Positions 1 to 64,000 of a stretch of 64,000 nt of DNA are shown here, one piece after another (positions within the stretch are counted from its first letter, which is position 1; each line of letters begins with the position of its first letter). Below the pieces are notes generated by a model. It did no database searches and had not been told where the DNA came from. It saw nothing but the letters and a program-made list of their open reading frames with translations. Both the position numbers and the translations under genes were made by a program. Origin of the DNA: Bacillus sp. FJAT-22090 (lineage in GTDB: Bacteria > Bacillota > Bacilli > Bacillales_A > Planococcaceae); the NCBI RefSeq assembly GCF_001278755.1, contig NZ_CP012601.1, positions 3,596,154-3,660,153 of the forward strand, written 5' to 3'.

Positions 1-1583
1 AAGTTTATAACCAATTATTAAAACCTACTCAATGGCTTGGCGAAGTGAGATATGAAAATGCTAGAATTGATAGTAATTTACTGAGCATCACATTAACAGA
101 TGATCCTAAAGATAATGCTCAGTTGAAAGCTAGTATGGATAAATCAATTGAAAACGTCATATCACAAATGAACAAATTTAAAGAAATTGCTCAAACAGAA
201 CGAGAAATAGAATCTATAAATCAATATGATCAAGATGTAGCAGATTTAACTGAATCAAGGGATGAAATGATTAATTTTGCAATGAAAAATGAAAACACAA
301 AAGCATATGAGATATATAAAAGTAAAGTAAGTGAAAAGAGAGAATCTATCGATCAAACATTGCTGACTCTTCAACAATATAATCTTGAATATGCCGAGGA
401 AATTAATAAACAAAATCAGAATGAAATCAAACAAGCGATAATCATGTTATGTGTAATATTAGTTGCAAGTATGGTTATTTCAGTTTTTGTAGGACTAATT
501 ATTATGAAGATGATTGTAAGACCGACAAACGAACTAAAAGAACTTCTTTCTAAAGCTGAGGCTGGAGACTTTACTGTTCATGGTAGTTATCGATCGAAAG
601 ATGAGCTTGGAGTATTAACAAATTCCTTTAATCAAATGATTAGTGGGGTAAGAGGAATTATACAGACTGTTGCTGAAACCTCTCAACAAGTTGCTGCAGC
701 TTCCGAGCAGCTTACAGCTAGTGCAGAGCAGACTTCAGCTGCTACACATCACGTTGCTAATGCTATTGAGGAGATTGCTACAGGTGCTGAACACTCAACT
801 AGTAAACTTGAACACAATTCAAGTGAATTACAAGATGTGTTAAATGGAATTAATGTAATAGTAGAAGGATCAAATAAAATTTCTGACCTAGCTAAAGATA
901 CATCGAAAGAAGCAGAAGAAGGAAATATGATTGTAGCAAACAATTTACAACAAATGAGTAATATTCAATCTTCTGTTCAGAAATCACATGAGGTAATATC
1001 TTCTTTATCCCACCAATCAAATGAAGTGGGCAAGATTCTTGATGTTATAAATGATATTGCAGCTCAGACTAATTTACTTGCTCTTAATGCAGCGATTGAA
1101 GCTGCACGTGCGGGTGAACATGGTAAAGGTTTCGCAGTTGTTGCAGATGAAGTAAGAAAGCTTGCTGAACAATCTATGTCATCAACCAAGCTTATAGCTG
1201 AAATTATTACTAGCATTCAATATAATTCAAACGAATCCGTACAATTTATGGGAGAAGTAATGGACAATGCTGAAGAAGGAATGCAAATCACTACTGAAAC
1301 AGCAGAAAAGTTTATGCAAATACTAGAAAAAACAAGAAATATCACTCCTGAAATTGAAGAAATGACGTCTACTGTCCAAGAGATTTCAAGAAGCACACAA
1401 TCTGTTTCTGATACAGCAGAAGAACTAGCCGCATTTGCTCAGGAAAATGCTTCAAGCTCTGAAGAAGTGGCAGCTTCTACAGAACAGCAATTGGCCTCAA
1501 TGGAAGAAATCAGTAGTTCTTCTAAAGTGTTAGCTAAAATGGCTGAAGATCTGAATGAATTAGTAACCAAATTTAAAATTTAA
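1..1583 (+). CDS. Methyl-accepting chemotaxis protein (5' end outside window)
   Basis: Membrane chemoreceptor that passes a signal to CheA/CheW. The frame is open from the first full codon at base 3, so the true start and first membrane segment lie upstream; the GTG at 45 is only an internal codon. What is visible is most of a four-helix-bundle sensor, a membrane segment (codons near bases 430-510), a HAMP linker, and the cytoplasmic signalling coiled coil. The signalling tip is unmistakable ([20 protein letters not shown], bases about 1060-1115). The C-terminal half has the usual Ser/Thr/Glu-rich heptads with methylatable Glu/Gln pairs. No CheW/CheA gene is adjacent, so it is probably an orphan receptor. 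Ligand unknown. Confidence 0.95.
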
Positions 1584-1608
1584 ATACTTGTATTACACAC
1601 GCAAAAAG

Positions 1609-1635
1609 GGCATTCCGATTCAGAATGCCTTTTTT
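1609..1635. terminator. Bidirectional intrinsic terminator
   Basis: A 7-bp stem GGCATTC/GAATGCC with a 7-nt loop is followed by a T run on the plus strand and preceded by an A run, so it can end both the chemoreceptor and the convergent TetR gene. Confidence 0.85.
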
Positions 1636-2292
1636 CTATTTCTCTACCATCATATTAATTATTTTTTTTACATATTTCATCGTACGTTCATGTGCTTCTT
1701 GAGGAGAATAGTAAGCTCGATTATTTAGTAAGTTGGAGAACATACCTTGCCAAACCAAGTTAGTAAGCTCATTCAATTCTTCTGCTTTTTCTTCACTTAG
1801 GATACCCGCAGCCACTATTCCGCTTAAGGCAAAACGTCCACGGGAAGAGATATTTCTATCAAATAATAATGGATGTAGTTCTTCAGGTATTTCTAACAAA
1901 TCAGATGGATAGAGCTCATAATAACGATCGAGTAGATTTTCAGGGTTATCCCCTAAGTCCATAAGAAAAACTGCATTGAAAATATCTGGATTATTAAAAG
2001 AGTATTCACTATAACATTCCCAAGCAACAACGTACTTCTGAATAAGATCTTCTTCTTTTTTCATCTCTTTTGTTACCTTTGATAAATATGGCTTCAGAAA
2101 CTTAAAGGACGCGAAAAAAAGAAGATGAGAGAATTCGCTGAAATAGTTATAAATAGTTGCGCTATTATAGCCTGCTTTTTCTGCGACGTTTCGTATCGTT
2201 ACTTGTTGAAACCCTTCTGTTTTAATTAGTTCTTCCGTTGCATCGATAAAATATGTCCACATTCTTCTGCGCTTTATTTCTTTCTTATTCAT
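1636..2292 (-). CDS. TetR/AcrR family transcriptional regulator
   Basis: 218-residue DNA-binding repressor. Residues about 10-57 form the TetR helix-turn-helix (TIRNVAEKAGYNSATIYNYF), followed by an all-helical ligand domain without a recognisable ligand signature. It is transcribed divergently from the BCCT transporter and CocE-like hydrolase. The 150-bp shared region holds two TAATC-N2-GATTA sites, one centred in a 26-bp perfect palindrome, lying just downstream of the transporter promoter and over this gene's own -35, so repression of the transporter operon and of itself is a reasonable inference. Starts at ATG (2292). Effector is unknown; a betaine-like or ester substrate of the neighbours is a guess. 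Confidence 0.88.
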   Translation of the reverse strand: MNKKEIKRRRMWTYFIDATEELIKTEGFQQVTIRNVAEKAGYNSATIYNYFSEFSHLLFFASFKFLKPYLSKVTKEMKKEEDLIQKYVVAWECYSEYSFNNPDIFNAVFLMDLGDNPENLLDRYYELYPSDLLEIPEELHPLLFDRNISSRGRFALSGIVAAGILSEEKAEELNELTNLVWQGMFSNLLNNRAYYSPQEAHERTMKYVKKIINMMVEK

Positions 2293-2342
2293 TTACAAAA
2301 TCACACCTATCTAGATTAAAGAAAAAATTTTCAGAAAATATA

Positions 2343-2371
2343 TTGATGCCCTTATTATACCATGATACAAT
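2343..2371 (+). promoter_or_regulatory. Promoter of the BCCT-hydrolase operon
   Basis: TTGATG (2343-2348), 17-bp spacer, TACAAT (2366-2371) with an extended TG (2363-2364). A minus-strand TATAAT for the tetR gene lies inside the spacer (2354-2359), with TTACTT (2376-2381) as its -35, so the two promoters overlap back to back. Confidence 0.65.
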
Positions 2372-2381
2372 GGCAAAGTAA

Positions 2382-2417
2382 TAAAAAATAATCATGATTA
2401 TTTTTTAATCGTGATTA
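2382..2417. promoter_or_regulatory. Two-site palindromic operator, probably for the TetR regulator
   Basis: Bases 2382-2407 are a perfect 26-bp palindrome centred on TAATCATGATTA (2389-2400). A second, one-mismatch copy TAATCGTGATTA sits at 2406-2417, offset by 17 bp. Both lie just after the expected transcription start of the BCCT operon and over the tetR -35, a standard roadblock and autoregulation layout. Confidence 0.7.
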
Positions 2418-2443
2418 ATACAAAGGGCAAAAGGGGAAATAAA

Positions 2444-3985
2444 ATGGAAAAGGAAATGGAAAAAGTCAAAATTGATTCATTAGTTTTTTGGTCTTCATTA
2501 ATTGTAATCGCAATAGCAATAGTCTCGTTAGTTGTTTTTAAAGATTCAGCGGAACCATTAATGAATAGTATTTTAAAAGGAATTACCCATCAACTGGATT
2601 GGGCATTTCAATTTTTAACTTTTGGTTTATTCATTATGCTAATGTGGCTTGTTTTTAGTAAATATGGAAATGTAAAACTAGGGGAAGAAGCACCTGAATT
2701 CTCGACTTTTAGTTGGGGAGCAATGCTTTTCTGTGCAGGTATGGGTACAAGTATCATGTTTTGGTCAATGATGGAGCCTATCTACTATTATATGGGACCA
2801 CCATTTGGTATAGAGCCACTAAGCAACGAAGCGGCAAACTGGTCTGTTGCATATGGAATGTTTCATTGGGGGATATCAGCATGGTGTCTATATGCAATGC
2901 CCACTGTAACGATCGCTTATTCGTTCTTCGTGAAAAAGAATCATTCTTTAAAAATCAGTACTGCGTGTAGAGGAATATTAGGAAAACATGCAGACGGCTT
3001 TCTTGGTCAAGCAATTGACATTTTAGTTATTTGGAGTCTTGTTGGAGGTCTTGGAACTTCACTTGGTCTGGGAGTACCAATGGTTTCTACAGTAATCGGT
3101 GAAGTTTTCGGAGTACAACAGTCCATGACATTAAGTATTGTTATTATTGTGATTTGGACAGTGATTTACTGTGCGAGCGCGTATATGGGGTTATATAAAG
3201 GAATTCGTAAACTTAGTGATTGGAATGTATACATGGCACTTGGTCTTGCGATATTTGTGTTAATTGCAGGACCAACCCTATTTATCCTTTCCAACTTTAC
3301 AAATAGCTTTGGAATTATGCTTCAAAACTTTGCAATGATGAGTTTTTATACAGATCCTATTAACAAAAGTGGATTCCCACAAGCTTGGACAGTTTTCTAC
3401 TGGGCATGGTTTGCAGCTACGGCTCCATTTATGGGACTTTTCGTAGCTCGAATCTCAAGAGGACGTACGATTAGAGAGCTTATTACACATATTTTACTTT
3501 GGGGATCACTTGGTAGCTGGATATATTTCGGAGTATTTGGTGGCTACACAATTAACCTTCAATTGACAGATAAATTGAATGTCGTGGATGTATTGAATAA
3601 CGAAGGAGGTCCAGCTGCAGTTGTCGCAATCTTAAAAACATTGCCTCTAAGTGAGATAGTATTACCTTTCTTTATTGTTCTTGGTTTTATCTTTTTGGCA
3701 ACTTCCCTCGATTCGGCAACATATATATTATCTGCTATAGCGACGAAAAAGTTGGAAGGAACACAAGAACCGGCACGTTGGCACCGTATGCTTTGGGGGG
3801 CAATTTTAGCGGCGATTGCTGTAGCTCTTCTACTGATTGGTGGATTAAATGTTATTCAAACTTCTTCCGTTATTGTATCTGTACCAGTAATAATCATCTA
3901 TTTGCTACTCGCAACTTCTTTGATTCGTTGGCTAAAAAAGGATTACCCAAATGGAGTGATTAAACCTTTAAAGGAGGAAGAGTAA
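2444..3985 (+). CDS. BCCT family betaine/carnitine/choline transporter
   Basis: 513-residue secondary transporter for quaternary-ammonium compounds, in the cytoplasmic membrane. About 12 hydrophobic segments; the BCCT tryptophan signature WTVFYWAWFAATAPFMGLF followed by ARISRGRTIREL is at residues about 314-345. The first transport segment carries GMGTSIMFWSMMEPIYYY rather than the glycine-rich GMGIG of BetP, so substrate is uncertain. I chose ATG 2444 (AAGGGG 8 nt upstream) over an in-frame GTG at 2411 that lies inside the operator. The stop codon abuts the start of the hydrolase gene, indicating one operon. The C-terminus is short, without the long osmosensory tail of BetP. Confidence 0.93.
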   Translation: MEKEMEKVKIDSLVFWSSLIVIAIAIVSLVVFKDSAEPLMNSILKGITHQLDWAFQFLTFGLFIMLMWLVFSKYGNVKLGEEAPEFSTFSWGAMLFCAGMGTSIMFWSMMEPIYYYMGPPFGIEPLSNEAANWSVAYGMFHWGISAWCLYAMPTVTIAYSFFVKKNHSLKISTACRGILGKHADGFLGQAIDILVIWSLVGGLGTSLGLGVPMVSTVIGEVFGVQQSMTLSIVIIVIWTVIYCASAYMGLYKGIRKLSDWNVYMALGLAIFVLIAGPTLFILSNFTNSFGIMLQNFAMMSFYTDPINKSGFPQAWTVFYWAWFAATAPFMGLFVARISRGRTIRELITHILLWGSLGSWIYFGVFGGYTINLQLTDKLNVVDVLNNEGGPAAVVAILKTLPLSEIVLPFFIVLGFIFLATSLDSATYILSAIATKKLEGTQEPARWHRMLWGAILAAIAVALLLIGGLNVIQTSSVIVSVPVIIIYLLLATSLIRWLKKDYPNGVIKPLKEEE

Positions 3986-6031
3986 ATGGTTTTCAATGTT
4001 CGTGAAAGCACAAGAACGATTAAAAGAGAATTTCCGTTTGAAGTAGAAGTGACAGATAATATATGGATTCCGATGTCAGATGGGACTCGGCTATCTGCTA
4101 AGCTTTGGATTCCTAAAGCTGCATTGACTAACCCAGTACCAGTCATTTTAGAATATATACCTTATAGGAAGAATGAATTTACTGCTTTACGTGACTCCAT
4201 TCGTCATCCTTATTTTGCAGGACATGGCTATGCATGTGTGCGAGTTGACATGAGAGGATCAGGGGATTCTGAAGGGATATTATATGATGAATACTTAAAA
4301 CAAGAGCAGGATGATGCTTTAGAAATTCTGAATTGGATTGAAGAGCAGGAATGGTCAACTGGTTCAGTAGGAATGATTGGAAAGTCATGGGGTGGTTTCA
4401 ACGGCTTACAAGTAGCTGCTAGACAACACCCGGCCTTGAAGACAATTATTACATTGTGTTCAACAGATGATCGTTATGCAGATGATGTTCATTATAAGGG
4501 AGGAGCTTTACTCGCTTCAGATATGCTATGGTGGGCCTCTACTATGCTCGTGTATAACGCACGACCTGCTGATCCGAAACATGTAGGGGAAGGCTGGAGA
4601 GAAAATTGGCTAGAACGATTAGAAAAAACTCCACCATTTGTGGAGGAATGGATGCGTCATCAACGTAGGGATGCATTTTGGAAGCATGGCTCAGTGTGTG
4701 AAAACTATGAGGATATTGAAATACCAGTCTATGCTGTAGGAGGCTGGGCAGATGGCTATACAAATGCTGTTTTTCGCTTAATGGAGAACTTAAAAGGTCC
4801 TAAGAAAGGTTTGATTGGACCATGGGCACATGAATATCCTGAAGTAGCGGTCCCAGGACCTCAAATTGGTTTTTTACAAGAATGTTTACGATGGTGGGAT
4901 CAGTGGCTAAAAGAGGAAGAAACAGGAATTATGGACGAACCTGCTTTCCGAGTATATTTGCAAGATGCGGTTCCTCCCAAAACTGACTATTATACTAGAC
5001 CTGGTGAGTGGATAGTAGAAGAAGGTTGGAGAACGGACAATGTGAAAGATAAAATCTTATATTTTGGTAATCAAGATTTAGCCTTTGAACCGAAAAGTGG
5101 ATTAGAGCGTTTGAAAACACATCAACAGCATGGTCTTTATGCAGGGGTATTTTGTCCATTTGGTCAAGAAGGGGATATGGCGTCCGATCAAGGAATTGAG
5201 AATGGTTTGTCTAATACTTTTACAAGTGAGGAAATAACAGAAGAAGTAGCTATTTTAGGCTTTCCAAAAGTTCAGTTAAAACTAACATGCGATAAAAAAC
5301 AAGCAAATATCGCTGTACGCTTAAGTGACTTGTCGCCTGAAGGAACATCAAAACTAATTACATGGGGACAATTAAATTTAACACATCGAAATAGTAACGA
5401 ATTTCCGGAAGACGTGCCGTTAAATGAAGCGTTTATAGTGTCAATTGAGCTCGATGCAATTGGATATAAGATTCCAAAGGGACACAAGATTCAAGTATCT
5501 ATTTCTCCAACTAATTGGCCACATGCTTGGCCTTCAGCGGAGGAAGCAATCATTCAAGTAATAAAAGATGAAGATTCAAAACTATTGTTACCAGTTTATA
5601 CAAAGCCAGCACAGGAACAAGAAATTAGACCTTTTGAGCATCCCGAAACGGCGGAAGTGATGGAACGAGAGATCTTAAGAGAAGCTGGAAGAACGAGAGA
5701 AATTAGACATAATACGATTACAAATGAATGGATCCTAGATGATTTTTCCGATGAAGGATGCAGACGCATTCCGTATAACGGGATGGAATATGGAAGCGAA
5801 AATCGTAATGTTTATAAAATAGTCGAGGGAGATCCTCTATCAGCGTATGTTCAATGTGACTGGGTATTAACGGTAGGAAGAGAAAAATGGCAAACCCGAC
5901 TAGAGTCAACGAGTACCATGAAATCGGATGAAACAAAGTTTTATATTACGAATCATCTGAAAGCTTTTGAAGGAGAAAAAATGGTGTATGATAAATTGAA
6001 AACCTTTGAGGTTGAGCGAGATTTTGTATAG
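3986..6031 (+). CDS. CocE/NonD family alpha/beta hydrolase
   Basis: 681-residue serine esterase/peptidase of the CocE/X-Pro dipeptidyl-peptidase (S15) superfamily. The nucleophile elbow GKSWGGF places Ser134; the likely partners are Asp256 (GGWADGYTN) and His282 (IGPWAHEYP). An oxyanion-type region VRVDMRGSGDSEG precedes it, and the C-terminal third matches the jelly-roll domain of the family. No signal peptide, so it acts in the cytosol. It begins at the base after the BCCT stop, with AAGGAGG inside the transporter gene, so uptake and hydrolysis are probably coupled: the transporter may import an ester or amide of a quaternary amine which this enzyme cleaves. That substrate is inference. Confidence 0.9.
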   Translation: MVFNVRESTRTIKREFPFEVEVTDNIWIPMSDGTRLSAKLWIPKAALTNPVPVILEYIPYRKNEFTALRDSIRHPYFAGHGYACVRVDMRGSGDSEGILYDEYLKQEQDDALEILNWIEEQEWSTGSVGMIGKSWGGFNGLQVAARQHPALKTIITLCSTDDRYADDVHYKGGALLASDMLWWASTMLVYNARPADPKHVGEGWRENWLERLEKTPPFVEEWMRHQRRDAFWKHGSVCENYEDIEIPVYAVGGWADGYTNAVFRLMENLKGPKKGLIGPWAHEYPEVAVPGPQIGFLQECLRWWDQWLKEEETGIMDEPAFRVYLQDAVPPKTDYYTRPGEWIVEEGWRTDNVKDKILYFGNQDLAFEPKSGLERLKTHQQHGLYAGVFCPFGQEGDMASDQGIENGLSNTFTSEEITEEVAILGFPKVQLKLTCDKKQANIAVRLSDLSPEGTSKLITWGQLNLTHRNSNEFPEDVPLNEAFIVSIELDAIGYKIPKGHKIQVSISPTNWPHAWPSAEEAIIQVIKDEDSKLLLPVYTKPAQEQEIRPFEHPETAEVMEREILREAGRTREIRHNTITNEWILDDFSDEGCRRIPYNGMEYGSENRNVYKIVEGDPLSAYVQCDWVLTVGREKWQTRLESTSTMKSDETKFYITNHLKAFEGEKMVYDKLKTFEVERDFV

Positions 6032-6061
6032 AGATTACTTATAAAGAAAGCTGGAATAGAT

Positions 6062-6574
6062 GTGGATTCAATAATATTGCTAATTGTTATTATTAATGTA
6101 ACCTACATGACACTAACAACCTTACGATTAATTTTAGTAATTAAAGGCTACAGAGGTGTAGCGTCATTTTTATCCATGGCAGAAGTGTTTGTTTATTTAA
6201 TGGGTTTGACGATGGTATTAGATAATTTAGATAAACCTTTAAATATATTAGCGTATTGTATTGGATGGGGACTCGGGGTTTATTTAGGTAGTATTATTGA
6301 AAATCGATTAGCACTAGGTTATATTGTGTTCGAAGTAATTGTAGATTCGTTAGAAATTGAATTGCCTGCTCAAATTCGTGCAAAAGGATATGGAGTAACT
6401 TCCTGGGTTGCGGATGGTAAAGATGGCAAACGGCTTTGTATGAAAGTCTTAGCAAAACGTAAAAATGAACTGAAGTTAAAAAATTATATTATGTCTTTAT
6501 CTCCAAAGGCATTTATCATTTCATATGAACCCTCTAGATTTAATGGAGGGTTCTTAGTTAAGTTAACTGAATAA
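6062..6574 (+). CDS. yebE: UPF0316 membrane protein (YebE-like, DUF5698/DUF2179)
   Basis: 170-residue protein of unknown function resembling Bacillus subtilis YebE. Three hydrophobic segments occupy residues 1-82, then a soluble DUF2179-type domain (about 88-168) containing AKGYGVTSWVADGKDG and SPKAFIISYEPSRFNGG, the most conserved family stretch. The start is GTG at 6062 because the family N-terminus begins there, although the ribosome site is weak. It sits 30 bp after the hydrolase gene and may be co-transcribed with it. DUF2179 domains are thought to bind small ligands in related YitT-type proteins; nothing here says which. Confidence 0.85.
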   Translation: MDSIILLIVIINVTYMTLTTLRLILVIKGYRGVASFLSMAEVFVYLMGLTMVLDNLDKPLNILAYCIGWGLGVYLGSIIENRLALGYIVFEVIVDSLEIELPAQIRAKGYGVTSWVADGKDGKRLCMKVLAKRKNELKLKNYIMSLSPKAFIISYEPSRFNGGFLVKLTE

Positions 6575-6581
6575 GAGAGAA

Positions 6582-6619
6582 AGAGTCTTTATTCCAATAG
6601 GTGAATAGGCTCTTTTTTC
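6582..6619 (+). terminator. Intrinsic terminator
   Basis: AGAGTCT-x-TATTC / GAATA-GGCTCT hairpin with one wobble pair followed by a T run, closing the BCCT-hydrolase-yebE unit. Confidence 0.8.
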
Positions 6620-6748
6620 TTTTTATATGATATTCTTGGGATTCTTTAAAAAGATGCATCTATTAGTAATTAAAATAAAGGGAATTATGTTATTTTGTTA
6701 GAAAGTTAATAGTAGTGATTTAAAATAGTTAATAAAGGAGATATATAA

Positions 6749-7177
6749 ATGTCTAAGTATGAGCAAAAGACAAAAGAAACAGATCAAGATGTAGTGGAAT
6801 TTATTGAAAAGGTAGATAGTCCGAAGAAAAGAGAGGACGCATATAAACTATTAGAGATTTTTGAGGAAACGTCCGGCTATGAGGCTAAAATGTGGGGTCC
6901 AAGCATTATTGGCTTCGGGTCCTATCATTATAAGTATGCATCTGGTCACGAAGGAGATGCGCCACTTGTCGGTTTCTCTCCAAGAAAGGCGAAAATCAGT
7001 TTGTATTTTGCTACGGGTGACACAGAACGTGAGGAAATATTAAAGAGATTTGGAAAGTATACTACCGGTAAATCCTGTGTGTACATTAATAAAGTAGACG
7101 ATATTGAGGTAGATGTTTTAAAAGAGATGATTACTCAATCTATTAAGTTTTTACAAAATTTGTATCCGAACAATTAA
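6749..7177 (+). CDS. DUF1801 (YdhG-like) domain protein
   Basis: 142-residue cytosolic protein of the DUF1801/YdhG fold. Family marks are VEFIEKVDSPKKREDAYKLL near the N-terminus, MWGPSIIGFGSYHYKY (residues about 48-63) and the ISLYFA strand. Related proteins have been proposed to act as iron chaperones or to share a frataxin-like fold, but no activity can be read from the sequence. It has its own ribosome site (AAAGGAG, 9 nt before ATG) and stands alone between two terminated units. Confidence 0.85.
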   Translation: MSKYEQKTKETDQDVVEFIEKVDSPKKREDAYKLLEIFEETSGYEAKMWGPSIIGFGSYHYKYASGHEGDAPLVGFSPRKAKISLYFATGDTEREEILKRFGKYTTGKSCVYINKVDDIEVDVLKEMITQSIKFLQNLYPNN

Positions 7178-7203
7178 TATTAATGGAAGTTAATGTATTT
7201 ATT

Positions 7204-7233
7204 TTGCTACTTAGTGCGAATTTCATGTATAAT
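7204..7233 (+). promoter_or_regulatory. Sigma-A type promoter of yeeI
   Basis: TTGCTA (7204-7209), 18-bp spacer, TATAAT (7228-7233), giving a leader of about 35 nt before the ATG at 7276. Confidence 0.55.
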
Positions 7234-7275
7234 GTTACAGTATAAATTTAATGAAGCGAAAGAGAGTGGGACTTT

Positions 7276-7995
7276 ATGGGTCGTAAGTGGAACAATATTA
7301 AAGAAAAGAAAGCTTCCAAAGATGCTAATACTAGTCGTATTTATGCTAAATTTGGTCGTGAAATATATGTAGCTGCAAGACAAGGTGAACCAGATCCTAC
7401 TTCTAACCAAGCATTAAAAGTAGTTTTAGAACGTGCAAAAACATACAGTGTGCCTAAGCATATTATTGATAAAGCAATTGAAAAAGCAAAAGGTGGATCT
7501 GAAGAGAGCTATGACGAGCTTCGTTATGAAGGCTTTGGTCCAAGTGGTTCAATGGTTATCGTTGACGCTCTAACAAATAACGTGAATCGTACTGCATCTG
7601 ATGTACGTGCTGCATTTGGGAAAAATGGCGGTAATATGGGTGTGAGTGGTTCGGTTGCTTATATGTTTGATGCAACTGCAGTTATCGGTTTAGAAGGAAA
7701 AACAGCTGATGAAGTACTAGAATTATTAATGGAAGCGGACGTAGATGCCCGCGACATTATCGAAGAAGAGGATTCTGTCATTGTTTATGCAGAACCAGAT
7801 CAATTCCATGCTGTACAAGAAGCATTAAGAGAAGCTGGCGTATCGGAATTTACGGTAGCGGAGTTAACAATGCTTGCTCAAAACGACATCTCCTTAGATG
7901 CTGATGCACAAGCTCAATTTGAAAAAATGATTGATGCTTTGGAAGATCTAGAAGACGTGCAGCAAGTTTACCATAACGTAGACTTAGGAGAATAA
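7276..7995 (+). CDS. yeeI: YebC family protein, YeeI/YebC2 type
   Basis: 239 residues, full length and very close to Bacillus subtilis YeeI. The family opening [20 protein letters not shown], the [20 protein letters not shown] core and the SGSVAYMF strand are all present. Long annotated as a transcription regulator; more recent work on this subfamily (YebC2) indicates a translation factor that relieves ribosome stalling at proline runs, so the older label should be read with care. Its own promoter is visible upstream and a strong terminator downstream. The phased repeat array at 8076 begins just after that terminator. Confidence 0.95.
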
Positions 7996-8005
7996 TATAG
8001 TTTAA

Positions 8006-8052
8006 AAGGTTGTCTCATACGTAGTTTAACTACGTGGAGGCAGCTTTTTTTT
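8006..8052 (+). terminator. Terminator of yeeI
   Basis: Inner stem ACGTAGTT/AACTACGT extended by wobble-rich GTTGTCTC/GAGGCAGC and ended by eight T residues. Confidence 0.85.
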
Positions 8053-8075
8053 ATTTATTTTTGCTTCTGAAGGTG

Positions 8076-8180
8076 TTTAGTTGGAAAAAATGCTGCTTTA
8101 GTTGGAAACTAAGTAAGTTTAGTTGTAAAAATGAAGCACTTAGTTGGAATTATGAGAGTTTTAGTTGGAATTTACTTCTC
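8076..8180. repeat. Phased direct repeat array: five 11-nt cores every 21 bp
   Basis: The core TTTAGTTGGAA occurs at 8076, 8097, 8118 (TTTAGTTGTAA), 8139 (CTTAGTTGGAA) and 8160, i.e. at exactly 21-bp steps, separated by unrelated 10-nt spacers. Flanking 21-bp positions (8055, 8181) do not match. Because 21 bp is two helical turns, all cores face the same side of the DNA. A reading frame through it would give FSWK-type heptads but overlaps the terminator and has no ribosome site, so I treat it as a DNA or RNA element rather than a gene. It resembles the array at 30603 in design but not in core sequence. Confidence 0.9.
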
Positions 8181-8244
8181 AGTGCAAAAATGGACGAAAC
8201 GGAAAATAATATAATACGTCCAATACTGTTAAGGGGGGCATAGG

Positions 8245-8628
8245 ATGAGCAAGAAGTATTTATTCTCTTCAGCAATCATTCTTACGCTAGTTATGTCGAT
8301 TTTTTTCCCAAGTAAATCACAAGCAGATTGGACCACCTCTTTTGTCGTATGGGATGGTTATGTGTATGTTTTAACGGATGAAGTCGTGGATGAGGTATAT
8401 AAAGTAATTGGACATGTGACGAAGTATTCAGATATGGAGGGAACTTATTCTGGGAACTTTTCAAATACCTATCCAAAAGGTACTAAATATTATTCAATTG
8501 TTGGGGTAAGCACCGATGAAGCTTTTGCCGTTAAAAATAATGGAAGCTATATAAAAGTAACCAGGGATGGTGAGTACGCAGGGATAAAAATGACTTGTTA
8601 TGATTACTATTCTTGGCATTTAGATTAG
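8245..8628 (+). CDS. Small secreted protein, FVVWDG family (paralogue of 16415-16837)
   Basis: 127 residues. Residues 1-27 form a signal peptide (Lys-Lys, hydrophobic core, SKSQA cleavage-like end), then a small exported domain beginning ADW. Conserved with the gene at 16415: W-x3-FVVWDG-x-VY (from residue 29), IG-x-V, GN-x-SN-x-YP-x-GTKYY and the following I-x-G-x-x-x-D-x-A-x-AV. Unlike the paralogue it has no C-terminal membrane anchor and ends in an aromatic tail with one Cys. Start ATG 8245 with AGGGGGG just upstream. No known domain recognised; function unknown. Nudix gene follows 20 bp later. Confidence 0.8.
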   Translation: MSKKYLFSSAIILTLVMSIFFPSKSQADWTTSFVVWDGYVYVLTDEVVDEVYKVIGHVTKYSDMEGTYSGNFSNTYPKGTKYYSIVGVSTDEAFAVKNNGSYIKVTRDGEYAGIKMTCYDYYSWHLD

Positions 8629-8647
8629 TAAAAGGAGAAAATAAAAA

Positions 8648-9112
8648 TTGGCTAACGAATATCCAAAGCATATTATTGCGGTGTCTGCATATGTTACAAA
8701 TGAAAATGGAGAAGCATTATTAGTTAAAACACATTGGCGTTCAGATACATGGGAAGCTCCTGGAGGTCAGGTAGAAGTGGGAGAACCATTAGATGTTGCA
8801 CTGAGTAGAGAAATCTTTGAAGAGACTGGTATTATAGTGCGTCCATTAGGTGTAACTGGTGTCTATTACAATGTAACAAAGCATATACTGTCCGTCGTTT
8901 TTAAAGCAGCTTATATTAGTGGGGAAATGAAAATCCAACCGGAAGAAATAAAAGAAGCACAGTTTATTAGGCTAACGGAAGATAATATTGCCAACTATAT
9001 TACACGACCGCATATGAGATCTAGAACATTAGATGCTATGAGATCTGTTCATTTCATTCCTTATGAAACATGGGATGTAGATTCTTACAATATGCTCGGT
9101 AGATTGGAATAG
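8648..9112 (+). CDS. Nudix hydrolase
   Basis: 154-residue cytosolic pyrophosphohydrolase acting on nucleoside-diphosphate-linked compounds. An exact Nudix box GQVEVGEPLDVALSREIFEE followed by TGI lies at residues about 37-59. The start is TTG 8648, placed 10 nt after AGGAG; no ATG fits. Substrate cannot be deduced. It lies 20 bp after the small secreted protein and 20 bp before the next gene, so the three may form one transcript. Confidence 0.9.
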   Translation: MANEYPKHIIAVSAYVTNENGEALLVKTHWRSDTWEAPGGQVEVGEPLDVALSREIFEETGIIVRPLGVTGVYYNVTKHILSVVFKAAYISGEMKIQPEEIKEAQFIRLTEDNIANYITRPHMRSRTLDAMRSVHFIPYETWDVDSYNMLGRLE

Positions 9113-9131
9113 AGAAAGGAGGCTGAATATT

Positions 9132-9854
9132 TTGCTGCAAACATCATTAGTCACTGTAACGCATGACCCGGAAGGAAAGAATATAGAAATCTTAAAAAAA
9201 TTGCAACTAAGCTTGGAAGAAATATATGAAGAACTTTTTATTACCATTAGTGAAGAATCTTCATCGGAATTAATAAAAGCGATTGAAAATAGCCGTTTTA
9301 ACTTTAAAATTATCCCCAAGACAGGAGCGGCAAATGCCAGAAGGGAAGCATTGAAGTATGCACTAACAGGGAAGGGGCGACACTTTCATTACTGTGACTT
9401 CGATAGAGTTTTAACGTGGGGTAAAAATCATTTAAACGAATTAAAAGTACTGGTAGGAGACATACCAAATCATGATTATTTAATACTTGGCAGGACAGAA
9501 CGAGCAATGAAGACACATCCTATTGAATGGATAGAAACAGAAAAAATCACCAATCATATAGTTTCACTGGAACTTGGAAAAGAAGTAGATATAACCGCGG
9601 GATCTTGTGGATTTACGAGAGAAAGTGCTGAATATATTACTAGGTATTCGAAAGAAAAGATGACAGATGCGGAATGGGCGATGATTGTACATAGGATCGT
9701 CAAACGACAAGTCGATTACCGAGCAGTTGAAGGTTTGGAATTTGAGGAAGAGATTAATGGTTTAAATAGAACGATTAGTGATTCAGATAAATGGTTTAGT
9801 CGTTTAAGGCTTGGATACATTATAAGTGAAACAGCAATGAAGGTTGGTAAATAG
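9132..9854 (+). CDS. Uncharacterised protein, possible GT-A type glycosyltransferase
   Basis: 240 residues, TTG start after AGGAGG. I do not recognise a named family. The order of elements suggests a GT-A nucleotide-sugar fold: an N-terminal beta strand SLVTVTHD, TGAANARREALKYAL (the type of helix that often precedes the metal site), then HYCDFDRVLTW at about residues 86-96 with a DxD-like CDFD motif, and ITAGSCGFTRES further on. No membrane segment. Alternative: an unrelated Rossmann-like enzyme. It ends a small operon after the Nudix gene. Confidence 0.6.
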   Translation: MLQTSLVTVTHDPEGKNIEILKKLQLSLEEIYEELFITISEESSSELIKAIENSRFNFKIIPKTGAANARREALKYALTGKGRHFHYCDFDRVLTWGKNHLNELKVLVGDIPNHDYLILGRTERAMKTHPIEWIETEKITNHIVSLELGKEVDITAGSCGFTRESAEYITRYSKEKMTDAEWAMIVHRIVKRQVDYRAVEGLEFEEEINGLNRTISDSDKWFSRLRLGYIISETAMKVGK

Positions 9855-9857
9855 AAA

Positions 9858-9886
9858 ACAGCCTCCCCCGTTTCTGGAAAGGCTGT
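9858..9886. terminator. Terminator between convergent genes
   Basis: ACAGCCT/AGGCTGT stem with a 15-nt loop; the T run is best on the minus strand, so it mainly ends the DUF4395 gene. Confidence 0.65.
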
Positions 9887-9890
9887 GGTT

Positions 9891-10313
9891 TTAGTGAGCT
9901 GCTGAATTTTTTCTGCGATATTGCCATTGTTGGTATTGGAAACGAACGAAACACCCAATACAAAATCCGAGGATTGCTATTAAAGCAGCGAGACCAACCA
10001 TTACTGTAGCAATATTAAATAATACTACCCAATTTAATAGAAAACTTATACTTGCAACGAATAAGAAGCCGACTGCCAACCATTGGTTAAATCTTAACTG
10101 AGCATAATCCTCTTGAATATATTGATTTGCAGGCTTCGATAAAAAACGTTTTACTATTACCAATATTGGATGAAAACCAGTTAATAAGCTAGAAAGATTT
10201 GCGATTAGTGGAATAAATAAAATCCACGCAGATTGTGTAATAAGAGCTATAAAAACAGACACAACAATTGTCCATTGATTTGCCATGACAAGAGGTTTTG
10301 GGATTGTTTTCAT
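9891..10313 (-). CDS. DUF4395 integral membrane protein
   Basis: 140 residues with four predicted membrane segments and a basic C-terminus (RFQYQQWQYRRK). It fits DUF4395: an initial KTIPKPLVMANQW segment, then FIPLIANLSSLLTG. I begin at ATG 10313; the frame stays open to 10445 but the extra residues overlap the terminator of the neighbouring ABC-F gene and look non-coding. Function of the family is unknown; in other bacteria it is often near thioredoxin-like or sulfur genes, which is not the case here. Confidence 0.75.
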   Translation of the reverse strand: MKTIPKPLVMANQWTIVVSVFIALITQSAWILFIPLIANLSSLLTGFHPILVIVKRFLSKPANQYIQEDYAQLRFNQWLAVGFLFVASISFLLNWVVLFNIATVMVGLAALIAILGFCIGCFVRFQYQQWQYRRKNSAAH

Positions 10314-10437
10314 TTTAAAACCTACTTTTCTTATTGGATTTATTTTTATTATAAGATGATTTGATGAAATTGTAAATAATTTAATACTTACATATTTCCC
10401 GGGAAAATGACAAATCTTGAGTGGCTTCAACAAAAAA

Positions 10438-10466
10438 AGAGGCAACCCTTTTAAGGGATAGCCTCT
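10438..10466 (-). terminator. Terminator of the ABC-F gene
   Basis: AGAGGC...CCCTTTTAAGGG...GCCTCT hairpin followed on the minus strand by seven T residues. Confidence 0.85.
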
Positions 10467-10471
10467 GAAAT

Positions 10472-12127
10472 TTATTTTCCTTTTAATTCGTTAATTTGCT
10501 TTGTTAGTTCTAAAAACTTTTGGTCTAACTCGTTGTATTTTGGATCGCTTTTTTGTATATAACTAAGTGCTCCCAACACTGCCTGCCGTTCTGTTTCAAG
10601 TTTTAATAATTCTTTTTCAAGATTGGATTCATTGTTTTTATTTATCCATTCATTGTAGCTCATGTCTATTTTTTTTATTGTTTTATTTTCAAAAATGAGC
10701 AGTTTGTTTGATAGTTTATCTAAAAAGTAACGATCGTGTGTAACTAATAAAATGGTACCAGGATAGGTGGAAAGCGTTTTTTCTAATTGCTCTCTAGATG
10801 GGAGATCTAAATGGTTGGTTGGCTCATCTAATAGTAAGACATCCTTTTGGTCTAGTATGAATTCCATGAGTTTTAATTTTACTCGCTCACCCATACTCAT
10901 TGTTGAAATAGGGCGAGACCAGTGATCCTTTGAAAATCCGAGGTTCATCATAAGTGTTTGTATTTTACCTCTAATCTCATAATCTGTAGGACCAAAAAAT
11001 TCGAAGGGTGTTTTTTCTTCTGGTAGATCAAATACGGTTTGACGTAAATAGCCTATATTCATCGCTTCTGATTTCCATAGTTCTCCTTCGCTCGATTCTT
11101 CCCCCAGTAACATGCGGAAAAATGTCGATTTTCCACTTCCGTTAGGACCAAGAATACCAATCCGCTCTTGAGATTGTATAGTAAAAGAGGCATTCTGAAA
11201 TAAAAGATTGTCCTCGAAACTCTTTGTTATATTTTTGGCTTCTACAACACGTTTCCCTTTTTTCTTGTTCCCTTCAATAGAGAAGAGCACTTCTTTTCCT
11301 TCTTCTGGTTTATCTATAGTGTTTTTAGAAAGTTCTAGTTCTAACCGTTTCTTTTTAGAACGAATTTGAACATCCATTTTCTTAGCTTTGACACGGTAAT
11401 ATTCTTTATTAAATTCATGTTTTGTTGATTCTTCATGTGCTTTGGAAGACCAGTTTTTTAGCTCGGATATTTGTTTCTCTACTTGCTGTATTTTAGATTG
11501 CTGGGCATCATAAAGTCTTTGTTGGGTTAATCTGTTTTCTTCCTTCTTTTGTCGATAAGAAGAGTAGTTCCCTGTATAGACCGTCAATTTTTTATTTTCA
11601 ACTTCCCAAATACAATCAGCTACCTCATCCAAAAAGTATCGGTCGTGCGATACTAAAATAATTGTTCCTTGGTAAGCGTTTATCTGCTTTTTTAGGAAAG
11701 ACAAGCTATCTTGATCTAAATGATTAGTAGGTTCATCTAGTAATAGGACTTGAGACTTCTCAGCAAATACGCGTGCTAATCTTCTCTTCATTTTTTCTCC
11801 ACCACTCAAATGGGTGTAACTACGACCTTTAGGAACAGACCATTTACTGAAGTATATCCATTCATCATCAGCGTAATCCGTTTTGTTAAATTGTTCATCT
11901 TCCTGTTTAAAGTAACTGATAGTTGGTGGGGCTCCAAACCACTCGATTTGTCCTTTTGTTGGGGCAGACTCTTTTGAAAGTAAAGAGAGTAGAGAAGACT
12001 TACCTTCTCCATTTCCACCTACAATACCAATCACAGACCCGGAAATAATATCCGCCTTCACATTTTGTAAAACTATCTTATCGCCAAAAATAATACCTAT
12101 ATCGTCTAACTTGCCATGTAGTGTCAT
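10472..12127 (-). CDS. vmlR: ABC-F ribosomal protection protein, VmlR-like
   Basis: 551 residues with two ATPase domains and no membrane segments. Walker A motifs GGNGEGKSS and GPNGSGKST, signatures LSGGEKMKRR and MSMGERVKLK, Walker B LLLDEPTNHLD twice. The linker between domains (RLTQQRLYDAQQSKIQQVEK, then NWSSKAHEESTKHEFNKEYY) and the C-terminus (KLETERQAVLGALSYI) closely follow Bacillus subtilis VmlR, which protects ribosomes from virginiamycin M, lincosamides and pleuromutilins. The gene is preceded by a long leader with a terminator/antiterminator switch, typical of drug-induced ABC-F resistance genes. The drug spectrum of this copy cannot be read from the sequence. Confidence 0.9.
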   Translation of the reverse strand: MTLHGKLDDIGIIFGDKIVLQNVKADIISGSVIGIVGGNGEGKSSLLSLLSKESAPTKGQIEWFGAPPTISYFKQEDEQFNKTDYADDEWIYFSKWSVPKGRSYTHLSGGEKMKRRLARVFAEKSQVLLLDEPTNHLDQDSLSFLKKQINAYQGTIILVSHDRYFLDEVADCIWEVENKKLTVYTGNYSSYRQKKEENRLTQQRLYDAQQSKIQQVEKQISELKNWSSKAHEESTKHEFNKEYYRVKAKKMDVQIRSKKKRLELELSKNTIDKPEEGKEVLFSIEGNKKKGKRVVEAKNITKSFEDNLLFQNASFTIQSQERIGILGPNGSGKSTFFRMLLGEESSEGELWKSEAMNIGYLRQTVFDLPEEKTPFEFFGPTDYEIRGKIQTLMMNLGFSKDHWSRPISTMSMGERVKLKLMEFILDQKDVLLLDEPTNHLDLPSREQLEKTLSTYPGTILLVTHDRYFLDKLSNKLLIFENKTIKKIDMSYNEWINKNNESNLEKELLKLETERQAVLGALSYIQKSDPKYNELDQKFLELTKQINELKGK

Positions 12128-12414
12128 AAAATCCTCTCCTTTTGGAGGAATAAAAAAATCCCTCCGATATTAAACGGAAGGATTACATACTGACCATTAA
12201 ATGAATATGCAAAAACCACTACAAAGCGTTAGCGTATTGTAGAGAATTATTTGCAGTAATTTTGAAAAATGGGCAGACTAATCCTATTTCCGGTTTCGTA
12301 AAGTTTTATTTTGTTACTGCGCAAATATATCGCAGAAAAAACTTCTACTGAGAAATAAGATTAAAACTTCATCGGCCACCCATCGTCCCTTCAAAATTTG
12401 ATGTCTTCATTATA
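12128..12414 (-). promoter_or_regulatory. Antibiotic-responsive leader of the VmlR-like gene
   Basis: A minus-strand TATAAT (12409-12414) would give a leader of about 275 nt. Near its 5' end lie two minute overlapping frames: ATG GGT GGC CGA TGA (12383-12369) after GAAGGG, and ATG AAG TTT TAA (12372-12361). A CTGCG/CGCAG hairpin and a CTACAA/TTGTAG hairpin follow. The segment CGGAAATAGGATTA (12292-12279) can pair with the 5' arm of the attenuator, TAATCCTTCCG (12185-12175), leaving only a 3-nt bulge, so it is a ready-made antiterminator. Stalling of a ribosome in the leader would be expected to choose between the two folds. Confidence 0.75.
12152..12185 (-). terminator. Leader terminator (attenuator) of the ABC-F gene
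   Basis: On the minus strand AATCCTTCCG pairs with CGGAGGGATT and is followed by seven T residues, ending about 25 nt before the ABC-F start codon. It lies inside the leader of a gene transcribed the same way, so it acts as an attenuator rather than an end-of-gene signal. Confidence 0.85.
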
Positions 12415-12439
12415 TCATATTCATACTTTCGTTTTAAAC

Positions 12440-13141
12440 TCAACTTTCCTCTTTTAAAAATAATTTAGTTAAAACGATAAAAACAATAATGGCATACATA
12501 ATCGCAAAAGCTGAAACCGTCCAAAATTCTTTTCCAAACTGATCTAAACTGTCAGGCTCAAAAAAATTAATAACATTTACAACTGGAGGAAATAAGATAA
12601 ATAACCATTTTAATAAAGGCAGTTTCTCTATTATTCCTTCATATGAAAGTGTTAAAACAATGATGAAAACTGCAAAAAGCCATGTATATTTCTTTGGTAC
12701 AAATGATGAAATAGAAGAAAGGGATCCAACAAAAATACCAAATATGGCCAATAATAGATGTATAAAAGTAGAGAGGCCAAAATGAATTAGTGTCATTGCT
12801 TCTTTGAAACTGTTCATTAGTATAGGATAGATAATTGCAAACAACATAAAAATAATGGAGATCAAGATACAGATTATCCATTTCCCCCATAGATAGTTCT
12901 TTTTGCTAAGGTGGACAAATAATATATTTTTCTCAGCTTCCTCTTCAATAGAAAAAATACTCATCGATACCCAGGTCATGACTATATAGATGGCGATGCT
13001 TGTTACTGCGTAACTACTTAATATTTCCACGCCGCTGTAACTATATAAAACAAAAACCCATATTAAAAAGGATGCTGCTGGAGGGATAATTTTGAATGAG
13101 CGTATATAACTTATCAATTGGTATCTAATAAATCCTGGCAC
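12440..13141 (-). CDS. ABC-2 type transporter permease subunit
   Basis: 233-residue membrane protein with about six hydrophobic segments, beginning with a short basic N-terminus. Starts at GTG 13141, set by AAGGAAG 5 nt upstream inside the end of the ATPase gene. It lacks any soluble domain, fitting a small ABC-2 permease of an exporter. The ATPase partner lies immediately upstream (2-nt gap). Substrate unknown; bacteriocin-immunity and Na+-type exporters share this architecture. Confidence 0.8.
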   Translation of the reverse strand: MPGFIRYQLISYIRSFKIIPPAASFLIWVFVLYSYSGVEILSSYAVTSIAIYIVMTWVSMSIFSIEEEAEKNILFVHLSKKNYLWGKWIICILISIIFMLFAIIYPILMNSFKEAMTLIHFGLSTFIHLLLAIFGIFVGSLSSISSFVPKKYTWLFAVFIIVLTLSYEGIIEKLPLLKWLFILFPPVVNVINFFEPDSLDQFGKEFWTVSAFAIMYAIIVFIVLTKLFLKEES

Positions 13142-13143
13142 AG

Positions 13144-13956
13144 TTACTTCCTTTCCTTGACCTCAAGTACTGAACAATTTTTATTTAACAAATCCAATAA
13201 TAGTAAATCACTTTTTTCTAGCTCCACCGTTATTAATGCCGTATCTTCTTCAAAGTAAATTTCGATAATATCAAGTTCATTAAAAATTGCCTTATTAGGG
13301 AATTTTACTTTTACCTTTCTTTGTATACTAGTAGTTTCTTTTTGAACTAAGATACTACCATCTTTAACATATAAAACTTGATTGGCTAAAGTGTCTACTA
13401 ACAGGTCCTCGTGAGTGGTAAAAATAATCGTCATTTGTTTTTTTAGTTTTTCAAGAATTGCAATTAGACTTTGTTGAGAGGTAGCATCCAATCCAGTTAA
13501 TGGTTCATCCAAAAGAAGGATGTCTGGTTTAGTTAGAATTGCTTGAAGGATACCTACTTTTTGTTTCGTACCTTTTGAACATCGCTTAAGAGGAACGTCC
13601 ATAAAAGACTCTATTTCAAACAGATGGATATACTCTAACAACTCTTTTTCCGCTTGAGTCGATGATATGCCATGAAAGGATGCTGTTAATAGTAAATATT
13701 CCTTTAGCTTAAATCGTAGGTTTTCAGGGAAATGCTCCGGTACATACCCAATTCTGTTTCCATTTCTTAAGATTTTTCCGCTAGAGGGCTCATAAATTCC
13801 GGCTAAAAGTTTTAATAAAGTACTTTTGCCTGACCCATTTTGACCACGTATAGCAACAGATTCATTTTCATGAAGCTTAAAGGAAACATTTTGTAAGACT
13901 ACATGTCCATTTATTTCTTTCATTACATTTGAGGCCTCAAAAATTATCTTCTTCAT
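13144..13956 (-). CDS. ABC transporter ATP-binding protein
   Basis: 270 residues. Walker A GQNGSGKST, signature CSKGTKQKVG (a degenerate LSGGQ with Cys and Lys), Walker B ILLLDEPLTGLD and switch His in TTHED are in order. The last 70 residues form a small accessory domain. I use ATG 13956; the open frame extends upstream into the palindrome at 14026 but has no ribosome site there. Co-transcribed with the permease at 12440. Probably an exporter; no substrate evidence. Confidence 0.88.
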   Translation of the reverse strand: MKKIIFEASNVMKEINGHVVLQNVSFKLHENESVAIRGQNGSGKSTLLKLLAGIYEPSSGKILRNGNRIGYVPEHFPENLRFKLKEYLLLTASFHGISSTQAEKELLEYIHLFEIESFMDVPLKRCSKGTKQKVGILQAILTKPDILLLDEPLTGLDATSQQSLIAILEKLKKQMTIIFTTHEDLLVDTLANQVLYVKDGSILVQKETTSIQRKVKVKFPNKAIFNELDIIEIYFEEDTALITVELEKSDLLLLDLLNKNCSVLEVKERK

Positions 13957-14025
13957 CAGCACCACTGCCCGTTTTTCTATTATTCTAGCATATAACAAGA
14001 CACTTTGAAAAATTATCCAAACCAC

Positions 14026-14074
14026 TATTACAAGTAGATTACTGGTGCCAGGCACCAGTAATCTACTTGTAATA
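14026..14074. repeat. 49-bp perfect palindrome with GGTGCC-A-GGCACC centre
   Basis: Two 24-nt arms are exact reverse complements around one A (14050). The centre CTGGTGCCAGGCACCAG is a motif that recurs in intergenic palindromes of many Firmicutes, as I recall. It lies between divergent genes (ABC ATPase and dapH), so it is in the wrong place for an ordinary terminator and is more likely a REP-like repeated element or a cruciform-forming site. Confidence 0.8.
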
Positions 14075-14186
14075 AAATGAGAAAAAACTTTATTTTCAAT
14101 TAAATTTCGAGAAATGTATTTAAATTCGTGATTTTTTATAAAAATTCCTGTACAATTGACACATATTTTTTAGGAGGTAACAGAGG

Positions 14187-14900
14187 ATGAAGCAACTAGA
14201 CGCGTATGAAATTATTTCTTATATTCAACATGCAAAAAAATCTACACAGGTAAAGGTATACATAAAAGGGAAGGACATCAATCAAATTTCTTTTGGGCAA
14301 CAAACAAAAGTATTTGGAGAAGGTAATTCTCTTGTGCTATTTGGAGAATGGTCTGAAATTGAGCCAGTTTTAAATGAATACAAAGATCAAATTGAAGATG
14401 TAGTTGTAGAAAATGAAAGTAGAAATTCTGCCATTCCACTTTTAGATTTAAAGGGAATTAATGCACGAATCGAGCCAGGTGCGATTATTCGTGACCAAGT
14501 GAGCATTGGCGATAACGCTATTATTATGTTAGGTGCTGTTATTAATATAGGTGCCGTTATTGGTGAAGGTACAATGATCGATATGGGAGCAATTCTTGGT
14601 GGACGTGCAACGGTAGGAAATAACTGTCACATCGGCGCAGGAGCAGTGCTTGCTGGAGTAATTGAACCACCTAGTGCAACTCCGGTTATTGTGGAGGATG
14701 ATGTACTAATTGGTGCAAATGCGGTTGTATTAGAGGGATGCAGAATTGGAAAAGGTGCAGTAGTTGCTGCTGGAGCTGTTGTGACGAAGGATGTTCCTCC
14801 GTATACAGTAGTTGCTGGAACACCTGCTAAAGTCATTAAAGAAATTGATGATAAAACAAGATCTAAAACGGAAATCATGCAAGAACTACGTCAATTATAA
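14187..14900 (+). CDS. dapH: 2,3,4,5-tetrahydropyridine-2,6-dicarboxylate N-acetyltransferase
   Basis: 237 residues; acetylates tetrahydrodipicolinate in the acetyl branch of diaminopimelate/lysine synthesis, feeding peptidoglycan and spore dipicolinate. The N-terminal domain is followed by a left-handed beta helix of hexapeptide repeats ([48 protein letters not shown]). Same length as B. subtilis DapH (YkuQ). Starts after a strong AGGAGG, and is followed 11 bp later by the matching deacetylase. Confidence 0.96.
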
Positions 14901-14911
14901 GAAGGTGTCCT

Positions 14912-16036
14912 ATGAAGTCTTTACTTGAAATTCGACGGGATTTGCACCGTATTCCTGAACTGGGCTTCCAAGAGGTGAAAACAAATGCTTATTTATTGGA
15001 GCAGATTCATTCGCTTCCCCAGGAAAGATTGAAAATTGTTACATGGAAAACAGGAATAGTAGTTAGAGTAGAGGGCACAAATGCGACAAAAACGATAGGT
15101 TGGCGTACGGATATTGATGGTTTGCCTATTTCTGAAGCTACGGATCTTCCATTCAAATCCGAGCATACAGATAAGATGCATGCTTGTGGACACGATGTGC
15201 ATATGACGGTAGCGCTTGGGCTGTTAAAGTCCCTTGTGGAGAATCCTGTTAATGATCATGTCGTTATTCTATTTCAGCCTGCAGAAGAAGGTCCTGGTGG
15301 AGCATTACCAATGAGAGAATGGTTGAAATTGGAGCAGCCGGAACTTGTACCTGATCAAATATTCGCCTTCCATATTGCACCTGAGTATCCAGTAGGAACT
15401 GTTGCAACTCGACCAGGACTGCTGTTTGCAAACACATCCGAACTATTTATTGATTTAGTAGGGAAGGAAGGCCATGCTGCATTTCCACATCAGGCAAGAG
15501 ATATGTCAATTGCAGCAGCGACTCTCTTACTACAACTACAAACAATTGTTAGTAGATCAATAAACCCTATGGATCCAGCGGTTGTTACTATAGGAAAAAT
15601 GACTTCTGGGACAGTTCAAAACATAATTTCTGGTCAAGCACGTTTAGAAGGAACTATTAGAACAATGGATGCCCGAACAATGTCGACAATAAAAGAAAAA
15701 ATTGAGTCGTTTTGTCGAGCAACTGAAATGGCGTTTGATTGTGATATTCATATCGATTATGGTTCTTCTTATTATCAAGTTAAAAATGAAGTAGTTATAA
15801 CTAATGAGTTTTTAGCGTTTGCTGAGCAAGACAAAAAAACTACCGCTATCTTATGTGATGCTGCAATGACTGGAGAGGATTTCGGGTACTTCCTACAAGA
15901 AATTCCTGGTATGTTATTCTGGGCAGGGGTAGATTCTCCTTTTGGATTGCACCATGCAAAATTAAATCCAAATGAAGCGGTCATTGATTATCTTGTTCCA
16001 TTTGTAGATGCCTATATTCGTAAAATTTCATGCTAA
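14912..16036 (+). CDS. dapL: N-acetyldiaminopimelate deacetylase
   Basis: 374-residue M20 metallopeptidase-fold enzyme that removes the acetyl group placed by DapH, after transamination. Metal ligands are visible in [10 protein letters not shown], the catalytic Glu in QPAEEGPGG, and His in HIAPEYP; the lid domain carries [11 protein letters not shown]. Family length and the dapH neighbour make the assignment firm (B. subtilis YkuR). Symbol follows the Bacillus naming; it is unrelated to the aminotransferase also called DapL. Ribosome site GAAGGTG 8 nt before ATG. Confidence 0.94.
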
Positions 16037-16043
16037 TAAAAAT

Positions 16044-16080
16044 AAGGAGCTACCCAACTTAATGGGTCGCTCCTTTTTCT
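16044..16080 (+). terminator. Terminator of dapH-dapL
   Basis: AAGGAGC-t-ACCCA / TGGGT-c-GCTCCTT hairpin and T run. Confidence 0.88.
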
Positions 16081-16087
16081 TTGAATA

Positions 16088-16370
16088 GGTTATGAAAGCG
16101 ATTTACATGAAGAACGTATCAATAGACATGGCGGCGACAGCGATGCGACCAGTTTGTATCTAAAGATTTAAATGAAAATGATTTTAGGAATTTCTACTGG
16201 TTAGAGGAAAAAAAGAAGGACTCATCATACTTAACACCATTTGAATGTAATCAATTTTCACGTGTTACTTTGCAGATCCTAAGAACAAAGGGAAAAAGAG
16301 AAAAGATGAGATCGCTGCTTGGAATGAGATTAAAAAACTTCCTGGTAACAATGAGTACATAAGGAAATGA
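16088..16370 (+). pseudogene. Decayed gene fragment of unknown family, two frameshifts
   Basis: Three consecutive pieces of protein-like sequence lie in three frames: GYESDLHEERINRHGGDSDA (from 16088), then VSKDLNENDFRNFYWLEEKK (from 16156), then DPKNKGKKRKDEIAAWNEIK (from 16275) ending at a stop at 16370. Each piece is charged and coding-like, and joining them needs two single-base shifts. No start codon or ribosome site remains. I do not recognise the family. Could be sequence noise, but the smooth continuation across frames argues for a recently broken gene. Confidence 0.45.
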
Positions 16371-16414
16371 TAACAGAGCCAAAAAAAAATGATTAATGTG
16401 GGGTGTGGATATTA

Positions 16415-16837
16415 ATGAAAAGAGTAGCAATGTTTTTTATATTAATTTTATTTTCTATTACTCCAACTGTTCAAGCTTTAGAGTGGGCTTATTTTTTTGT
16501 TGTATGGGATGGAAATGTTTACGAAGTGAAAGAGGAAGAAGTAGGTGAAAGTGAAATAGGCAAGGCTGTAGGATACGTAGAAACCAAAGCTAATAATAGA
16601 ACCGGCAAACACGTTGGTAATGCATCTAACTACTATCCAATAGGAACAAAATATTATGAGATAAAGGGAATACCTTCAGATAAAGCAATTGCAGTTGAAG
16701 CAGGAGAAAAACAATGGGTAAAAGCAGAGTTTGTACACGAAAAGCCTTCTTACTGGCTGGTAAAAGTTTTACCATTTCTTTTTCTACTATTAATAATAGT
16801 TGTGTTTTTCCTTGCACTTAGAAGGAAAAAACGTTAA
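16415..16837 (+). CDS. Small secreted, membrane-anchored protein, FVVWDG family
   Basis: 140 residues. Signal peptide (residues 1-21, ending VQA), an exported domain of about 85 residues, then a C-terminal membrane segment (about 113-134) and the stop-transfer tail RRKKR, so it is probably anchored with the domain outside. The exported part is clearly related to the protein at 8245: FFVVWDG-x-VY, IG-x-x-x-GYV, GN-x-SN-x-YP-x-GTKYY, then I-x-G-I-x-S-D-KAIAV. Start ATG 16415, behind GGGGTG; an in-frame GTG 12 bases earlier is less likely. Function unknown. Confidence 0.8.
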   Translation: MKRVAMFFILILFSITPTVQALEWAYFFVVWDGNVYEVKEEEVGESEIGKAVGYVETKANNRTGKHVGNASNYYPIGTKYYEIKGIPSDKAIAVEAGEKQWVKAEFVHEKPSYWLVKVLPFLFLLLIIVVFFLALRRKKR

Positions 16838-16854
16838 ATAATTCAACAAGAAAA

Positions 16855-16887
16855 CAAAACGGTCCTAATGGAAACCGTTTTGTTTTT
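16855..16887. terminator. Bidirectional terminator
   Basis: CAAAACGGT/ACCGTTTTG hairpin, T run on both strands, between the anchored protein gene and asparagine synthase. Confidence 0.85.
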
Positions 16888-16906
16888 AATTCATATGTTC
16901 TCGGTA

Positions 16907-18751
16907 TTAATCCACAAGTTCTACGTTATAATCCCTAAACCAAATATGCAATTGAGCCAAATATGCTAATAACTGCGGACCAGACATTAACTGGCCGAAC
17001 CAAGGGACTTTAAAGGCATCTCCATTTGAATTTATTAAATCACTTAGTCGATGTGCATGAAAAAGTTCATGCAGTATGGAGTTTTTATCTAATAACTGTT
17101 CCTTTAGTAAGCTTTGAACTTTCTCCGAGTAAACAGGATTATGGGTTTTCGGATAAGGGCTCTTCTTTCTGTAAAGTACTTCGGTAGGAAGAATACCTTG
17201 AAATGCTTTCCTTAGAATACCTTTTTCTTGATTACCTACCATTTTATAATCCCATGGAATATTCCATGCATATTCCACTAAACGATGATCCGCAAAAGGA
17301 ACACGTACCTCTAAGCTTGCGCCCATGCTCATTCGATCTTTTCGGTCAAGTAACGTAGTCATAAACCAAGTCATATTCAGATAGAATAATTGTCTTCGTT
17401 TAGCTTCAATTTCTGTTTCACCATCCAATAATGGAGTTTCTATGAGTGTCGTATTATATACATTTTCTACATAGTCATCTATATTTAGTTTTTTGTGCCA
17501 GCTATCATTAAGTAAAGAATTCCGTTCATTTTTTGAACGTATCCAAGGGAAGACACTATCGGAATTGGCTACTTGATGAAACCAAGGATAGCCACCAAAG
17601 ATTTCGTCCGCACATTCGCCAGATAGGCCAACTGTAAAATCTTGTTTAATTTCTTTACAAAACCAGAGTAAAGAAGAATCAATATCGGCCATTCCTGGAA
17701 GATCTCGAACGTGTACAGCCTCTGTCAAATATTCAACGAGTTGGTTTTGACTAATTATGGAGTAGTGGTGAAGTGAACCGAGACTATTGGAGACTTTCTG
17801 GATCCATGGCCGGTCGTCACTTGGTTGAAATGCATTTCCTTGGAAGTGTTGTTGATTGTTTTCATAATCAATTGAGTAGGTGTGGAGAGGGGCCTTATTA
17901 TCATGTTTATATGCATTGGCTGCAATTGCAGTAATAATACTAGAGTCTATGCCACCTGAAAGAAACGTACAAAGAGGTACATCTGATACTAGTTGTCGCT
18001 CTACAGCATCAGTTACGAGGAAACGCACATTTTCTATCGTTTCATCTAAGGAATCCGTATGTTCTTTGCTTTCTACATTCCAATAGCGCCAAATACGATG
18101 TCCATTTTTTGAAAAGGTCATGGCATGTGCGGGACGTAATTCATTAATTCCTTCATATACACCTGATCCAGGAGTACGTGATGGTCCTAAACCAATTATT
18201 TCTGCCATGCCAACTCGAGTGATTTTCGTTGGAATATCTGGATGGGCAAGAAGTGCTTTTAATTCGGAGGCAAATAGTAATCCACCATTTCTTTCTGTGT
18301 AAAATAGGGGCTTAACTCCAAGTCGATCTCTTGCGATAAAAGCCTTTTGTTCTGTTTCATCCCATATTGCAAAAGCAAAAATTCCATTAAAATAATCAAC
18401 ACATTTTTCTTTCCATTCAATATAAGAAGTCAATAAAACCTCCGTATCTGAATGACCGGAAAAAGTATGGCCACGTTTCAACAGTTCCTTTCGAAGGTCT
18501 TCTGTATTATACAATTCCCCATTGTACGTAAGTGTATATTGGTTATGCTCATACGTTTTGACCATGGGTTGTTTTCCTCCAACAGGATCGACTACAGTTA
18601 ATCGCCGATGACCTAGTAACGTATGGGGACCAAACCATAAATTATTGTCATCTGGTCCTCGTCTACTTAGTGTTTCCGTCATTTTTTCGACAATAGGCAG
18701 CTCGTTTCGTAAGTCTTTATTAAAATGAATCCAACCAGTGATTCCACACAT
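16907..18751 (-). CDS. asnB: Asparagine synthase (glutamine-hydrolysing)
   Basis: 614 residues. Makes asparagine from aspartate, ATP and glutamine. Cys2 after the start Met is the glutaminase nucleophile (MCGITGW), with RRGPDD, NGELYN and SGHSDTEVLL completing the class II amidotransferase domain. The synthetase half has the PP-loop CTFLSGGIDSS and SGECADEIFGGYPWF, plus DRKDRMSMGASLEVRVPFAD. Full length. Bacilli carry several paralogues (asnB, asnH, asnO) and I cannot assign which from sequence alone, so the symbol is generic. It stands alone; the upstream ABC exporter genes have their own terminator. Confidence 0.93.
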   Translation of the reverse strand: MCGITGWIHFNKDLRNELPIVEKMTETLSRRGPDDNNLWFGPHTLLGHRRLTVVDPVGGKQPMVKTYEHNQYTLTYNGELYNTEDLRKELLKRGHTFSGHSDTEVLLTSYIEWKEKCVDYFNGIFAFAIWDETEQKAFIARDRLGVKPLFYTERNGGLLFASELKALLAHPDIPTKITRVGMAEIIGLGPSRTPGSGVYEGINELRPAHAMTFSKNGHRIWRYWNVESKEHTDSLDETIENVRFLVTDAVERQLVSDVPLCTFLSGGIDSSIITAIAANAYKHDNKAPLHTYSIDYENNQQHFQGNAFQPSDDRPWIQKVSNSLGSLHHYSIISQNQLVEYLTEAVHVRDLPGMADIDSSLLWFCKEIKQDFTVGLSGECADEIFGGYPWFHQVANSDSVFPWIRSKNERNSLLNDSWHKKLNIDDYVENVYNTTLIETPLLDGETEIEAKRRQLFYLNMTWFMTTLLDRKDRMSMGASLEVRVPFADHRLVEYAWNIPWDYKMVGNQEKGILRKAFQGILPTEVLYRKKSPYPKTHNPVYSEKVQSLLKEQLLDKNSILHELFHAHRLSDLINSNGDAFKVPWFGQLMSGPQLLAYLAQLHIWFRDYNVELVD

Positions 18752-18814
18752 TTATTCGCATCCCTTCTTTCATGAATTATTTTATGCAACAATTGCTCAA
18801 TTGAGCCAAAAAAA

Positions 18815-18846
18815 ATAATCGTAAAAGTAAAAACTTTTACGATTAT
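18815..18846 (-). terminator. Terminator of the yhaQP-like operon
   Basis: A 14-bp perfect stem ATAATCGTAAAAGT/ACTTTTACGATTAT followed on the minus strand by eight T residues. Confidence 0.88.
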
Positions 18847-18859
18847 AATCGAGGAAATA

Positions 18860-20095
18860 TCAAGTTGTAACTTTAAGTACTGTTTTAATTTTTTGAATGA
18901 TTCCACCAGAGCTATATGTTAGCACACTTCGTTTGTAGAAGGACAGGCTAAGTAAGAACATCAAAATAACTGTACCTATTAAAATAAGCATAGAGAGCAT
19001 TGGCTCGAATGAGGATATATCTGTAGCTCCTATTCGAAGTGGCATTACCATTCCCGCAGTAAATGGGATATAAGAAAATATCTTAATAATCAATGTATCA
19101 GGGCTATACAATCCTGATAACAGTACATAAAATCCAATAACTCCAAGCATCATTGCCGGCATCATTGCTTGGCTAGATTCTTCGACTTTCGATACAAGTG
19201 AACCAAGTAATGCTCCAATGATTAAGTAGAGTAACATTGTCAGTAATAAAAACAATACGGCATAACCAATAAATGAATACGATAATTCATTTACAATCTC
19301 TACAACGGTATCCCATTTTGAACCTCCGTCAATGACTAGAAACAATAGCCCTTGAACAAGTAAGAGTGCACTGATCTGTGTGAGTGCCAATAAAAATGTA
19401 CCCGTTAGCTTCGCCATAAAGTGAGTGGAAGGTTTAACACTTGCAAGTAAAACCTCTAATACACGTGACCCTTTTTCAGATGCCACATCTGTTGTAATCA
19501 TCGATAAAAAGCCTATTACAAAGGAATAAATTAAAAATCCAACAAGCATGGAAGCACCTATACCAGCTGCTTTTTCATCTTCACTTTTTCCTGTTGCAGA
19601 TTCATCTAAACTTTTCATCGAAATAACCGTTTCCGATTGAAGAATTTTTTCCGCTTGCTCCGCTGTTAAGTTAAGCTGTTGAACTTCATAAAGTTTTCCT
19701 GCGTACTGTAGTTGAGCAGATATGCTTTGCTGGTCGTTAAATGTGAGAGGTTCGAAAGTTGCGATTTCTGCTGCTAGTGATTGATCTTGATCTTTTATAA
19801 AAATAGCTGCATCAAAATCGCCGTCCACAACTTGTTTTTCTACATCTGCTATCTCTTCGGTCGGGAAAGTAAATTCAATATCATTACTTGATTGGAATAA
19901 AGTCTCGATATCCGATTCGGTTTCATTCAATAAAGCAACTTGCAACGGCTCATCTTGGAAAAATGCTTCCTTAATATCAGACCAAAACATGAACACACTA
20001 ATAACACCGACATATATAATAATTGAGATGATAAATGATTTTGCTTTGATTTTTTGTGTATATAACTGTTTGACGAGAAGCCAAAACTTAGACAT
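18860..20095 (-). CDS. yhaP: ABC transporter permease, YhaP/NatB type
   Basis: 411-residue membrane subunit of an ABC exporter. One N-terminal membrane segment, an extracytoplasmic domain of about 150 residues (containing LLNETESDIETLFQSSNDIE), then five or six C-terminal segments, the NatB/YhaP plan. I start at ATG 20095, which overlaps the end of the ATPase gene by 8 nt with GGTGG upstream, implying translational coupling. Relatives export Na+ or drugs; substrate here is not known. Confidence 0.88.
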   Translation of the reverse strand: MSKFWLLVKQLYTQKIKAKSFIISIIIYVGVISVFMFWSDIKEAFFQDEPLQVALLNETESDIETLFQSSNDIEFTFPTEEIADVEKQVVDGDFDAAIFIKDQDQSLAAEIATFEPLTFNDQQSISAQLQYAGKLYEVQQLNLTAEQAEKILQSETVISMKSLDESATGKSEDEKAAGIGASMLVGFLIYSFVIGFLSMITTDVASEKGSRVLEVLLASVKPSTHFMAKLTGTFLLALTQISALLLVQGLLFLVIDGGSKWDTVVEIVNELSYSFIGYAVLFLLLTMLLYLIIGALLGSLVSKVEESSQAMMPAMMLGVIGFYVLLSGLYSPDTLIIKIFSYIPFTAGMVMPLRIGATDISSFEPMLSMLILIGTVILMFLLSLSFYKRSVLTYSSGGIIQKIKTVLKVTT

Positions 20096-20987
20096 GTGTT
20101 CCACCAACCTTATCTTTGAAAATTTCATCTAAGGATAAATAATCTAAACTGAACTTCTCTATATACTTCCCATTTGAAACAAAGTCAAAAATGGATTGAG
20201 CATACGATTCGTCTTCTAAAGTAAGTGTATACTGCTCTTTTCCAACATGAATATCTTTTACGCCATTTATACTAGCCAGTACTTCTTTTGGAATATCTGA
20301 CCGAATCATTAGCTTTGTCTTTCCATATTGTTTTTTCAAATCTAACAAACTACCAGCAAACAAAGAGACACCACGCTTTAATAGACAAAGATGATCACAA
20401 AGCTCCTCCACATTTTCCATCTGATGACTAGAGAACAAAATAGTTGTCCCTTTGTCCTTTAATTCCAAAATTGCACCTTTCAATAAATCCTTATTAACAG
20501 GGTCTAAACCACTAAACGGTTCATCCAAAATAAGAAATTCTGGTTGATGAATAAAGCTTGCAATCAGTTGGACCTTCTGTTGATTTCCTTTGGACAAAGT
20601 CTCTGCTTTTGCTTTTCTTTTATCTTCTAGATCAAAACGCTTAATCCAGTAATCTACCTCTTTATGTAGGTCTTTTCGATGTTTCCCTCTTAATTCACCG
20701 AAGAAATAAAGTTGCTCATCTACTTTCATAGTAGGGAATATACCGCGTTCTTCAGGCAAATATCCTAGAACATTTCGATCGATGGCATTAATATTTTTTC
20801 CATCCCAAGTAATAGAGCCTTCGGTTGTTTCTTGAAGGTCTAAAATCATACGAAACGTAGTTGTTTTACCTGCACCATTTTGGCCAATTAAACCAAATAT
20901 CTCTCCTTTTTCAATTTCGAAAGAGAGATTATCAACGGCCACAAAGTCTTGATATCTTTTCGTTACTTGATTGATAGATAGTGTCAT
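20088..20987 (-). CDS. yhaQ: ABC transporter ATP-binding protein, YhaQ type
   Basis: 299 residues. Walker A GQNGAGKTT, signature LSKGNQQKVQ, Walker B FLILDEPFSGLDP, H-loop FSSHQME, plus the C-terminal DUF4162-like domain typical of NatA/YhaQ. ATG 20987 is preceded by GGAG at a good distance; the longer frame to 21056 overlaps the divergent gene's upstream region and is rejected. Energises the YhaP permease encoded next. Confidence 0.9.
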   Translation of the reverse strand: MTLSINQVTKRYQDFVAVDNLSFEIEKGEIFGLIGQNGAGKTTTFRMILDLQETTEGSITWDGKNINAIDRNVLGYLPEERGIFPTMKVDEQLYFFGELRGKHRKDLHKEVDYWIKRFDLEDKRKAKAETLSKGNQQKVQLIASFIHQPEFLILDEPFSGLDPVNKDLLKGAILELKDKGTTILFSSHQMENVEELCDHLCLLKRGVSLFAGSLLDLKKQYGKTKLMIRSDIPKEVLASINGVKDIHVGKEQYTLTLEDESYAQSIFDFVSNGKYIEKFSLDYLSLDEIFKDKVGGTHV

Positions 20988-21071
20988 ATACAGACTCCAT
21001 TCTCTAATTTTTTGTATCCTTTCATGTATACGTACTACATTTGGATAATGTTTCAATTTTTTTGTAACGTT

Positions 21072-21100
21072 TTTGTAAAAGCTACGTCAAATTCTATAAT
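21072..21100 (+). promoter_or_regulatory. Promoter of the stalk-domain protein gene
   Basis: TTTGTA (21072-21077), 17-bp spacer, TATAAT (21095-21100), followed by AAGGAGAG and ATG 21123. Confidence 0.6.
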
Positions 21101-21122
21101 ATGGAGTAAAAGGAGAGATTTG

Positions 21123-22034
21123 ATGAAAAAACTAAGCATATTTGCTGGAGTAATCCTATTAACCACCTTTCTATTTAATTACCCGGTCGTTAATGCAGAC
21201 ATGGAGAAAGTCAACCAGGATACAACGAACTTTATAAAGTCATCCGGAGTAATTAAAGATATCGTAAAAACGGATGACTTAGTTACCCTTACTGTTGAAA
21301 GTGAAGACAAAGAACCTATTATTACCAATTTTAAAGTTTCAAATGACACTCTTTTGTTTAATAGCGGAACAACAAAAGAAGTGAAAAAGGAATTTTTCCA
21401 AAAAGGGCAACGAATAGACGCGTATTATGATAAAAATAAGCCGATGCTTATGATATATCCAGCTCAAATTTCTCCAGAGCTAGTAATCGTGCATGACACT
21501 AAAAATTTTAGCTCAGTAAAAGTCGGGAAGTTCGATGAGCAATTCTTAAGTTCAGATAAAAAATTGAAACTTAAGATAGACAAAGAAACGGTTTTAGTAA
21601 ATGAACGTGGAGAAAAAGTTACGCAAAAGGATCTAAGAGGAAAAGAACTCATCGTATTTTATACGATAGAAACAAAAAGTATTCCAGCGCAAACTGTACC
21701 GAGTAAAATAGTAGCGATCAACTATCAGTCTCCTGAAATGAAAGAAGTTCAAAAAATCATCGAGAAAGATCATTTTATGCAAAATGGGACGAAAATGATT
21801 CCTCTTCGAAAAGTAGCGGAGCAGCTAGGATACAAAGTGAATTATCATCCAAAGCGTAATATCGTTTATTTAAAATTAGGAAACAGTTCAATTTCTATTA
21901 AGCGTGGAGAAGAGATGTATGGCTACAATCGAAGTCTTCGAAAATTTAAAGAAAAGCCAGTTGTTAAAGGCAATGAAACATACGTTTCTGAAGACATATT
22001 GGAAATACTTATTCTCGACAACCCATCCAACTGA
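21123..22034 (+). CDS. Secreted stalk-domain (copper amine oxidase N-like) protein, 3' end altered by IS
   Basis: 303 residues. Signal peptide (residues 1-24, VVNA end), an extracellular region with beta-rich segments, and a C-terminal copper-amine-oxidase-N/stalk domain (about 220-300: NGTKMIPLRKVAEQLGYKVN, then VVYLKL-like strands and YVSEDILEIL). Such domains are non-catalytic surface modules in Bacillales. The present stop codon TGA is the first three bases of the inserted IS. Removing the element and one AAC copy restores ...PSNSK-stop, so the native protein was two residues longer. Its original terminator stem is also split by the IS. Confidence 0.85.
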   Translation: MKKLSIFAGVILLTTFLFNYPVVNADMEKVNQDTTNFIKSSGVIKDIVKTDDLVTLTVESEDKEPIITNFKVSNDTLLFNSGTTKEVKKEFFQKGQRIDAYYDKNKPMLMIYPAQISPELVIVHDTKNFSSVKVGKFDEQFLSSDKKLKLKIDKETVLVNERGEKVTQKDLRGKELIVFYTIETKSIPAQTVPSKIVAINYQSPEMKEVQKIIEKDHFMQNGTKMIPLRKVAEQLGYKVNYHPKRNIVYLKLGNSSISIKRGEEMYGYNRSLRKFKEKPVVKGNETYVSEDILEILILDNPSN

Positions 22035-22040
22035 ACTGCT

Positions 22041-22073
22041 CCGTAAATGTTAGACATCAACTAACATTTACGG
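22041..22073 (+). promoter_or_regulatory. Left-end hairpin of the IS, upstream of orfA
   Basis: A 13-bp perfect stem CCGTAAATGTTAG/CTAACATTTACGG with a 7-nt loop, followed by GGTGTTTTT and the orfA ATG. The G run that could serve as ribosome site overlaps the 3' arm, so transcripts reading in from outside would fold it away or terminate; this would insulate transposase from host promoters. Confidence 0.7.
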
Positions 22074-22082
22074 GGTGTTTTT

Positions 22083-22610
22083 ATGTCTAAATATACAGTA
22101 GAAGTTAAATTAGAAGCGGTGGAACGCTATTTAACTGGAAACCAAAGCTATAAAACTATTGCAGAAAGCATTGGCGCAGCTAAATCTCAAGTCATTACTT
22201 GGGTAAAACTATTTGAAGCACAAGGTGAACATGGTTTTCAGAAAGACGACTATACAAGTTACTCATCAGCGTTTAAACTAGACGTACTCAATTTTATGAT
22301 CAAAACTGGTGCGTCTCTTCGAGAAACCGCAAGCACATTTAATATTTCTTCCCCTAGTACCGTGTATAAGTGGGAACAGTTGCTTAAGACAAAAGGAATG
22401 GACGCGCTTGAACCAAAGAAAAAGGGGCGTCCATCCATGAAAAAACAAACGAAGAAAATTATATCACCAACATCCACTCCAGCAGAAGACTCAGTCGAAG
22501 CTCTGCAAGCGAAAGTCGAGCGTTTAGAAATGGAAAATGCTTATTTAAAAAAGTTAAACGCTTTAGTTCAGACGCAGGAAAAATTACAAACAAAATCAAA
22601 GCGCAAGTAA
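22083..22610 (+). CDS. IS3 family transposase OrfA (helix-turn-helix)
   Basis: 175 residues. Two helix-turn-helix segments ([20 protein letters not shown] and [20 protein letters not shown]), a basic linker, and a C-terminal leucine-zipper-like coiled coil ([20 protein letters not shown]). It binds the IS ends. The heptamer A AAA AAG (22547-22553) near its 3' end is positioned in phase for -1 frameshifting into orfB. Confidence 0.93.
22547..22553 (+). other. Programmed -1 frameshift site A AAA AAG
   Basis: The heptamer is in the orfA zero phase, and the -1 frame is open from here through the whole of orfB, so slippage would make the OrfAB transposase. The same signal is used by many IS3 elements. 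Confidence 0.75.
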
Positions 22611-22639
22611 TTTTTGAACTAAAGGGACAATATGAGGTC

Positions 22640-23455
22640 GTGGATTTAGTTGAGGTCGCTGACATTCCACGCAGTACTTATTACTACTGGGAAAAACGAT
22701 TGGATCAAGTCGATAAATATGAAGCGGGAAAAGAAGCCATTAAGATCATTTATCACGAACATAAGGGTCGTTATGGTTACCGTCGCATCGCGAAAGAACT
22801 GCAGAAATACGGTTTTACTCATGATCCGAAGACCATCAACCGCTTGATGAATGAAATTGGTTTAAAATGTGAGGTCCGTATGAAGAAGTATCGCTCTTAT
22901 AAAGGAAACGTTGGGAAAATCGCTCCTAATGTACTACAACGTGATTTTAAGGCAGAGAAAATGAATCAAAAATGGGTAACAGACGTGACTGAATTCCATC
23001 TATTTGGAGAAAAACGTTATCTGTCACCTGTTCTTGATTTGTGTAATGGAGAAATTATCGCATATAAAGTCATGAATCGACCGGTCTACCAACTTGTAGG
23101 AGATATGTTAGACGAAGCTGTTCAGCGCCTCCAGCCAGGAGACGAAGTCATCCTTCATTCCGATCAAGGCTGGCATTATCAAATGAAAAAATATCAACAG
23201 ACATTACAAGCACATCAAATTACACAGAGTATGTCTCGTAAAGGGAACTGTTTAGATAACGCAGTCATTGAAAATTTCTTTGGTCTATTAAAGTCTGAAC
23301 TGCTTTATTTACAAGAGTTTGAGAGCATGGCGCATTTTGAAAAGGAATTAGAATTAGAAGAATATATGGATTATTATAATCACAAGCGAATGAAGGCAAA
23401 ATTAAAAGATCTGAGCCCGGTAGAATACCGAACACAGATCTTAGAAGCTGCCTAA
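22640..23455 (+). CDS. IS3 family transposase OrfB (DDE catalytic part)
   Basis: 271 residues from the first ATG, though the frame is open upstream to the slippage site, so it is probably expressed mainly as OrfAB. HTH_21-like segment [20 protein letters not shown], then the catalytic triad: Asp in WVTDVTEF, Asp in LHSDQGWHY and Glu in [10 protein letters not shown], the last two separated by exactly 35 residues. Intact and in full length. Confidence 0.95.
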
Positions 23456-23520
23456 ATTATTTGTCTAACTTTATTGGGTCAGTTCAAACTCTAAATGAGG
23501 AGGATGGGCTTTTTTATATC

Positions 23521-24435
23521 CTAGTATAAAAATCTCCATAAATAGAAAGTTGCATAAGCTTCCCAGCCCTTCCATGCTTGAGCAAGCTGTAAAATCTCGT
23601 CTTTTGAAGGTTTCTGCTGAGAACCTGTTATATATTTGAGAGCATTATGAAGCCCCACATCGTCAATAGGAAATGCAGAAGGAAATCGCAAGCAGCGCAT
23701 TAGGACATAGTTAGCAGTCCATGGACCAATACCACGTATGCCAGTAAGTAATTTTTCTGCTTTTTTTATCTCTTTTGTTTCTAAAAGCATTTCTTTTGAA
23801 AGTAATCCCAAATCTATTAGATTTGCTACATCTATTAAGTATTCACATTTTTTTACCGTCATTTTTAAGTCTGCTAAATCTTTTATTGAAAGGTGCGAGA
23901 TATCCCGAGGCGAAGGGAACACCCAATACTGTATACCTTCGAACATAACTGATTGACCATACTGTTCGACTAATCGTCTCTTTAATGTATAAGCATAGGT
24001 TAAATTGATTTGTTGGCCTAATATACCCCAAACCATTGCTTCAAATAAATCTGGGATTCCCATAATACGTAGCCCATTAAATTTAGTAACAGCTTTTTGA
24101 AGAATAGGGTCCTTAATAGATAGCTCATAAAAGGTACTCATATCGGTTTTCAAATCAAACCATTCGATAATATATTCTGCTACTTGTTCGCGAGCTTTTA
24201 TACTCGGAGGTCTTGTATCTCCTAAAAAATCTACAACTAGTGAGTGGTCATCTCGTTCTTTAATTTCTATTAGAGTTGTATATTCACCTACAGTAATGGC
24301 TTTTCTAACCTTATCCACTTTAATAAGAAACAAGCACTCATTCGTAGACCTAGATAAATAGTGAAGGTTCTGCTTAAAAGAAAAATTTGATGGTGTATTT
24401 ATAATGATTTGCTCATCTTCTTCATTCCAAAACAT
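23521..24435 (-). CDS. alkA: DNA-3-methyladenine glycosylase II
   Basis: 304 residues. Removes alkylated purines from DNA. The helix-hairpin-helix LLTGIRGIGPWTANYVLMRC (about 225-245) is followed by the catalytic Asp in FPIDDVGL, the HhH-GPD arrangement of AlkA. N-terminal AlkA-type beta domain present. Starts at ATG 24435 behind GGGAGG. It is divergent from adaA-adaB, giving a compact adaptive-response cluster; joint control by methylated AdaA from the 124-bp shared region is likely. Confidence 0.92.
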   Translation of the reverse strand: MFWNEEDEQIIINTPSNFSFKQNLHYLSRSTNECLFLIKVDKVRKAITVGEYTTLIEIKERDDHSLVVDFLGDTRPPSIKAREQVAEYIIEWFDLKTDMSTFYELSIKDPILQKAVTKFNGLRIMGIPDLFEAMVWGILGQQINLTYAYTLKRRLVEQYGQSVMFEGIQYWVFPSPRDISHLSIKDLADLKMTVKKCEYLIDVANLIDLGLLSKEMLLETKEIKKAEKLLTGIRGIGPWTANYVLMRCLRFPSAFPIDDVGLHNALKYITGSQQKPSKDEILQLAQAWKGWEAYATFYLWRFLY

Positions 24436-24559
24436 ATGATTACCACCTCCCTGACTTTTATTTTATTATATACGGAAAAAGTTTCGTTATCTTGCTATTA
24501 CGACGTGACAATCAGCTTTTTTAAGAAAATAAAAGTATACTAAAAGTGGAGGTGATTTC

Positions 24560-25111
24560 ATGATTGACGAGCATTGGGAGGCAATTATTCAAAATAATTC
24601 AGCATATGATGATGTTTTCTTATACGCAGTCATATCGACAGGGATATTTTGTAGACCATCTTGCAAATCTCGAATTCCGAAAAAAGAAAATGTACGAATC
24701 TATACACAAGCTAATGAAGCAATTGAGGATGGTTATCGCCCATGTAAGCGTTGTAAGCCAACTGGTTTGCGACTGCCTGATGAGGAATGGATTGAACAGA
24801 TTACAGGATATGTAGATCAACACTTTCATGAACGGGTAACGTTGGCTCTTCTTGCAGATATAGGTCATGGAAGTCCCTTTCATTTACAAAAAACATTTAA
24901 AAAAGTATTGGGTATTTCCCCTTTAGAATATTTGCAACAAGTTAGAATTGCAAAAGCAAAAAAATTGCTAACGACTACTAATAAGTCACTTGGTAAAATA
25001 GGCGACGAGATAGGAATGTCCAATATTCCCTATTTCATTACACTATTTAAGAGAGTCACGGGATATACACCAATTCAATTTAGAAAAAAGGGGAACTGCT
25101 CAGATGAGTAA
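24560..25111 (+). CDS. adaA: Methylphosphotriester-DNA methyltransferase / transcription activator
   Basis: 183 residues. The Ada N-terminal zinc domain has Cys31, Cys35, Cys62 and Cys65 with the same spacing as E. coli Ada Cys38/42/69/72, so Cys31 is the expected methyl acceptor. The second half is an AraC-type double helix-turn-helix (VTLALLADIGHGSPFHLQKT and SLGKIGDEIGMSNIPYFITL). Methylation would turn it into an activator of its own operon and perhaps alkA. Overlaps adaB by 8 nt. Confidence 0.94.
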   Translation: MIDEHWEAIIQNNSAYDDVFLYAVISTGIFCRPSCKSRIPKKENVRIYTQANEAIEDGYRPCKRCKPTGLRLPDEEWIEQITGYVDQHFHERVTLALLADIGHGSPFHLQKTFKKVLGISPLEYLQQVRIAKAKKLLTTTNKSLGKIGDEIGMSNIPYFITLFKRVTGYTPIQFRKKGNCSDE

Positions 25112-25610
25112 ATTATATTGGATGTATTTCATCCATAACGAATGGAAATTTTATATTGCTGCAACAGAATCAGGGTTATGTTATGTAGGTTCACCAGATA
25201 AGTCATATGAAGAAATGGAAGTTTGGGTGAAGAAGCGCTTTCCAAAACATGAATTTGTAGAGAGTCATGAAGCTTTAACCTCATATACGAATGAAATTAA
25301 AGAGTATTTAGATGGACTGCGACGTGAATTTACATTCCCAATGGATCTAAAGGGTACTACATTTCAACTAGCTACTTGGGATGCTTTAAGAAAAATTCCT
25401 TATGGAGAAAAGAAATCGTATTCACAAATCGCTGAATTGATCAATAATCCTACCGCTATTCGAGCAGTTGGTACAGCAATTGCTGCTAATCCAGTCCTTA
25501 TTACTATTCCTTGCCACCGAGTAGTAGGAAAGAATGGGACATTAACGGGCTACAGAGGTGGATTAGAAATGAAAGAAAAACTATTAAAACTAGAAACCGG
25601 TGAAGCATAA
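25104..25610 (+). CDS. adaB: Methylated-DNA--protein-cysteine methyltransferase
   Basis: 168 residues. Repairs O6-methylguanine by moving the methyl group to its own Cys. Active site ITIPCHRVVG with Cys137; GKKSYSQIAELINNPTAIRA is the DNA-binding helix-turn-helix and GYRGGLEMKEKLL the C-terminal helix. N-terminal Ada-like domain present. Translationally coupled to adaA by an 8-nt overlap. Confidence 0.95.
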   Translation: MSKLYWMYFIHNEWKFYIAATESGLCYVGSPDKSYEEMEVWVKKRFPKHEFVESHEALTSYTNEIKEYLDGLRREFTFPMDLKGTTFQLATWDALRKIPYGEKKSYSQIAELINNPTAIRAVGTAIAANPVLITIPCHRVVGKNGTLTGYRGGLEMKEKLLKLETGEA

Positions 25611-26057
25611 ATGCAAACAAAGCGAATAAAAGAAGCATATCCAATAGATTTACTATTACTTGCAGATCCATCTGAAAAATTGGTGAAACAGTATGTGGAA
25701 CGTGGAGAATGCTATATAACGGAGCAAAATGGGAATACAATAGGGGTATATGTATTGCTTCCAACAAGACCTGAAACAGTAGAGCTTGTGAATGTAGCAG
25801 TAGCGGAGCAGCAACAGGGAAGGGGTATTGGAAAGTTACTTGTCCTAGATGCAATTGAGAGAGCAAAGCAACAAGGGTATAAAATAATGGAGATTGGGAC
25901 TGGAAACTCCAGTATTGGGCAGCTGGCTCTCTATCAAAAATGTGGATTTCGTATAACAGGTGTAGATAAAGACTTTTTCATTCTTCATTATGAAGAGGAG
26001 ATTATGGAAAATGGAATTGCTTGTGTAGATATGATTCGTCTAGCTAAGCAACTATAA
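25611..26057 (+). CDS. GNAT family N-acetyltransferase
   Basis: 148 residues starting at the base after the adaB stop, so it belongs to the ada operon. Acetyl-CoA binding motif A is VAVAEQQQGRGIGKLLVLDA (residues about 64-83), then YQKCGFRITG. Substrate unknown. A role in coping with alkylating agents is possible from context but not shown by the sequence. Confidence 0.88.
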   Translation: MQTKRIKEAYPIDLLLLADPSEKLVKQYVERGECYITEQNGNTIGVYVLLPTRPETVELVNVAVAEQQQGRGIGKLLVLDAIERAKQQGYKIMEIGTGNSSIGQLALYQKCGFRITGVDKDFFILHYEEEIMENGIACVDMIRLAKQL

Positions 26058-26058
26058 G

Positions 26059-26089
26059 AGAAGCTGTCCAAATAGGACAGCTTCTTTTT
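26059..26089. terminator. Bidirectional terminator
   Basis: Perfect 11-bp stem AGAAGCTGTCC/GGACAGCTTCT with a 5-nt loop and T run; separates the ada operon from convergent aroD. Confidence 0.92.
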
Positions 26090-26842
26090 CTAATTTGTAT
26101 GTAGGACTTCTAATATTCTTCGAAGTTTAATTGCTGGTATTTGACCAGGAGCAGAGGCTTCTATTCCAGCACCAAATGTTGCTGCTGACCCAAAAACTTG
26201 TCCAGCTATCCGACTAATAGCGCCAGTAGAAGCCATAGACATTGTTATAATTGGCCGATCTGCATAGAGTGAATTCATCGTATAGGTAGCATCCAAAAGC
26301 GTTAGAACATCCGTTGGAAGTTTAGGCATTACAGCTATTTTGGGGATATCTGCGCCTAATTCCTGCATTCTTTGTAACCTAAATATAATTTCTTCTTTCA
26401 CAGGAGTTTTTTCAAAGTCATGATTGGACATGACAACGTAGACGTTATTGATTTTAGCAACTTCCACTATTTCACTTACATTTGGATCAAATAACTCTAC
26501 ATCTATCAAATCAATTTGTCTTGATTGCACTACTTTACAAAGTAATTGCTTGTAATAAATGTCCTCAATTTTTTTATTTCCACCCTCACGGTGACTTCTA
26601 AATGTAAACAGTAAGGGAGTAGGGTACAATGCTTCACGAATTGTAGAAAGTGTCTTTAACACCACTTCTAAGCTTTCAACTTCATCCAGTGCATCCGCAC
26701 GCCATTCAACAATATCTGGACTGGCTTGTTGTATTGTTTTAATCTCCACAAGAAGCTGCTCTAAGTTTTTCCCCATGAGTGCAACGATAATCTTAGGCAT
26801 ACCTTCTCCAATATGTATATTGCGTATTGAAATAACTTTCAT
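26090..26842 (-). CDS. aroD: 3-dehydroquinate dehydratase, type I
   Basis: 250 residues. Third step of the shikimate pathway. Type I features: EWRADALDEV near the N-terminus, the catalytic His in VMSNHDFEKTP, the Schiff-base Lys in IPKIAVMPK, and GAISRIAGQVFGSAATFGAG at the C-terminus. I choose ATG 26842 (6 nt after GGGGAG); an adjacent ATG at 26845 is also possible. Unlinked to other aro genes here. Confidence 0.94.
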   Translation of the reverse strand: MKVISIRNIHIGEGMPKIIVALMGKNLEQLLVEIKTIQQASPDIVEWRADALDEVESLEVVLKTLSTIREALYPTPLLFTFRSHREGGNKKIEDIYYKQLLCKVVQSRQIDLIDVELFDPNVSEIVEVAKINNVYVVMSNHDFEKTPVKEEIIFRLQRMQELGADIPKIAVMPKLPTDVLTLLDATYTMNSLYADRPIITMSMASTGAISRIAGQVFGSAATFGAGIEASAPGQIPAIKLRRILEVLHTN

Positions 26843-26909
26843 CATTTACTCCCCTCTAGCAGTATTTTAAGTTATAGTAACATACAAAGATACAAAGGGG
26901 GATGTTAAT

Positions 26910-27758
26910 ATGATTTTTAGACAGTATGAAAATGCGGAGGAGTTTGCTCAAGTGGCTACACCTTTCTTACTTAAAAATGAGGATAGGTTTAGCTTGTTTT
27001 TAGGCGTACTACAAGGAATAAAAGAGGGGAAATATGATAATCCTTACATGGCGACGATTGAAGAAAATGGAGAGTTGTTAGCACTTTTTCAAATGACACC
27101 TCCACATCCATTTAATATTATTTTTGTGGATGAAATTCGAATGGAAGCCTATATCGATTTGTGTATCCAAGAGTTAATGGCACAATCAATCAAAATAGAA
27201 TCTATTATTAGTGTAAAAGAATGGGCATACAAATTTGCAGAAAAATGGCGGGAGAAAACAGGACAAGGCTATTCAATCGCAATGGATCAAGGGTTGTATC
27301 GTTTAGATCAGGTGGTTGAATCGTTGGAAATGAGTCCTGGTACATGGCGCTATGCAACTTTAGAAGATGCACCTCTTATAGAAAAATGGTATAGCCTTTT
27401 TGAAGGGGATACAGGACTTCCAAAAACGGGGCCGCAAGAAATAGAAAAGAAAGTAAAAGTGATGTTAGATGCAAATGAAGTATTTTTATGGGAAAATGAA
27501 GGAAAGATAGTATCTATGATGAAAAAAGCAAGACCTACTGAGAATGGTGTGACTGTTTCACTAGTATTTACACCAAAAGAGCAGCGCAAAAAAGGATATG
27601 CACGCACAATGGTAGCTGCGGGAAGTAAAGAGCTTTTGAAGGAATTTCAGTTTTGTGTACTTTACACAGATATGCTAAATCCTACTTCTAATAAAATCTA
27701 TCAGGAAATTGGTTATCAAAAGCTAATGGATTCAGTTCATTTAAAATTTATAAGGTAA
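26910..27758 (+). CDS. GNAT family N-acetyltransferase
   Basis: 282 residues, about twice a single GNAT domain. The C-terminal half has the acetyl-CoA motif VSLVFTPKEQRKKGYARTMV and YTDMLNPTSNKIYQEIGYQK, typical of Bacillus proteins with a degenerate N-terminal GNAT-like half. Substrate not evident. Good ribosome site AAAGGGGG. The RsbR-like gene follows 25 bp later. Confidence 0.85.
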   Translation: MIFRQYENAEEFAQVATPFLLKNEDRFSLFLGVLQGIKEGKYDNPYMATIEENGELLALFQMTPPHPFNIIFVDEIRMEAYIDLCIQELMAQSIKIESIISVKEWAYKFAEKWREKTGQGYSIAMDQGLYRLDQVVESLEMSPGTWRYATLEDAPLIEKWYSLFEGDTGLPKTGPQEIEKKVKVMLDANEVFLWENEGKIVSMMKKARPTENGVTVSLVFTPKEQRKKGYARTMVAAGSKELLKEFQFCVLYTDMLNPTSNKIYQEIGYQKLMDSVHLKFIR

Positions 27759-27783
27759 TAGCAAGAAAAGGAGATTATAAAAG

Positions 27784-28803
27784 ATGGAGAAACAAACAAA
27801 TATAAAAGTAAATGGTATCGATTTTAGTTGGGACTTGGAAACAGGGAAACTCATGTTTGAACAACAAGATGCCATGCTTTTTTGGATTTCTTCAGCTATG
27901 CGATCATTCTTAGAAACAATAGAGGAAATCACAGGAGAGGAAGCTTCTCAATTGGTCTTCGAAACAACAGGATTTAGACAAGGGCTCGTTGTAGGAGAAT
28001 ACTTTCAAAACATGAAGTCTGTTGGTGTTGAAGAAGCTGCAAAGCTAATTACGGCCACTTATGCTTCTGCAGGTTGGGGACTTACGGTTATTGAAGAATT
28101 AGATTTAGAAGCTAATACCTTTAAAGCCAAATTTAAAAATAGTTGGGAACATAAAATAAATGAAGCACAAGGAAGGTCTGTAGGTGGAAAATATATTCCG
28201 GCTCACTATGCCGGAATATTGACTGGAATATTAGGAATTAATATTTGGTACGAGGTTGTTCATTATCAATTAGAAGGTTACGAGCATACCGAAGTAAAGT
28301 ATTTCCCTTCAGATATAACAGTAAATAATAATATAAGTGAATTAGCTAAAAGAACACAAATGGAACAAATTATGCAATTAGAAGCACTTGTAGAAGATAA
28401 AACAAGAGACCTTTCTGAACTTGTAAAAGAGCTATCTTCGCCAATTATACCTGTGTTGGAAGGTATCGTTGTTGTACCGCTTATTGGTAAATATGATGAA
28501 GAACGTTCATTGGAGTTAGTCGAAAAAACATTAAATAATATACCGAACTATAAAGCAAACTACCTAATTCTTGATTTAACTGGATTAGATGAAAATATTA
28601 GCAAGTACACAGCTCGGTTAATTGAAAATATAGCATCCGCTACTTCTTTGATTGGAGTTAAGACTGTCTTAGTAGGCATTTCTCCTGCATTAAGTATGGT
28701 CATTACACAATCAGATGTACATCTATCGAAATACGATTGCTTTCAAACGCTTCAACATGGCATTCACTATGCTTTAGGACAAATAGGAAGAAGAATCATT
28801 TAA
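27784..28803 (+). CDS. RsbR-like protein with C-terminal STAS domain
   Basis: 339 residues. The N-terminal two thirds look like a ligand-sensing V4R-type domain (TGFRQGLVVGEYFQNMKSVG, then YIPAHYAGILTGILGINIWY), a linker helix (MEQIMQLEALVEDKTRDLSE), and a STAS domain from about residue 218 (PIIPVLEGIVVVPLIG; ANYLILDLTGLDENISKYTA). This is the plan of stressosome RsbR paralogues and related sensor proteins. No partner RsbS/RsbT genes are nearby. Role in general stress signalling is inferred. Confidence 0.75.
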   Translation: MEKQTNIKVNGIDFSWDLETGKLMFEQQDAMLFWISSAMRSFLETIEEITGEEASQLVFETTGFRQGLVVGEYFQNMKSVGVEEAAKLITATYASAGWGLTVIEELDLEANTFKAKFKNSWEHKINEAQGRSVGGKYIPAHYAGILTGILGINIWYEVVHYQLEGYEHTEVKYFPSDITVNNNISELAKRTQMEQIMQLEALVEDKTRDLSELVKELSSPIIPVLEGIVVVPLIGKYDEERSLELVEKTLNNIPNYKANYLILDLTGLDENISKYTARLIENIASATSLIGVKTVLVGISPALSMVITQSDVHLSKYDCFQTLQHGIHYALGQIGRRII

Positions 28804-28843
28804 GTAATTATTAGTTACAGTATGGGAATCGGGGGAGATTTTC

Positions 28844-29320
28844 TTGCAAATGATGTTTCGTTACAATTGGATGGTTAGGGAAGAGTGGTATCGATGGTGT
28901 AAAGAAGTTAGCGAAGAAGAACTTCTCTTAGTGAGAACGGGCGGAGTAGGGGGGATATTGCATACGCTTTTTCACATTGTGGATGTCGAGTGGAGCTGGA
29001 TTCGTATACTGCAAGGAAAACCAGACTTTCAAGAGAGATTTGATGATTACAATACGTTGGAAAAAGTGAAAGAGTTAGATGCATTATTCAAATCAGAGGT
29101 AGAGCCATTTGTTCTTGCGTGGAATGAAAATATGGAAAATCAGCTTTTTTACGATACAATGCCTGATGGTAGGGTTGAGACGGATACATGGGGCGAAGTC
29201 ATGCGACATATAATTGCTCATGAAATTCATCATATTGGACAATTATCTGTGTGGGCTCGAGAAATTGGGAAAAAGCCTATATCAGCTAATTTGATCGGTA
29301 GAGGTCTTGCTTCTAAATAG
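28844..29320 (+). CDS. DinB/YfiT superfamily protein
   Basis: 158 residues, four-helix DinB fold. The expected metal-binding histidines are in LHTLFHIVDVEWSW and HEIHHIGQLS. TTG 28844 is 7 nt after GGGGGAG and is preferred; an ATG at 28850 would be 13 nt away. DinB-fold proteins act as metal-dependent thiol S-transferases (bacillithiol in bacilli), but no specific substrate is known. Two more members of this superfamily occur in the window (59530, 62721). Confidence 0.85.
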   Translation: MQMMFRYNWMVREEWYRWCKEVSEEELLLVRTGGVGGILHTLFHIVDVEWSWIRILQGKPDFQERFDDYNTLEKVKELDALFKSEVEPFVLAWNENMENQLFYDTMPDGRVETDTWGEVMRHIIAHEIHHIGQLSVWAREIGKKPISANLIGRGLASK

Positions 29321-29330
29321 AAAATTTAAT

Positions 29331-29362
29331 GTCCTATCACAATTTTTGTGATAGGGCTTTTT
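29331..29362 (+). terminator. Intrinsic terminator
   Basis: CCTATCACAA/TTGTGATAGG stem, 3-nt loop and T run after the DinB gene. Confidence 0.88.
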
Positions 29363-29455
29363 ATATTTATAAAAACGGATGCAAATAAATTTTCATAATG
29401 TTACATTTTAATTGAATAGTTTGTAAGAATCGAAAAAACAAAGTGGGGTAAAATG

Positions 29456-30592
29456 ATGAAATTTGAAATGATGCGACACCGTTTATTAGATGGATTGAAT
29501 GATGTAATGAAAGCAGTTAGTTCTAAAACAACCATTCCAATTTTAACGGGGATAAAATTGGAACTCACCGAAGAGGGATTACACCTAACAGGTAGTGATT
29601 CAGATGTTACAATTCAAACCTTTATAAAGTCGGAAGAAGATGGGGACCAAGTAATTCGCGTTATAGAAGAAGGTTCCATTGTTTTGCAAGCACGAATGTT
29701 CAATGAAATTGTAAGGAAGCTACCAACTAGTGATGTAGAAATAGAAGTGAAAGAAAATAATCATACGCATATAAGCTCTGGTAAGTCCGAGTTTCATATA
29801 ATCGGACTAGACCCATCTGACTATCCATTGCTCCCAGAGATTCAAGATGATTCACAGTTTGAAATTGGATCTGATTTATTAAAATCTCTTGTGCGTGAAA
29901 CGGTATTTGCAGTATCCGCATCTGAAAGTCGTCCTGTATTAACAGGGGTCCACTGGCAAATTAAAGATGGAGAACTTACTTGTGTAGCTACAGATAGTCA
30001 TCGTCTAGCTCGCCGTAAACTCATTTTAGAGCAGCCGCCAGAAGGAGAATTTAATGTAGTAATTCCGGGGAAAAGCTTAAATGAGTTAAGCAAAATTATT
30101 GGAGACTCCGCTCAACCTGTTTATATCGTAATGACGAGCCAACAAGTATTATTTAAAACGAAAGATGTGTTATTCTACTCCCGTTTACTAGAAGGAAACT
30201 ATCCAGATACCTCTCGATTAATTCCGATAGAGTACAAAACGATTCTTACCTTAAATAGCAAGGCTTTATATCAATCGATAGACCGAGCATCTTTATTGGC
30301 ACGTGAAGAACGGAATAACATTGTTCGCTTATCTTCATTGGAAGGAAAAAAAGTAGAAGTATCCTCTAGTTCTCCAGAGATTGGAAACGTCGAAGAGGAA
30401 ATTGAATTATCAACAATGGAAGGGGAAGACATAAAAATTTCATTTAGTGCAAAATACATGATGGATGCTTTAAAAGCTTTTGATGGACAAGATATAGTCA
30501 TCCAACTAACTGGTGCCATGCGTCCATTTATTATTAACTCAGCTCAAGATGATACTCTATTACAATTAATTGTCCCAGTTCGTACATATTGA
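29456..30592 (+). CDS. dnaN: DNA polymerase III beta subunit (sliding clamp), second-locus copy
   Basis: 378 residues, the normal length of a three-domain clamp. Hallmarks: DVMKAVSSKTTIPILTGIKL, LTGSDSDVTIQTFI, VSASESRPVLTGVHW, ATDSHRLARRK and the C-terminal MRPFIINSAQDDTLLQLIVP with VRTY. I start at the second ATG (29456), matching the family N-terminus. The canonical dnaN sits beside dnaA; here the neighbours are a DinB gene and MarR/GNAT genes, so this is probably an additional clamp. All domains look intact, so it could load on DNA; whether it works in repair, as its surroundings suggest, is inference. Confidence 0.92.
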   Translation: MKFEMMRHRLLDGLNDVMKAVSSKTTIPILTGIKLELTEEGLHLTGSDSDVTIQTFIKSEEDGDQVIRVIEEGSIVLQARMFNEIVRKLPTSDVEIEVKENNHTHISSGKSEFHIIGLDPSDYPLLPEIQDDSQFEIGSDLLKSLVRETVFAVSASESRPVLTGVHWQIKDGELTCVATDSHRLARRKLILEQPPEGEFNVVIPGKSLNELSKIIGDSAQPVYIVMTSQQVLFKTKDVLFYSRLLEGNYPDTSRLIPIEYKTILTLNSKALYQSIDRASLLAREERNNIVRLSSLEGKKVEVSSSSPEIGNVEEEIELSTMEGEDIKISFSAKYMMDALKAFDGQDIVIQLTGAMRPFIINSAQDDTLLQLIVPVRTY

Positions 30593-30602
30593 TTTTAGAT
30601 AT

Positions 30603-30682
30603 GAACGGATAAATAAATTTCTGACCGAATAAACAGAAATGTGACCGGATAAAAACTTTTCTGTCCAGATAATAAAAATGAT
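30603..30682. repeat. Phased direct repeat array: four 10-nt cores every 20 bp
   Basis: Cores GAACGGATAA (30603), GACCGAATAA (30623), GACCGGATAA (30643) and GTCCAGATAA (30663) are spaced by exactly 20 bp, with unrelated AT-rich 10-nt spacers. A fifth fragment GACCGAG at 30691 is out of phase. The array starts 10 bp after dnaN and ends before the next terminator. Same plan as the 21-bp array at 8076: a conserved half-unit and a free half-unit over about two helical turns. It keeps no reading frame. Confidence 0.88.
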
Positions 30683-30760
30683 TATATTCAGACCGAGCCC
30701 ATCTGTTTTTCCTCTTGGAAGGGGGCAATGTCTGAAACCAAATAGCTGTTTTTAAAATAA

Positions 30761-30798
30761 AAGAAGAGTCCCGTTATCTAACAATACGGGCTCTTCTT
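30761..30798. terminator. Bidirectional terminator
   Basis: AAGAAGAG-t-CCCGT / ACGGGCTCTTCTT hairpin between dnaN and the convergent MarR gene. Confidence 0.85.
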
Positions 30799-30857
30799 TA
30801 ACTGTATAGGGATATTCTAATCTTTTATTACCGTAGAGAAAAATGTTCCGATGTTAT

Positions 30858-31310
30858 TTACGACCTCTTCTTCGACTCAATGGTGTTATATAATTTTAGC
30901 ACAAGATTTCTGAAAGTTTTGACCTCATCAATTGTAAACTCCGAATAATATTTTTCAATAATGGATTCATCGATTTTTTCATATTCTTTAAAAAGCGATT
31001 TACCTTCGTCACCCAATATCACGATAACTTCTCGGCGATTGTTTACATTGATTTCTCTTTTGAGGTATTTTCCTGCTTCCAATCTATTTAATAGTTGACT
31101 GATAGAGCTGGGTGATAATGATAACCTCTCCGATAATTCATTTGCTGTTATGCTTTCCTCATCCCGAACAGTACGTAGGATAAGGAGTTGCTTTGGCGTT
31201 AATTCGTTCTCTAATAATGCGGCAAATTCTTTTGCAACTTGTGAATTTACTTTTTCTAATAAAGCAAAAGCTTCCTTTACATACACACTGATTTCTTTTA
31301 TGTCTTCCAT
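30858..31310 (-). CDS. MarR family transcriptional regulator
   Basis: 150 residues. Winged helix: LTPKQLLILRTVRDEESITA, the recognition helix LSLSPSSISQLLNRLEAGKY and the wing REINVNNRREVIVILGDEG. Two nucleotides separate it from the upstream acetyltransferase gene, so it is the second gene of that operon. It probably controls the operon, perhaps as a ligand sensor; no operator could be assigned. Confidence 0.9.
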   Translation of the reverse strand: MEDIKEISVYVKEAFALLEKVNSQVAKEFAALLENELTPKQLLILRTVRDEESITANELSERLSLSPSSISQLLNRLEAGKYLKREINVNNRREVIVILGDEGKSLFKEYEKIDESIIEKYYSEFTIDEVKTFRNLVLKLYNTIESKKRS

Positions 31311-31312
31311 TT

Positions 31313-31876
31313 CTATAAGCCCTTCTTTATCTGGAACTCTTCCCGTAAGATAGAATACATAAATAAATCATCGAATTTCCCATCTCCATATTCATACTTT
31401 CTAAGTAATCCTTCATTAACAAATCCATTTTTTTCTGCTAGCTTTTGTGATGCAATGTTTAAAGGTTCAATAATTGCCTGAATGCGTTCTAGATTCATCC
31501 TTTGAAATCCGTAACTAAGTATAGCCTGGAAAACCTCCGACATGATGCCTTTTCCCCAATGCTCTCTAGACAATTCTGCCCCGATATCTGCGCGGAAATG
31601 TTTTTGCTCCCAATTTAGGAAACCGCAGCTTCCGATAATTTGATGACTTTCTTTCAGAGATACTCCCCATCGAATCCCTTTCTTCGCTAGACGAATTTGA
31701 TTGTACCAATCCATTTCGTCCAAAGCATCCTGAATCGTAGTAAAAGGGCTTATCCCATAATATTTCATAACTTCTGGATCTGATAAGTATTGGAACATAT
31801 CCTCTGCATGTTCTTTTTTTATTTCTGTAAGTATTAAACGCTCTGTTTCAATTATTGGGAATGTATCGTTAATCAT
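31313..31876 (-). CDS. GNAT acetyltransferase, RimJ/RimL type
   Basis: 187 residues. Opens ETERLILTEIKKEHAEDMFQ, has YLSDPEVMKYYG, and the acetyl-CoA motif LSREHWGKGIMSEVFQAIL followed by ASQKLAEKNGFVNEGLLRKY, all standard for the RimJ/L-like alanine acetyltransferase group. Substrate not predictable (protein N-terminus, amino acid or antibiotic). Co-transcribed with the MarR gene. Confidence 0.9.
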   Translation of the reverse strand: MINDTFPIIETERLILTEIKKEHAEDMFQYLSDPEVMKYYGISPFTTIQDALDEMDWYNQIRLAKKGIRWGVSLKESHQIIGSCGFLNWEQKHFRADIGAELSREHWGKGIMSEVFQAILSYGFQRMNLERIQAIIEPLNIASQKLAEKNGFVNEGLLRKYEYGDGKFDDLFMYSILREEFQIKKGL

Positions 31877-32106
31877 AAGTATCTTCTTCCTTTCTTAAGC
31901 CTGTGATGTAATAGGGTGTTTAAAATGTTTAGATAATCTTGTGTGTGGATGATTATATTTTACAAACAGAGTATCACAGTCATAAACCCCTCAAATATTT
32001 TATGTGTATAAACTATTTATATACATTAAATATATATTTTATATCTCTAGGATGCAATAGTTGGTTTATTCATTCCTGTCATATCGAAAAGCCAAACAAT
32101 TTAAAA

Positions 32107-32367
32107 TTAAAGTTGTTGATAAATATTAAGTAAAGAAATAACAATAATTACAGTTCCACATATCAAGTAGATATAAAAAGATTTCCTGCTATTTATTTCG
32201 GTATTAGAAGATAGAAGAAACGATATTCCTATTAAAATAAAAGCAATATCAATAATAAATGGTAAATCTTTTATATAAGACGAAAAAAAATGAGAAAGCA
32301 TTAAACCAAAAGCTATGATACTTAACATTAGTGAATATGCTGCGTATTTACTATTTGGTCTTATCAT
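32107..32367 (-). CDS. Small membrane protein of unknown function
   Basis: 86 residues with three predicted membrane segments (about 10-30, 34-53, 63-84) and a polar link NTEINSRKSF. Start ATG 32367 follows AGAGGAAAA; the open frame to 32424 adds residues that do not look coding. No family recognised. It stands alone between the acetyltransferase and an uncharacterised gene. Confidence 0.6.
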   Translation of the reverse strand: MIRPNSKYAAYSLMLSIIAFGLMLSHFFSSYIKDLPFIIDIAFILIGISFLLSSNTEINSRKSFYIYLICGTVIIVISLLNIYQQL

Positions 32368-32608
32368 ATTATTTTCCTCTCCATTCTGCTTACTAAAATT
32401 AGTATCAAGCAAGGTACACCTCATTTGCCAATGCTTTTATGATGAAATCACTAACTGAAGGTATATTTGTAATACGAACCATAAACTGGAATGTTCCATT
32501 TTTTTATATTTATTATTAACCCATTAAATTCATTAGGAAGATTGTAACTTTTGCTCAACTAACGGGCAGTTTAGTTGAAGTACACAGTAAGGAAAAGGGG
32601 ATGAAAAA

Positions 32609-33091
32609 ATGAAAATAGAATGGCAAAGTCTTAAGCAGGTGCAGGGATGTTTATTGAAAGGTATATATGCAACTCAACTAGATGTTAGAGGAGATGATTT
32701 GGTTCTTTTTTCTTCAGAATATGTTTTAAAGATTAATAACCCAGATACTTTAGAATTTTGGTATTGGAATATAAATTGGTTTGAAGACGAGGATTTTGCT
32801 GATCACCTCATCATGAACGAACAGGAAACCCCTGAACCGTTAGACTATGTGGAAGAACCAGACATTTCGCCACATCAACATATCATAATTGGCTCACTAT
32901 TTTATTTTAAAGATAATTTGATTAATAAAGTAAGCGGATACGGATATAAAGATGAGAATATCGAAATCTTAACCACACTTGTATTTGAATTTGAAGATTC
33001 TTACCTTTTTATAAAAACGGGACCTTTAATAGAAGCAAGAATTACGAAAAATAAACCAAATAATTTAGGTGACTTCATTTTTTCCTTATGA
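32609..33091 (+). CDS. Uncharacterised acidic cytosolic protein
   Basis: 160 residues, strong ribosome site AAAAGGGG. Beta-rich and aromatic (FWYWNINWFEDEDFADHLI), with the acidic stretch EQETPEPLDYVEEPD. I recognise no domain; the size and acidity are like polymorphic-toxin immunity proteins, but no toxin gene is adjacent, so that is a guess only. After its TGA the same frame stays open and protein-like to 33208, which may mean a longer ancestral gene. Confidence 0.6.
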   Translation: MKIEWQSLKQVQGCLLKGIYATQLDVRGDDLVLFSSEYVLKINNPDTLEFWYWNINWFEDEDFADHLIMNEQETPEPLDYVEEPDISPHQHIIIGSLFYFKDNLINKVSGYGYKDENIEILTTLVFEFEDSYLFIKTGPLIEARITKNKPNNLGDFIFSL

Positions 33092-33399
33092 CTTATATTC
33101 TTATATGTTCTTCAAACTAACGAGGCAGGAAAGTTAAAGAAGAAATATGAAAAAAGATTTGAAAGGCCGAAACGTAAAATTTGGATTAAGAATCCATTTT
33201 GATTAATGTTTTTCACAAAATGGATTCTTTATTTATCGTAAAGTACTCATTCAAGATGTGTTTTTGATAGGGGTTTATAACAAGTGATCAAACTTCGAAT
33301 TCCCCTTATTAATGCTCGTTTCTAGCTTTGAGTTCCCTATGTTATTTCGATGCATACCCCTGGATTGCAAAATCTGCAATTATAAGAGATATAATAAGG
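33092..33399. other. Intergenic region with terminator and possible remnants
   Basis: Apart from the terminator at 33188 it contains a short protein-like stretch (33122-33208) in frame with the preceding gene and a TATAAT-like box near 33384. Nothing else recognisable; the missing 5' part of the MFS gene that follows has been lost. Confidence 0.4.
33188..33230 (+). terminator. Intrinsic terminator
   Basis: A 14-bp perfect stem AAGAATCCATTTTG/CAAAATGGATTCTT with a short T-rich tail. Confidence 0.75.
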
Positions 33400-33593
33400 G
33401 AGATACGAGCTCCCTTGGTTCAGCTTTCGGGGTTGCGATCTCAGCGACTGTTTATGCTATGATTGCAGACAAAAGCGGAGTAGATGCAGTTGCAACTGGA
33501 GGAATTATTGCAAATGTAATTTTCACAGTCATCGCATTGTTATCAATTATCTTCACGGTTCCAAATAATGCAGGCAAAAATGAAGCTTCATAA
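33400..33593 (+). pseudogene. C-terminal remnant of an MFS transporter
   Basis: The last 63 codons read SSLGSAFGVAISATVYAMIA, then GIIANVIFTVIALLSIIFTV and a polar tail, matching the final two membrane segments of YoaB/EmrB-like major facilitator permeases. The upstream 85% of such a gene is absent; the frame before about 33400 is non-homologous. The M20 gene follows after 15 bp with a shared ribosome site, so transporter and amidohydrolase once formed an operon. Confidence 0.75.
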
Positions 33594-33608
33594 AGGAGTT
33601 TGTCAGAT

Positions 33609-34790
33609 ATGAGAGAAAAATTAATGAAAATGTTGGATGAACGTAAAGATGAAATGATTCAAATTCGCCGTTTTTTACATGAACATCCAGAATTATCATT
33701 TAAAGAAGAAAAAACGGCTCAATATATTGTGGACTTTTACAAAGGAAAAAACGTCGAGGTACAAACAAACGTCGGAAATGGTTACGGAATTATTGTAACA
33801 ATAGTAGGAGGAAAACCAGGAAAAACAATTGGATTACGGGCAGATTTTGATGCGCTTCCAATTGTAGAAGAAACGCCCGTTCCTTTCAAGTCGAAAAATG
33901 AGGGCGTCATGCATGCATGCGGACATGATGGTCATACAGCTTACTTGTTAGTTCTGGCAGACTGTTTAATTCAACTGAAATCAGAACTATCCGGAACTAT
34001 TAAAATAATTCATCAGCATGCTGAAGAGGCTCCACCAGGTGGAGCGAAAAGTATAGTAGAATCTGGACTGTTGGATGATTTAGATGAAGTGTATGGAATT
34101 CACTTACTGCCAATTTCTCCTGTTGGAATGGTTGGTTACAATAAAGGCTATGCTTTTAATGGAAGGGCCTACATGAAATTGAAAATACAAGGCCAAGGTG
34201 GGCATGGTTCTTCGCCACATTTAGCAAATGATGCAATTGTTGCGGGTGCTCATTTTGTAACCGCAGTTCAAACCATCATAAGCCGCCGACTAAGTCCATT
34301 TGACATAGGAGTAATTACAATTGGATCGTTTGATGGAGCTGGTACCTTTAATGTGATAAAAGATAGCGTAGAGCTTGAAGGTGATATCCGTTACATGACT
34401 GTTGAAACGAAAGAAACGATTGAACGTGAAGTGAAACGACTTGTCAAAGGCCTGGAGGAAGAGTTCGGTGTAAGTTGTAAACTTACGTATACACCAGACT
34501 ATCCGCCTTTGTATAATAATCCTGAACTTACAGAAAAAGTGGCAGTAGCACTTAAAAATGCGAATATAAAAGAAATCACAGAAGTAAAAGAAGTTCCGCC
34601 AATGGCACCTTCCGAAGATTTTGCTTACTATGCAGAAAAGTTCCCTGCTTGTTTCTTTTATATCGGGTGTACACCAAAAGGCGTTGATAAGCCATATTTC
34701 AACCATAATCCCAAATTTGATATCGACGAAGATTCTCTTTTAGTTGCAGCAAAAGCCGTCGGACAAGTTGTTTGTAGTATGCAAGAATAA
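33609..34790 (+). CDS. M20 family amidohydrolase
   Basis: 393 residues. Metal-binding HACGHDGHTAYLL, catalytic Glu in HQHAEEAPPGGAKS, GIHLLPISPVG, and the lid-domain GQGGHGSSPHLANDA mark an aminoacylase/hippurate-hydrolase type enzyme that cleaves N-acyl amino acids in the cytosol. ATG 33609 is 10 nt after GGAG; a TTG at 33600 would be too close. Distinct from dapL earlier in the window. Its partner transporter upstream is truncated, so the substrate supply has probably changed. Confidence 0.88.
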   Translation: MREKLMKMLDERKDEMIQIRRFLHEHPELSFKEEKTAQYIVDFYKGKNVEVQTNVGNGYGIIVTIVGGKPGKTIGLRADFDALPIVEETPVPFKSKNEGVMHACGHDGHTAYLLVLADCLIQLKSELSGTIKIIHQHAEEAPPGGAKSIVESGLLDDLDEVYGIHLLPISPVGMVGYNKGYAFNGRAYMKLKIQGQGGHGSSPHLANDAIVAGAHFVTAVQTIISRRLSPFDIGVITIGSFDGAGTFNVIKDSVELEGDIRYMTVETKETIEREVKRLVKGLEEEFGVSCKLTYTPDYPPLYNNPELTEKVAVALKNANIKEITEVKEVPPMAPSEDFAYYAEKFPACFFYIGCTPKGVDKPYFNHNPKFDIDEDSLLVAAKAVGQVVCSMQE

Positions 34791-34799
34791 AAAAGTAGG

Positions 34800-34836
34800 G
34801 TCGTTCAAAATTTTCATTTTGAACGACTCTTTTGCG
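34800..34836 (+). terminator. Intrinsic terminator
   Basis: GTCGTTCAAAAT/ATTTTGAACGAC stem plus T run after the M20 gene. Confidence 0.88.
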
Positions 34837-34873
34837 ATTAAACCGGGACATATAGAAAGGAGGAATCGACGCT

Positions 34874-35491
34874 TTGACTTGGGATATTCTTAACATCATT
34901 GGTACCATTGCTTTTGCGATAAGTGGTGTCCTTGTCGCAATAGAAGAGGATTATGATATATTAGGTATTTACTTTTTAGGATTTACAACCGCATTCGGAG
35001 GCGGTCTTGTTAGAAATTTATTAATTGGAATACCAATTGAGAATATATGGTTACAAGGTTATTTATTTGAAATAGCATTTGTGACTATTACTATAATTTA
35101 TATACTGCCGAATGAAAGGATAAGTAATTGGAAAAATTGGGTAGTGTTTTTTGATGCCATTGGTTTAGCAGCATTCGCCATTCAAGGTGCAAATTATGCT
35201 GTATCTATTGATGCTCCATTAATTGCAGTAATTATAGCTGCTTCCATGACAGGAGCAGGTGGTGGGATTATAAGAGATGTGTTTGCAGGTCGAAAACCGA
35301 TGATTTTTCGTTCAGAAATTTATGCCTTATGGGCAGTATTAGCTGGTCTCGCCATTGGTTTAAATTGGATACGCGGTCCCTATGCCACATATTCCCTCTT
35401 AATCGTAATTGCTATATTAAGGCTATTATCCGTCTATTTTAACTGGAATTTACCACGCAACATTGAAAATAAAAGAAGTATGGGCAAATAA
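34874..35491 (+). CDS. yvgT: TRIC-type channel family protein (UPF0126)
   Basis: 205 residues, about seven membrane segments arranged as two similar halves. The family repeats are GTIAFAISGVLVAIEEDYDI-x-GIYFLGFTTAFGGGLVRNLL and FFDAIGLAAFAIQGAN then MTGAGGGIIRDVFAGRKP. Related to bacterial trimeric intracellular cation channel homologues. TTG start 9 nt after AAAGGAGG. Ion selectivity and role are not known. Confidence 0.9.
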   Translation: MTWDILNIIGTIAFAISGVLVAIEEDYDILGIYFLGFTTAFGGGLVRNLLIGIPIENIWLQGYLFEIAFVTITIIYILPNERISNWKNWVVFFDAIGLAAFAIQGANYAVSIDAPLIAVIIAASMTGAGGGIIRDVFAGRKPMIFRSEIYALWAVLAGLAIGLNWIRGPYATYSLLIVIAILRLLSVYFNWNLPRNIENKRSMGK

Positions 35492-35642
35492 AAAAACAAG
35501 ATATTGCTAGCCTTCAAAACAATACTTGGGAAGGTTGGTGTAATATTAAAACTTTTTATAACATCAACCAAGAAAATTTCAAAAACTATTCGTATCTTTA
35601 AGTTGTATTGTTTATGCCCATACTTGTATAAACCCCAAATGC

Positions 35643-36023
35643 TTATAAACTAGTTCTCCCGCTATAATTGTGCCTATGAGGATTCATTCCGTCTATAGTA
35701 GTAACCCCACTAAACTCATGATAATGACCGCCATTAGGAAGAGGAATAGCTGGACCAGTAACTCCACGAATTTCGTGTTGATGTTGATCGTCCACAGATG
35801 TAAAGGTAAAGTATCGATGAGTGTGTTGGACTCCACTTGGTGCTGGTTCAGTAATTCCAGCGTATCTGTGATTATGTCCCGCATCAAAAGAAGTAACTCC
35901 TCTAAATTCGTGGACATGGGCAGGGACGGGTCTGCCATCCCATGAAGTGATAAAAAGTTGGTGGGAATGCTGAGGATCCGAATCGTCTGAATGATACATG
36001 AATCCAGAAACAGGGATTTCCAA
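35643..36023 (-). CDS. ymaF: YmaF family histidine-rich protein
   Basis: 126 residues made of seven HxH-containing repeats (HSH, HVHEF, HNHRY, HTHRY, HQHEI, HYHEF, HRHNY) alternating with GVT/GIT turns. Starts at TTG, 8 nt after AAAGGAG. The regular pairs of histidines suggest metal binding, and the family is found in spore-forming bacteria, but its function is not established. No neighbour gives a clue; it is monocistronic. Confidence 0.85.
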   Translation of the reverse strand: MEIPVSGFMYHSDDSDPQHSHQLFITSWDGRPVPAHVHEFRGVTSFDAGHNHRYAGITEPAPSGVQHTHRYFTFTSVDDQHQHEIRGVTGPAIPLPNGGHYHEFSGVTTIDGMNPHRHNYSGRTSL

Positions 36024-36346
36024 ATGTACAACTCCTTTTTGCTATTTTCAATAACTTATGTAATTGAGATAAATAAGGATACAAACTGTATTAAAAATGA
36101 GAGTAGTACAATCTCCTTTTAGGACATGATTACAAGTACGATGGCGTTGATTCAAGAAGGAGTGACGTTTTTTTGTTGAACAATGAAATGTTTTATAAAA
36201 GTTGAATTACGAGGTTTGTTTATACTTAGATTTTGATGATTCTGCATGAATTTAATCAATCTTTTTTCAAAGGTTACACTTTCTTTCGTTATTAAAACTA
36301 ATAAAGAGCGTTGTATAATTGAGCTTATACAAACGCTCTTTTATAA
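36024..36346. other. Intergenic region, 323 bp
   Basis: Holds the upstream region of ymaF and, at 36304-36343, an AAGAGCG.../...CGCTCTT hairpin whose minus-strand T run terminates the DUF4097 gene. No further gene or repeat seen. Confidence 0.6.
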
Positions 36347-37384
36347 TTAATTCATTGCTCGACTTTTCATAATTACTGTAATTTTACCATTATCAGAAGA
36401 AAGCTTAACTTTATTTGTTCCTAGACCAATCACTGTACGTGAGTTTTTTTCACCCAAAATATTAATTCCTCCAAAATCTGTCTTGGCCTGAATCGTTACA
36501 TTTGTAGGTTCATTTTCAGCTTCTACAAGAATACTACCGTTATCTGTCTCAAGATCAATCATACGATCCAAGGTAGTAGTCAGCAGGGAGATTCTGCCGT
36601 TATCTGTTTTCCCAGTGATATCACCGTTTACATATTCCATCATAATTCGTCCGTTATCCGTTTTTGCTCGAATTTGTATAGCATCTATATTTCGGAGTTC
36701 AATACGTCCATTATCCGTTTGAGTAGAAAGCTTATCGACTTGAATTTTTTCCAAATCAATTCGACCATTGTCTGTTTCTACATCTAAAACAGTGGAGGCA
36801 AATTCTTTTAAACCAATACTTCCGTTGTCAGAAGTGACCTTTATTGTTTTCCCAAGAATTTTTTCTGCTCGAATACGACCGTTATCCGTTTTCATGACGA
36901 TGGACGAATATAGTTTCTTCGGCAGTGCTACGTTCACTTTCATTTCTTTAATCAGGAACAAAAAGCTAAAAAATTTGAATTTCTTTGTTTTTAATTGAAT
37001 CGACAATGTATCATTTACTACATCCGCTGTTAGTTCTAATTTTTCATTTTCACCTATTAATTCAATAAACGTTTCATCTGTTTCAGAAGGAAAAACATTA
37101 AGAGAGCCATAATCTATATCCATCATCACGTTAGAAAAATTAGAGTGAGGAACGTGTATCATTTTATTGGTTGTTTCTATTTTTTCTGGTACATGGCTTT
37201 CTAGGATCTCCTGTGCTATTTCTTTTGGAGAGCCTAGAGAAACGGCGATGTCGCTTTCCGTTTTTCCATCTTCACGACCGTTTCTAAAATATTCTTTTAT
37301 GTCTGATAGAATATCATTTCGTTCTTCCGTAGGTAGTTTCGTTAAAGCAAGCTCCAGTTCCCTTAGAAATTGTTGTTCAGTCAT
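36347..37384 (-). CDS. DUF1700 (HAAS) / DUF4097 adhesin-like repeat protein
   Basis: 345 residues. Residues 1-60 form the HAAS/DUF1700 helical domain ([20 protein letters not shown]), then a DUF4097 beta-helix with nine T/S-D-N/F-G repeats about 20 residues apart ([81 protein letters not shown]). No membrane segment is obvious apart from one hydrophobic patch (FFSFLFLI). Such genes sit beside PadR regulators or LiaFSR in cell-envelope stress loci. It overlaps the padR gene by 8 nt. Confidence 0.88.
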
Positions 37385-37700
37385 TTTTTACACCTTCTTC
37401 GATTAGATTGTTTACACCATTTGTAAATGTTTTCCATTCATTTAGCTGTTCATGTAAATAAGTTCTTCCTAACTCTGTCAGCTTGTAATACTTTCGTGGT
37501 GGACCTTCTGTGGATTCTTGTAAATAAGTTGTGAAGTAACCTTCCTTTGTCAATCGACGTAGTAATGGATAAACAGAGCCTTCCGATATAGAGATTTGAT
37601 CTGATATTTTTTGGACTAGCTCATATCCATAACGATCTTGTTTATCTAATAGAACTAGCACACAAAGGTTCAATACGCCTTTTTTAAACTGGATATTCAT
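37377..37700 (-). CDS. PadR family transcriptional regulator
   Basis: 107 residues. PadR winged helix: [20 protein letters not shown], the turn [20 protein letters not shown], and [19 protein letters not shown] 37700 matches the family start; an in-frame GTG 21 bases upstream lacks a ribosome site. Forms a two-gene unit with the DUF1700/DUF4097 gene and probably represses it. Confidence 0.92.
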
Positions 37701-37855
37701 TTTTTCTTTCACTCCCTTCACTACTATTCAATAAACAGTACCTTTGATAGTAATATATCATTTAGTATTATTCTATGCAAGGTACTAAGTAAAATAGTAT
37801 AAAATATTTGTCAGGAATCAGTTATAATCTGAATTAATGAAAGGATTGATACGTG

Positions 37856-38191
37856 ATGAACCCTTTTACCGAAAGAGTTATTGAAATAATAAAGTCGATT
37901 CCCGCAGGGAAGGTCATGACATATGGGCAAATTGCTAAGGTTGCAGGGAGTCCTAGGGGAGCAAGACAAGTAGTGCGTATTCTGCATTCAATGAGTGCCA
38001 AGCACAGTTTACCTTGGCACCGTGTGGTTAATGCAAAAGGAGAAATTGCCATTCCGGATGAAGAGTCTGCTTACTCACAAAGGACTATGTTAGAAGATGA
38101 GGGAGTTTGCTTTCGACAAAATGGTCTTGTGGATTTAGAAAAGTCCAGATTTGCATCTGAGGTACTTGTATTTGAAGAAGATCTTATTTAA
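37856..38191 (+). CDS. Alkyltransferase-like protein (ATL), Cys-to-Trp active site
   Basis: 111 residues of the methylguanine methyltransferase DNA-binding domain, but the PCHRV active site is PWHRV (Trp54), so it cannot accept an alkyl group. GKVMTYGQIAKVAGSPRGAR is the DNA-binding helix-turn-helix. Such ATL proteins bind O6-alkylguanine and flag it for nucleotide excision repair. A true methyltransferase (adaB) is elsewhere in the window. GTG 37853 is an alternative start. The Nudix gene follows 17 bp later. Confidence 0.9.
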   Translation: MNPFTERVIEIIKSIPAGKVMTYGQIAKVAGSPRGARQVVRILHSMSAKHSLPWHRVVNAKGEIAIPDEESAYSQRTMLEDEGVCFRQNGLVDLEKSRFASEVLVFEEDLI

Positions 38192-38208
38192 AGAGAAGAG
38201 GAAATGGA

Positions 38209-38631
38209 ATGGATATGTTTAGCTGGCAAGGTGCAGCAGGAATTTGTATAAATGATCAAAATGAAATTTTAATGGTACTTCAAGCTGCTCCGGGAGAAGA
38301 GAAGAAATGGACTGTTCCATCAGGCACACTAGAAGAAGGAGAAACATTTGAAGAATGCTGCGAAAGAGAGTTTTGGGAGGAAACAGGTTTCAGAGTACGT
38401 ACATTGGAAAATGTTCATTACAAAAGTGGGGTACTGAGTGACTATGGAATATCCTACAAAGTAGATTATTTCTTAGTCGAAATAGTCAGCGGAGAAATTA
38501 CAATTCAAGATCCAGACGAATTTATTCATGAAATTGCTTGGCAACCAGTGGATGAACTTTCTAAGCTGCCTCTTGCCTATCCTGAAGATGTAGACATTAT
38601 CCAAACAGTTATCTCCATGCAAAAAAACTAA
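38209..38631 (+). CDS. Nudix hydrolase
   Basis: 140 residues. Exact Nudix box GTLEEGETFEECCEREFWEE followed by TGF (residues about 42-64). Probably co-transcribed with the ATL gene, so a nucleotide-pool sanitising role is a plausible but unproved reading. The last codons fall inside the terminator stem. Confidence 0.88.
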   Translation: MDMFSWQGAAGICINDQNEILMVLQAAPGEEKKWTVPSGTLEEGETFEECCEREFWEETGFRVRTLENVHYKSGVLSDYGISYKVDYFLVEIVSGEITIQDPDEFIHEIAWQPVDELSKLPLAYPEDVDIIQTVISMQKN

Positions 38632-38657
38632 AAGGCAATATGCCTTTTAGTTTTTTG
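38626..38657. terminator. Bidirectional terminator overlapping a stop codon
   Basis: AACTAAAAGGC/GCCTTTTAGTT stem; the left arm contains the Nudix stop codon and the right arm the end of the MerR gene. Confidence 0.88.
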
Positions 38658-39405
38658 TGTATATGTGAACTGCATCTCTTAAAAACTCAGCCGCACCAGG
38701 TTGAATTTTATCATAATATGCGGTAAACCGTTCATCGTCCACATACATTTGAGCAACACCTGCATGTGCCTCTTTCGTATACTCGTTCCAGTAAAAGCTT
38801 AGCCATTGGCGATGTAAATCTGCTGTCTTTTGAGCAAGTTCACTATTAGGATCACCAGTTGCCATTGCTGCTTTTAAATTTACTGCAATCTCCTCCGCTA
38901 AATTCGTAACTTCCTCATACTGAGCTTGTGTCATTCCTTTAACTTTTGCGTTGGATTTATTTACTGCTTCCTCTCCGTACTTTTCACGAATTTCTTTCCC
39001 ATATTGTTTCTCATTATCTTCCACCATTTTTTGCTTAAACCCTTCAAATTTCTCTTTATCTGACATGATAATTCCCCTCTCCGTTTGTTGAATGGATTTA
39101 TCGACGTTTGCAATCAATAAATCCAATTGTGTTCTTTTTTCTAACAGTTTTTCTCGATGTTCTTTCAATGCAATGGAACGGTCGAATGTATCAGAAGTCA
39201 TAATTTCTTTAATCTGATCTAGGTTCACTCCAAGCTCCCTATAAAACAAAATTTGTTGCAGTTTATCTATTTCAGCAGACCCATAAATACGGTAGCCAGA
39301 TGAATTAATGCGTGCGGGCTTAAGTAGTCCGATCTCGTCATAATATCGAAGAGTTCTAGTACTAATTCCTGCTAGCTGGCCAAGCTTTTGTACCGTATAT
39401 TCCAC
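38647..39405 (-). CDS. MerR family regulator with TipAS drug-binding domain
   Basis: 252 residues. N-terminal MerR helix-turn-helix (QLAGISTRTLRYYDEIGLLK, with wing SSGYRIYG), a long coiled dimer helix, then a TipAS domain (YGEEAVNKSNAKVKGMTQAQ; LHRQWLSFYW). Relatives TipAL and Mta sense thiopeptides or control multidrug efflux. Its promoter has the 19-bp spacer and dyad expected for autoregulation. No efflux pump gene is adjacent. Confidence 0.92.
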   Translation of the reverse strand: MEYTVQKLGQLAGISTRTLRYYDEIGLLKPARINSSGYRIYGSAEIDKLQQILFYRELGVNLDQIKEIMTSDTFDRSIALKEHREKLLEKRTQLDLLIANVDKSIQQTERGIIMSDKEKFEGFKQKMVEDNEKQYGKEIREKYGEEAVNKSNAKVKGMTQAQYEEVTNLAEEIAVNLKAAMATGDPNSELAQKTADLHRQWLSFYWNEYTKEAHAGVAQMYVDDERFTAYYDKIQPGAAEFLRDAVHIYTKN

Positions 39406-39427
39406 GCTATCACCTCCTAATAACTAC

Positions 39428-39458
39428 AGTCTAAACCTTTACGCAACGTCAAGGTCAA
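39428..39458 (-). promoter_or_regulatory. MerR-type promoter with 19-bp spacer
   Basis: On the minus strand TTGACC (39458-39453), a 19-bp spacer and TAGACT (39433-39428). The spacer region holds the dyad ACCTT-N11-AAGGT, the usual MerR-family binding geometry, so the regulator can twist and activate its own promoter. Confidence 0.75.
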
Positions 39459-39526
39459 GTATGAATTGTTCATTTGATTTCATTTTATTATACTTAAAGA
39501 ACCAAGTATGAGGGGGAGAATAGTAA

Positions 39527-40114
39527 ATGACAACAATAGGGTTTGTACGGCATGGAGTGACAGCTTGGAACAAAGAAGGAAGAGCGCAAGGAAATACAGA
39601 TGTTCCGTTAGATGAGGAAGGAATTGAAATGGCAGAGCACGTTGCCGATAGAATTCAATTGGAAGAATGGGATGTCATTTATACAAGTCCATTAATTCGA
39701 GCGAAAAAAACTGCAGAGATCATAGCTGAAAAACAATCTGGAGCTGAACTTTTTACAGATAAGCGGTTAGGAGAAATTGGTGGGGGCATAATAGAAGGAA
39801 CGACCGAAGAAGAACGTGTAGCCAAATGGGGAGCAGCATGGAGAGATCAGGACTTGGGATTTGAGCCAGAAGAGGTCATTATTTCTCGAGGGATGTCTTT
39901 TATAGAAGATGTGAAACAAGCACATCCAGGCAAACGGGTATTAGTGGTAAGTCACGGAGGCTTCATTAGTAGACTATTAAATGCACTTATTCCTAATGGA
40001 GAATTTTCAAAGGATATTGGGAATACATCTGTAACAGTCGTTGAATTAAAGGAAAATAAAAATTTATGTCATTTGTTTAATTGTATGAAGCACTTAGAAG
40101 CGAGGGAAGTTTAA
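39527..40114 (+). CDS. Histidine phosphatase family protein
   Basis: 195 residues. Phosphoglycerate-mutase-like phosphatase: catalytic RHGVTAWN at residues 8-15, GRAQGNTDVPLDEEG, YTSPLIRAKKTAEII and the second His in VVSHGGFISRLL. Broad substrate class, so the physiological substrate is unknown. Its stop overlaps the start of the following cupin gene (TAATG). Confidence 0.92.
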   Translation: MTTIGFVRHGVTAWNKEGRAQGNTDVPLDEEGIEMAEHVADRIQLEEWDVIYTSPLIRAKKTAEIIAEKQSGAELFTDKRLGEIGGGIIEGTTEEERVAKWGAAWRDQDLGFEPEEVIISRGMSFIEDVKQAHPGKRVLVVSHGGFISRLLNALIPNGEFSKDIGNTSVTVVELKENKNLCHLFNCMKHLEAREV

Positions 40115-40593
40115 TGATGGATGCAGAATATTACATAAAACAGCTTGGGTTAGAACCTCATCCAGAAGGAGGATATTTTAAAAGTACCTTTGCTTCTGAA
40201 GAATCAGTAAGCAGTAGAAAGTTATATACTAGCATTTACTTTTTACTAGGAGCTGATGATGTATCTCACTTTCATCGTCTGAAGTCCGATGAACTATGGT
40301 ATTTTCATGGTGGTAGCTCGTTATTAGTGCATGTGATTGATGAGGATGGTAACTACGTAGAGCACAAGGTAGGATTGGATATTGAAAATGGAGAAACCCC
40401 ACAAGTCCTTGTACCGAAAAACTCTATTTTCGGGTCCTCGGTTATGGAGAATGGATCTTTTTCTCTCGTTGGATGCATGGTTGCACCAGGATTTGAATAT
40501 GAAGATTTCGAGCTTTTCACTCAAAGCGAGTTATTAGACAAATATCCACAGCACGAACAAATCATTCGCAAGCTGGCGTATGAAAAATTATAA
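40114..40593 (+). CDS. DUF985 family cupin protein
   Basis: 159 residues. The DUF985 pattern is clear: LGLEPHPEGGYFKSTF, STSIYFLL-type strand, SHFHRLKSDELWYFHGGS (cupin metal-ligand region) and VGCMVAPGFEYEDFEL. Begins at ATG 40114 overlapping the previous stop, with GAGGGAAG upstream. Function of the family is unknown. Confidence 0.9.
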   Translation: MMDAEYYIKQLGLEPHPEGGYFKSTFASEESVSSRKLYTSIYFLLGADDVSHFHRLKSDELWYFHGGSSLLVHVIDEDGNYVEHKVGLDIENGETPQVLVPKNSIFGSSVMENGSFSLVGCMVAPGFEYEDFELFTQSELLDKYPQHEQIIRKLAYEKL

Positions 40594-40684
40594 GGTATTG
40601 GCAAAGAGAGACCAATATGGCTGGGTAAGCAACGATGGAAAAAGACGAACTAAAGTAATTAACGACAATGCAAAAGTAATCACT

Positions 40685-40719
40685 AAAATGCCCTCAAGAC
40701 TAAAACTTGAGGGCATTTT
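40685..40719. terminator. Bidirectional terminator
   Basis: AAAATGCCCTCAAG/CTTGAGGGCATTTT perfect 14-bp stem with a 7-nt loop. Confidence 0.92.
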
Positions 40720-40724
40720 CCTAT

Positions 40725-41654
40725 TTATTTAATCAGCTTAAAATAATTTTCTCCAAGTACTCTATCCACATAATAGGATCCTTCGACTAATTCCTTTTCA
40801 ACAAATGAAGCAATATCCTGTTGATCTAAGCCATATAATTCTTCAATTTCACGGGAGAATAATAGCTCTTCTTTTACTAATATATTTTGTAGCTTTGGAG
40901 CCTTCTTAGGTTGAATATTTTCATCAGGAAGCATTTGTTGTAATGCTTGCACATAATATTCATATGGACGGGCCCCTACCACTTTAACTCCTTTTTGTTC
41001 TTCGTTTAAGAAAATAATAGTAGGGAATCCTCGAACACCTAATTTACTAGCCATTTTAAAATCTTCTTCCAGGCTAGCTTGTGCAACTGCAAGGTGAGAT
41101 TCTTTCACAATTTCCTCACCTTTTAATCCCATTTCATTGATGATGTCGATTAATACTTCATCACTTGCAATGTTTTTATTAAATGGAAATACTGCTTCTC
41201 TCGCTTTACGTAAAAAGATATGTGCTAAGTTTAAATCTAGTTTTTGAATGGTTTTAAATACACGAGATGGAATATAAGAAGATGACACAGGGTCTTCTAA
41301 CCAAAATGATCCATCTATTGGCATACGAGTGTGGTCTCCTACCTCTCGCCAATGGGCCGCAACATCCGCTGGTCCAGAAATTCCATTAGCAACATCTGCA
41401 AATCCATCCCATTTTTCGAGTAGACCACCCATTAAAGTATGCATATTAATATAATTTCCGTATTCTTCTACAAATTTACGTAATGTGGGTTCTAGAGCCC
41501 AGCAGTGTGAACAAATTGGATCCGTAACATAATATACATCTATTTTTTTGTTTGGAGCAGTTAGGTCGATTAGCCCCATTGCAGTATTTCCTTCATCAAC
41601 AGGACCGCATATACCTGTTTCTAAGTCACACATCATAGCGTTTTTATTCGTCAT
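40725..41654 (-). CDS. DsbA/YjbH(SpxH)-like thioredoxin-fold protein
   Basis: 309 residues. After a Cys-containing leader (MMCDLETGICGPV) it has the thioredoxin-fold site YVTDPICSHCWALEP, a CxxC with Ser-His between, a helical insert, and the cis-Pro loop RGFPTIIFLN. This resembles YjbH/SpxH and FrnE-type proteins: SpxH delivers Spx to ClpXP, FrnE is an oxidoreductase. An annotated spxH is usually near trfA/other genes, not here, so a redox enzyme under the neighbouring HxlR regulator is the better reading. Start ATG 41654 has AGAGGG 6 nt upstream. Confidence 0.8.
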   Translation of the reverse strand: MTNKNAMMCDLETGICGPVDEGNTAMGLIDLTAPNKKIDVYYVTDPICSHCWALEPTLRKFVEEYGNYINMHTLMGGLLEKWDGFADVANGISGPADVAAHWREVGDHTRMPIDGSFWLEDPVSSSYIPSRVFKTIQKLDLNLAHIFLRKAREAVFPFNKNIASDEVLIDIINEMGLKGEEIVKESHLAVAQASLEEDFKMASKLGVRGFPTIIFLNEEQKGVKVVGARPYEYYVQALQQMLPDENIQPKKAPKLQNILVKEELLFSREIEELYGLDQQDIASFVEKELVEGSYYVDRVLGENYFKLIK

Positions 41655-41671
41655 ATCTGTCCCTCTTTTCA

Positions 41672-41992
41672 TTAATTTTCTAAAGAAATATGTTTTTTTG
41701 CCCAAGCATGCACTGGTTTAAGTGCTTCCGCAAGCTCCTGACCTGTATCTGTTAGGTGATAGGAGATTTGAACTGACTGCTCCGTGCTCATTTTCTTCTC
41801 GACTAAACCGTGTTCTGCAAGTTCCGTCAATTTTAACGATAAAGCACGAGGTGTAATATCAGTTAAGTCCTTTTTCAGGTCTGAGAAATGAGCTGTATAA
41901 TTTGGGCAATTGGATAAGTAATGCACGATTAAACCGTTCCATCGTCTGCCAAGTATTTGAAAGGATGATTCTAGATATGGGCAAATTTTCAT
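41672..41992 (-). CDS. HxlR family transcriptional regulator
   Basis: 106 residues, winged helix of the HxlR/YodB/HypR group: FQILGRRWNGLIVHYLSN, LKKDLTDITPRALSLKLTEL, EHGLVEKK. A Cys lies four residues after the start (MKICPYLES), the position used for electrophile or hypochlorite sensing in YodB-type regulators. I use ATG 41992 (10 nt after GAGGG) over ATG 42001. It precedes the DsbA-like gene by 17 nt, a likely redox-response operon. Confidence 0.9.
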   Translation of the reverse strand: MKICPYLESSFQILGRRWNGLIVHYLSNCPNYTAHFSDLKKDLTDITPRALSLKLTELAEHGLVEKKMSTEQSVQISYHLTDTGQELAEALKPVHAWAKKHISLEN

Positions 41993-42019
41993 GTTATTCA
42001 TTCCCTCGATTCTAATAGA

Positions 42020-42048
42020 AGTATATTATGATATAAAAAATATATCAA
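42020..42048 (-). promoter_or_regulatory. Promoter of the hxlR operon
   Basis: Minus-strand TTGATA (42048-42043), 17-bp spacer and TATACT (42025-42020), in a very AT-rich stretch with dyad elements. Confidence 0.6.
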
Positions 42049-42143
42049 GTATAATAATTATATTAAAAATTATAATATAAAGGAATATTGGATAAGAATA
42101 GAGAAAGCAGAGAGGGAAAGGTTATTATGCAGGAGGTTCTGAA

Positions 42144-43805
42144 ATGATTAAAAAAGTAGGGATAATCCTTTTAGTATTTATCATTATGATTGCAGTAAAA
42201 ATGTATTTGGGAAACAAACAAGAAATAAAAGAAGGTAATCATCAGGAGGAAGTACCCATAAGAGAAATGCCTTTAGAAAATGAGAATCTTGTTTCTCTCG
42301 TTTTTGATGCGGCAGAAAAGGGTCAAGCCTGGGATATTCCGTTTTTCGTGGGAGAATCAGATATTCAGGAAGTCCATGAATTATGGGGGACTCCAGAGAA
42401 AATGAACGAACTTTCCTCGAAGATTTATGAAGACTATTTTTCTAAAGATGCAACAATCGGTCATCTCACCAATCTTGTTTTTGATATACGCTCAAGCTCA
42501 CCAGAAATTCAGCAAATCGAATTAGAGGATATTAAGAAACTAAAGGGACAAGCTGATGAAGTTCGAAGTTATCAAGATGCAAAGACCAATCAAATTATTC
42601 TTGTATATAATGTGACTTCTACGTATCAACTTAAGTGGGTACTGCCAAAGCCAACAGAAAGTATACCTAATCCTAAAGTTGACCATATTTCGATTTTTAC
42701 AGAAGTGAAAGAGGAGGTTAGTACTGATATCGCGGTTATTAAGGAAATGAGTTTGGAAGAAAAAGTTGGGCAAATGATTTTCGCTGGTATAGACGGAACT
42801 AGCTTATCTAAAGAGTCTAGATTGCTAATTTCCAATGATAAAGTTGGTGGAATAATTTTATTTAAAGATAACTTGAAGGATGTCAATCAATCCATCTCCT
42901 TATTAAATGAATTGAAAGGAGAGAATGAGAAAAATAAGTTTCCTATATTTCTAGGTGTTGATCAGGAGGGCGGGAGAGTTTCCAGACTACCTGAACTTAT
43001 ACAATTGCCTACAAATCAAGAAATTGGGAGGCTAAACGATTCTTCACTCTCTTATAATATAGGTAATCTTTTAGGAAAAGAGTTAAATGCGTTTGGCTTC
43101 AATCTTGATTTCGCACCGGTACTAGATATAAATAGCAATCCTAAAAACCCGGTTATTGGGGATCGTTCCTTCGGAAACAATGCACGCATTGTTAGTACCC
43201 TTGGAATTCAAACGATGAAGGGCATTCAACATCAACGAGTTATTCCAGTAGTGAAGCATTTCCCTGGGCACGGTGACACAGCTGTAGATTCTCATAAAGA
43301 GCTACCCATTATTCAAAAGAGTTTAGAAGAATTACAAGCATTAGAATTAATACCTTTTAACGATGCGATAAAAAATGGTGCAGACGTTGTTATGGTTGGA
43401 CATATTCTTATGCCAAAAATTGACCCGACTTATCCATCTTCGATGTCGTATGTGTTAATCACAAATATACTGCGGGAGAAGTTGAAGTTCGAAGGTGTTG
43501 TAATAACGGACGATATGACGATGGGGGCGATATTAGACAATTATAAAATTGGGGAGGCTGCTGTAGAAGCGGTGAAAGCTGGTAACGATATTGTTTTAAT
43601 TGCTCATGATTATGTCAATATTAAGGAAGCGATAGACTCCATTTTATTAGCTGTTAATGAAGGACAGATTTCAGAGGAAAGAATAAATGCCAGTGTGGAA
43701 AGAATCCTTTTATTAAAAGAAAAGTATAAACTGAGTAATGAGCGAGTAGATAGGGTAAACATAGAAGAGTTAAACCAAACTATCGAACAAATATTAGGGA
43801 GATGA
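42144..43805 (+). CDS. nagZ: Membrane-anchored DUF4309 + GH3 beta-N-acetylglucosaminidase
   Basis: 553 residues. One N-terminal membrane segment (4-20) without a lipobox Cys, a DUF4309 domain (about 47-188: DAAEKGQAWDIPF, VHELWGTPEKM, VFDIRSSSPEI), then a family 3 glycoside hydrolase. The NagZ-type His/Asp loop KHFPGHGDTAVDSH is at 371-384 and the nucleophile Asp in VVITDDMTMG (456-457). It probably trims GlcNAc from peptidoglycan fragments outside the membrane. DUF4309 fused to GH3 is uncommon in my knowledge. Starts ATG 42144 behind CAGGAGG, and the next gene follows 4 bp after its stop. Confidence 0.9.
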   Translation: MIKKVGIILLVFIIMIAVKMYLGNKQEIKEGNHQEEVPIREMPLENENLVSLVFDAAEKGQAWDIPFFVGESDIQEVHELWGTPEKMNELSSKIYEDYFSKDATIGHLTNLVFDIRSSSPEIQQIELEDIKKLKGQADEVRSYQDAKTNQIILVYNVTSTYQLKWVLPKPTESIPNPKVDHISIFTEVKEEVSTDIAVIKEMSLEEKVGQMIFAGIDGTSLSKESRLLISNDKVGGIILFKDNLKDVNQSISLLNELKGENEKNKFPIFLGVDQEGGRVSRLPELIQLPTNQEIGRLNDSSLSYNIGNLLGKELNAFGFNLDFAPVLDINSNPKNPVIGDRSFGNNARIVSTLGIQTMKGIQHQRVIPVVKHFPGHGDTAVDSHKELPIIQKSLEELQALELIPFNDAIKNGADVVMVGHILMPKIDPTYPSSMSYVLITNILREKLKFEGVVITDDMTMGAILDNYKIGEAAVEAVKAGNDIVLIAHDYVNIKEAIDSILLAVNEGQISEERINASVERILLLKEKYKLSNERVDRVNIEELNQTIEQILGR

Positions 43806-43809
43806 AAAG

Positions 43810-44595
43810 ATGAAAACAGTGCAAATAAAAGGTTCAAGTGTAGCTTATATAGATGAAGGTCAGGGAAAGGTATTATTTCTAATTCATGGTTTTTGTGGAA
43901 GTTCTGCATATTGGTGTAGAGTGGTTCCACTACTTGCTAATCAGTATCGTGTAATTGCGATAGATTTACCGGGTCATGGAGAATCGGAGGTGCAGGATAA
44001 TGTGAATCAAATTGACGATTATGCGGACTTCATCCACCAATTTTTAGATTCTTTGGAGCTAGACAAGGTAACAATGCTTGGTCATTCTTTAGGTGGTTAT
44101 TTAACACTCGCATTCGCAGAAAAATATAGCGAACGATTAAATGGCTTTTCCTTAATACACTCAACAGGATTACCAGATTCAGAGGAGGCTAAAAAAGGAA
44201 GAGATACTTCAGCTCTAAAAATAGACGATGAGGGGATAGAAGTATTTGTTGACGGATTAATACCAAAACTATTTGCACCAAATAACGTGAAGAGTCATCA
44301 AAACTTAGTGGAGGAAGCGATTAAAATTGGATATTCAACTTCTCCAATTGGTGCTAAGAATGCTCTAATGGCAATGAGAGATCGAAAAGATCGAAGAGAG
44401 ATAATTAATATTACTAAATTACCAGTAGTGCTTGTTGCTGGGGCAGAAGATCAACTTATCCCATCTGAGAAAACCTTCACGGCAAATGGAGTTAATATAA
44501 AACAAGTAGTGCTAAAGGATGTAGGACATATGAGTATGTACGAGGCGCCAAAAGAACTGGTTAAAATCTTTGAAGACTCGAAAACGTTTTCCTGA
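43810..44595 (+). CDS. Alpha/beta hydrolase
   Basis: 261 residues. Oxyanion HGFCGSSAYW, DLPGHGESE, the nucleophile elbow GHSLGGYL (Ser93), and the late His in VGHMSMYEAP. Cytosolic, no signal peptide. It sits 4 bp after the glucosaminidase and shares its transcript. Ester substrate unknown. Confidence 0.9.
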   Translation: MKTVQIKGSSVAYIDEGQGKVLFLIHGFCGSSAYWCRVVPLLANQYRVIAIDLPGHGESEVQDNVNQIDDYADFIHQFLDSLELDKVTMLGHSLGGYLTLAFAEKYSERLNGFSLIHSTGLPDSEEAKKGRDTSALKIDDEGIEVFVDGLIPKLFAPNNVKSHQNLVEEAIKIGYSTSPIGAKNALMAMRDRKDRREIINITKLPVVLVAGAEDQLIPSEKTFTANGVNIKQVVLKDVGHMSMYEAPKELVKIFEDSKTFS

Positions 44596-44599
44596 AAAG

Positions 44600-44635
44600 A
44601 AGGGTTGGTCGTGACGATAGTCACGACCAACCCTT
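44600..44635. terminator. Long perfect hairpin after the hydrolase
   Basis: AAGGGTTGGTCGTGAC/GTCACGACCAACCCTT: 16-bp stem with a GATA loop, an unusually strong terminator-like structure but with a poor T run on the plus strand. Confidence 0.75.
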
Positions 44636-44691
44636 TAAAATGTAGCAAAAGTCTATTTAAAAGCCCCTTTTTTTCTGGTTTTTTAATGTTA

Positions 44692-44725
44692 ATAGAAGAC
44701 CGACTTTCTGTGAATTGGTCTTCTA
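44692..44725 (-). terminator. Terminator of the DUF421 gene
   Basis: AGAAGACC/GGTCTTCT stem, 15-nt loop, just past the convergent gene end. Confidence 0.65.
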
Positions 44726-44736
44726 AAAAGTGTATG

Positions 44737-45444
44737 TTATTTATTATATAAACTAATGTATAAGGAACCATTCGTTTGTACTTGTGCATAAAACACTTCA
44801 TCCACTGAATCGATTCCTTGTTTTCGAAGTTTTTTCATTACCCACTCCTCAGATAAATCTAATTCAGTTAGATTTTTTTGTACTATTTTACCATCCGCTA
44901 TTATTTCAGAAGGTAAAAATGTTGGAAGAGTAATTGTAGCCTTTACGTCTGTCTTAGTAGCTTCTTGCTGACCTACTTTTTTAAATACACTCAATTCTCC
45001 GTTTGTCTCCAGAACTGCATAATGTACGTCTTGTATGGAAAAAATAGATTGTTCTCGTAGTAGCATTAACACATCATCCATATGTAAACGAGCAGTCTTT
45101 AAAGACTTCACCACAAGTTGTCCGTCTTTAATAATAATAGTAGGTTCATCATCTATTAAGACACGCGCTCTCGGAGATTTCAGTGATATAAAGCTCATTA
45201 ATAGTGTAAGAAGCGTCCACCACACTAGTGATACTAGGCCATCAAGAAAAGGTGTTTCGTGTTGTGCGGCAATCTCAGCGGCAATAGATCCTATTGTTAT
45301 TCCTGTGATGTAATGGAAAAAGGTCAATTGACTCAGCTGTTTCTTTCCTAATATTCTTGCTAATATTAATAGCACTATAAAGGAAAAAGTTGTTCTAATT
45401 AACATTTCCCAAAAGTTTAACTCGAAAAATGTATCCATATTCAT
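44737..45444 (-). CDS. DUF421 (YetF-like) membrane protein
   Basis: 235 residues. Three N-terminal membrane segments with the family marks ILARILGKKQLSQLTFFHYI and GITIGSIAAEIA, then the cytosolic DUF421 fold (PTIIIKDGQLVVKSLKTARL; DDVLMLLREQSIFSIQDVHY). ATG 45444 is 8 nt after AAGAGG; a GTG at 45453 lies inside that ribosome site. The family is linked with spore membranes and stress but lacks a proven activity. Confidence 0.88.
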   Translation of the reverse strand: MNMDTFFELNFWEMLIRTTFSFIVLLILARILGKKQLSQLTFFHYITGITIGSIAAEIAAQHETPFLDGLVSLVWWTLLTLLMSFISLKSPRARVLIDDEPTIIIKDGQLVVKSLKTARLHMDDVLMLLREQSIFSIQDVHYAVLETNGELSVFKKVGQQEATKTDVKATITLPTFLPSEIIADGKIVQKNLTELDLSEEWVMKKLRKQGIDSVDEVFYAQVQTNGSLYISLYNK

Positions 45445-45595
45445 TTCAAACACCTCTTTTAAAATGACTTCTATTTAGTTTTGCCTAGAAAAAAGTAACT
45501 ATTCTTGCTTTCTTGTTAATTTATAATTAATTGTCGAAATTTGCGCTATAATAAAACTATTCATGTATATCAATCTTAGAAAGAATGTGAAAGAT

Positions 45596-46810
45596 ATGTT
45601 TATAGCTAATGCCTCGCATAAAATGGGAAATCCAGTTTATCCTATTATGTTTGCGATCGGAGTTTGTCATTTGTTTAATGATTCACTACAATCGGTTATT
45701 CCAGCAATGTTTCCGGTTTTAGAAGAAGAAAGAGGATTGACGTTTACACAGTTAGGTTTAATATCTTTCATGTTGAATATCGTCGCTTCAGTTTTACAAC
45801 CGGTAGTAGGTTTTATAAGTGATAAAAAACCTATGCCATATGCACTTCCGCTAGGTATGATAAGTTCCTTTGTTGGGATAGCGGGTATTGCATTTTCTGC
45901 GGAATATTGGATGATTCTTGTTTCCGTTGTATTCCTTGGTTTTGGTTCTGCCATATTTCACCCAGAAGGTTCTCGTGTTTCCTTTATGGCTGCTGGTTCT
46001 AAAAGAGGGCTATCGCAATCTATTTATCAAGTCGGAGGGAACTCTGGACAAGCTCTTGCTCCATTAATAAGTGCATTTATTCTAGTACCGTTTGGTCAAA
46101 AGGGGGCTGCACTTTTCTTAATTGTTGCAGCTATTGGTATTTTTCTATTATCCAGAATTTCTATTTGGTATAAGAAAGAGTTAGAAGTTGAGAAACTTTC
46201 TAAAAGGAAAAAAACAATACTTTCTTCTTTGCCACCTCTTTCTAAAAAACAAGTGGGTATAGCACTTACACTTTTAATGATCATTATTTTTGCGAGATCC
46301 TTTTACGTAACTAATATGACAAACTTTTATATTTTTCATTTGATGGAAAACTACGATTTATCGATTAAAAAAGGACAGCTTTTTATTTTTATATTCCTTG
46401 TGTTAGGAGCAGTTGGGACATTCTTTGGTGGTCCAATGGCAGACAGATTTGGTAGAAAAAACGTCATCTTACTTTCAATGGCTGTTCCAATTCCTTTAAG
46501 CCTCATTTTGCCGCATGTCCCAATTTGGGCAGTCGTTTTACTACTAGTAATTATTGGATTCTCCATCATGTTAAGTTTTTCAGTCACTGTCGTTTATGCA
46601 CAAGAACTTGTACCTAGTAAAATTGGTACTATGGCGGGTTTAACAGTTGGACTTGCCTTTGGTATGGGTGCAATAGGGGCGGTCCTAATAGGTATATTAA
46701 TGGATAACGTCGGTGTATACACAACGATGATTATCGTTTCAACGCTACCCCTTATCGGATTGGTTGCGCTTGCCTTACCAACAGATCGCAAAATAGCGGT
46801 TCAAAAGTAA
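45596..46810 (+). CDS. fsr: MFS transporter, fosmidomycin-resistance (Fsr) type
   Basis: About 404 residues with 12 membrane segments. Fsr landmarks: GVCHLFNDSLQSVIPAMFPV, LQPVVGFISDKKPMPYALPL, GFGSAIFHPEGSRV and SIYQVGGNSGQALAPLI, each close to E. coli Fsr. The MFS loop GGPMADRFGRKN is present. A TATAAT at 45547 puts the transcript start near 45560, so I prefer ATG 45596 to ATG 45563. Drug efflux is the known family role; natural substrate uncertain. Confidence 0.87.
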   Translation: MFIANASHKMGNPVYPIMFAIGVCHLFNDSLQSVIPAMFPVLEEERGLTFTQLGLISFMLNIVASVLQPVVGFISDKKPMPYALPLGMISSFVGIAGIAFSAEYWMILVSVVFLGFGSAIFHPEGSRVSFMAAGSKRGLSQSIYQVGGNSGQALAPLISAFILVPFGQKGAALFLIVAAIGIFLLSRISIWYKKELEVEKLSKRKKTILSSLPPLSKKQVGIALTLLMIIIFARSFYVTNMTNFYIFHLMENYDLSIKKGQLFIFIFLVLGAVGTFFGGPMADRFGRKNVILLSMAVPIPLSLILPHVPIWAVVLLLVIIGFSIMLSFSVTVVYAQELVPSKIGTMAGLTVGLAFGMGAIGAVLIGILMDNVGVYTTMIIVSTLPLIGLVALALPTDRKIAVQK

Positions 46811-46851
46811 AGAAGAAATAGGGGGTTCTATTAAAAGAAGGAGAAATTGTA

Positions 46852-47247
46852 ATGAGTGATATGGAAGATATAAGTTCAGTGTGGATTGATGGGGATATAG
46901 AAACTGTTTGGGATGCTATAACGGAAGAGAAGAAAATCTCACGATGGTATGTTCCGGGTTCTCTGTGTGAAATACCTAATCTGAAAATAGGGGAGAAAGC
47001 GACATTTACGTTAATGCCTAGTGTGCATAATAATCTTTCCGAGAAACTGACGATGCCTTTAACTATTGTAGTTCTAAGAACTTATAAGGAATTTTCTCTT
47101 TATTTGAACTCGCAACAAACTCTTCTATCCTTTGTAATAGAAAAGGAAGATAATGGGGCTAGAGTGACGATGAATTCAGGTGGCTTCGATGAGTCATTAG
47201 CAAATTTAAAAGCCTTAATAGAAGGTAACGAAATTCCTTTTATTTAG
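46852..47247 (+). CDS. SRPBCC (AHSA1-like) family protein
   Basis: 131 residues. The START/AHSA1-like pattern SSVWIDGDIETVWDAITEEK, WYVPGSLCEIPNLKIG and the closing helix SGGFDESLANLKALIEG fit small Bacillus SRPBCC proteins that bind hydrophobic ligands. AAGGAG site 9 nt before ATG. Follows the Fsr-like gene by 41 bp. Function unknown. Confidence 0.85.
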   Translation: MSDMEDISSVWIDGDIETVWDAITEEKKISRWYVPGSLCEIPNLKIGEKATFTLMPSVHNNLSEKLTMPLTIVVLRTYKEFSLYLNSQQTLLSFVIEKEDNGARVTMNSGGFDESLANLKALIEGNEIPFI

Positions 47248-47390
47248 GCTAAGTTATTGATAATTGTTCATTTTATTAGGGCTCATTCTTCGTGCTCATG
47301 AGCATCACACATCCTAGAAATGGCCCATGGAAATCTTTTTGCAATTAATAGAATCTTCTTTAATACTTATTTAGAGAAGACAACGGCACT

Positions 47391-47418
47391 CGCGCCTTGG
47401 CAGCCTGCTGCCAGCGCG
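47391..47418. repeat. GC-rich imperfect hairpin
   Basis: CGCGC-ct-TGGCAG / CTGCCAGCGCG: strongly GC-rich stem in an otherwise AT-rich gap. Purpose unknown. Confidence 0.5.
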
Positions 47419-47431
47419 AATGCCAAAAAGC

Positions 47432-47460
47432 TCAAAAAAAAGAAACTCATCGGAGTTTCC
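47432..47460 (-). terminator. Terminator of the universal stress protein gene
   Basis: Minus-strand GAAACTC/GAGTTTC stem with a 4-nt loop, followed by eight T residues. Confidence 0.88.
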
Positions 47461-47468
47461 TTTAAAAA

Positions 47469-48155
47469 TTATTGTTTAATCTTAACATTGCACCCGTCTG
47501 GAACTTGAGAGTTGTCTGTTACCAGGTTCTCTTGAATATGGACTTGGTGCATCTTGCTGTTATGCATGAATTTAAAAATCCCATTATCAAAATCTGTACC
47601 AATTTCTTTAAAGAAAATACCTTCTTGGCACATGTTTTTAGCACATGTAAAGGATACTTTATAATCATCGCCATCCGCGACCAAATACGCACGTACTCCT
47701 TTTTCGAAAATGCCATCTTCCTCGTCTTTGACAGATCGTTCTACGGAAACAACATGGAAATCAACAAAAGGAATTTCACGTAATAACACATTCATAAAAG
47801 AGCCCTTTGTAATCTCTTCCCATCTACTTTGGGCAGTTTGTCCAATAATTATTTGGGTTATATTATGTTTATGAGCTACTTCTTTTATAACTTTTGGTGA
47901 AGGGCGTTTTTCGTTATCGCGAATGATAAATTCGTCTACTTCTAGTTCTTCAGCTAAATTCTGCCATTGTTCAATATAACTTGATTTCTCGGCATCGAAT
48001 GCATCGTATGGAAGAGGGTCAACTGTAAGAATATAGAGAGGGCAATCCATTATAGTAGCCATCTTATGACCTCTTCTTATTAAACGTTCGCCATTAGGAC
48101 CATAGTATACGCAGACCAATATACTCTCATCCATTCTGCCTTTCGTGTGTTTCAC
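47469..48155 (-). CDS. Stand-alone KdpD-type universal stress protein domain
   Basis: 228 residues. Residues about 9-140 match the cytosolic USP domain of KdpD rather than ordinary UspA: SILVCVYYGPNGERLIRRGH, then the KdpD stretch TAQSRWEEITKGSFMNVLLR and DFHVVSVE. A further 85 residues form an unassigned beta-rich tail. No kinase domain. In KdpD this domain binds c-di-AMP in some Firmicutes. Here it is divergent from the Na+/H+ antiporter operon, so sensing tied to ion homeostasis is a sensible inference. GTG start after AAGAGGTG. Confidence 0.8.
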   Translation of the reverse strand: MKHTKGRMDESILVCVYYGPNGERLIRRGHKMATIMDCPLYILTVDPLPYDAFDAEKSSYIEQWQNLAEELEVDEFIIRDNEKRPSPKVIKEVAHKHNITQIIIGQTAQSRWEEITKGSFMNVLLREIPFVDFHVVSVERSVKDEEDGIFEKGVRAYLVADGDDYKVSFTCAKNMCQEGIFFKEIGTDFDNGIFKFMHNSKMHQVHIQENLVTDNSQVPDGCNVKIKQ

Positions 48156-48496
48156 GGTAGTCTACACCTCTTTTTCAGCTAAATAATTTTATCTTCTTTC
48201 CATTTAATTTCATCTCAAATTGTTTAATCCTCAAGCACTTCAAGTGCGAAAAGCGCTTATTTAGTGTATAATTTACAAAGTATATTCATGCATCCCTCAA
48301 TTTTTTATATACCATGGCAAGGAATGGGCACAAATCTTTCATTGTACTACACCTCAAAAATCTCCAAAAATACATAAGGACTCCATATGGATTCCTATTA
48401 TGCTACTAGTTAGTGGTATAGTCAAGCATCTAGTTCAAATGAAATAATTCTGTAAAATTACAATTCTACAAAATTTGTCAAGTAGGAGGTTAAATT
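48156..48496. other. Divergent control region of usp and mrp operon
   Basis: 341 bp without a gene. A TATAAT at 48267 (plus) could start a leader of about 220 nt for mrpA. It holds the inverted repeat GCACTT-c-AAGTGC (48236-48248 approx.), a palindrome AAGCGCTT, and the near-perfect 20-bp palindrome AGGACTCCATATGGATTCCT at 48377-48396. AGGAGGT lies at 48485-48490 before mrpA. Confidence 0.55.
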
Positions 48497-50905
48497 TTGT
48501 TCCCTGTTAGTTTAATTATTGTTATTCCATTTATTATTGCGGCAATCGTACCGTTTATATATAGGCGATTTACCAAAATTCATGTAGGCTGGTTTGTCCT
48601 TTTAGTCCCTATTTTTTTGTTAGTCATGCTTGCTAGGCTAATTCCCTCGATAGCAGGTGGTAAAACATATATCCATACTTATGAATGGATACCTCATTTA
48701 GGAATTAATTTCACTACTTATTTAGACGGTTTAAGTATGATATTTGGTTTACTTATAACTGGTGTAGGTAGTTTAGTTATTCTATATTCTATTTTTTATC
48801 TTTCATCTAAAGAATCCCTTCAACATTTTTATTGCTACCTACTACTATTCATGGGTGCCATGCTGGGAGTTGTGTTCTCGGACAACTTAATGGTTTTATA
48901 TGTATTTTGGGAGTTAACAAGTGTTTCTTCTTTCTTATTAATCGCCTTTTGGCATCATCGTAAAGGCTCAAGACAAGGAGCTCAAAAAGCAATGCTTATT
49001 ACCGTGAGTGGCGGAGTAGCGATGCTTATTGGATTTATAATGCTTCACTCTATGACTGGGACATATAGTATTCGCGAGATTATTTCAAGTCTAAGCGAGA
49101 TGACAGATCACTCGTTTTTTATACCAGCAATGATTTTGATATTAATAGGGGCGTTTACAAAATCAGCACAGTTTCCATTTCATATTTGGTTACCTGATGC
49201 GATGGAAGCTCCAACTCCCGTGAGTGCATACTTACATTCCGCTACAATGGTTAAAGCTGGTATTTACTTAGTAGCCCGTTTTACACCTATTTTTGGTGGA
49301 GAACAAGTTTGGTTTTGGGCGGTTAGTGGAGTAGGTATGATTACATTATTTTGGGGTTCTTTGAATGCAATTCGACAAACAGATTTAAAGGCTTTGCTAG
49401 CGTATTCAACTGTTAGTCAGCTAGGTCTAATTATGAGTCTTCTCGGCTTAGGGTCGATTGCACTTCATTTGGGGTATTCGAAGGATTCGATTATTTATAC
49501 GCAAGCAACATTTGCCGCACTTTTTCATATGATCAATCACTCAACCTTTAAGGGTGCTTTGTTCATGGTAGTGGGAATTGTCGATCATGAACTTGGGACC
49601 CGTGACATACGAAGGCTTGGTGGGTTAATGGCACTCATGCCGTTTACATTTACGATTGCTGCAATAGGAAGTTTATCGATGGCAGGATTGCCACCTTTTA
49701 ATGGTTTTTTAAGTAAAGAGATGTTTTTTGCAGCCACAGTAGCTATTACTGATGCTAATGTCTTCTCGCTCGACTCCATAGGTATCATTTTCCCAATCGT
49801 AGCGTGGATAGCAAGTGTCTTTACGTTTGTTTATTGTATGATTATCATTTTTAAAACATTTTTAGGACCAGCTCAACCAGAAAAGTTAGACAAACCAATT
49901 CATGAAGCACCTATAGGAATGCTTATTTCTCCATTTATATTAGTTGCATTTGTGGTAGGTATATTCTTATTCCCTAATTTACTAGGTGAATATATACTAC
50001 GTCCAGCGATGTTTAGTGTATATCCGACATTCGCGGAGGCGGAAAGCCTCACTCCGAAAATTTCTGCCTGGCATGGAATTAAACCAGAATTACTTATGAC
50101 GATTGGTGTTATTTTGGTAGGGGCAATACTGTATTATCGACTAAAAAGTTGGAAGCCAATATACAGCTTATTTTCTCAAAAATACACATTTAATGCGTTT
50201 TATAATAGGTTGCTTGCAGACAGTGAAGTAAGTTCTACATTAACAACGAAGTCTTATATGACTGGATTTTTGAGAGATTATTTAGTTTATATTTATTTGT
50301 TCTTTATAGTAACTTCAGGTGGCTTTTTATTATTTTCATCAGCATTTTCGTTTAGCACTGCTAACAATGCTCCAATTCGAGTGTATGAAGGTATACTTGT
50401 TGGCGTAATGGCGATTGCTGCAGTTGCAATGATATTTGCGAAATCTCGTGTGACAGCAGTTCTTTTGAATGGTGTTTTGGGTTACGCTATCTCTATCTTT
50501 TTCGTTATATTCCGTGCTCCAGATTTGGCGCTAACCCAGCTTGTTGTAGAATCTGTCACTACGGCTTTATTTCTTTTGGCATTTTCTCATTTACCGGATT
50601 GGAAGAAAGAGAAATCATCATCCAATAACAAGATGATTAATGCAATCATCTCGATTGCTGTTGGGGCATTTGTCATGCTAATAGGTTTTTCAGTCATCAA
50701 TTACAATTCATTTGCATCGATATCGGTATTTTTTGAAAATGCTTATGAACTAGCTGGTGGAGCAAATATTGTGAATGCCATTTTAGGGGATTTCCGTGCA
50801 TTTGATACGATGTTAGAGGTTGTTGTACTCTTTATTGCCGGCTTAGGAGTTTATACTCTCATTAAGTTACGAGCAAAGAAGGGGGCAGAAGACATTGAAG
50901 ATTAA
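48497..50905 (+). CDS. mrpA: Na+/H+ antiporter subunit A
   Basis: 802 residues, full length for MrpA, with about 20 membrane segments. It resembles respiratory complex I NuoL; key residues lie in VFWELTSVSSFLLIAFW (the proton-path Glu) and GAFTKSAQFPFHIWLPDAME and SATMVKAGIYLVAR (the conserved Lys). The C-terminal MrpB-like extension is present (RAPDLALTQLVVESVTTALF). TTG start after AGGAGGT. First of seven genes making the Mrp complex that exports Na+ in exchange for H+, important for alkali and salt tolerance. Confidence 0.97.
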   Translation: MFPVSLIIVIPFIIAAIVPFIYRRFTKIHVGWFVLLVPIFLLVMLARLIPSIAGGKTYIHTYEWIPHLGINFTTYLDGLSMIFGLLITGVGSLVILYSIFYLSSKESLQHFYCYLLLFMGAMLGVVFSDNLMVLYVFWELTSVSSFLLIAFWHHRKGSRQGAQKAMLITVSGGVAMLIGFIMLHSMTGTYSIREIISSLSEMTDHSFFIPAMILILIGAFTKSAQFPFHIWLPDAMEAPTPVSAYLHSATMVKAGIYLVARFTPIFGGEQVWFWAVSGVGMITLFWGSLNAIRQTDLKALLAYSTVSQLGLIMSLLGLGSIALHLGYSKDSIIYTQATFAALFHMINHSTFKGALFMVVGIVDHELGTRDIRRLGGLMALMPFTFTIAAIGSLSMAGLPPFNGFLSKEMFFAATVAITDANVFSLDSIGIIFPIVAWIASVFTFVYCMIIIFKTFLGPAQPEKLDKPIHEAPIGMLISPFILVAFVVGIFLFPNLLGEYILRPAMFSVYPTFAEAESLTPKISAWHGIKPELLMTIGVILVGAILYYRLKSWKPIYSLFSQKYTFNAFYNRLLADSEVSSTLTTKSYMTGFLRDYLVYIYLFFIVTSGGFLLFSSAFSFSTANNAPIRVYEGILVGVMAIAAVAMIFAKSRVTAVLLNGVLGYAISIFFVIFRAPDLALTQLVVESVTTALFLLAFSHLPDWKKEKSSSNNKMINAIISIAVGAFVMLIGFSVINYNSFASISVFFENAYELAGGANIVNAILGDFRAFDTMLEVVVLFIAGLGVYTLIKLRAKKGAEDIED

Positions 50906-51317
50906 TGATGTTATTTTACGGACAGTTACTAGAATTGTTGTGTTTATTATACTGACATTCGGTGTGTATTTGTTTTTGTCTGGTCATAATAAACCTGGTG
51001 GTGGATTTATAGGTGGCTTAGTGCTTGGTTCTGCTATCGTGCTACTTTATTTAACACATGATATAGCATCGATCAGCAAGAGTCTTCCCTTTGATTTTAA
51101 ACTAGTAGCTGCCTTAGGTGTGTTAATGGCAACTTCTACAGGGTTTGGTTCTATAATTTTGGGTGTGCCTTTTTTATCGCAGTCTTTTGGCTACTTTGAT
51201 CTCCCTATCTTTGGGAAAACAGAGCTCACCACAGTGACTATTTTCGAGGCTGGTGTGGCATTAACCGTTGTCGGAGTAGTTGTAACAATTATTTTGAGTA
51301 TAAGTGAGGATGAGTAG
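50895..51317 (+). CDS. mrpB: Na+/H+ antiporter subunit B
   Basis: 140 residues, four membrane segments. MrpB marks: FGVYLFLSGHNKPGGGFIGG and LVLGSAIVLLYL. TTG start 11 nt inside the end of mrpA, aligned to the B. subtilis N-terminus. Part of the Mrp membrane complex. Confidence 0.95.
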   Translation: MKINDVILRTVTRIVVFIILTFGVYLFLSGHNKPGGGFIGGLVLGSAIVLLYLTHDIASISKSLPFDFKLVAALGVLMATSTGFGSIILGVPFLSQSFGYFDLPIFGKTELTTVTIFEAGVALTVVGVVVTIILSISEDE

Positions 51318-51319
51318 AG

Positions 51320-51658
51320 ATGGAAACGTTAATTATGATATTAATCGGAATACTAACAGCCGTTGGAACCTATTTGATCCTCTCTAGAAATATTATTCGA
51401 GTAATTTTAGGGACCGCTGTTCTGTCTCATGCAGTTCATTTGTTGATCTTAACAATTGGAGGCTTAAAAAAAGGTAATGTACCTTTACTGAAGCAGGCAG
51501 ACGCTCCTTATACAGATGCTCTCCCACAAGCATTGATTTTAACTGCTATTGTTATAAGCTTTGCGGTGACAGCCTTTTTACTTGTTTTAGCTTATCGATC
51601 TTATCAAGTAAATAGGCAGGATGATCTTCATGCATTGCGAGGAACAAATGATGAATAA
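51320..51658 (+). CDS. mrpC: Na+/H+ antiporter subunit C
   Basis: 112 residues, three membrane segments, NuoK-like. LSRNIIRVILGTAVLSHAVH and DALPQALILTAIVISFAVTA are the conserved regions. Two nucleotides after mrpB; its end overlaps mrpD. Confidence 0.95.
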   Translation: METLIMILIGILTAVGTYLILSRNIIRVILGTAVLSHAVHLLILTIGGLKKGNVPLLKQADAPYTDALPQALILTAIVISFAVTAFLLVLAYRSYQVNRQDDLHALRGTNDE

Positions 51659-53135
51659 TTTAATTGTTTTGCCGTTAATCATTCCGATTATGGTGGGAGT
51701 GATACTCGTATTTCTACGTTCGTATATACGTTTACAGAGAATCATTAGTTTGTTAGCAATGATTGGAGTGGCGTGTGTTAGTGTCTTTGTTTTAAATACC
51801 ATTCAATCGGAAGGTATTCTGCGGTTAGATTTTGGTGGTTGGGAGCCTCCATTTGGGATACTTTTTGTCGCAGATTCTTTTTCCATGTTACTAGTATTAA
51901 CAGCAAGTATTGTAACAGCAATCTGTTTAATTTATGCCTTTTCTTCAATCGGAGAAAGACATGAGAAAATGTTTTTCTACCCATTTGTCTTATTTTTAGT
52001 AGCAGGGGTAAATGGTTCTTTGTTGACTGGTGATATGTTTAACTTATTCGTTTGTTTCGAAGTGATGCTTTTAGCCTCTTATGCGCTTATAACGCTTGGA
52101 GGGGAAAAGGTACAATTAAGAGAATCGATTAAGTACGTGGTCATAAACGTGGTTGCATCTTGGTTCTTCTTAGTAGCATTAGCTTTTCTATATGGCACAA
52201 CTGGAACTTTAAATATGGCTCATTTAGCAGAAAGAGTAGCGGAAGCAGGACAAGATCCATTACTTACAACGATAGCCATCGTCTTTTTGCTAGTGTTTAG
52301 CTTAAAGGCAGGATTGTTATTATTCTATTGGCTTCCAGGTTCTTATAGTGTTCCTCCGACTGCAGTAGCCGCACTTTTTGGAGCTTTACTAACGAAGGTA
52401 GGAATATATGCATTGTTCCGTACTTTTACGCTGATTTTTTATCATGAACCAGATGTTACGCATAGTTTAATCGGTGTAATGGCAGGAATCACTATTGTGG
52501 CAGGTTGTATGGGAGCGATTGCGTTCAAGGATGTGCGTCAAATTGTTGCTTATAATGTAGTCATTGCAGTTGGATTTATTTTAATTGGACTAGCAGTTGC
52601 GACACCCGCTTCGATTGAAGGATCTATTTATTACATTATCCACGATATGATTGCAAAGGCTATGTTATTTTTACTTGTCGGTACGATGATTCTACTTACT
52701 GGAAAAAATAAAATAGATGAGATAAGTGGTCTTATTCGGAACTATCCGATGTTTGGGTGGCTATTTTTCATCGTTACATTGTCTCTTACAGGAATACCTC
52801 CACTAAGTGGTTTTGTTGGGAAAATACTGGTAGGGCAAGGAGCAGTGGAAGCAGGTTCATATATTTTATTGGCTTTAGCTTTTATATCTAGTATTGTGGT
52901 GTTGTATTCACTACTTCGCATATTTTTAAACTCCTTCTTCGGTGAAACAATTATTAGTTTAGGAGAAGAAATGCCACTTAAGAAAGGATTGCTAATTCCA
53001 ATTGTTTTATTAGCCATTGGAACAGCTTCACTAGGACTTGGGGCAGAATTTATATCTACCTATGTAAGTGATGCTGCAAAAACTCTTGTCAATCCCGCTA
53101 TCTATATTGAAGCGGTTTTAGGTGGAGAAAAGTAG
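51651..53135 (+). CDS. mrpD: Na+/H+ antiporter subunit D
   Basis: 494 residues, about 14 membrane segments, NuoM/N-like. Conserved VCFEVMLLASYALITLGG (Glu of the proton path), LVFSLKAGLLLFYWLPGSY (Lys) and SLTGIPPLSGFVGKILVG. I use ATG 51651 by homology; ATG 51648 is adjacent. Overlaps mrpC by 8 nt. Confidence 0.96.
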   Translation: MNNLIVLPLIIPIMVGVILVFLRSYIRLQRIISLLAMIGVACVSVFVLNTIQSEGILRLDFGGWEPPFGILFVADSFSMLLVLTASIVTAICLIYAFSSIGERHEKMFFYPFVLFLVAGVNGSLLTGDMFNLFVCFEVMLLASYALITLGGEKVQLRESIKYVVINVVASWFFLVALAFLYGTTGTLNMAHLAERVAEAGQDPLLTTIAIVFLLVFSLKAGLLLFYWLPGSYSVPPTAVAALFGALLTKVGIYALFRTFTLIFYHEPDVTHSLIGVMAGITIVAGCMGAIAFKDVRQIVAYNVVIAVGFILIGLAVATPASIEGSIYYIIHDMIAKAMLFLLVGTMILLTGKNKIDEISGLIRNYPMFGWLFFIVTLSLTGIPPLSGFVGKILVGQGAVEAGSYILLALAFISSIVVLYSLLRIFLNSFFGETIISLGEEMPLKKGLLIPIVLLAIGTASLGLGAEFISTYVSDAAKTLVNPAIYIEAVLGGEK

Positions 53136-53153
53136 AGGAAGAGGTGAATATAC

Positions 53154-53636
53154 ATGCCTGCACAGTTTTTACTTAATTTGTTTATCGCGTTTTTATGGAT
53201 GTTATTACAGGATGAAGATGAGCTAAGAATTACAACCTTTATCGCTGGTTTCCTTGTAGGGATAGGGATTATCTTTTTAATGCATCGTTTTTTTGGTACG
53301 CAATTCTACTTAAGAAGATTAGTTTCTATATTAAAACTTATATTTATCTTTATATCAGAGCTAACGTTTTCAAGCATTTTAATTATTAAACAAATATTAA
53401 ATCCTAGACATAAAATTAAACCTGGGATTTTCACTTATAAAACTGAACTACGAGGTGACTGGGAAATCACAGCACTCGCCATGTTATTAACACTTACTCC
53501 AGGTTCTGTCGTAATGGAAGTAAATCCTGAAGGTGATATGTTTTATATTCATGCGATGGATATTGAGAAATCAAAAGAAGATGTATTAAGATCAATTGAG
53601 CGATTTGAAAAAGCGATTATGGAGGTGACACGTTGA
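53154..53636 (+). CDS. mrpE: Na+/H+ antiporter subunit E
   Basis: 160 residues. N-terminal membrane segments (FLLNLFIAFLWMLLQDE), ELTFSSILIIKQILNPRHKI and the cytosolic TALAMLLTLTPGSVVMEVNP are typical. GAGGTG before ATG. Required for assembly of the complex in other bacilli. Confidence 0.95.
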   Translation: MPAQFLLNLFIAFLWMLLQDEDELRITTFIAGFLVGIGIIFLMHRFFGTQFYLRRLVSILKLIFIFISELTFSSILIIKQILNPRHKIKPGIFTYKTELRGDWEITALAMLLTLTPGSVVMEVNPEGDMFYIHAMDIEKSKEDVLRSIERFEKAIMEVTR

Positions 53637-53920
53637 TGATAGAGATGATTCTTTTAGTTGCACTCGCCTTTTTTGCCATTTCCATATCGATTGCTCTTTT
53701 TCGAATGATTAAAGGGCCAACGATGCCAGACCGTGCAATAGCTTTAGATATGATTGGTGTCAATCTTCTATCTTCGATTGCTGTTATTTCGATGGTATTA
53801 AAAACAATGGCCTTTTTAGAGGCGATTCTTATTTTAGGTATTCTTGCTTTTATTAGTACAATTGCATTCTCGAAGTACATCGAAAGGGGGATTATCGTTG
53901 AGCGCAAGTCAGATAATTGA
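53636..53920 (+). CDS. mrpF: Na+/H+ antiporter subunit F
   Basis: 94 residues, three membrane segments; RMIKGPTMPDRAIALDMIGV is diagnostic. ATG 53636 shares a base with the mrpE stop and is 8 nt after GGAGGTG; a TTG one codon earlier is less likely. Confidence 0.94.
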   Translation: MIEMILLVALAFFAISISIALFRMIKGPTMPDRAIALDMIGVNLLSSIAVISMVLKTMAFLEAILILGILAFISTIAFSKYIERGIIVERKSDN

Positions 53921-54263
53921 ACTTGGTGCAGCTATATTAATCTTATTAGCTAGTATTATGAGTGTTATTAGTGCTTTTGGTATTATAACTCTCCCTGATA
54001 TTTATACCCGTTCACATGCGGCTACTAAGAGCTCTACGTTAGCTGTATTATTATCCCTTTCTGGAGCGTTTGTTTATTTTTGGGTACATGATGCATTTAT
54101 TAGCGTAAGGTTAATTTTAGGGATTATATTTGTTTTTTTAACAGCACCTGTCTCGGGGCATCTCATAACTCGTGCGGCGTATCGTTCAGGAGTGAAACTT
54201 TCTAATTCTTCAGCGGAGGACGAATTGAAGGAAGTTTTATTTCCAGAAGAGAAAAGTAAGTAA
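53898..54263 (+). CDS. mrpG: Na+/H+ antiporter subunit G
   Basis: 121 residues, three membrane segments; GIITLPDIYTRSHAATKSST and PVSGHLITRAAYRSGV identify MrpG. TTG 53898, 7 nt after GGGGG, overlaps mrpF by 23 nt. A charged C-terminus follows. Last gene of the operon. Confidence 0.94.
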   Translation: MSASQIIELGAAILILLASIMSVISAFGIITLPDIYTRSHAATKSSTLAVLLSLSGAFVYFWVHDAFISVRLILGIIFVFLTAPVSGHLITRAAYRSGVKLSNSSAEDELKEVLFPEEKSK

Positions 54264-54266
54264 ATC

Positions 54267-54305
54267 AACACCTTCCAAGATTTAGCTTGGAAGGTGTTTT
54301 TTTAT
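54267..54305 (+). terminator. Terminator of the mrp operon
   Basis: AACACCTTCCAAG/CTTGGAAGGTGTT perfect stem, 6-nt loop, long T run. Confidence 0.93.
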
Positions 54306-54316
54306 AAAACTATTCC

Positions 54317-55537
54317 TTATTCATTGTAATATTCCCTTTTAGAAGGAGCTGTACTTAAAAACAATAATAGAACGGTTAGGGCTAACATTAGTAATGAACC
54401 ACAAATTACGACGAACTGGATGGAGACGAGTTCTGCTGTAATCCCAATAACTATTGTACTTAAAATAATGAAGAATGCTTCAATTAACCCGTATATACTG
54501 CCAACTCTGCCCATCATATTTACTGGGATATTATTTTGATAAAACGTATGAAATCCTGTATTAGCGAATGCTAGAGAAAAGGCAAGGATAAAAAAACCTA
54601 TGCCTGCTACTAAAAAGGAGCTCGAAAAAGCATATACAATATAACCAATTGAAACAATTAAAGAACCAACGCCAATTAAAATAAACGTCCTCAGCATTCT
54701 TACAAATATGGAGTTCACTATAGCCCCTGTAATAATACCCGCCCCTGCAATACTTACAAGAAAACCATACTCCGTGTTCGATAAGGAAAGTACTGATTTC
54801 GCAAATGCAGCTTCCTGAGAGTCCAAAGATGTCGCCATTACCATCACACAACTAAACAAAAAGTAAATGCCCATAATATAAGGAAAATGCCGACTGAAGT
54901 TTAAAACAATACTCCAATCTTTTTTTATTACCGCCCATGTAAAATGATCATCTGCTTGGGCAATCGCCTGATACCTTTCCAAATTAGGCATAAATAAAGT
55001 AACGATACCTGATAATAGGAGGGCAGTCGCGTTAATAAAAATTGCTACTGTGGGTGTGCCTAGTAAAAATAGAATTCCAGCTATCGCTGGTCCTATCAAA
55101 AAAGCTCCAGAATCTATTAAGCTTCGCAGCGAATTAAATCGTTTTCTTTGTTCAACTGGTATTAACTTTGTAACATAGGTCATAGATGTTGGTTCAAACA
55201 TAGAACTTGCCATATTGATTATAAAGACAAGGAAATATATTAGCCAAATGTCTGAAACAAATGGCAGAAATGCTATAAACATTGCTCGAAATAGATCAAG
55301 CACTATCATTAAATTTCTTTTATTGATTCGATCAATTACACTACCTGCCCAACTATTCGTAAACAAGGTAGCCAGAGGTTTAACAATATAAAGTCCGGCA
55401 ACAGCAAGAGGGGAGTTCGTCATATCCAACACGATTAAATTAAGTGCAATTAAATAGACCCATGCACCAAGATTAGAAATGCCAATTCCCACTAATAATA
55501 TAAATGGGTACTTCCATGATGAGTATAATTTATTCAT
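54317..55537 (-). CDS. MFS transporter downstream of a T-box
   Basis: 406 residues with 12 membrane segments. GIGISNLGAWVYLIALNLIV, NSWAGSVIDRINKRNLMIVL and EPTSMTYVTKLIPVEQRKRF place it in the macrolide-efflux/enterobactin-exporter-like MFS group (MFS_3 type). ATG 55537 is 12 nt after AAAGGAG. A complete T-box leader on the same strand ends 150 bp upstream, implying induction by lack of an amino acid. If the two are linked, the protein may move an amino acid or peptide. A TATAAT-like box between them could allow separate expression. Confidence 0.87.
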   Translation of the reverse strand: MNKLYSSWKYPFILLVGIGISNLGAWVYLIALNLIVLDMTNSPLAVAGLYIVKPLATLFTNSWAGSVIDRINKRNLMIVLDLFRAMFIAFLPFVSDIWLIYFLVFIINMASSMFEPTSMTYVTKLIPVEQRKRFNSLRSLIDSGAFLIGPAIAGILFLLGTPTVAIFINATALLLSGIVTLFMPNLERYQAIAQADDHFTWAVIKKDWSIVLNFSRHFPYIMGIYFLFSCVMVMATSLDSQEAAFAKSVLSLSNTEYGFLVSIAGAGIITGAIVNSIFVRMLRTFILIGVGSLIVSIGYIVYAFSSSFLVAGIGFFILAFSLAFANTGFHTFYQNNIPVNMMGRVGSIYGLIEAFFIILSTIVIGITAELVSIQFVVICGSLLMLALTVLLLFLSTAPSKREYYNE

Positions 55538-55687
55538 TGTCCTGTTATACTCCTTTCTCAATTAAATGGCTTTTTAAACTTTGCTGTTAATAGTTAAAAT
55601 CATACGGGGATTATACGAATCTATTTGCAATTTGCACGTCCGCATGAGCCACTATAGTAACAGAGCATTTATTAAAAAACTGCAAAT

Positions 55688-55988
55688 AAAAAAATCCCAC
55701 CCCCAAGACAAATGTCTTAGGGACGAGATTTAGAAAGTCGTGGTACCACCCTAGTTTATTAATATGTCACCATATTAATCTTAATCGGTACGGCAAATAA
55801 ACTACGATTTGCGTATACCTGAGCCCGATAACGGGAGCTCCCGTCACACCATCTCCTATTAGCAGGGTCCTTTGTGATGCTCCGAGACTTGGTTCAATAA
55901 ATAATTCTTACTCCTTTTCAGCACCCGGAGCTCTCTTCAAAAGAATTGATCGATCTACTCTTCTCTTCATCGCATATAAATTTTACCA
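55688..55988 (-). promoter_or_regulatory. T-box riboswitch
   Basis: On the minus strand: Stem I base GATG/CATC, AGTAGA loop-E element, AGAGAGCTCCGGGTGCTGAAAA distal region in part, then the T-box AGGGTGGTACCACG (55752-55739) and a 16-bp wobble-containing terminator (55729-55694) with seven T residues. The T-box AGGG can instead pair with CCCT of the terminator's 5' arm. The bulge UGGU expects a tRNA with discriminator A. The specifier strand reads GAACCAAG (55895-55888); CCA (Pro), CAA (Gln) or ACC (Thr) are possible by eye and I cannot choose safely. Confidence 0.88.
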
Positions 55989-56017
55989 ATAGTAACATGA
56001 TTCAGGTAATTATGTAA
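55989..56017 (-). promoter_or_regulatory. Promoter of the T-box leader
   Basis: Minus-strand TTACAT (56017-56012), 17-bp spacer and TACTAT (55994-55989), placing the start a few bases before Stem I. Confidence 0.6.
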
Positions 56018-56056
56018 ATAATATTATTATAATTACGACAATTTTCTATATATTTC

Positions 56057-56114
56057 GTCTGATATATTGCATTCTGCGTCAATACATAGTATTATCAGGT
56101 CTGATATATTTGCA
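56057..56114. repeat. Two direct repeats GTCTGATATATT, 42 bp apart
   Basis: Copies at 56057 and 56099 extend to GTCTGATATATT(T)GCA. The 42-bp distance is four helical turns. They lie between the divergent T-box promoter and brnQ and could be paired sites for a regulator. Confidence 0.6.
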
Positions 56115-56216
56115 GGCTGAAGAAATGATAAAAATCATTTATGCAAATTCATCTAAGAAAATACACAAGCTAAAACAAAAATGATTTTGTTTATCATTAC
56201 AGGAGGCAGAATAATT

Positions 56217-57557
56217 ATGGATAAAAAATTATCATTCTCCAATCATCTTGTTATTGGAGTAATGTTGTTTGCACTATTCTTTGGAGCAGGAAATCTAATT
56301 TTCCCAGCAAGTTTAGGTCAGAACGCAGGAACGAATGTATGGCCAGCGGTAATTGGATTTTTGGCAACGGGAATTGGATTACCTTTCCTAGGTACGCTTG
56401 CAATGGGATTCTCAGGAAGTAAAAATCTACAAGAGTTATCAAGTAGAGTAAATCCTATTTTCGCTGTTATTTTTACCTCTTTGTTGTATTTAACTATAGG
56501 ACCTTTCTTCGCTTTGCCAAGAACAGGAGCCGTTTCTTATGAAATTGGAATTCAACCGTTTATAGATGCTGACTATGCACAAATTGGATTACTCGTATTT
56601 ACAATACTTTTCTTTGGAATTACATTATTATTTTCTCTTAATCCTTCGAAAATTGTAGATAATGTAGGGAAATATTTATCACCGGGAATAATTATTGGGT
56701 TATTTATCTTATTACTCTTTGTTGTTTTGAAGCCTATGGGTGGGTTTGAAGCTCCTCAAGGAAGTTATGTGGATAATGCATTTATGACCGGCTTTACAGA
56801 GGGATACAATACAATGGATGCTTTAGCTTCACTTGTATTTGGTATTATCGTGATCAATGCAGTTCGTTCCATGGGAGTTAATTCGACAAAAGGAATTATA
56901 TCTGCAACAGCTAAGTCTGGTGGAATTGCTGTATTCTTTTTAGGCGTTATATATGCAGGGATTGCTTATTTAGGTGCAACAAGTACAAGTCTTTTTGGAT
57001 TGTTTGATAATGGTGGTCCCGTTTTAAGTAGCGCTTCTGAGCATTACTTCGGTTCATTTGGAGCAGTGCTTTTATCTGTTATTATTTTCTTAGCATGTTT
57101 GACAACTAGTATTGGTTTAACAACTGCATGTGGGGAGTATTTTCATACGTTGATGCCGAAAATTAGTTATAAGGCATTTGTCATATTCTTTAGTGTGTTT
57201 ACATGTATTATTGCTAACTTTGGATTATCAAACATCATTACATATTCAATTCCTGTATTGATGCTGCTATATCCATTAGCAATTGTAATGATCTTGTTGA
57301 CATTCATTTCACCGTTATTTAATCACGCAAGAATTGTTTATGTAAGTGTTGTACTCATAACGTTTTTAATTAGTGTTATTGACGGTTTTAAAGCATTATG
57401 TGATTCACTAGGCATTGATTATTTTGGATGGATGAAACCAATCGTATCATTATATGAGAATTATTTGCCGTTCTATAGTGTAGGTTTGGGCTGGTTAATT
57501 CCTTTCATAGTTGTAACTCTTATAACTGGCATAATTGCAAAAATGCAAAAAACATAA
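56217..57557 (+). CDS. brnQ: Branched-chain amino acid transporter, LIVCS family
   Basis: 446 residues, 12 membrane segments. Sodium-coupled uptake of Leu, Ile and Val. Family marks: ALFFGAGNLIFPASLGQNAG, the following GFLATGIGLPFLGTLA, GPFFALPRTGAVSYEIG and LACLTTSIGLTTACGEYFH. ATG 56217 is 10 nt after AGGAGG; an ATG at 56181 is too far upstream. Its own region has direct repeats, and a GntR gene lies convergent downstream. Confidence 0.95.
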   Translation: MDKKLSFSNHLVIGVMLFALFFGAGNLIFPASLGQNAGTNVWPAVIGFLATGIGLPFLGTLAMGFSGSKNLQELSSRVNPIFAVIFTSLLYLTIGPFFALPRTGAVSYEIGIQPFIDADYAQIGLLVFTILFFGITLLFSLNPSKIVDNVGKYLSPGIIIGLFILLLFVVLKPMGGFEAPQGSYVDNAFMTGFTEGYNTMDALASLVFGIIVINAVRSMGVNSTKGIISATAKSGGIAVFFLGVIYAGIAYLGATSTSLFGLFDNGGPVLSSASEHYFGSFGAVLLSVIIFLACLTTSIGLTTACGEYFHTLMPKISYKAFVIFFSVFTCIIANFGLSNIITYSIPVLMLLYPLAIVMILLTFISPLFNHARIVYVSVVLITFLISVIDGFKALCDSLGIDYFGWMKPIVSLYENYLPFYSVGLGWLIPFIVVTLITGIIAKMQKT

Positions 57558-57561
57558 AAAT

Positions 57562-57600
57562 AACAAGCCCATTTACTTAATGTAAATGGGCTTGTTTTCT
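57562..57600. terminator. Bidirectional terminator
   Basis: AACAAGCCCATTTAC/GTAAATGGGCTTGTT 15-bp perfect stem between brnQ and the GntR gene. Confidence 0.93.
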
Positions 57601-57601
57601 A

Positions 57602-58246
57602 TTAAAATTCTTCTATAGTATAAATCCAATTTGCGCGCATAACTTCTGTTACTTTTTTTGTGTCCTTTTCTCTAAGAAAACGAATTATTTCAGCGTGTTG
57701 TTCTACGGAATACTCTCTAAGATTAATTTTTTCATAATAGAACAATCTTCGCACATGTGCTTGAAGCATTTCTATCATAGAAAGTATGTATGGATTATTG
57801 GCACTATCCACAATAATCTGGTGGAACTCTTCGTCTACTTTCAATGCAGTGGTAAATTCCTTTGTCCGAAGCGCATCCGCGAATTGCTTGTTCTTTTCTT
57901 CTAGTAATTCAAGTATGCTCTCATCCATATTAGGAATAGAGAGTTCGGCTGCAAGCGCTTGCAATACTGCTAATGGTGGTAAAAGATTATTAATGTCGTC
58001 TGTTTCTACTGCAGTTACTTGCGTAGCTCTTCCTGGTTGCATGGTGACAAAGCCTTGTGATTCTAAGAGCTGAAGTGATTCACGAATGGGAGTTCGACTA
58101 ACTCCCAGTGCCTGTGCAAGCTCGATATCATTTAATTTTTCTTCTGGTTGTAATGTACCATCGATAATCCATTGCTGTAATTGATTAAAAGCATGAAGTT
58201 TTGCGGTAGTTCTTACAGGTTTTGTATGATTAACTGGTATCGGCAT
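57602..58246 (-). CDS. GntR family transcriptional regulator, FadR/FCD subgroup
   Basis: 214 residues. Winged helix: LNDIELAQALGVSRTPIRES, LQLLESQGFVTMQPGRATQV. FCD ligand domain with metal-site-type residues VDEEFHQIIVDSANN and EQHAEIIRFLREKD. ATG 58246 is 7 nt after AAGGAGGG; the TTG further upstream lies in the ribosome site. It is unpaired with a metabolic operon, so its target is unclear; a dyad over its own promoter suggests autorepression. Confidence 0.92.
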   Translation of the reverse strand: MPIPVNHTKPVRTTAKLHAFNQLQQWIIDGTLQPEEKLNDIELAQALGVSRTPIRESLQLLESQGFVTMQPGRATQVTAVETDDINNLLPPLAVLQALAAELSIPNMDESILELLEEKNKQFADALRTKEFTTALKVDEEFHQIIVDSANNPYILSMIEMLQAHVRRLFYYEKINLREYSVEQHAEIIRFLREKDTKKVTEVMRANWIYTIEEF

Positions 58247-58286
58247 GTGACAACCCTCCTTCAAAAATCTTAATAGTTAACAAAAT

Positions 58287-58309
58287 TATACACTATATTA
58301 TACAGTATA
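58287..58309. promoter_or_regulatory. Dyad upstream of the GntR gene
   Basis: TATAC...GTATA arms around ACTATATTATACAGT, a 23-bp imperfect palindrome 40 bp before the start codon; a likely autoregulatory operator overlapping a TATAAT-like box on the minus strand. Confidence 0.55.
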
Positions 58310-58332
58310 TCGCATTTATTGTTAAAAAAGTT

Positions 58333-58959
58333 TTATTCCATCAAAATTTTTAAGGTAAGAGCTCTCACATCAATTACAGATTCTTCCTCCATAATGTCTT
58401 GTAACATAACTTCTTTGAAGTAATTAACACTTTTTTCTAAAGGCATATGAACTATTTTTCTTAAAGCATTATCGTACATTTTTAAAAACTCAATATCCGT
58501 ATTTCCGCGTTGTAATTCTGCAAAAGCTTCATACACTTGATCGAGTTTATCAGCAAGTTCAAGTAGTCTGCCTTCAATGGTTTCGTCTTTTCCTTCTTTC
58601 ATTCGGTCGAAAAAGACAGGTTGGAATTCCTCTGGAATTTCATCTAAAATAAATTTCTCCATCATTTTTTCTTCTACATGAGAAAGCATCTGTTTAAGTT
58701 CTGGGGAAGCATGCTTTACTGGAGTTTTAATATCCCCGATAAAAATTTCAGCAAAGTCATGATTAATCGTTTTTTCATAAAGTGACTTCCAGTTAATAGT
58801 CGCTCCATTGTTCTCTTCGATTGTTGCAAAAAACATCGCGTATTGAGAAACCTTCCATGAATGTGCAGCAACATTATGATCCTCGAACTTAAAACGTCCT
58901 GGGGCACGTATAATTCTTTCTAAATCGTTCATGCTCATAAAAAACTTATGAATACCCAT
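58333..58959 (-). CDS. HD domain phosphohydrolase, YfbR-like
   Basis: 208 residues. HD-domain metal ligands in NVAAHSWKVSQYAMFF (His) and TINHDFAEIFIGDIKTPVKH (HisAsp), and Asp in LLELADKLDQVYEAF. This order fits YfbR-type 5'-deoxynucleotidases, which dephosphorylate deoxynucleoside monophosphates. AAAAGGAG before ATG. Monocistronic. Confidence 0.85.
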   Translation of the reverse strand: MGIHKFFMSMNDLERIIRAPGRFKFEDHNVAAHSWKVSQYAMFFATIEENNGATINWKSLYEKTINHDFAEIFIGDIKTPVKHASPELKQMLSHVEEKMMEKFILDEIPEEFQPVFFDRMKEGKDETIEGRLLELADKLDQVYEAFAELQRGNTDIEFLKMYDNALRKIVHMPLEKSVNYFKEVMLQDIMEEESVIDVRALTLKILME

Positions 58960-59078
58960 TCACAATCACTCCTTTTTATTATCATACTTGAAAATTCGAA
59001 AATATTGTAATGAAAGCATAATTGTAAGATAACCAAAAAATAAGGTACTATGAATGTAAAATGAAAGAAGGATTAACA

Positions 59079-59540
59079 ATGACTGAAATTCAACCAGTGC
59101 TAAAGAAGCTACAATGGAAAGAAACAGGAAAAGCAGTGCTCATTTTAAATGCCCCATCTTCTTATAATGAGGTTTTAACTGCTTTTGAAGGAAGAGTAGA
59201 TAAAAAAGTGGAAGAAGAAAATTATGGGTTTATTCAAGTGTTTGGAACTTCCAACGAAGAGATAGTTAACCTTTCTAAATCAGTTGTTGATTTTCTTGAA
59301 GAAGATGGTCTTTTATGGTTATGTTATCCTAAAAAATCTTCCAAAGTATATAAAGGCTCAGATTGTAGCAGAGATACTGTTGCACGAGTGCTTGCCGAAG
59401 AAGGTTTTGAACCCGTTCGAAATATTGCAATTGATGAAGATTGGTCAGCACTTAGGTTTCGTAAGGTAGAAAATATTAAAAAGATGGTACGTAAATTCGC
59501 TCATACAGAAGTAGGAAAAGAGCGTACAAATGAGCAATGA
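59079..59540 (+). CDS. DUF3052-like protein
   Basis: 153 residues. The pattern GKAVLILNAPSSYNEVL, DGLLWLCYPKKSSKVYKGSD, CSRDTVARVLAEEGFEPVRN and AIDEDWSALRFR is that of DUF3052 proteins. No catalytic residues are known. I prefer ATG 59079 (6 nt after AAGGA) to ATG 59061. Its end overlaps the DinB gene by 11 nt, so they are translated together. Confidence 0.78.
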   Translation: MTEIQPVLKKLQWKETGKAVLILNAPSSYNEVLTAFEGRVDKKVEEENYGFIQVFGTSNEEIVNLSKSVVDFLEEDGLLWLCYPKKSSKVYKGSDCSRDTVARVLAEEGFEPVRNIAIDEDWSALRFRKVENIKKMVRKFAHTEVGKERTNEQ

Positions 59541-59988
59541 TGCTATAAAACAATTACAATTTATTTCAGAAACAATCTTAGAACTTTTTGAACTAGTGGA
59601 TGAAGAAATACTGCATAAAAGTCCAGTCGTAAATAAAATGAGTGTATGGGAAGTTTGCATGCATCTCTCCCAAATACCAGGAGCAGATTTGCATATTCAA
59701 AAAGGCTATTCGGCACAGCAAATGACGGAGTATTATCAAACAAATATGTCTAAGAATATAGCAGAAGTAAAAAATCGATTTACAACTGGTATTCAAGAAC
59801 TTCTAATCTATTATGAGAACATAGCTGAAGACGAATTAAAGGAAAGATTCACCACATATTGGGGAAGTGATTATAGTAAGGGTGAATGGTTTATTCAAAT
59901 TATCAATCATTTGGTGCATCATCGAATGCAATTGTATCAATATTTACTATTACTAAATCAAGAAGTACATATTGTTTTATTTCGTTGA
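59530..59988 (+). CDS. DinB superfamily protein
   Basis: 152 residues, DinB-type helical bundle. Histidines in EVCMHLSQIPG and NHLVHHRMQLYQYLL are the likely metal ligands. Starts within the end of the DUF3052 gene. Second of three DinB-fold genes in the window; low similarity among them indicates old duplication or separate origin. Confidence 0.82.
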   Translation: MSNDAIKQLQFISETILELFELVDEEILHKSPVVNKMSVWEVCMHLSQIPGADLHIQKGYSAQQMTEYYQTNMSKNIAEVKNRFTTGIQELLIYYENIAEDELKERFTTYWGSDYSKGEWFIQIINHLVHHRMQLYQYLLLLNQEVHIVLFR

Positions 59989-60103
59989 AAAGTGGGAATC
60001 CTATTATTAAATAAACGCGAGCGCGAATATCTGCCGATAGGCGAGGCTTTGGGTTTTGGACAGATAATTGATTTTTTATCTGTTAATAAAAGGAGGAGTT
60101 CTT

Positions 60104-60592
60104 ATGACGACGAAGTACGATAAATTAAAAGATACATTACTTGAGCGTTTAAACGAATTGGAACATAGTAGAGATAATAATGAGGAGTTTAATACAACGG
60201 AGTTATCTTTTTATGATAACCATCCTGCCGATAGTGCAACTGATTTAACGCTTCAACATACTCGTTTGGCAATGCAAAAGCATGAAGAGGATGAAATGCA
60301 AGATATAAAAGAAGCACTAGCTGCGATGGAAGAAGGAACATATGGTACTTGCAAAGAATGCTCGAAAGAGATTCCGATGGAAAGATTAGAGGCTGTACCA
60401 ACTGCTTTAACTTGCGTAGAACATGCAAGACAAGAGGTAAATGAGGATATTCGTCCAGTAGAAGAAGATATTCTGAATTCAACTACTGATCAACCGGTGG
60501 AGGATGAAGATCCACGAGTGCGAGATTATTCTAACAGCTTTGAAATATTAGAAGAAGTCGGATCATCGGATACTCCTCAAGATAAACAGTAA
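60104..60592 (+). CDS. TraR/DksA-type zinc finger protein (YteA-like)
   Basis: 162 residues. Coiled N-terminal region (LKDTLLERLNELEHSRDNNE), the conserved ELSFYDNHPADSATDLTLQ, and a DksA-like zinc finger GTYGTCKECSKEIPMERLEA ending TCVEHAR, with three Cys and a His as likely ligands. This is the YteA/YocK group of sporulating bacilli, related to RNA-polymerase-binding DksA but of unproved function. AAAGGAGGAG before ATG 60104. Confidence 0.88.
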   Translation: MTTKYDKLKDTLLERLNELEHSRDNNEEFNTTELSFYDNHPADSATDLTLQHTRLAMQKHEEDEMQDIKEALAAMEEGTYGTCKECSKEIPMERLEAVPTALTCVEHARQEVNEDIRPVEEDILNSTTDQPVEDEDPRVRDYSNSFEILEEVGSSDTPQDKQ

Positions 60593-60595
60593 AAC

Positions 60596-60628
60596 AAAGG
60601 ATGTCCTGTAATTTAGGACGTCCTTTTA
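60596..60628 (+). terminator. Intrinsic terminator
   Basis: AAAGGATGTCCT/AGGACGTCCTTT stem with one wobble, plus T run. Confidence 0.85.
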
Positions 60629-60689
60629 TATGCATATAATTCAACAAAAGTAACCCACTATAGTACACTGAGAGAAAGGAGGTTATCAT

Positions 60690-61079
60690 GTGACTGCTAT
60701 TGTTTTATTTGATGGGGAGTGTAACTTTTGTGATGCAAGTGTTCAATTTGTCATCACAAGAGATCCCAAAGGATTTTTTCAGTTTGCTGCCTTGCAGAGT
60801 GATATAGGAAGGGAACTTAAAATAAAGCATCTTATTCCTGAAAAGCTGAATAGTGTTTTAGTAATTGAAGATAATACAGTATATGATTCCTCCGACGCTG
60901 CAATTTTTATATGTAAACATTTAAATGGGCTATGGAAGGTTTTTTATGTTTTTAAGATTATTCCCAAGACATTTAGGGATATTCTGTATAAATTTGTTGC
61001 GAATAATCGGTATAAATGGTTTGGCAAAAAAGAAAGCTGTACAATTCCGTCTCCTGAAATGAGAAATCGATTTTTATGA
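60690..61079 (+). CDS. yuxK: DCC family thiol-disulfide oxidoreductase
   Basis: 129 residues. DUF393 signature FDGECNFCDASVQFVITRDP with Asp8-Gly-x-Cys11-x-x-Cys14, then RDILYKFVANNRYKWFGKKE. Thioredoxin-like small redox protein, same size as B. subtilis YuxK. GTG start fixed by AAAGGAGG and by an out-of-frame ATG two bases earlier. The ferredoxin-NADP reductase follows 25 bp later. Confidence 0.92.
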   Translation: MTAIVLFDGECNFCDASVQFVITRDPKGFFQFAALQSDIGRELKIKHLIPEKLNSVLVIEDNTVYDSSDAAIFICKHLNGLWKVFYVFKIIPKTFRDILYKFVANNRYKWFGKKESCTIPSPEMRNRFL

Positions 61080-61104
61080 GATAAAAATAGAGGTGCTTAG
61101 TACT

Positions 61105-62085
61105 ATGAACAGTGAAATGTATGACGTTACTATTATTGGTGGAGGTCCGACCGGATTATTTGCTTCATTCTATGGAGGACTACGTGGCCTTAAGGTGAAA
61201 ATAATCGATAGTTTACCGCAGCTTGGTGGACAGTTAATGGAGCTTTATCCTGACAAATATATATACGATATTGGAGGGCTTCCAAAAATTCTAGCTAGAG
61301 ACTTAATAGCAAACTTGGAGGAACAGGCTGCTTATAGCAATCCAACAATTTGCCTAGAGGAAACGGCAACATCTCTTGAGAGATTCAACGATCATTTTAA
61401 ATTAACGACGGATAAAGAGGTGCATTTTACCAGAACTATTTTACTTACTTCTGGCATCGGTTCGTTCCAACCTCGTAAATTAAATGTTCCAGGAGCTGCA
61501 GAATATGAAGGGAAAAATCTTCACTACAAAGTAAAGAACTTACAGGATTTTAAAGATTCTACTGTACTTGTGTTAGGTGGCGGAGATTCTGCGTTGGATT
61601 GGTCCTTAATGCTTGAAGATGTAGCTACTAGCGTAACTATTTGTCATCGCAGAGAGTTTACAGCCCATGAAATGACTGTTCAACAACTGAAAAATTCAAA
61701 GGTGCATATAAAGACACCTTTTGGAATTAAAGAATTAGTTGGAGATGGTGATTCCATTCAAGAGGTTGTAATCGTTGCAAAAGATAAATCTGAACAACGA
61801 ATCCCAGTTGATCATGTCCTTGTCAATTATGGAAATGTAGCATCACTAGGGCCTTTGAAGAATTGGGGTCTCACGATGCAAAAAAATTCGGTAGTTGTGA
61901 ATGAAAAAATGGAAACGAACATGGAAGGGATATATGCTGCAGGGGATGTTTGCACGCATGATGGGAAAGTAAAACTGATTGCAGTAGGATTTGGAGAAGT
62001 ACCCATTGCGATTAGTCATATTAAAGCCTTTATTGACCCAAAATCACGTGTTCAACCTCCACATAGTACAAGTGTTTTTGAATAA
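61105..62085 (+). CDS. Ferredoxin/flavodoxin--NADP+ reductase, YumC type
   Basis: 326-residue flavoprotein of the thioredoxin-reductase-like FNR class, without the CxxC. FAD motif VTIIGGGPTGLFASFYGG, NADP motif VLVLGGGDSALDWSLML with HRREF, and GIYAAGDVCTHDGKVKLIAV near the C-terminus. ATG 61105 matches the family start better than GTG 61093. Bacilli carry two such genes (yumC, ycgT); I cannot tell which this is. It moves electrons between NADPH and ferredoxin or flavodoxin. Confidence 0.93.
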   Translation: MNSEMYDVTIIGGGPTGLFASFYGGLRGLKVKIIDSLPQLGGQLMELYPDKYIYDIGGLPKILARDLIANLEEQAAYSNPTICLEETATSLERFNDHFKLTTDKEVHFTRTILLTSGIGSFQPRKLNVPGAAEYEGKNLHYKVKNLQDFKDSTVLVLGGGDSALDWSLMLEDVATSVTICHRREFTAHEMTVQQLKNSKVHIKTPFGIKELVGDGDSIQEVVIVAKDKSEQRIPVDHVLVNYGNVASLGPLKNWGLTMQKNSVVVNEKMETNMEGIYAAGDVCTHDGKVKLIAVGFGEVPIAISHIKAFIDPKSRVQPPHSTSVFE

Positions 62086-62167
62086 GGTGATTTGTAGATT
62101 TCCAGTAAGCAAAAGAGTAAAGGTTTAAGTAACCAATCCTCTGCTAATGCAATTAAAGAAAATAAAA

Positions 62168-62197
62168 AACACCAAGAGCAATTATTCTCTTGGTGTT
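62168..62197. terminator. Bidirectional terminator
   Basis: AACACCAAGAG/CTCTTGGTGTT stem, 8-nt loop, A run and T-rich tail on either side. Confidence 0.88.
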
Positions 62198-62201
62198 TAT
62201 A

Positions 62202-62576
62202 TTACTTGTAAAAGACTTTGTCGATATTGTATTTTGCTTTCAGTGTGTTGATGGCATATGTTTCGTATATTTCACGATCCATTGCTTCATCCACTACACA
62301 TACGCTAATTTTGTAGACCTCGTCACGATGTTTGATCATCGGAGAAACATTGTCTTCAAAATGTTTTTTAATACGTTGTCTAATTTTACGCGCTTTTCCT
62401 ACGAATAATAGCTCATCGTTTTTGTTATAGAACATGAAGATGCCGCCTTTATCTCGAGGGATTTGGTGAAAGTCGATAAATCCATAAATGGATGGAATTT
62501 CTGGCTCTCCCTCTTTGCGCACTTGTTCACGTTGCGTAATAGTTACAGTTGGTTTTGGTAGTTCGATTTTAATCAT
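62202..62576 (-). CDS. GIY-YIG endonuclease domain protein (YurQ-like)
   Basis: 124 residues. A single GIY-YIG domain like the N-terminus of UvrC: GGIFMFYNKNDELLFVGKAR, RKIRQRIKKHFE, and the metal-binding Glu in MDREIYETYAI. GIY is GIF and YIG is FVG, substitutions seen in family members. Resembles B. subtilis YurQ. A DNA role is likely, activity not proven. Confidence 0.85.
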   Translation of the reverse strand: MIKIELPKPTVTITQREQVRKEGEPEIPSIYGFIDFHQIPRDKGGIFMFYNKNDELLFVGKARKIRQRIKKHFEDNVSPMIKHRDEVYKISVCVVDEAMDREIYETYAINTLKAKYNIDKVFYK

Positions 62577-62720
62577 TCACTCACGTCCTCTTATTGTCTG
62601 GCCTTTAGTCTACCATATTCTCTTAGTAATATCTATTCGGAACAAAAATGAATAATAGCAGGATTAAGCTTTAGAAGTATAGAAATAATAATTATAATTA
62701 AACATTGGAGGAATGTAGAC

Positions 62721-63221
62721 ATGATTAGAAAATTAGAAGACTTTTTAGCAAATTGGAAACATGAGAGTGATTCTACCCTCAAAATACTTGAAACATTAAC
62801 AGATGACTCTTTAAAACAAAAAGTTTACGATGAGGGCAGAACACTGGGGCAACTTGCTTGGCATCTTGTTGTAACGATCGATGAGATGATTGGAAAAACG
62901 GGATTACAATTTACAGCTACACCGCATGACGCACCTAAACCCGAAGCTGCTAAGGAAATAGCCAAGGCATACAAAGATTCAAGTGACGCTATGGTCCGAG
63001 CTATAAAAGAACAATGGACAGATGAAACGTTGTTAGAAGAAAAAGATATGTATGGTCAGGTATGGACGATTGCAAATATCCTACAAGTACTAACTTTTCA
63101 TCAAACACACCATAGAGGTCAAATGACTGTACTTATGCGTCAAGCAGGGCTAGTTATTCCTGGAATGTATGGTCCCTCTAAAGAAGAATGGTTGGCTTTT
63201 GCTGGAGAAGCACCGGAGTGA
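62721..63221 (+). CDS. DinB superfamily protein
   Basis: 166 residues. RTLGQLAWHLVVTIDEMIGK and LTFHQTHHRGQMTVLMRQAG hold the three expected metal-binding histidines (in WHLV and HQTHH). Alone on its transcript, with GGAGG-like site before ATG. Third DinB-fold gene in the window. Probable thiol transferase; substrate unknown. Confidence 0.88.
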   Translation: MIRKLEDFLANWKHESDSTLKILETLTDDSLKQKVYDEGRTLGQLAWHLVVTIDEMIGKTGLQFTATPHDAPKPEAAKEIAKAYKDSSDAMVRAIKEQWTDETLLEEKDMYGQVWTIANILQVLTFHQTHHRGQMTVLMRQAGLVIPGMYGPSKEEWLAFAGEAPE

Positions 63222-63318
63222 GAGTCTAAGTTTCACATGTAGCGTAATTAGTTACCTATATTAGTTGGCTTGTTGACTCCGAAATCGGCAGTACTACTTC
63301 GAACGGAGTTAGTTATTA

Positions 63319-63362
63319 TAAAAGAAAACCGGTAACTCTGTGAAAGGAGTACCGGTTTTCTT
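63319..63362 (+). terminator. Intrinsic terminator
   Basis: AAGAAAACCGGTA/TACCGGTTTTCTT 13-bp stem with T-rich tail. Confidence 0.88.
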
Positions 63363-63375
63363 TAGGGGGAAAATA

Positions 63376-64000
63376 ATGAAAGTATACGACTTGCATTGTG
63401 ACGTATTGTATAAATTGGCAAAAGCAGAAACTCCAATATCCTTTGCGAACTCTTCCTTACTTCAAGCAAATAAAGAAGCACTTGAAGCAGGACAGGTAGC
63501 ACTTCAATTATTTGCTGTGTTTGTGTCAGAAGGCTTTCCTAAAGAAAAGCAATTTATGGAGGCAATTCGCCAAATAGAGTTTTTCTATACGGAAATTGTA
63601 GGAAAACATGATAATGTCGTAGCGATTAATAAGTGGGAGCAGCTAGAAATCCTAAAAGAGGGCCAAATCGGTGCTGTCCTTTCATTGGAAGGCCTCGATA
63701 TGATTGATGGAAATCTTTTGAAATTAAAGTTATTATTATCACACGGAGTTAAATTGGTAGGCCTTACTTGGAATGGAGCAAATGAAGTTGCAGATGGAGC
63801 ATCGGGAAATTCGGGAACAGGCTTAACCTCTTTTGGAGAAACAGTAGTGGATTTATTAAATGAAGAAAATATTATAATTGATGTTTCTCATTTGAGTGAA
63901 AAATCATTTTGGGATGTGTTGCCGAAAGCAAAATGGTTGATGGCGAGCCATTCAAATGCTAGAGCTATATGTGATACGCCAAGAAATTTAACAGATGATC
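63376..64000 (+). CDS. Membrane dipeptidase (peptidase M19), 3' end outside window
   Basis: First 208 codons visible, open to the window edge. Zinc ligands DLHCD (residues about 5-9), the bridging Glu in SLEGLDMIDG, IIDVSHLSEKSFWDV and ASHSNARAICDTPRNLTDD follow the renal-dipeptidase fold. Cleaves dipeptides, often with D-residues, in the cytosol. ATG 63376 with AGGGGGA upstream. Confidence 0.92.
   Translation, partial: MKVYDLHCDVLYKLAKAETPISFANSSLLQANKEALEAGQVALQLFAVFVSEGFPKEKQFMEAIRQIEFFYTEIVGKHDNVVAINKWEQLEILKEGQIGAVLSLEGLDMIDGNLLKLKLLLSHGVKLVGLTWNGANEVADGASGNSGTGLTSFGETVVDLLNEENIIIDVSHLSEKSFWDVLPKAKWLMASHSNARAICDTPRNLTDD

Follow-up and report, generated by a model that had tools for sequence, protein, structure and literature searches.

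Phased intergenic arrays with a two-turn step and changing cores in Psychrobacillus genomes

The chromosome of Bacillus sp. FJAT-22090 (hereafter G000; genus Psychrobacillus) carries many intergenic rows in which a core of about ten letters recurs at a step of 20 or 21 bp, and related genomes have rows that keep this spacing but use other cores, such that the conserved quantity is the step, two turns of B-DNA, while the core word varies between and within genomes. The repeats known from bacterial intergenic regions are mostly classed as REP hairpins, as mobile elements with inverted repeats or as CRISPR. A constant step with a changing word points to assembly on one face of the DNA, and we hold with moderate confidence that these arrays are rows of double-stranded-DNA sites for cooperatively binding proteins, with one core per two helical turns. 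Phased arrays of this kind give a handle for finding their proteins by co-variation, and the position of one family after terminators makes the insulation of transcription units directly testable.

The window analysed here, a stretch of 64,000 nucleotides within the 4.21-Mb chromosome (G000:C1:3596154-3660153), holds two such arrays, one of family A and one of family B (Table 1). The original prediction of four cores at exact 20-bp steps after dnaN describes a real structure: the family B units start at 30602 (TGAACGGATAAATAAATTTC), 30622 (TGACCGAATAAACAGAAATG), 30642 (TGACCGGATAAAAACTTTTC) and 30662 (TGTCCAGATAATAAAAATGA), and the pair pattern GACCGGATAA-N10-GACCGGATAA, with up to 3 mismatches, has 3 matches in the window against 0.01 expected, a number that 0 of 100 shuffles reach. 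The adjacency to dnaN, with the first unit 10 nt past the stop codon, likewise stands, whereas the 'conserved gene' needs correcting, as it is a second, diverged dnaN, 70% identical to a copy at genome position 3189670 that is probably the origin copy. Close relatives of this second copy (76–82% identical) occur in 5 other Psychrobacillus genomes, one of which (G010) has two; the array is missing from the 420 nt after all 6 of these sister genes. Tandem Repeats Finder (score 30) lists part of the family A array as its only entry for the two, so the dnaN array is too diverged for that tool. A home-made terminator scan (hairpin of −9 kcal/mol or below plus a T-run; calls approximate) calls no terminator upstream of the dnaN array, and the inverted repeat about 80 bp 3′ of it, read by eye and possibly a two-way terminator, is not among its calls.

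Table 1 Features of the window (positions are those of the whole stretch)
Feature	Position	Strand	Remarks
yebC/pmpR gene	7276..7995	+	NCBIfam NF009044 and TIGR01033, above cut-off; family A array downstream
Intrinsic terminator hairpin after yebC	8004..8049	+	−24.4 kcal/mol; T-run from 8048
Family A array, five 21-bp units, core TTTAGTTGGAA	8076..8180	+	Begins 28 nt after T-run start
Bacillus sRNA ncr1575	12152-12404	-	Rfam match above gathering score
Second dnaN gene (DNA polymerase III beta subunit)	29453..30592	+	NCBIfam TIGR00663, 384.5 bits, above cut-off; array directly downstream
Family B array, four 20-bp units, core TGACCGGATAA, variants TGAACGGATAA, TGACCGAATAA, TGTCCAGATAA	30602..30681	+	
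Inverted repeat AAAGAAGAGTCCCG...CGGGCTCTTCTTT	30760..30799	.	By-eye reading
T-box leader	55716-55979	-	Rfam match above gathering score

Across the whole of G000 the family B pair pattern (up to 3 mismatches) has 29 matches, family A (core TTAGTTGGAA, 21-bp step) has 38 and family C (core CCATCCGATTAT, 21-bp step) has 21, with none for any of the reversed patterns, so that the suspicion that such periodicity might be no commoner than in shuffled DNA does not hold for these three cores. A period-aware scan that presupposes no core (periods 14–45, four copies, nine columns) finds 13 places at threshold 25 in 464 kb of G000, 12 with a period of 20 or 21 and one with 42, against none in Markov-shuffled DNA; the density of arrays in these stretches is not representative because they were chosen partly around known arrays. 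At a looser threshold, with periods 19–22, the same stretches yield 25 arrays, one of them AT-rich and doubtful, and the additional cores TTRGTCTCGG (D), AATTGGTTGCTC (E) and TCGCTACATT (F). Further cores at 20–21 bp come from other Psychrobacillus, namely TGAACTTGCG (G) in P. insolitus, GATTGTAGTAAA (H) in G012, TATCTCAGAAAA in G010, TTTACTTGC in G007 and AAGTGTTGCG (K), and from two other genera of the same family (GGTCGCTAA and TTCTTCTACCGAAA in G019, GTTGGAACTC in G024). Markov-shuffled controls gave 0 at every threshold reported for the scans of G000 and its relatives. The predicted class of elements with a fixed spacing and a diversifying core is thereby borne out, and some of the cores may be mutually related (GTTGGAA, GTTGCG, GGTTGCT). 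A 42-bp tandem repeat lies at G000:C1 ~3716333 (L137 from 1333), inside overlapping ORFs of 87–101 aa on both strands.

Neighbouring family A units are offset by 21 bp in 147 of 149 cases, those of family B by 20 bp in 52 and 21 bp in 9 of 67, and those of family C by 21 bp in 10 and 42 bp in 2 of 12, while family K is looser (21 bp in 132, 18 bp in 19 and 20 bp in 16 of 175). A profile of family A built on 212 units (G000, G005 and G009, the last two with common array positions) gives 1.2–2.0 bits at core positions 2–11 and 0.01–0.23 bits at spacer positions 16–21. The spacers had been called free, which is right for the array at 8076 and only partly so for the one after dnaN: family B spacers are A/T-rich at positions 11–19, with T at position 19 in 90% of the 42 own units, and their AA/TT state at positions 17–18 alternates between neighbouring units more often than under permutation within arrays (32 versus 22.6, p 0.0002, 27 arrays), an effect not significant in family A (p 0.63). 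We rejected an A-tract or curvature model, as the bias against TpA beside the core is weak, uneven and not general: TpA versus ApT counts are 72 versus 102 in family A (steps 12–15) and 80 versus 144 in family B (steps 11–19), against an intergenic background of 1.04 ApT per TpA, the bias is strong only at A 13–14 and B 16–18 and reversed at A 12 and 15, and an A/T tract is missing from cores D and G. By eye, the last unit of an array is often a variant (GTTGTAAT in G005 family A arrays; TGTCCAC or TGACCGTTC in family B arrays), and short inverted stretches (for example AGGATATTTTATCC or ATCCATTTTTATGGA) follow the last family A unit; in two K arrays of G001 (C11:515251-515612 and C11:577046-577484) a longer repeat of roughly 102 bp is superimposed on the 21-bp step.

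Orthologous arrays also separate core from spacer. Over nine aligned pairs, core identity is 383/399 (96%) and spacer identity 181/248 (73%; Fisher p 4e-17), the core figure being biased upward because the loci are those with a recognized array in both species (9 of 16 G009 arrays). At 27% neutral divergence, a 50-site array with at most 3 changes has a probability of 0.00017. Flank identity at the same loci is 1024/1308 upstream and 1105/1470 downstream; the pair L208/L238, which lacks homology upstream, lowers the flank figure. The conservation of cores at orthologous sites favours selection on the core. Lone cores occur at chance level in the 464 kb, with 2 of 36 exact family A cores outside arrays, both coding (Markov control 4), and 2 of 19 for family B (Markov control 1).

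Pair searches for A, B and K in 61 genomes, 19 of them Psychrobacillus, at up to 2 mismatches trace a patchy distribution. Family A is found in 12 genomes (11 of the 19 Psychrobacillus, plus G028 of another genus) and family B in 7 (6 Psychrobacillus, two with a single pair, plus one isolated match in another family). The family K core, read from one locus and then searched, occurs in 5, with 70, 61 and 62 pairs in its three source genomes (G001, G012 and G018), 11 in a fourth Psychrobacillus (G013) and two isolated matches in G033 of another genus; reversed-pattern controls for B, A and K gave 0, 1 and 1 matches in total. In G013 every one of the 11 K pairs has AAATGTTGCG, whereas the three source genomes mostly have AAGTGTTGCG; the K core of G013 has thus changed in concert.

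Outside Psychrobacillus, 20–21 bp arrays were found in 2 of 17 genomes of other genera of the family (mostly 20–60 kb sampled each, two under 5 kb) and in none of 4 sampled genomes of other families. The scan of these other genera and families gave 15 hits: 10 fall inside ORFs and have assorted periods, and the 5 outside ORFs have a period of 21 (three), 24 (one) or 12 (one). A rule of 'only period 20 or 21' is thus true of non-coding hits alone, and there not strictly. An earlier scan of relatives also gave 15 hits, taken without a coding score, some of which are repeats of other periods that look coding. In that scan 40 kb of G003 and 60 kb of G007 contain no 20–21 bp array, although a separate 3-kb locus of G007 does. 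A pattern scan of a wider collection returned 47 stretches, 20 of them Psychrobacillus (P. insolitus, P. faecigallinarum and P. vulpis); we left out the other 27 as members, although in three of them the match coincides with 20-bp tandem repeats and another contains a perfect tandem repeat of 20 bp. Carriage by phage was rejected, since exact pair patterns in viral contigs numbered 0 for A, 4 for K, 1 for G and 0 for B, and none of the five is such an array.

A given site can hold different cores in different species, in keeping with a fixed step and a diversifying core. In the 400 nt downstream of yebC, compared by eye across 19 species, G000, G013 and G016 have family A arrays and G011 and G017 short ones, with apparent decayed traces in G005 and G015. 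At the same site G010 (L171) has an array of core TATCTCAGAAAA, with a step of roughly 21 bp, that ends in an in-phase A-like unit, TTTAGTTGTAAT, a mixed-core array where other species hold family A. The roughly 330 nt that follow eno carry family A in G000, G005 and G013, one A unit in G009 and family K in G001, G012 and G018, with no array seen by eye in the remaining 12 species. The eno gene itself is split in G016 (C13:171701-172989) by an internal stop and a frame change, perhaps an assembly error. Upstream of the gene for a 23S rRNA methyltransferase (RlmD model), G012, G015 and G018, which have no family A pairs at 2 mismatches, retain single A-like units; these decayed units mark old sites in species without family A. 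Whole arrays have also been duplicated in G000, where a 21-bp C array and, after it, a 20-bp B array form a composite present at both 2114100 and 3811267, 1.7 Mb apart (L130:9068-9342 and L122:1257-1510; 77% identical over 275 bp), and where the array cluster at 3874190/3881083 is a further case. In 4 of the 9 orthologous pairs the two arrays differ by gaps of 21, 42, 19 and 21 columns, or approximately whole units.

Such turnover is also what the main rival to binding-site arrays would produce. Here the arrays would be selfish intergenic repeats that spread and expand through an enzyme which recognizes the core and copies or transposes the repeat, and the placement at gene 3′ ends would reflect tolerance or target choice (terminator T-runs). 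The patchy distribution, with family A in one isolated genome of another genus, the duplication of whole arrays, the K arrays of up to 26 units and the missing dnaN array at the 6 sister loci all suit this account. It would, however, require conversion tracts shorter than 10 nt to keep orthologous cores so much more alike than their spacers, and no linked transposase was seen by eye among the genes of two clusters. The Y1_Tnp domain (PF01797) is above cut-off in 18 of the 19 Psychrobacillus genomes and absent from G002, which has 19 B pairs, and no 20–21 bp array lies in 20 stretches (10–12 kb) around 20 Y1_Tnp genes. We therefore regard selfish repeats as a serious contender that is nonetheless unlikely. 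The Y1_Tnp gene at G000:C1:2289524-2289862 (73.7 bits for NCBIfam REP_Tyr_transpos, whose cut-off is 80 bits) and its orthologues have the same downstream neighbour in many species and mostly one copy per genome; it looks like a domesticated REP-type transposase, and no hairpin REPs were found here.

Family A has a marked position relative to genes and terminators, as judged with the terminator scan above and with gene calls from a codon-usage score trained on these sequences, both approximate. A same-strand terminator T-run lies within 45 nt upstream in 26 of 45 distinct arrays, with a mode at 17–19 nt, a placement met in 200 of 1,800 random positions downstream of a co-directional gene; an opposite-strand T-run lies within 45 nt past the last core in 15 of 45 (mode near 20), and 34 of 45 have one or the other. 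By neighbouring genes, co-directional family A arrays outnumber opposite ones by 20 to 6 (p 0.009), a further 18 are convergent and none divergent, so that 0 of 44 occupy divergent gaps against 48 of 184 in the background (107 co-oriented, 29 convergent, 48 divergent; p 2e-5), and the upstream gene is co-directional with the array in 38 of 44. Family B is less consistent (T-run upstream in 8, downstream in 9 and on either side in 15 of 27; 10 co-directional, 6 opposite, 9 convergent and 1 divergent, with p 0.45, not significant). In family K only 7 of 20 arrays have a terminator no more than 60 nt away on one side, the upstream gene is co-directional in 12 of 20 and 3 are divergent, which rules out a universal terminator rule; a role at terminators therefore cannot be the function of every family.

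In the binding-site reading, a sequence-specific protein would recognize the non-palindromic core of 10–12 bp, and a step of 20–21 bp would align all copies along one helical face and so allow cooperative binding between neighbours, the array rather than the lone core being the working unit. Several families in one genome would presumably each have their own binder, and core and binder would change together, so that cores differ between species while the step stays. We infer the binding protein, its cooperativity and its action as a barrier; rows of protein sites agree with cores and steps that are constrained while spacers drift, with the scarcity of lone cores, the concerted change of a core and the decay of units where a family is missing. 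Weighing against the reading are terminator and orientation rules that fail to generalize (K, B and the window's own B array), the looser steps of K, and the whole-array duplication equally expected of a selfish repeat. The genes around two clusters (L125 and L195), inspected by eye over their first 60 residues, look ordinary, with no candidate binder or linked trans-acting gene among them.

RNA polymerase halts about 14 nt before a bound block, and intrinsic termination occurs a few nucleotides into the U-tract. Family A, sitting mostly just past intrinsic terminators and at gene 3′ ends, would most likely stop or insulate read-through transcription, and a protein bound 17–19 nt past the start of the T-run would let the RNA 3′ end rest 3–5 nt into the U-tract. 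Carried further, this suggests a hitherto undescribed chromosomal system of the Planococcaceae in which diversifying DNA-binding proteins co-evolve with phased arrays, several dialects per species, and in which at least family A provides protein-assisted fail-safe termination or insulation, its first bound protein holding RNA polymerase with the 3′ end in the U-tract; in this full form we offer the proposal tentatively and think it rather doubtful.

The same co-directional placement of family A, the start of the dnaN array just past a stop codon and the AA/TT alternation of B spacers could instead mean that the arrays act in transcripts, as hairpins in 3′ untranslated regions or as sites for RNA-binding proteins. 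Yet 48 A and 27 B arrays show no excess folding over spacer-swapped controls on either strand (mean z −0.16 to 0.16), which speaks for DNA and led us to reject an RNA hairpin model; moreover, most family A arrays lie after the terminator and the step matches the DNA helix, making an RNA element improbable. CsrA-like GGA sites were likewise rejected, as the cores TTRGTCTCGG, TCGCTACATT and TGAACTTGCG have no GGA and there is no folding signal. DUS and USS persist through biased uptake of DNA; the cores resemble them as short, non-palindromic words that differ between species and lie close to gene ends, but with lone cores at chance level, no over-representation of single copies and strict 20–21 bp arrays, uptake-type sequences are a very remote prospect. 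Ordinary decaying tandem repeats or chance periodicity, although whole-unit differences between orthologues resemble slippage, are scarcely credible given a core common to many arrays with unlike spacers and the empty reversed-pattern controls in G000 and the empty Markov-shuffled controls.

Among known systems, iterons are direct repeats of plasmid origins with protein sites about two helical turns apart, at one locus beside a rep gene; the phasing is alike, whereas here many chromosomal arrays stand beside ordinary genes, the two window arrays adjoining dnaN and yebC, and no adjacent replication initiator gene was seen by eye at two clusters. CRISPR shares the constant repeat, constant distance and unlike spacers, but its repeats measure 24–48 bp in the available portion of one account (PMC3733652), while our many small, scattered arrays have cores (10–12 bp) and spacers of only about 10 bp, and orthologous spacers are alignable and point-mutated rather than acquired. 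REPs, as that same portion describes them, are palindromes of 20–40 bp with terminal GTAG or CGTC (PMC3733652); the REP/RAYT system resembles ours in being small, extragenic, species-specific and present as several families per genome, and differs in its palindromic folding unit, in place of which we find short, directly repeated cores with no folding signal. STAR elements of staphylococci are likewise intergenic arrays of a short core with spacers, variable unit number, loci that differ between species and unknown function. The available part of their description (PMC3532100) gives a GC-rich 14-bp core, T(G/A/T)TGTTG(G/T)GGCCC(C/A), with at least 40 bp between cores, spacers often nearly identical within one locus, a single core family and no two-turn step; our arrays have shorter cores (10–12 bp) of another sequence, steps of 21 bp almost throughout family A and of 20–21 bp in 61 of 67 family B cases, unlike spacers and several families per genome. 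The titles and abstracts listed by searches of open-licence literature contained no report of 20–21 bp phased arrays in these bacteria. As far as those partial descriptions go, STAR elements and REPs are the nearest published relatives, and we place the present arrays among the interspersed intergenic direct repeats, with a real chance that they form a separate system; they look like an undescribed kind of protein-docking array.
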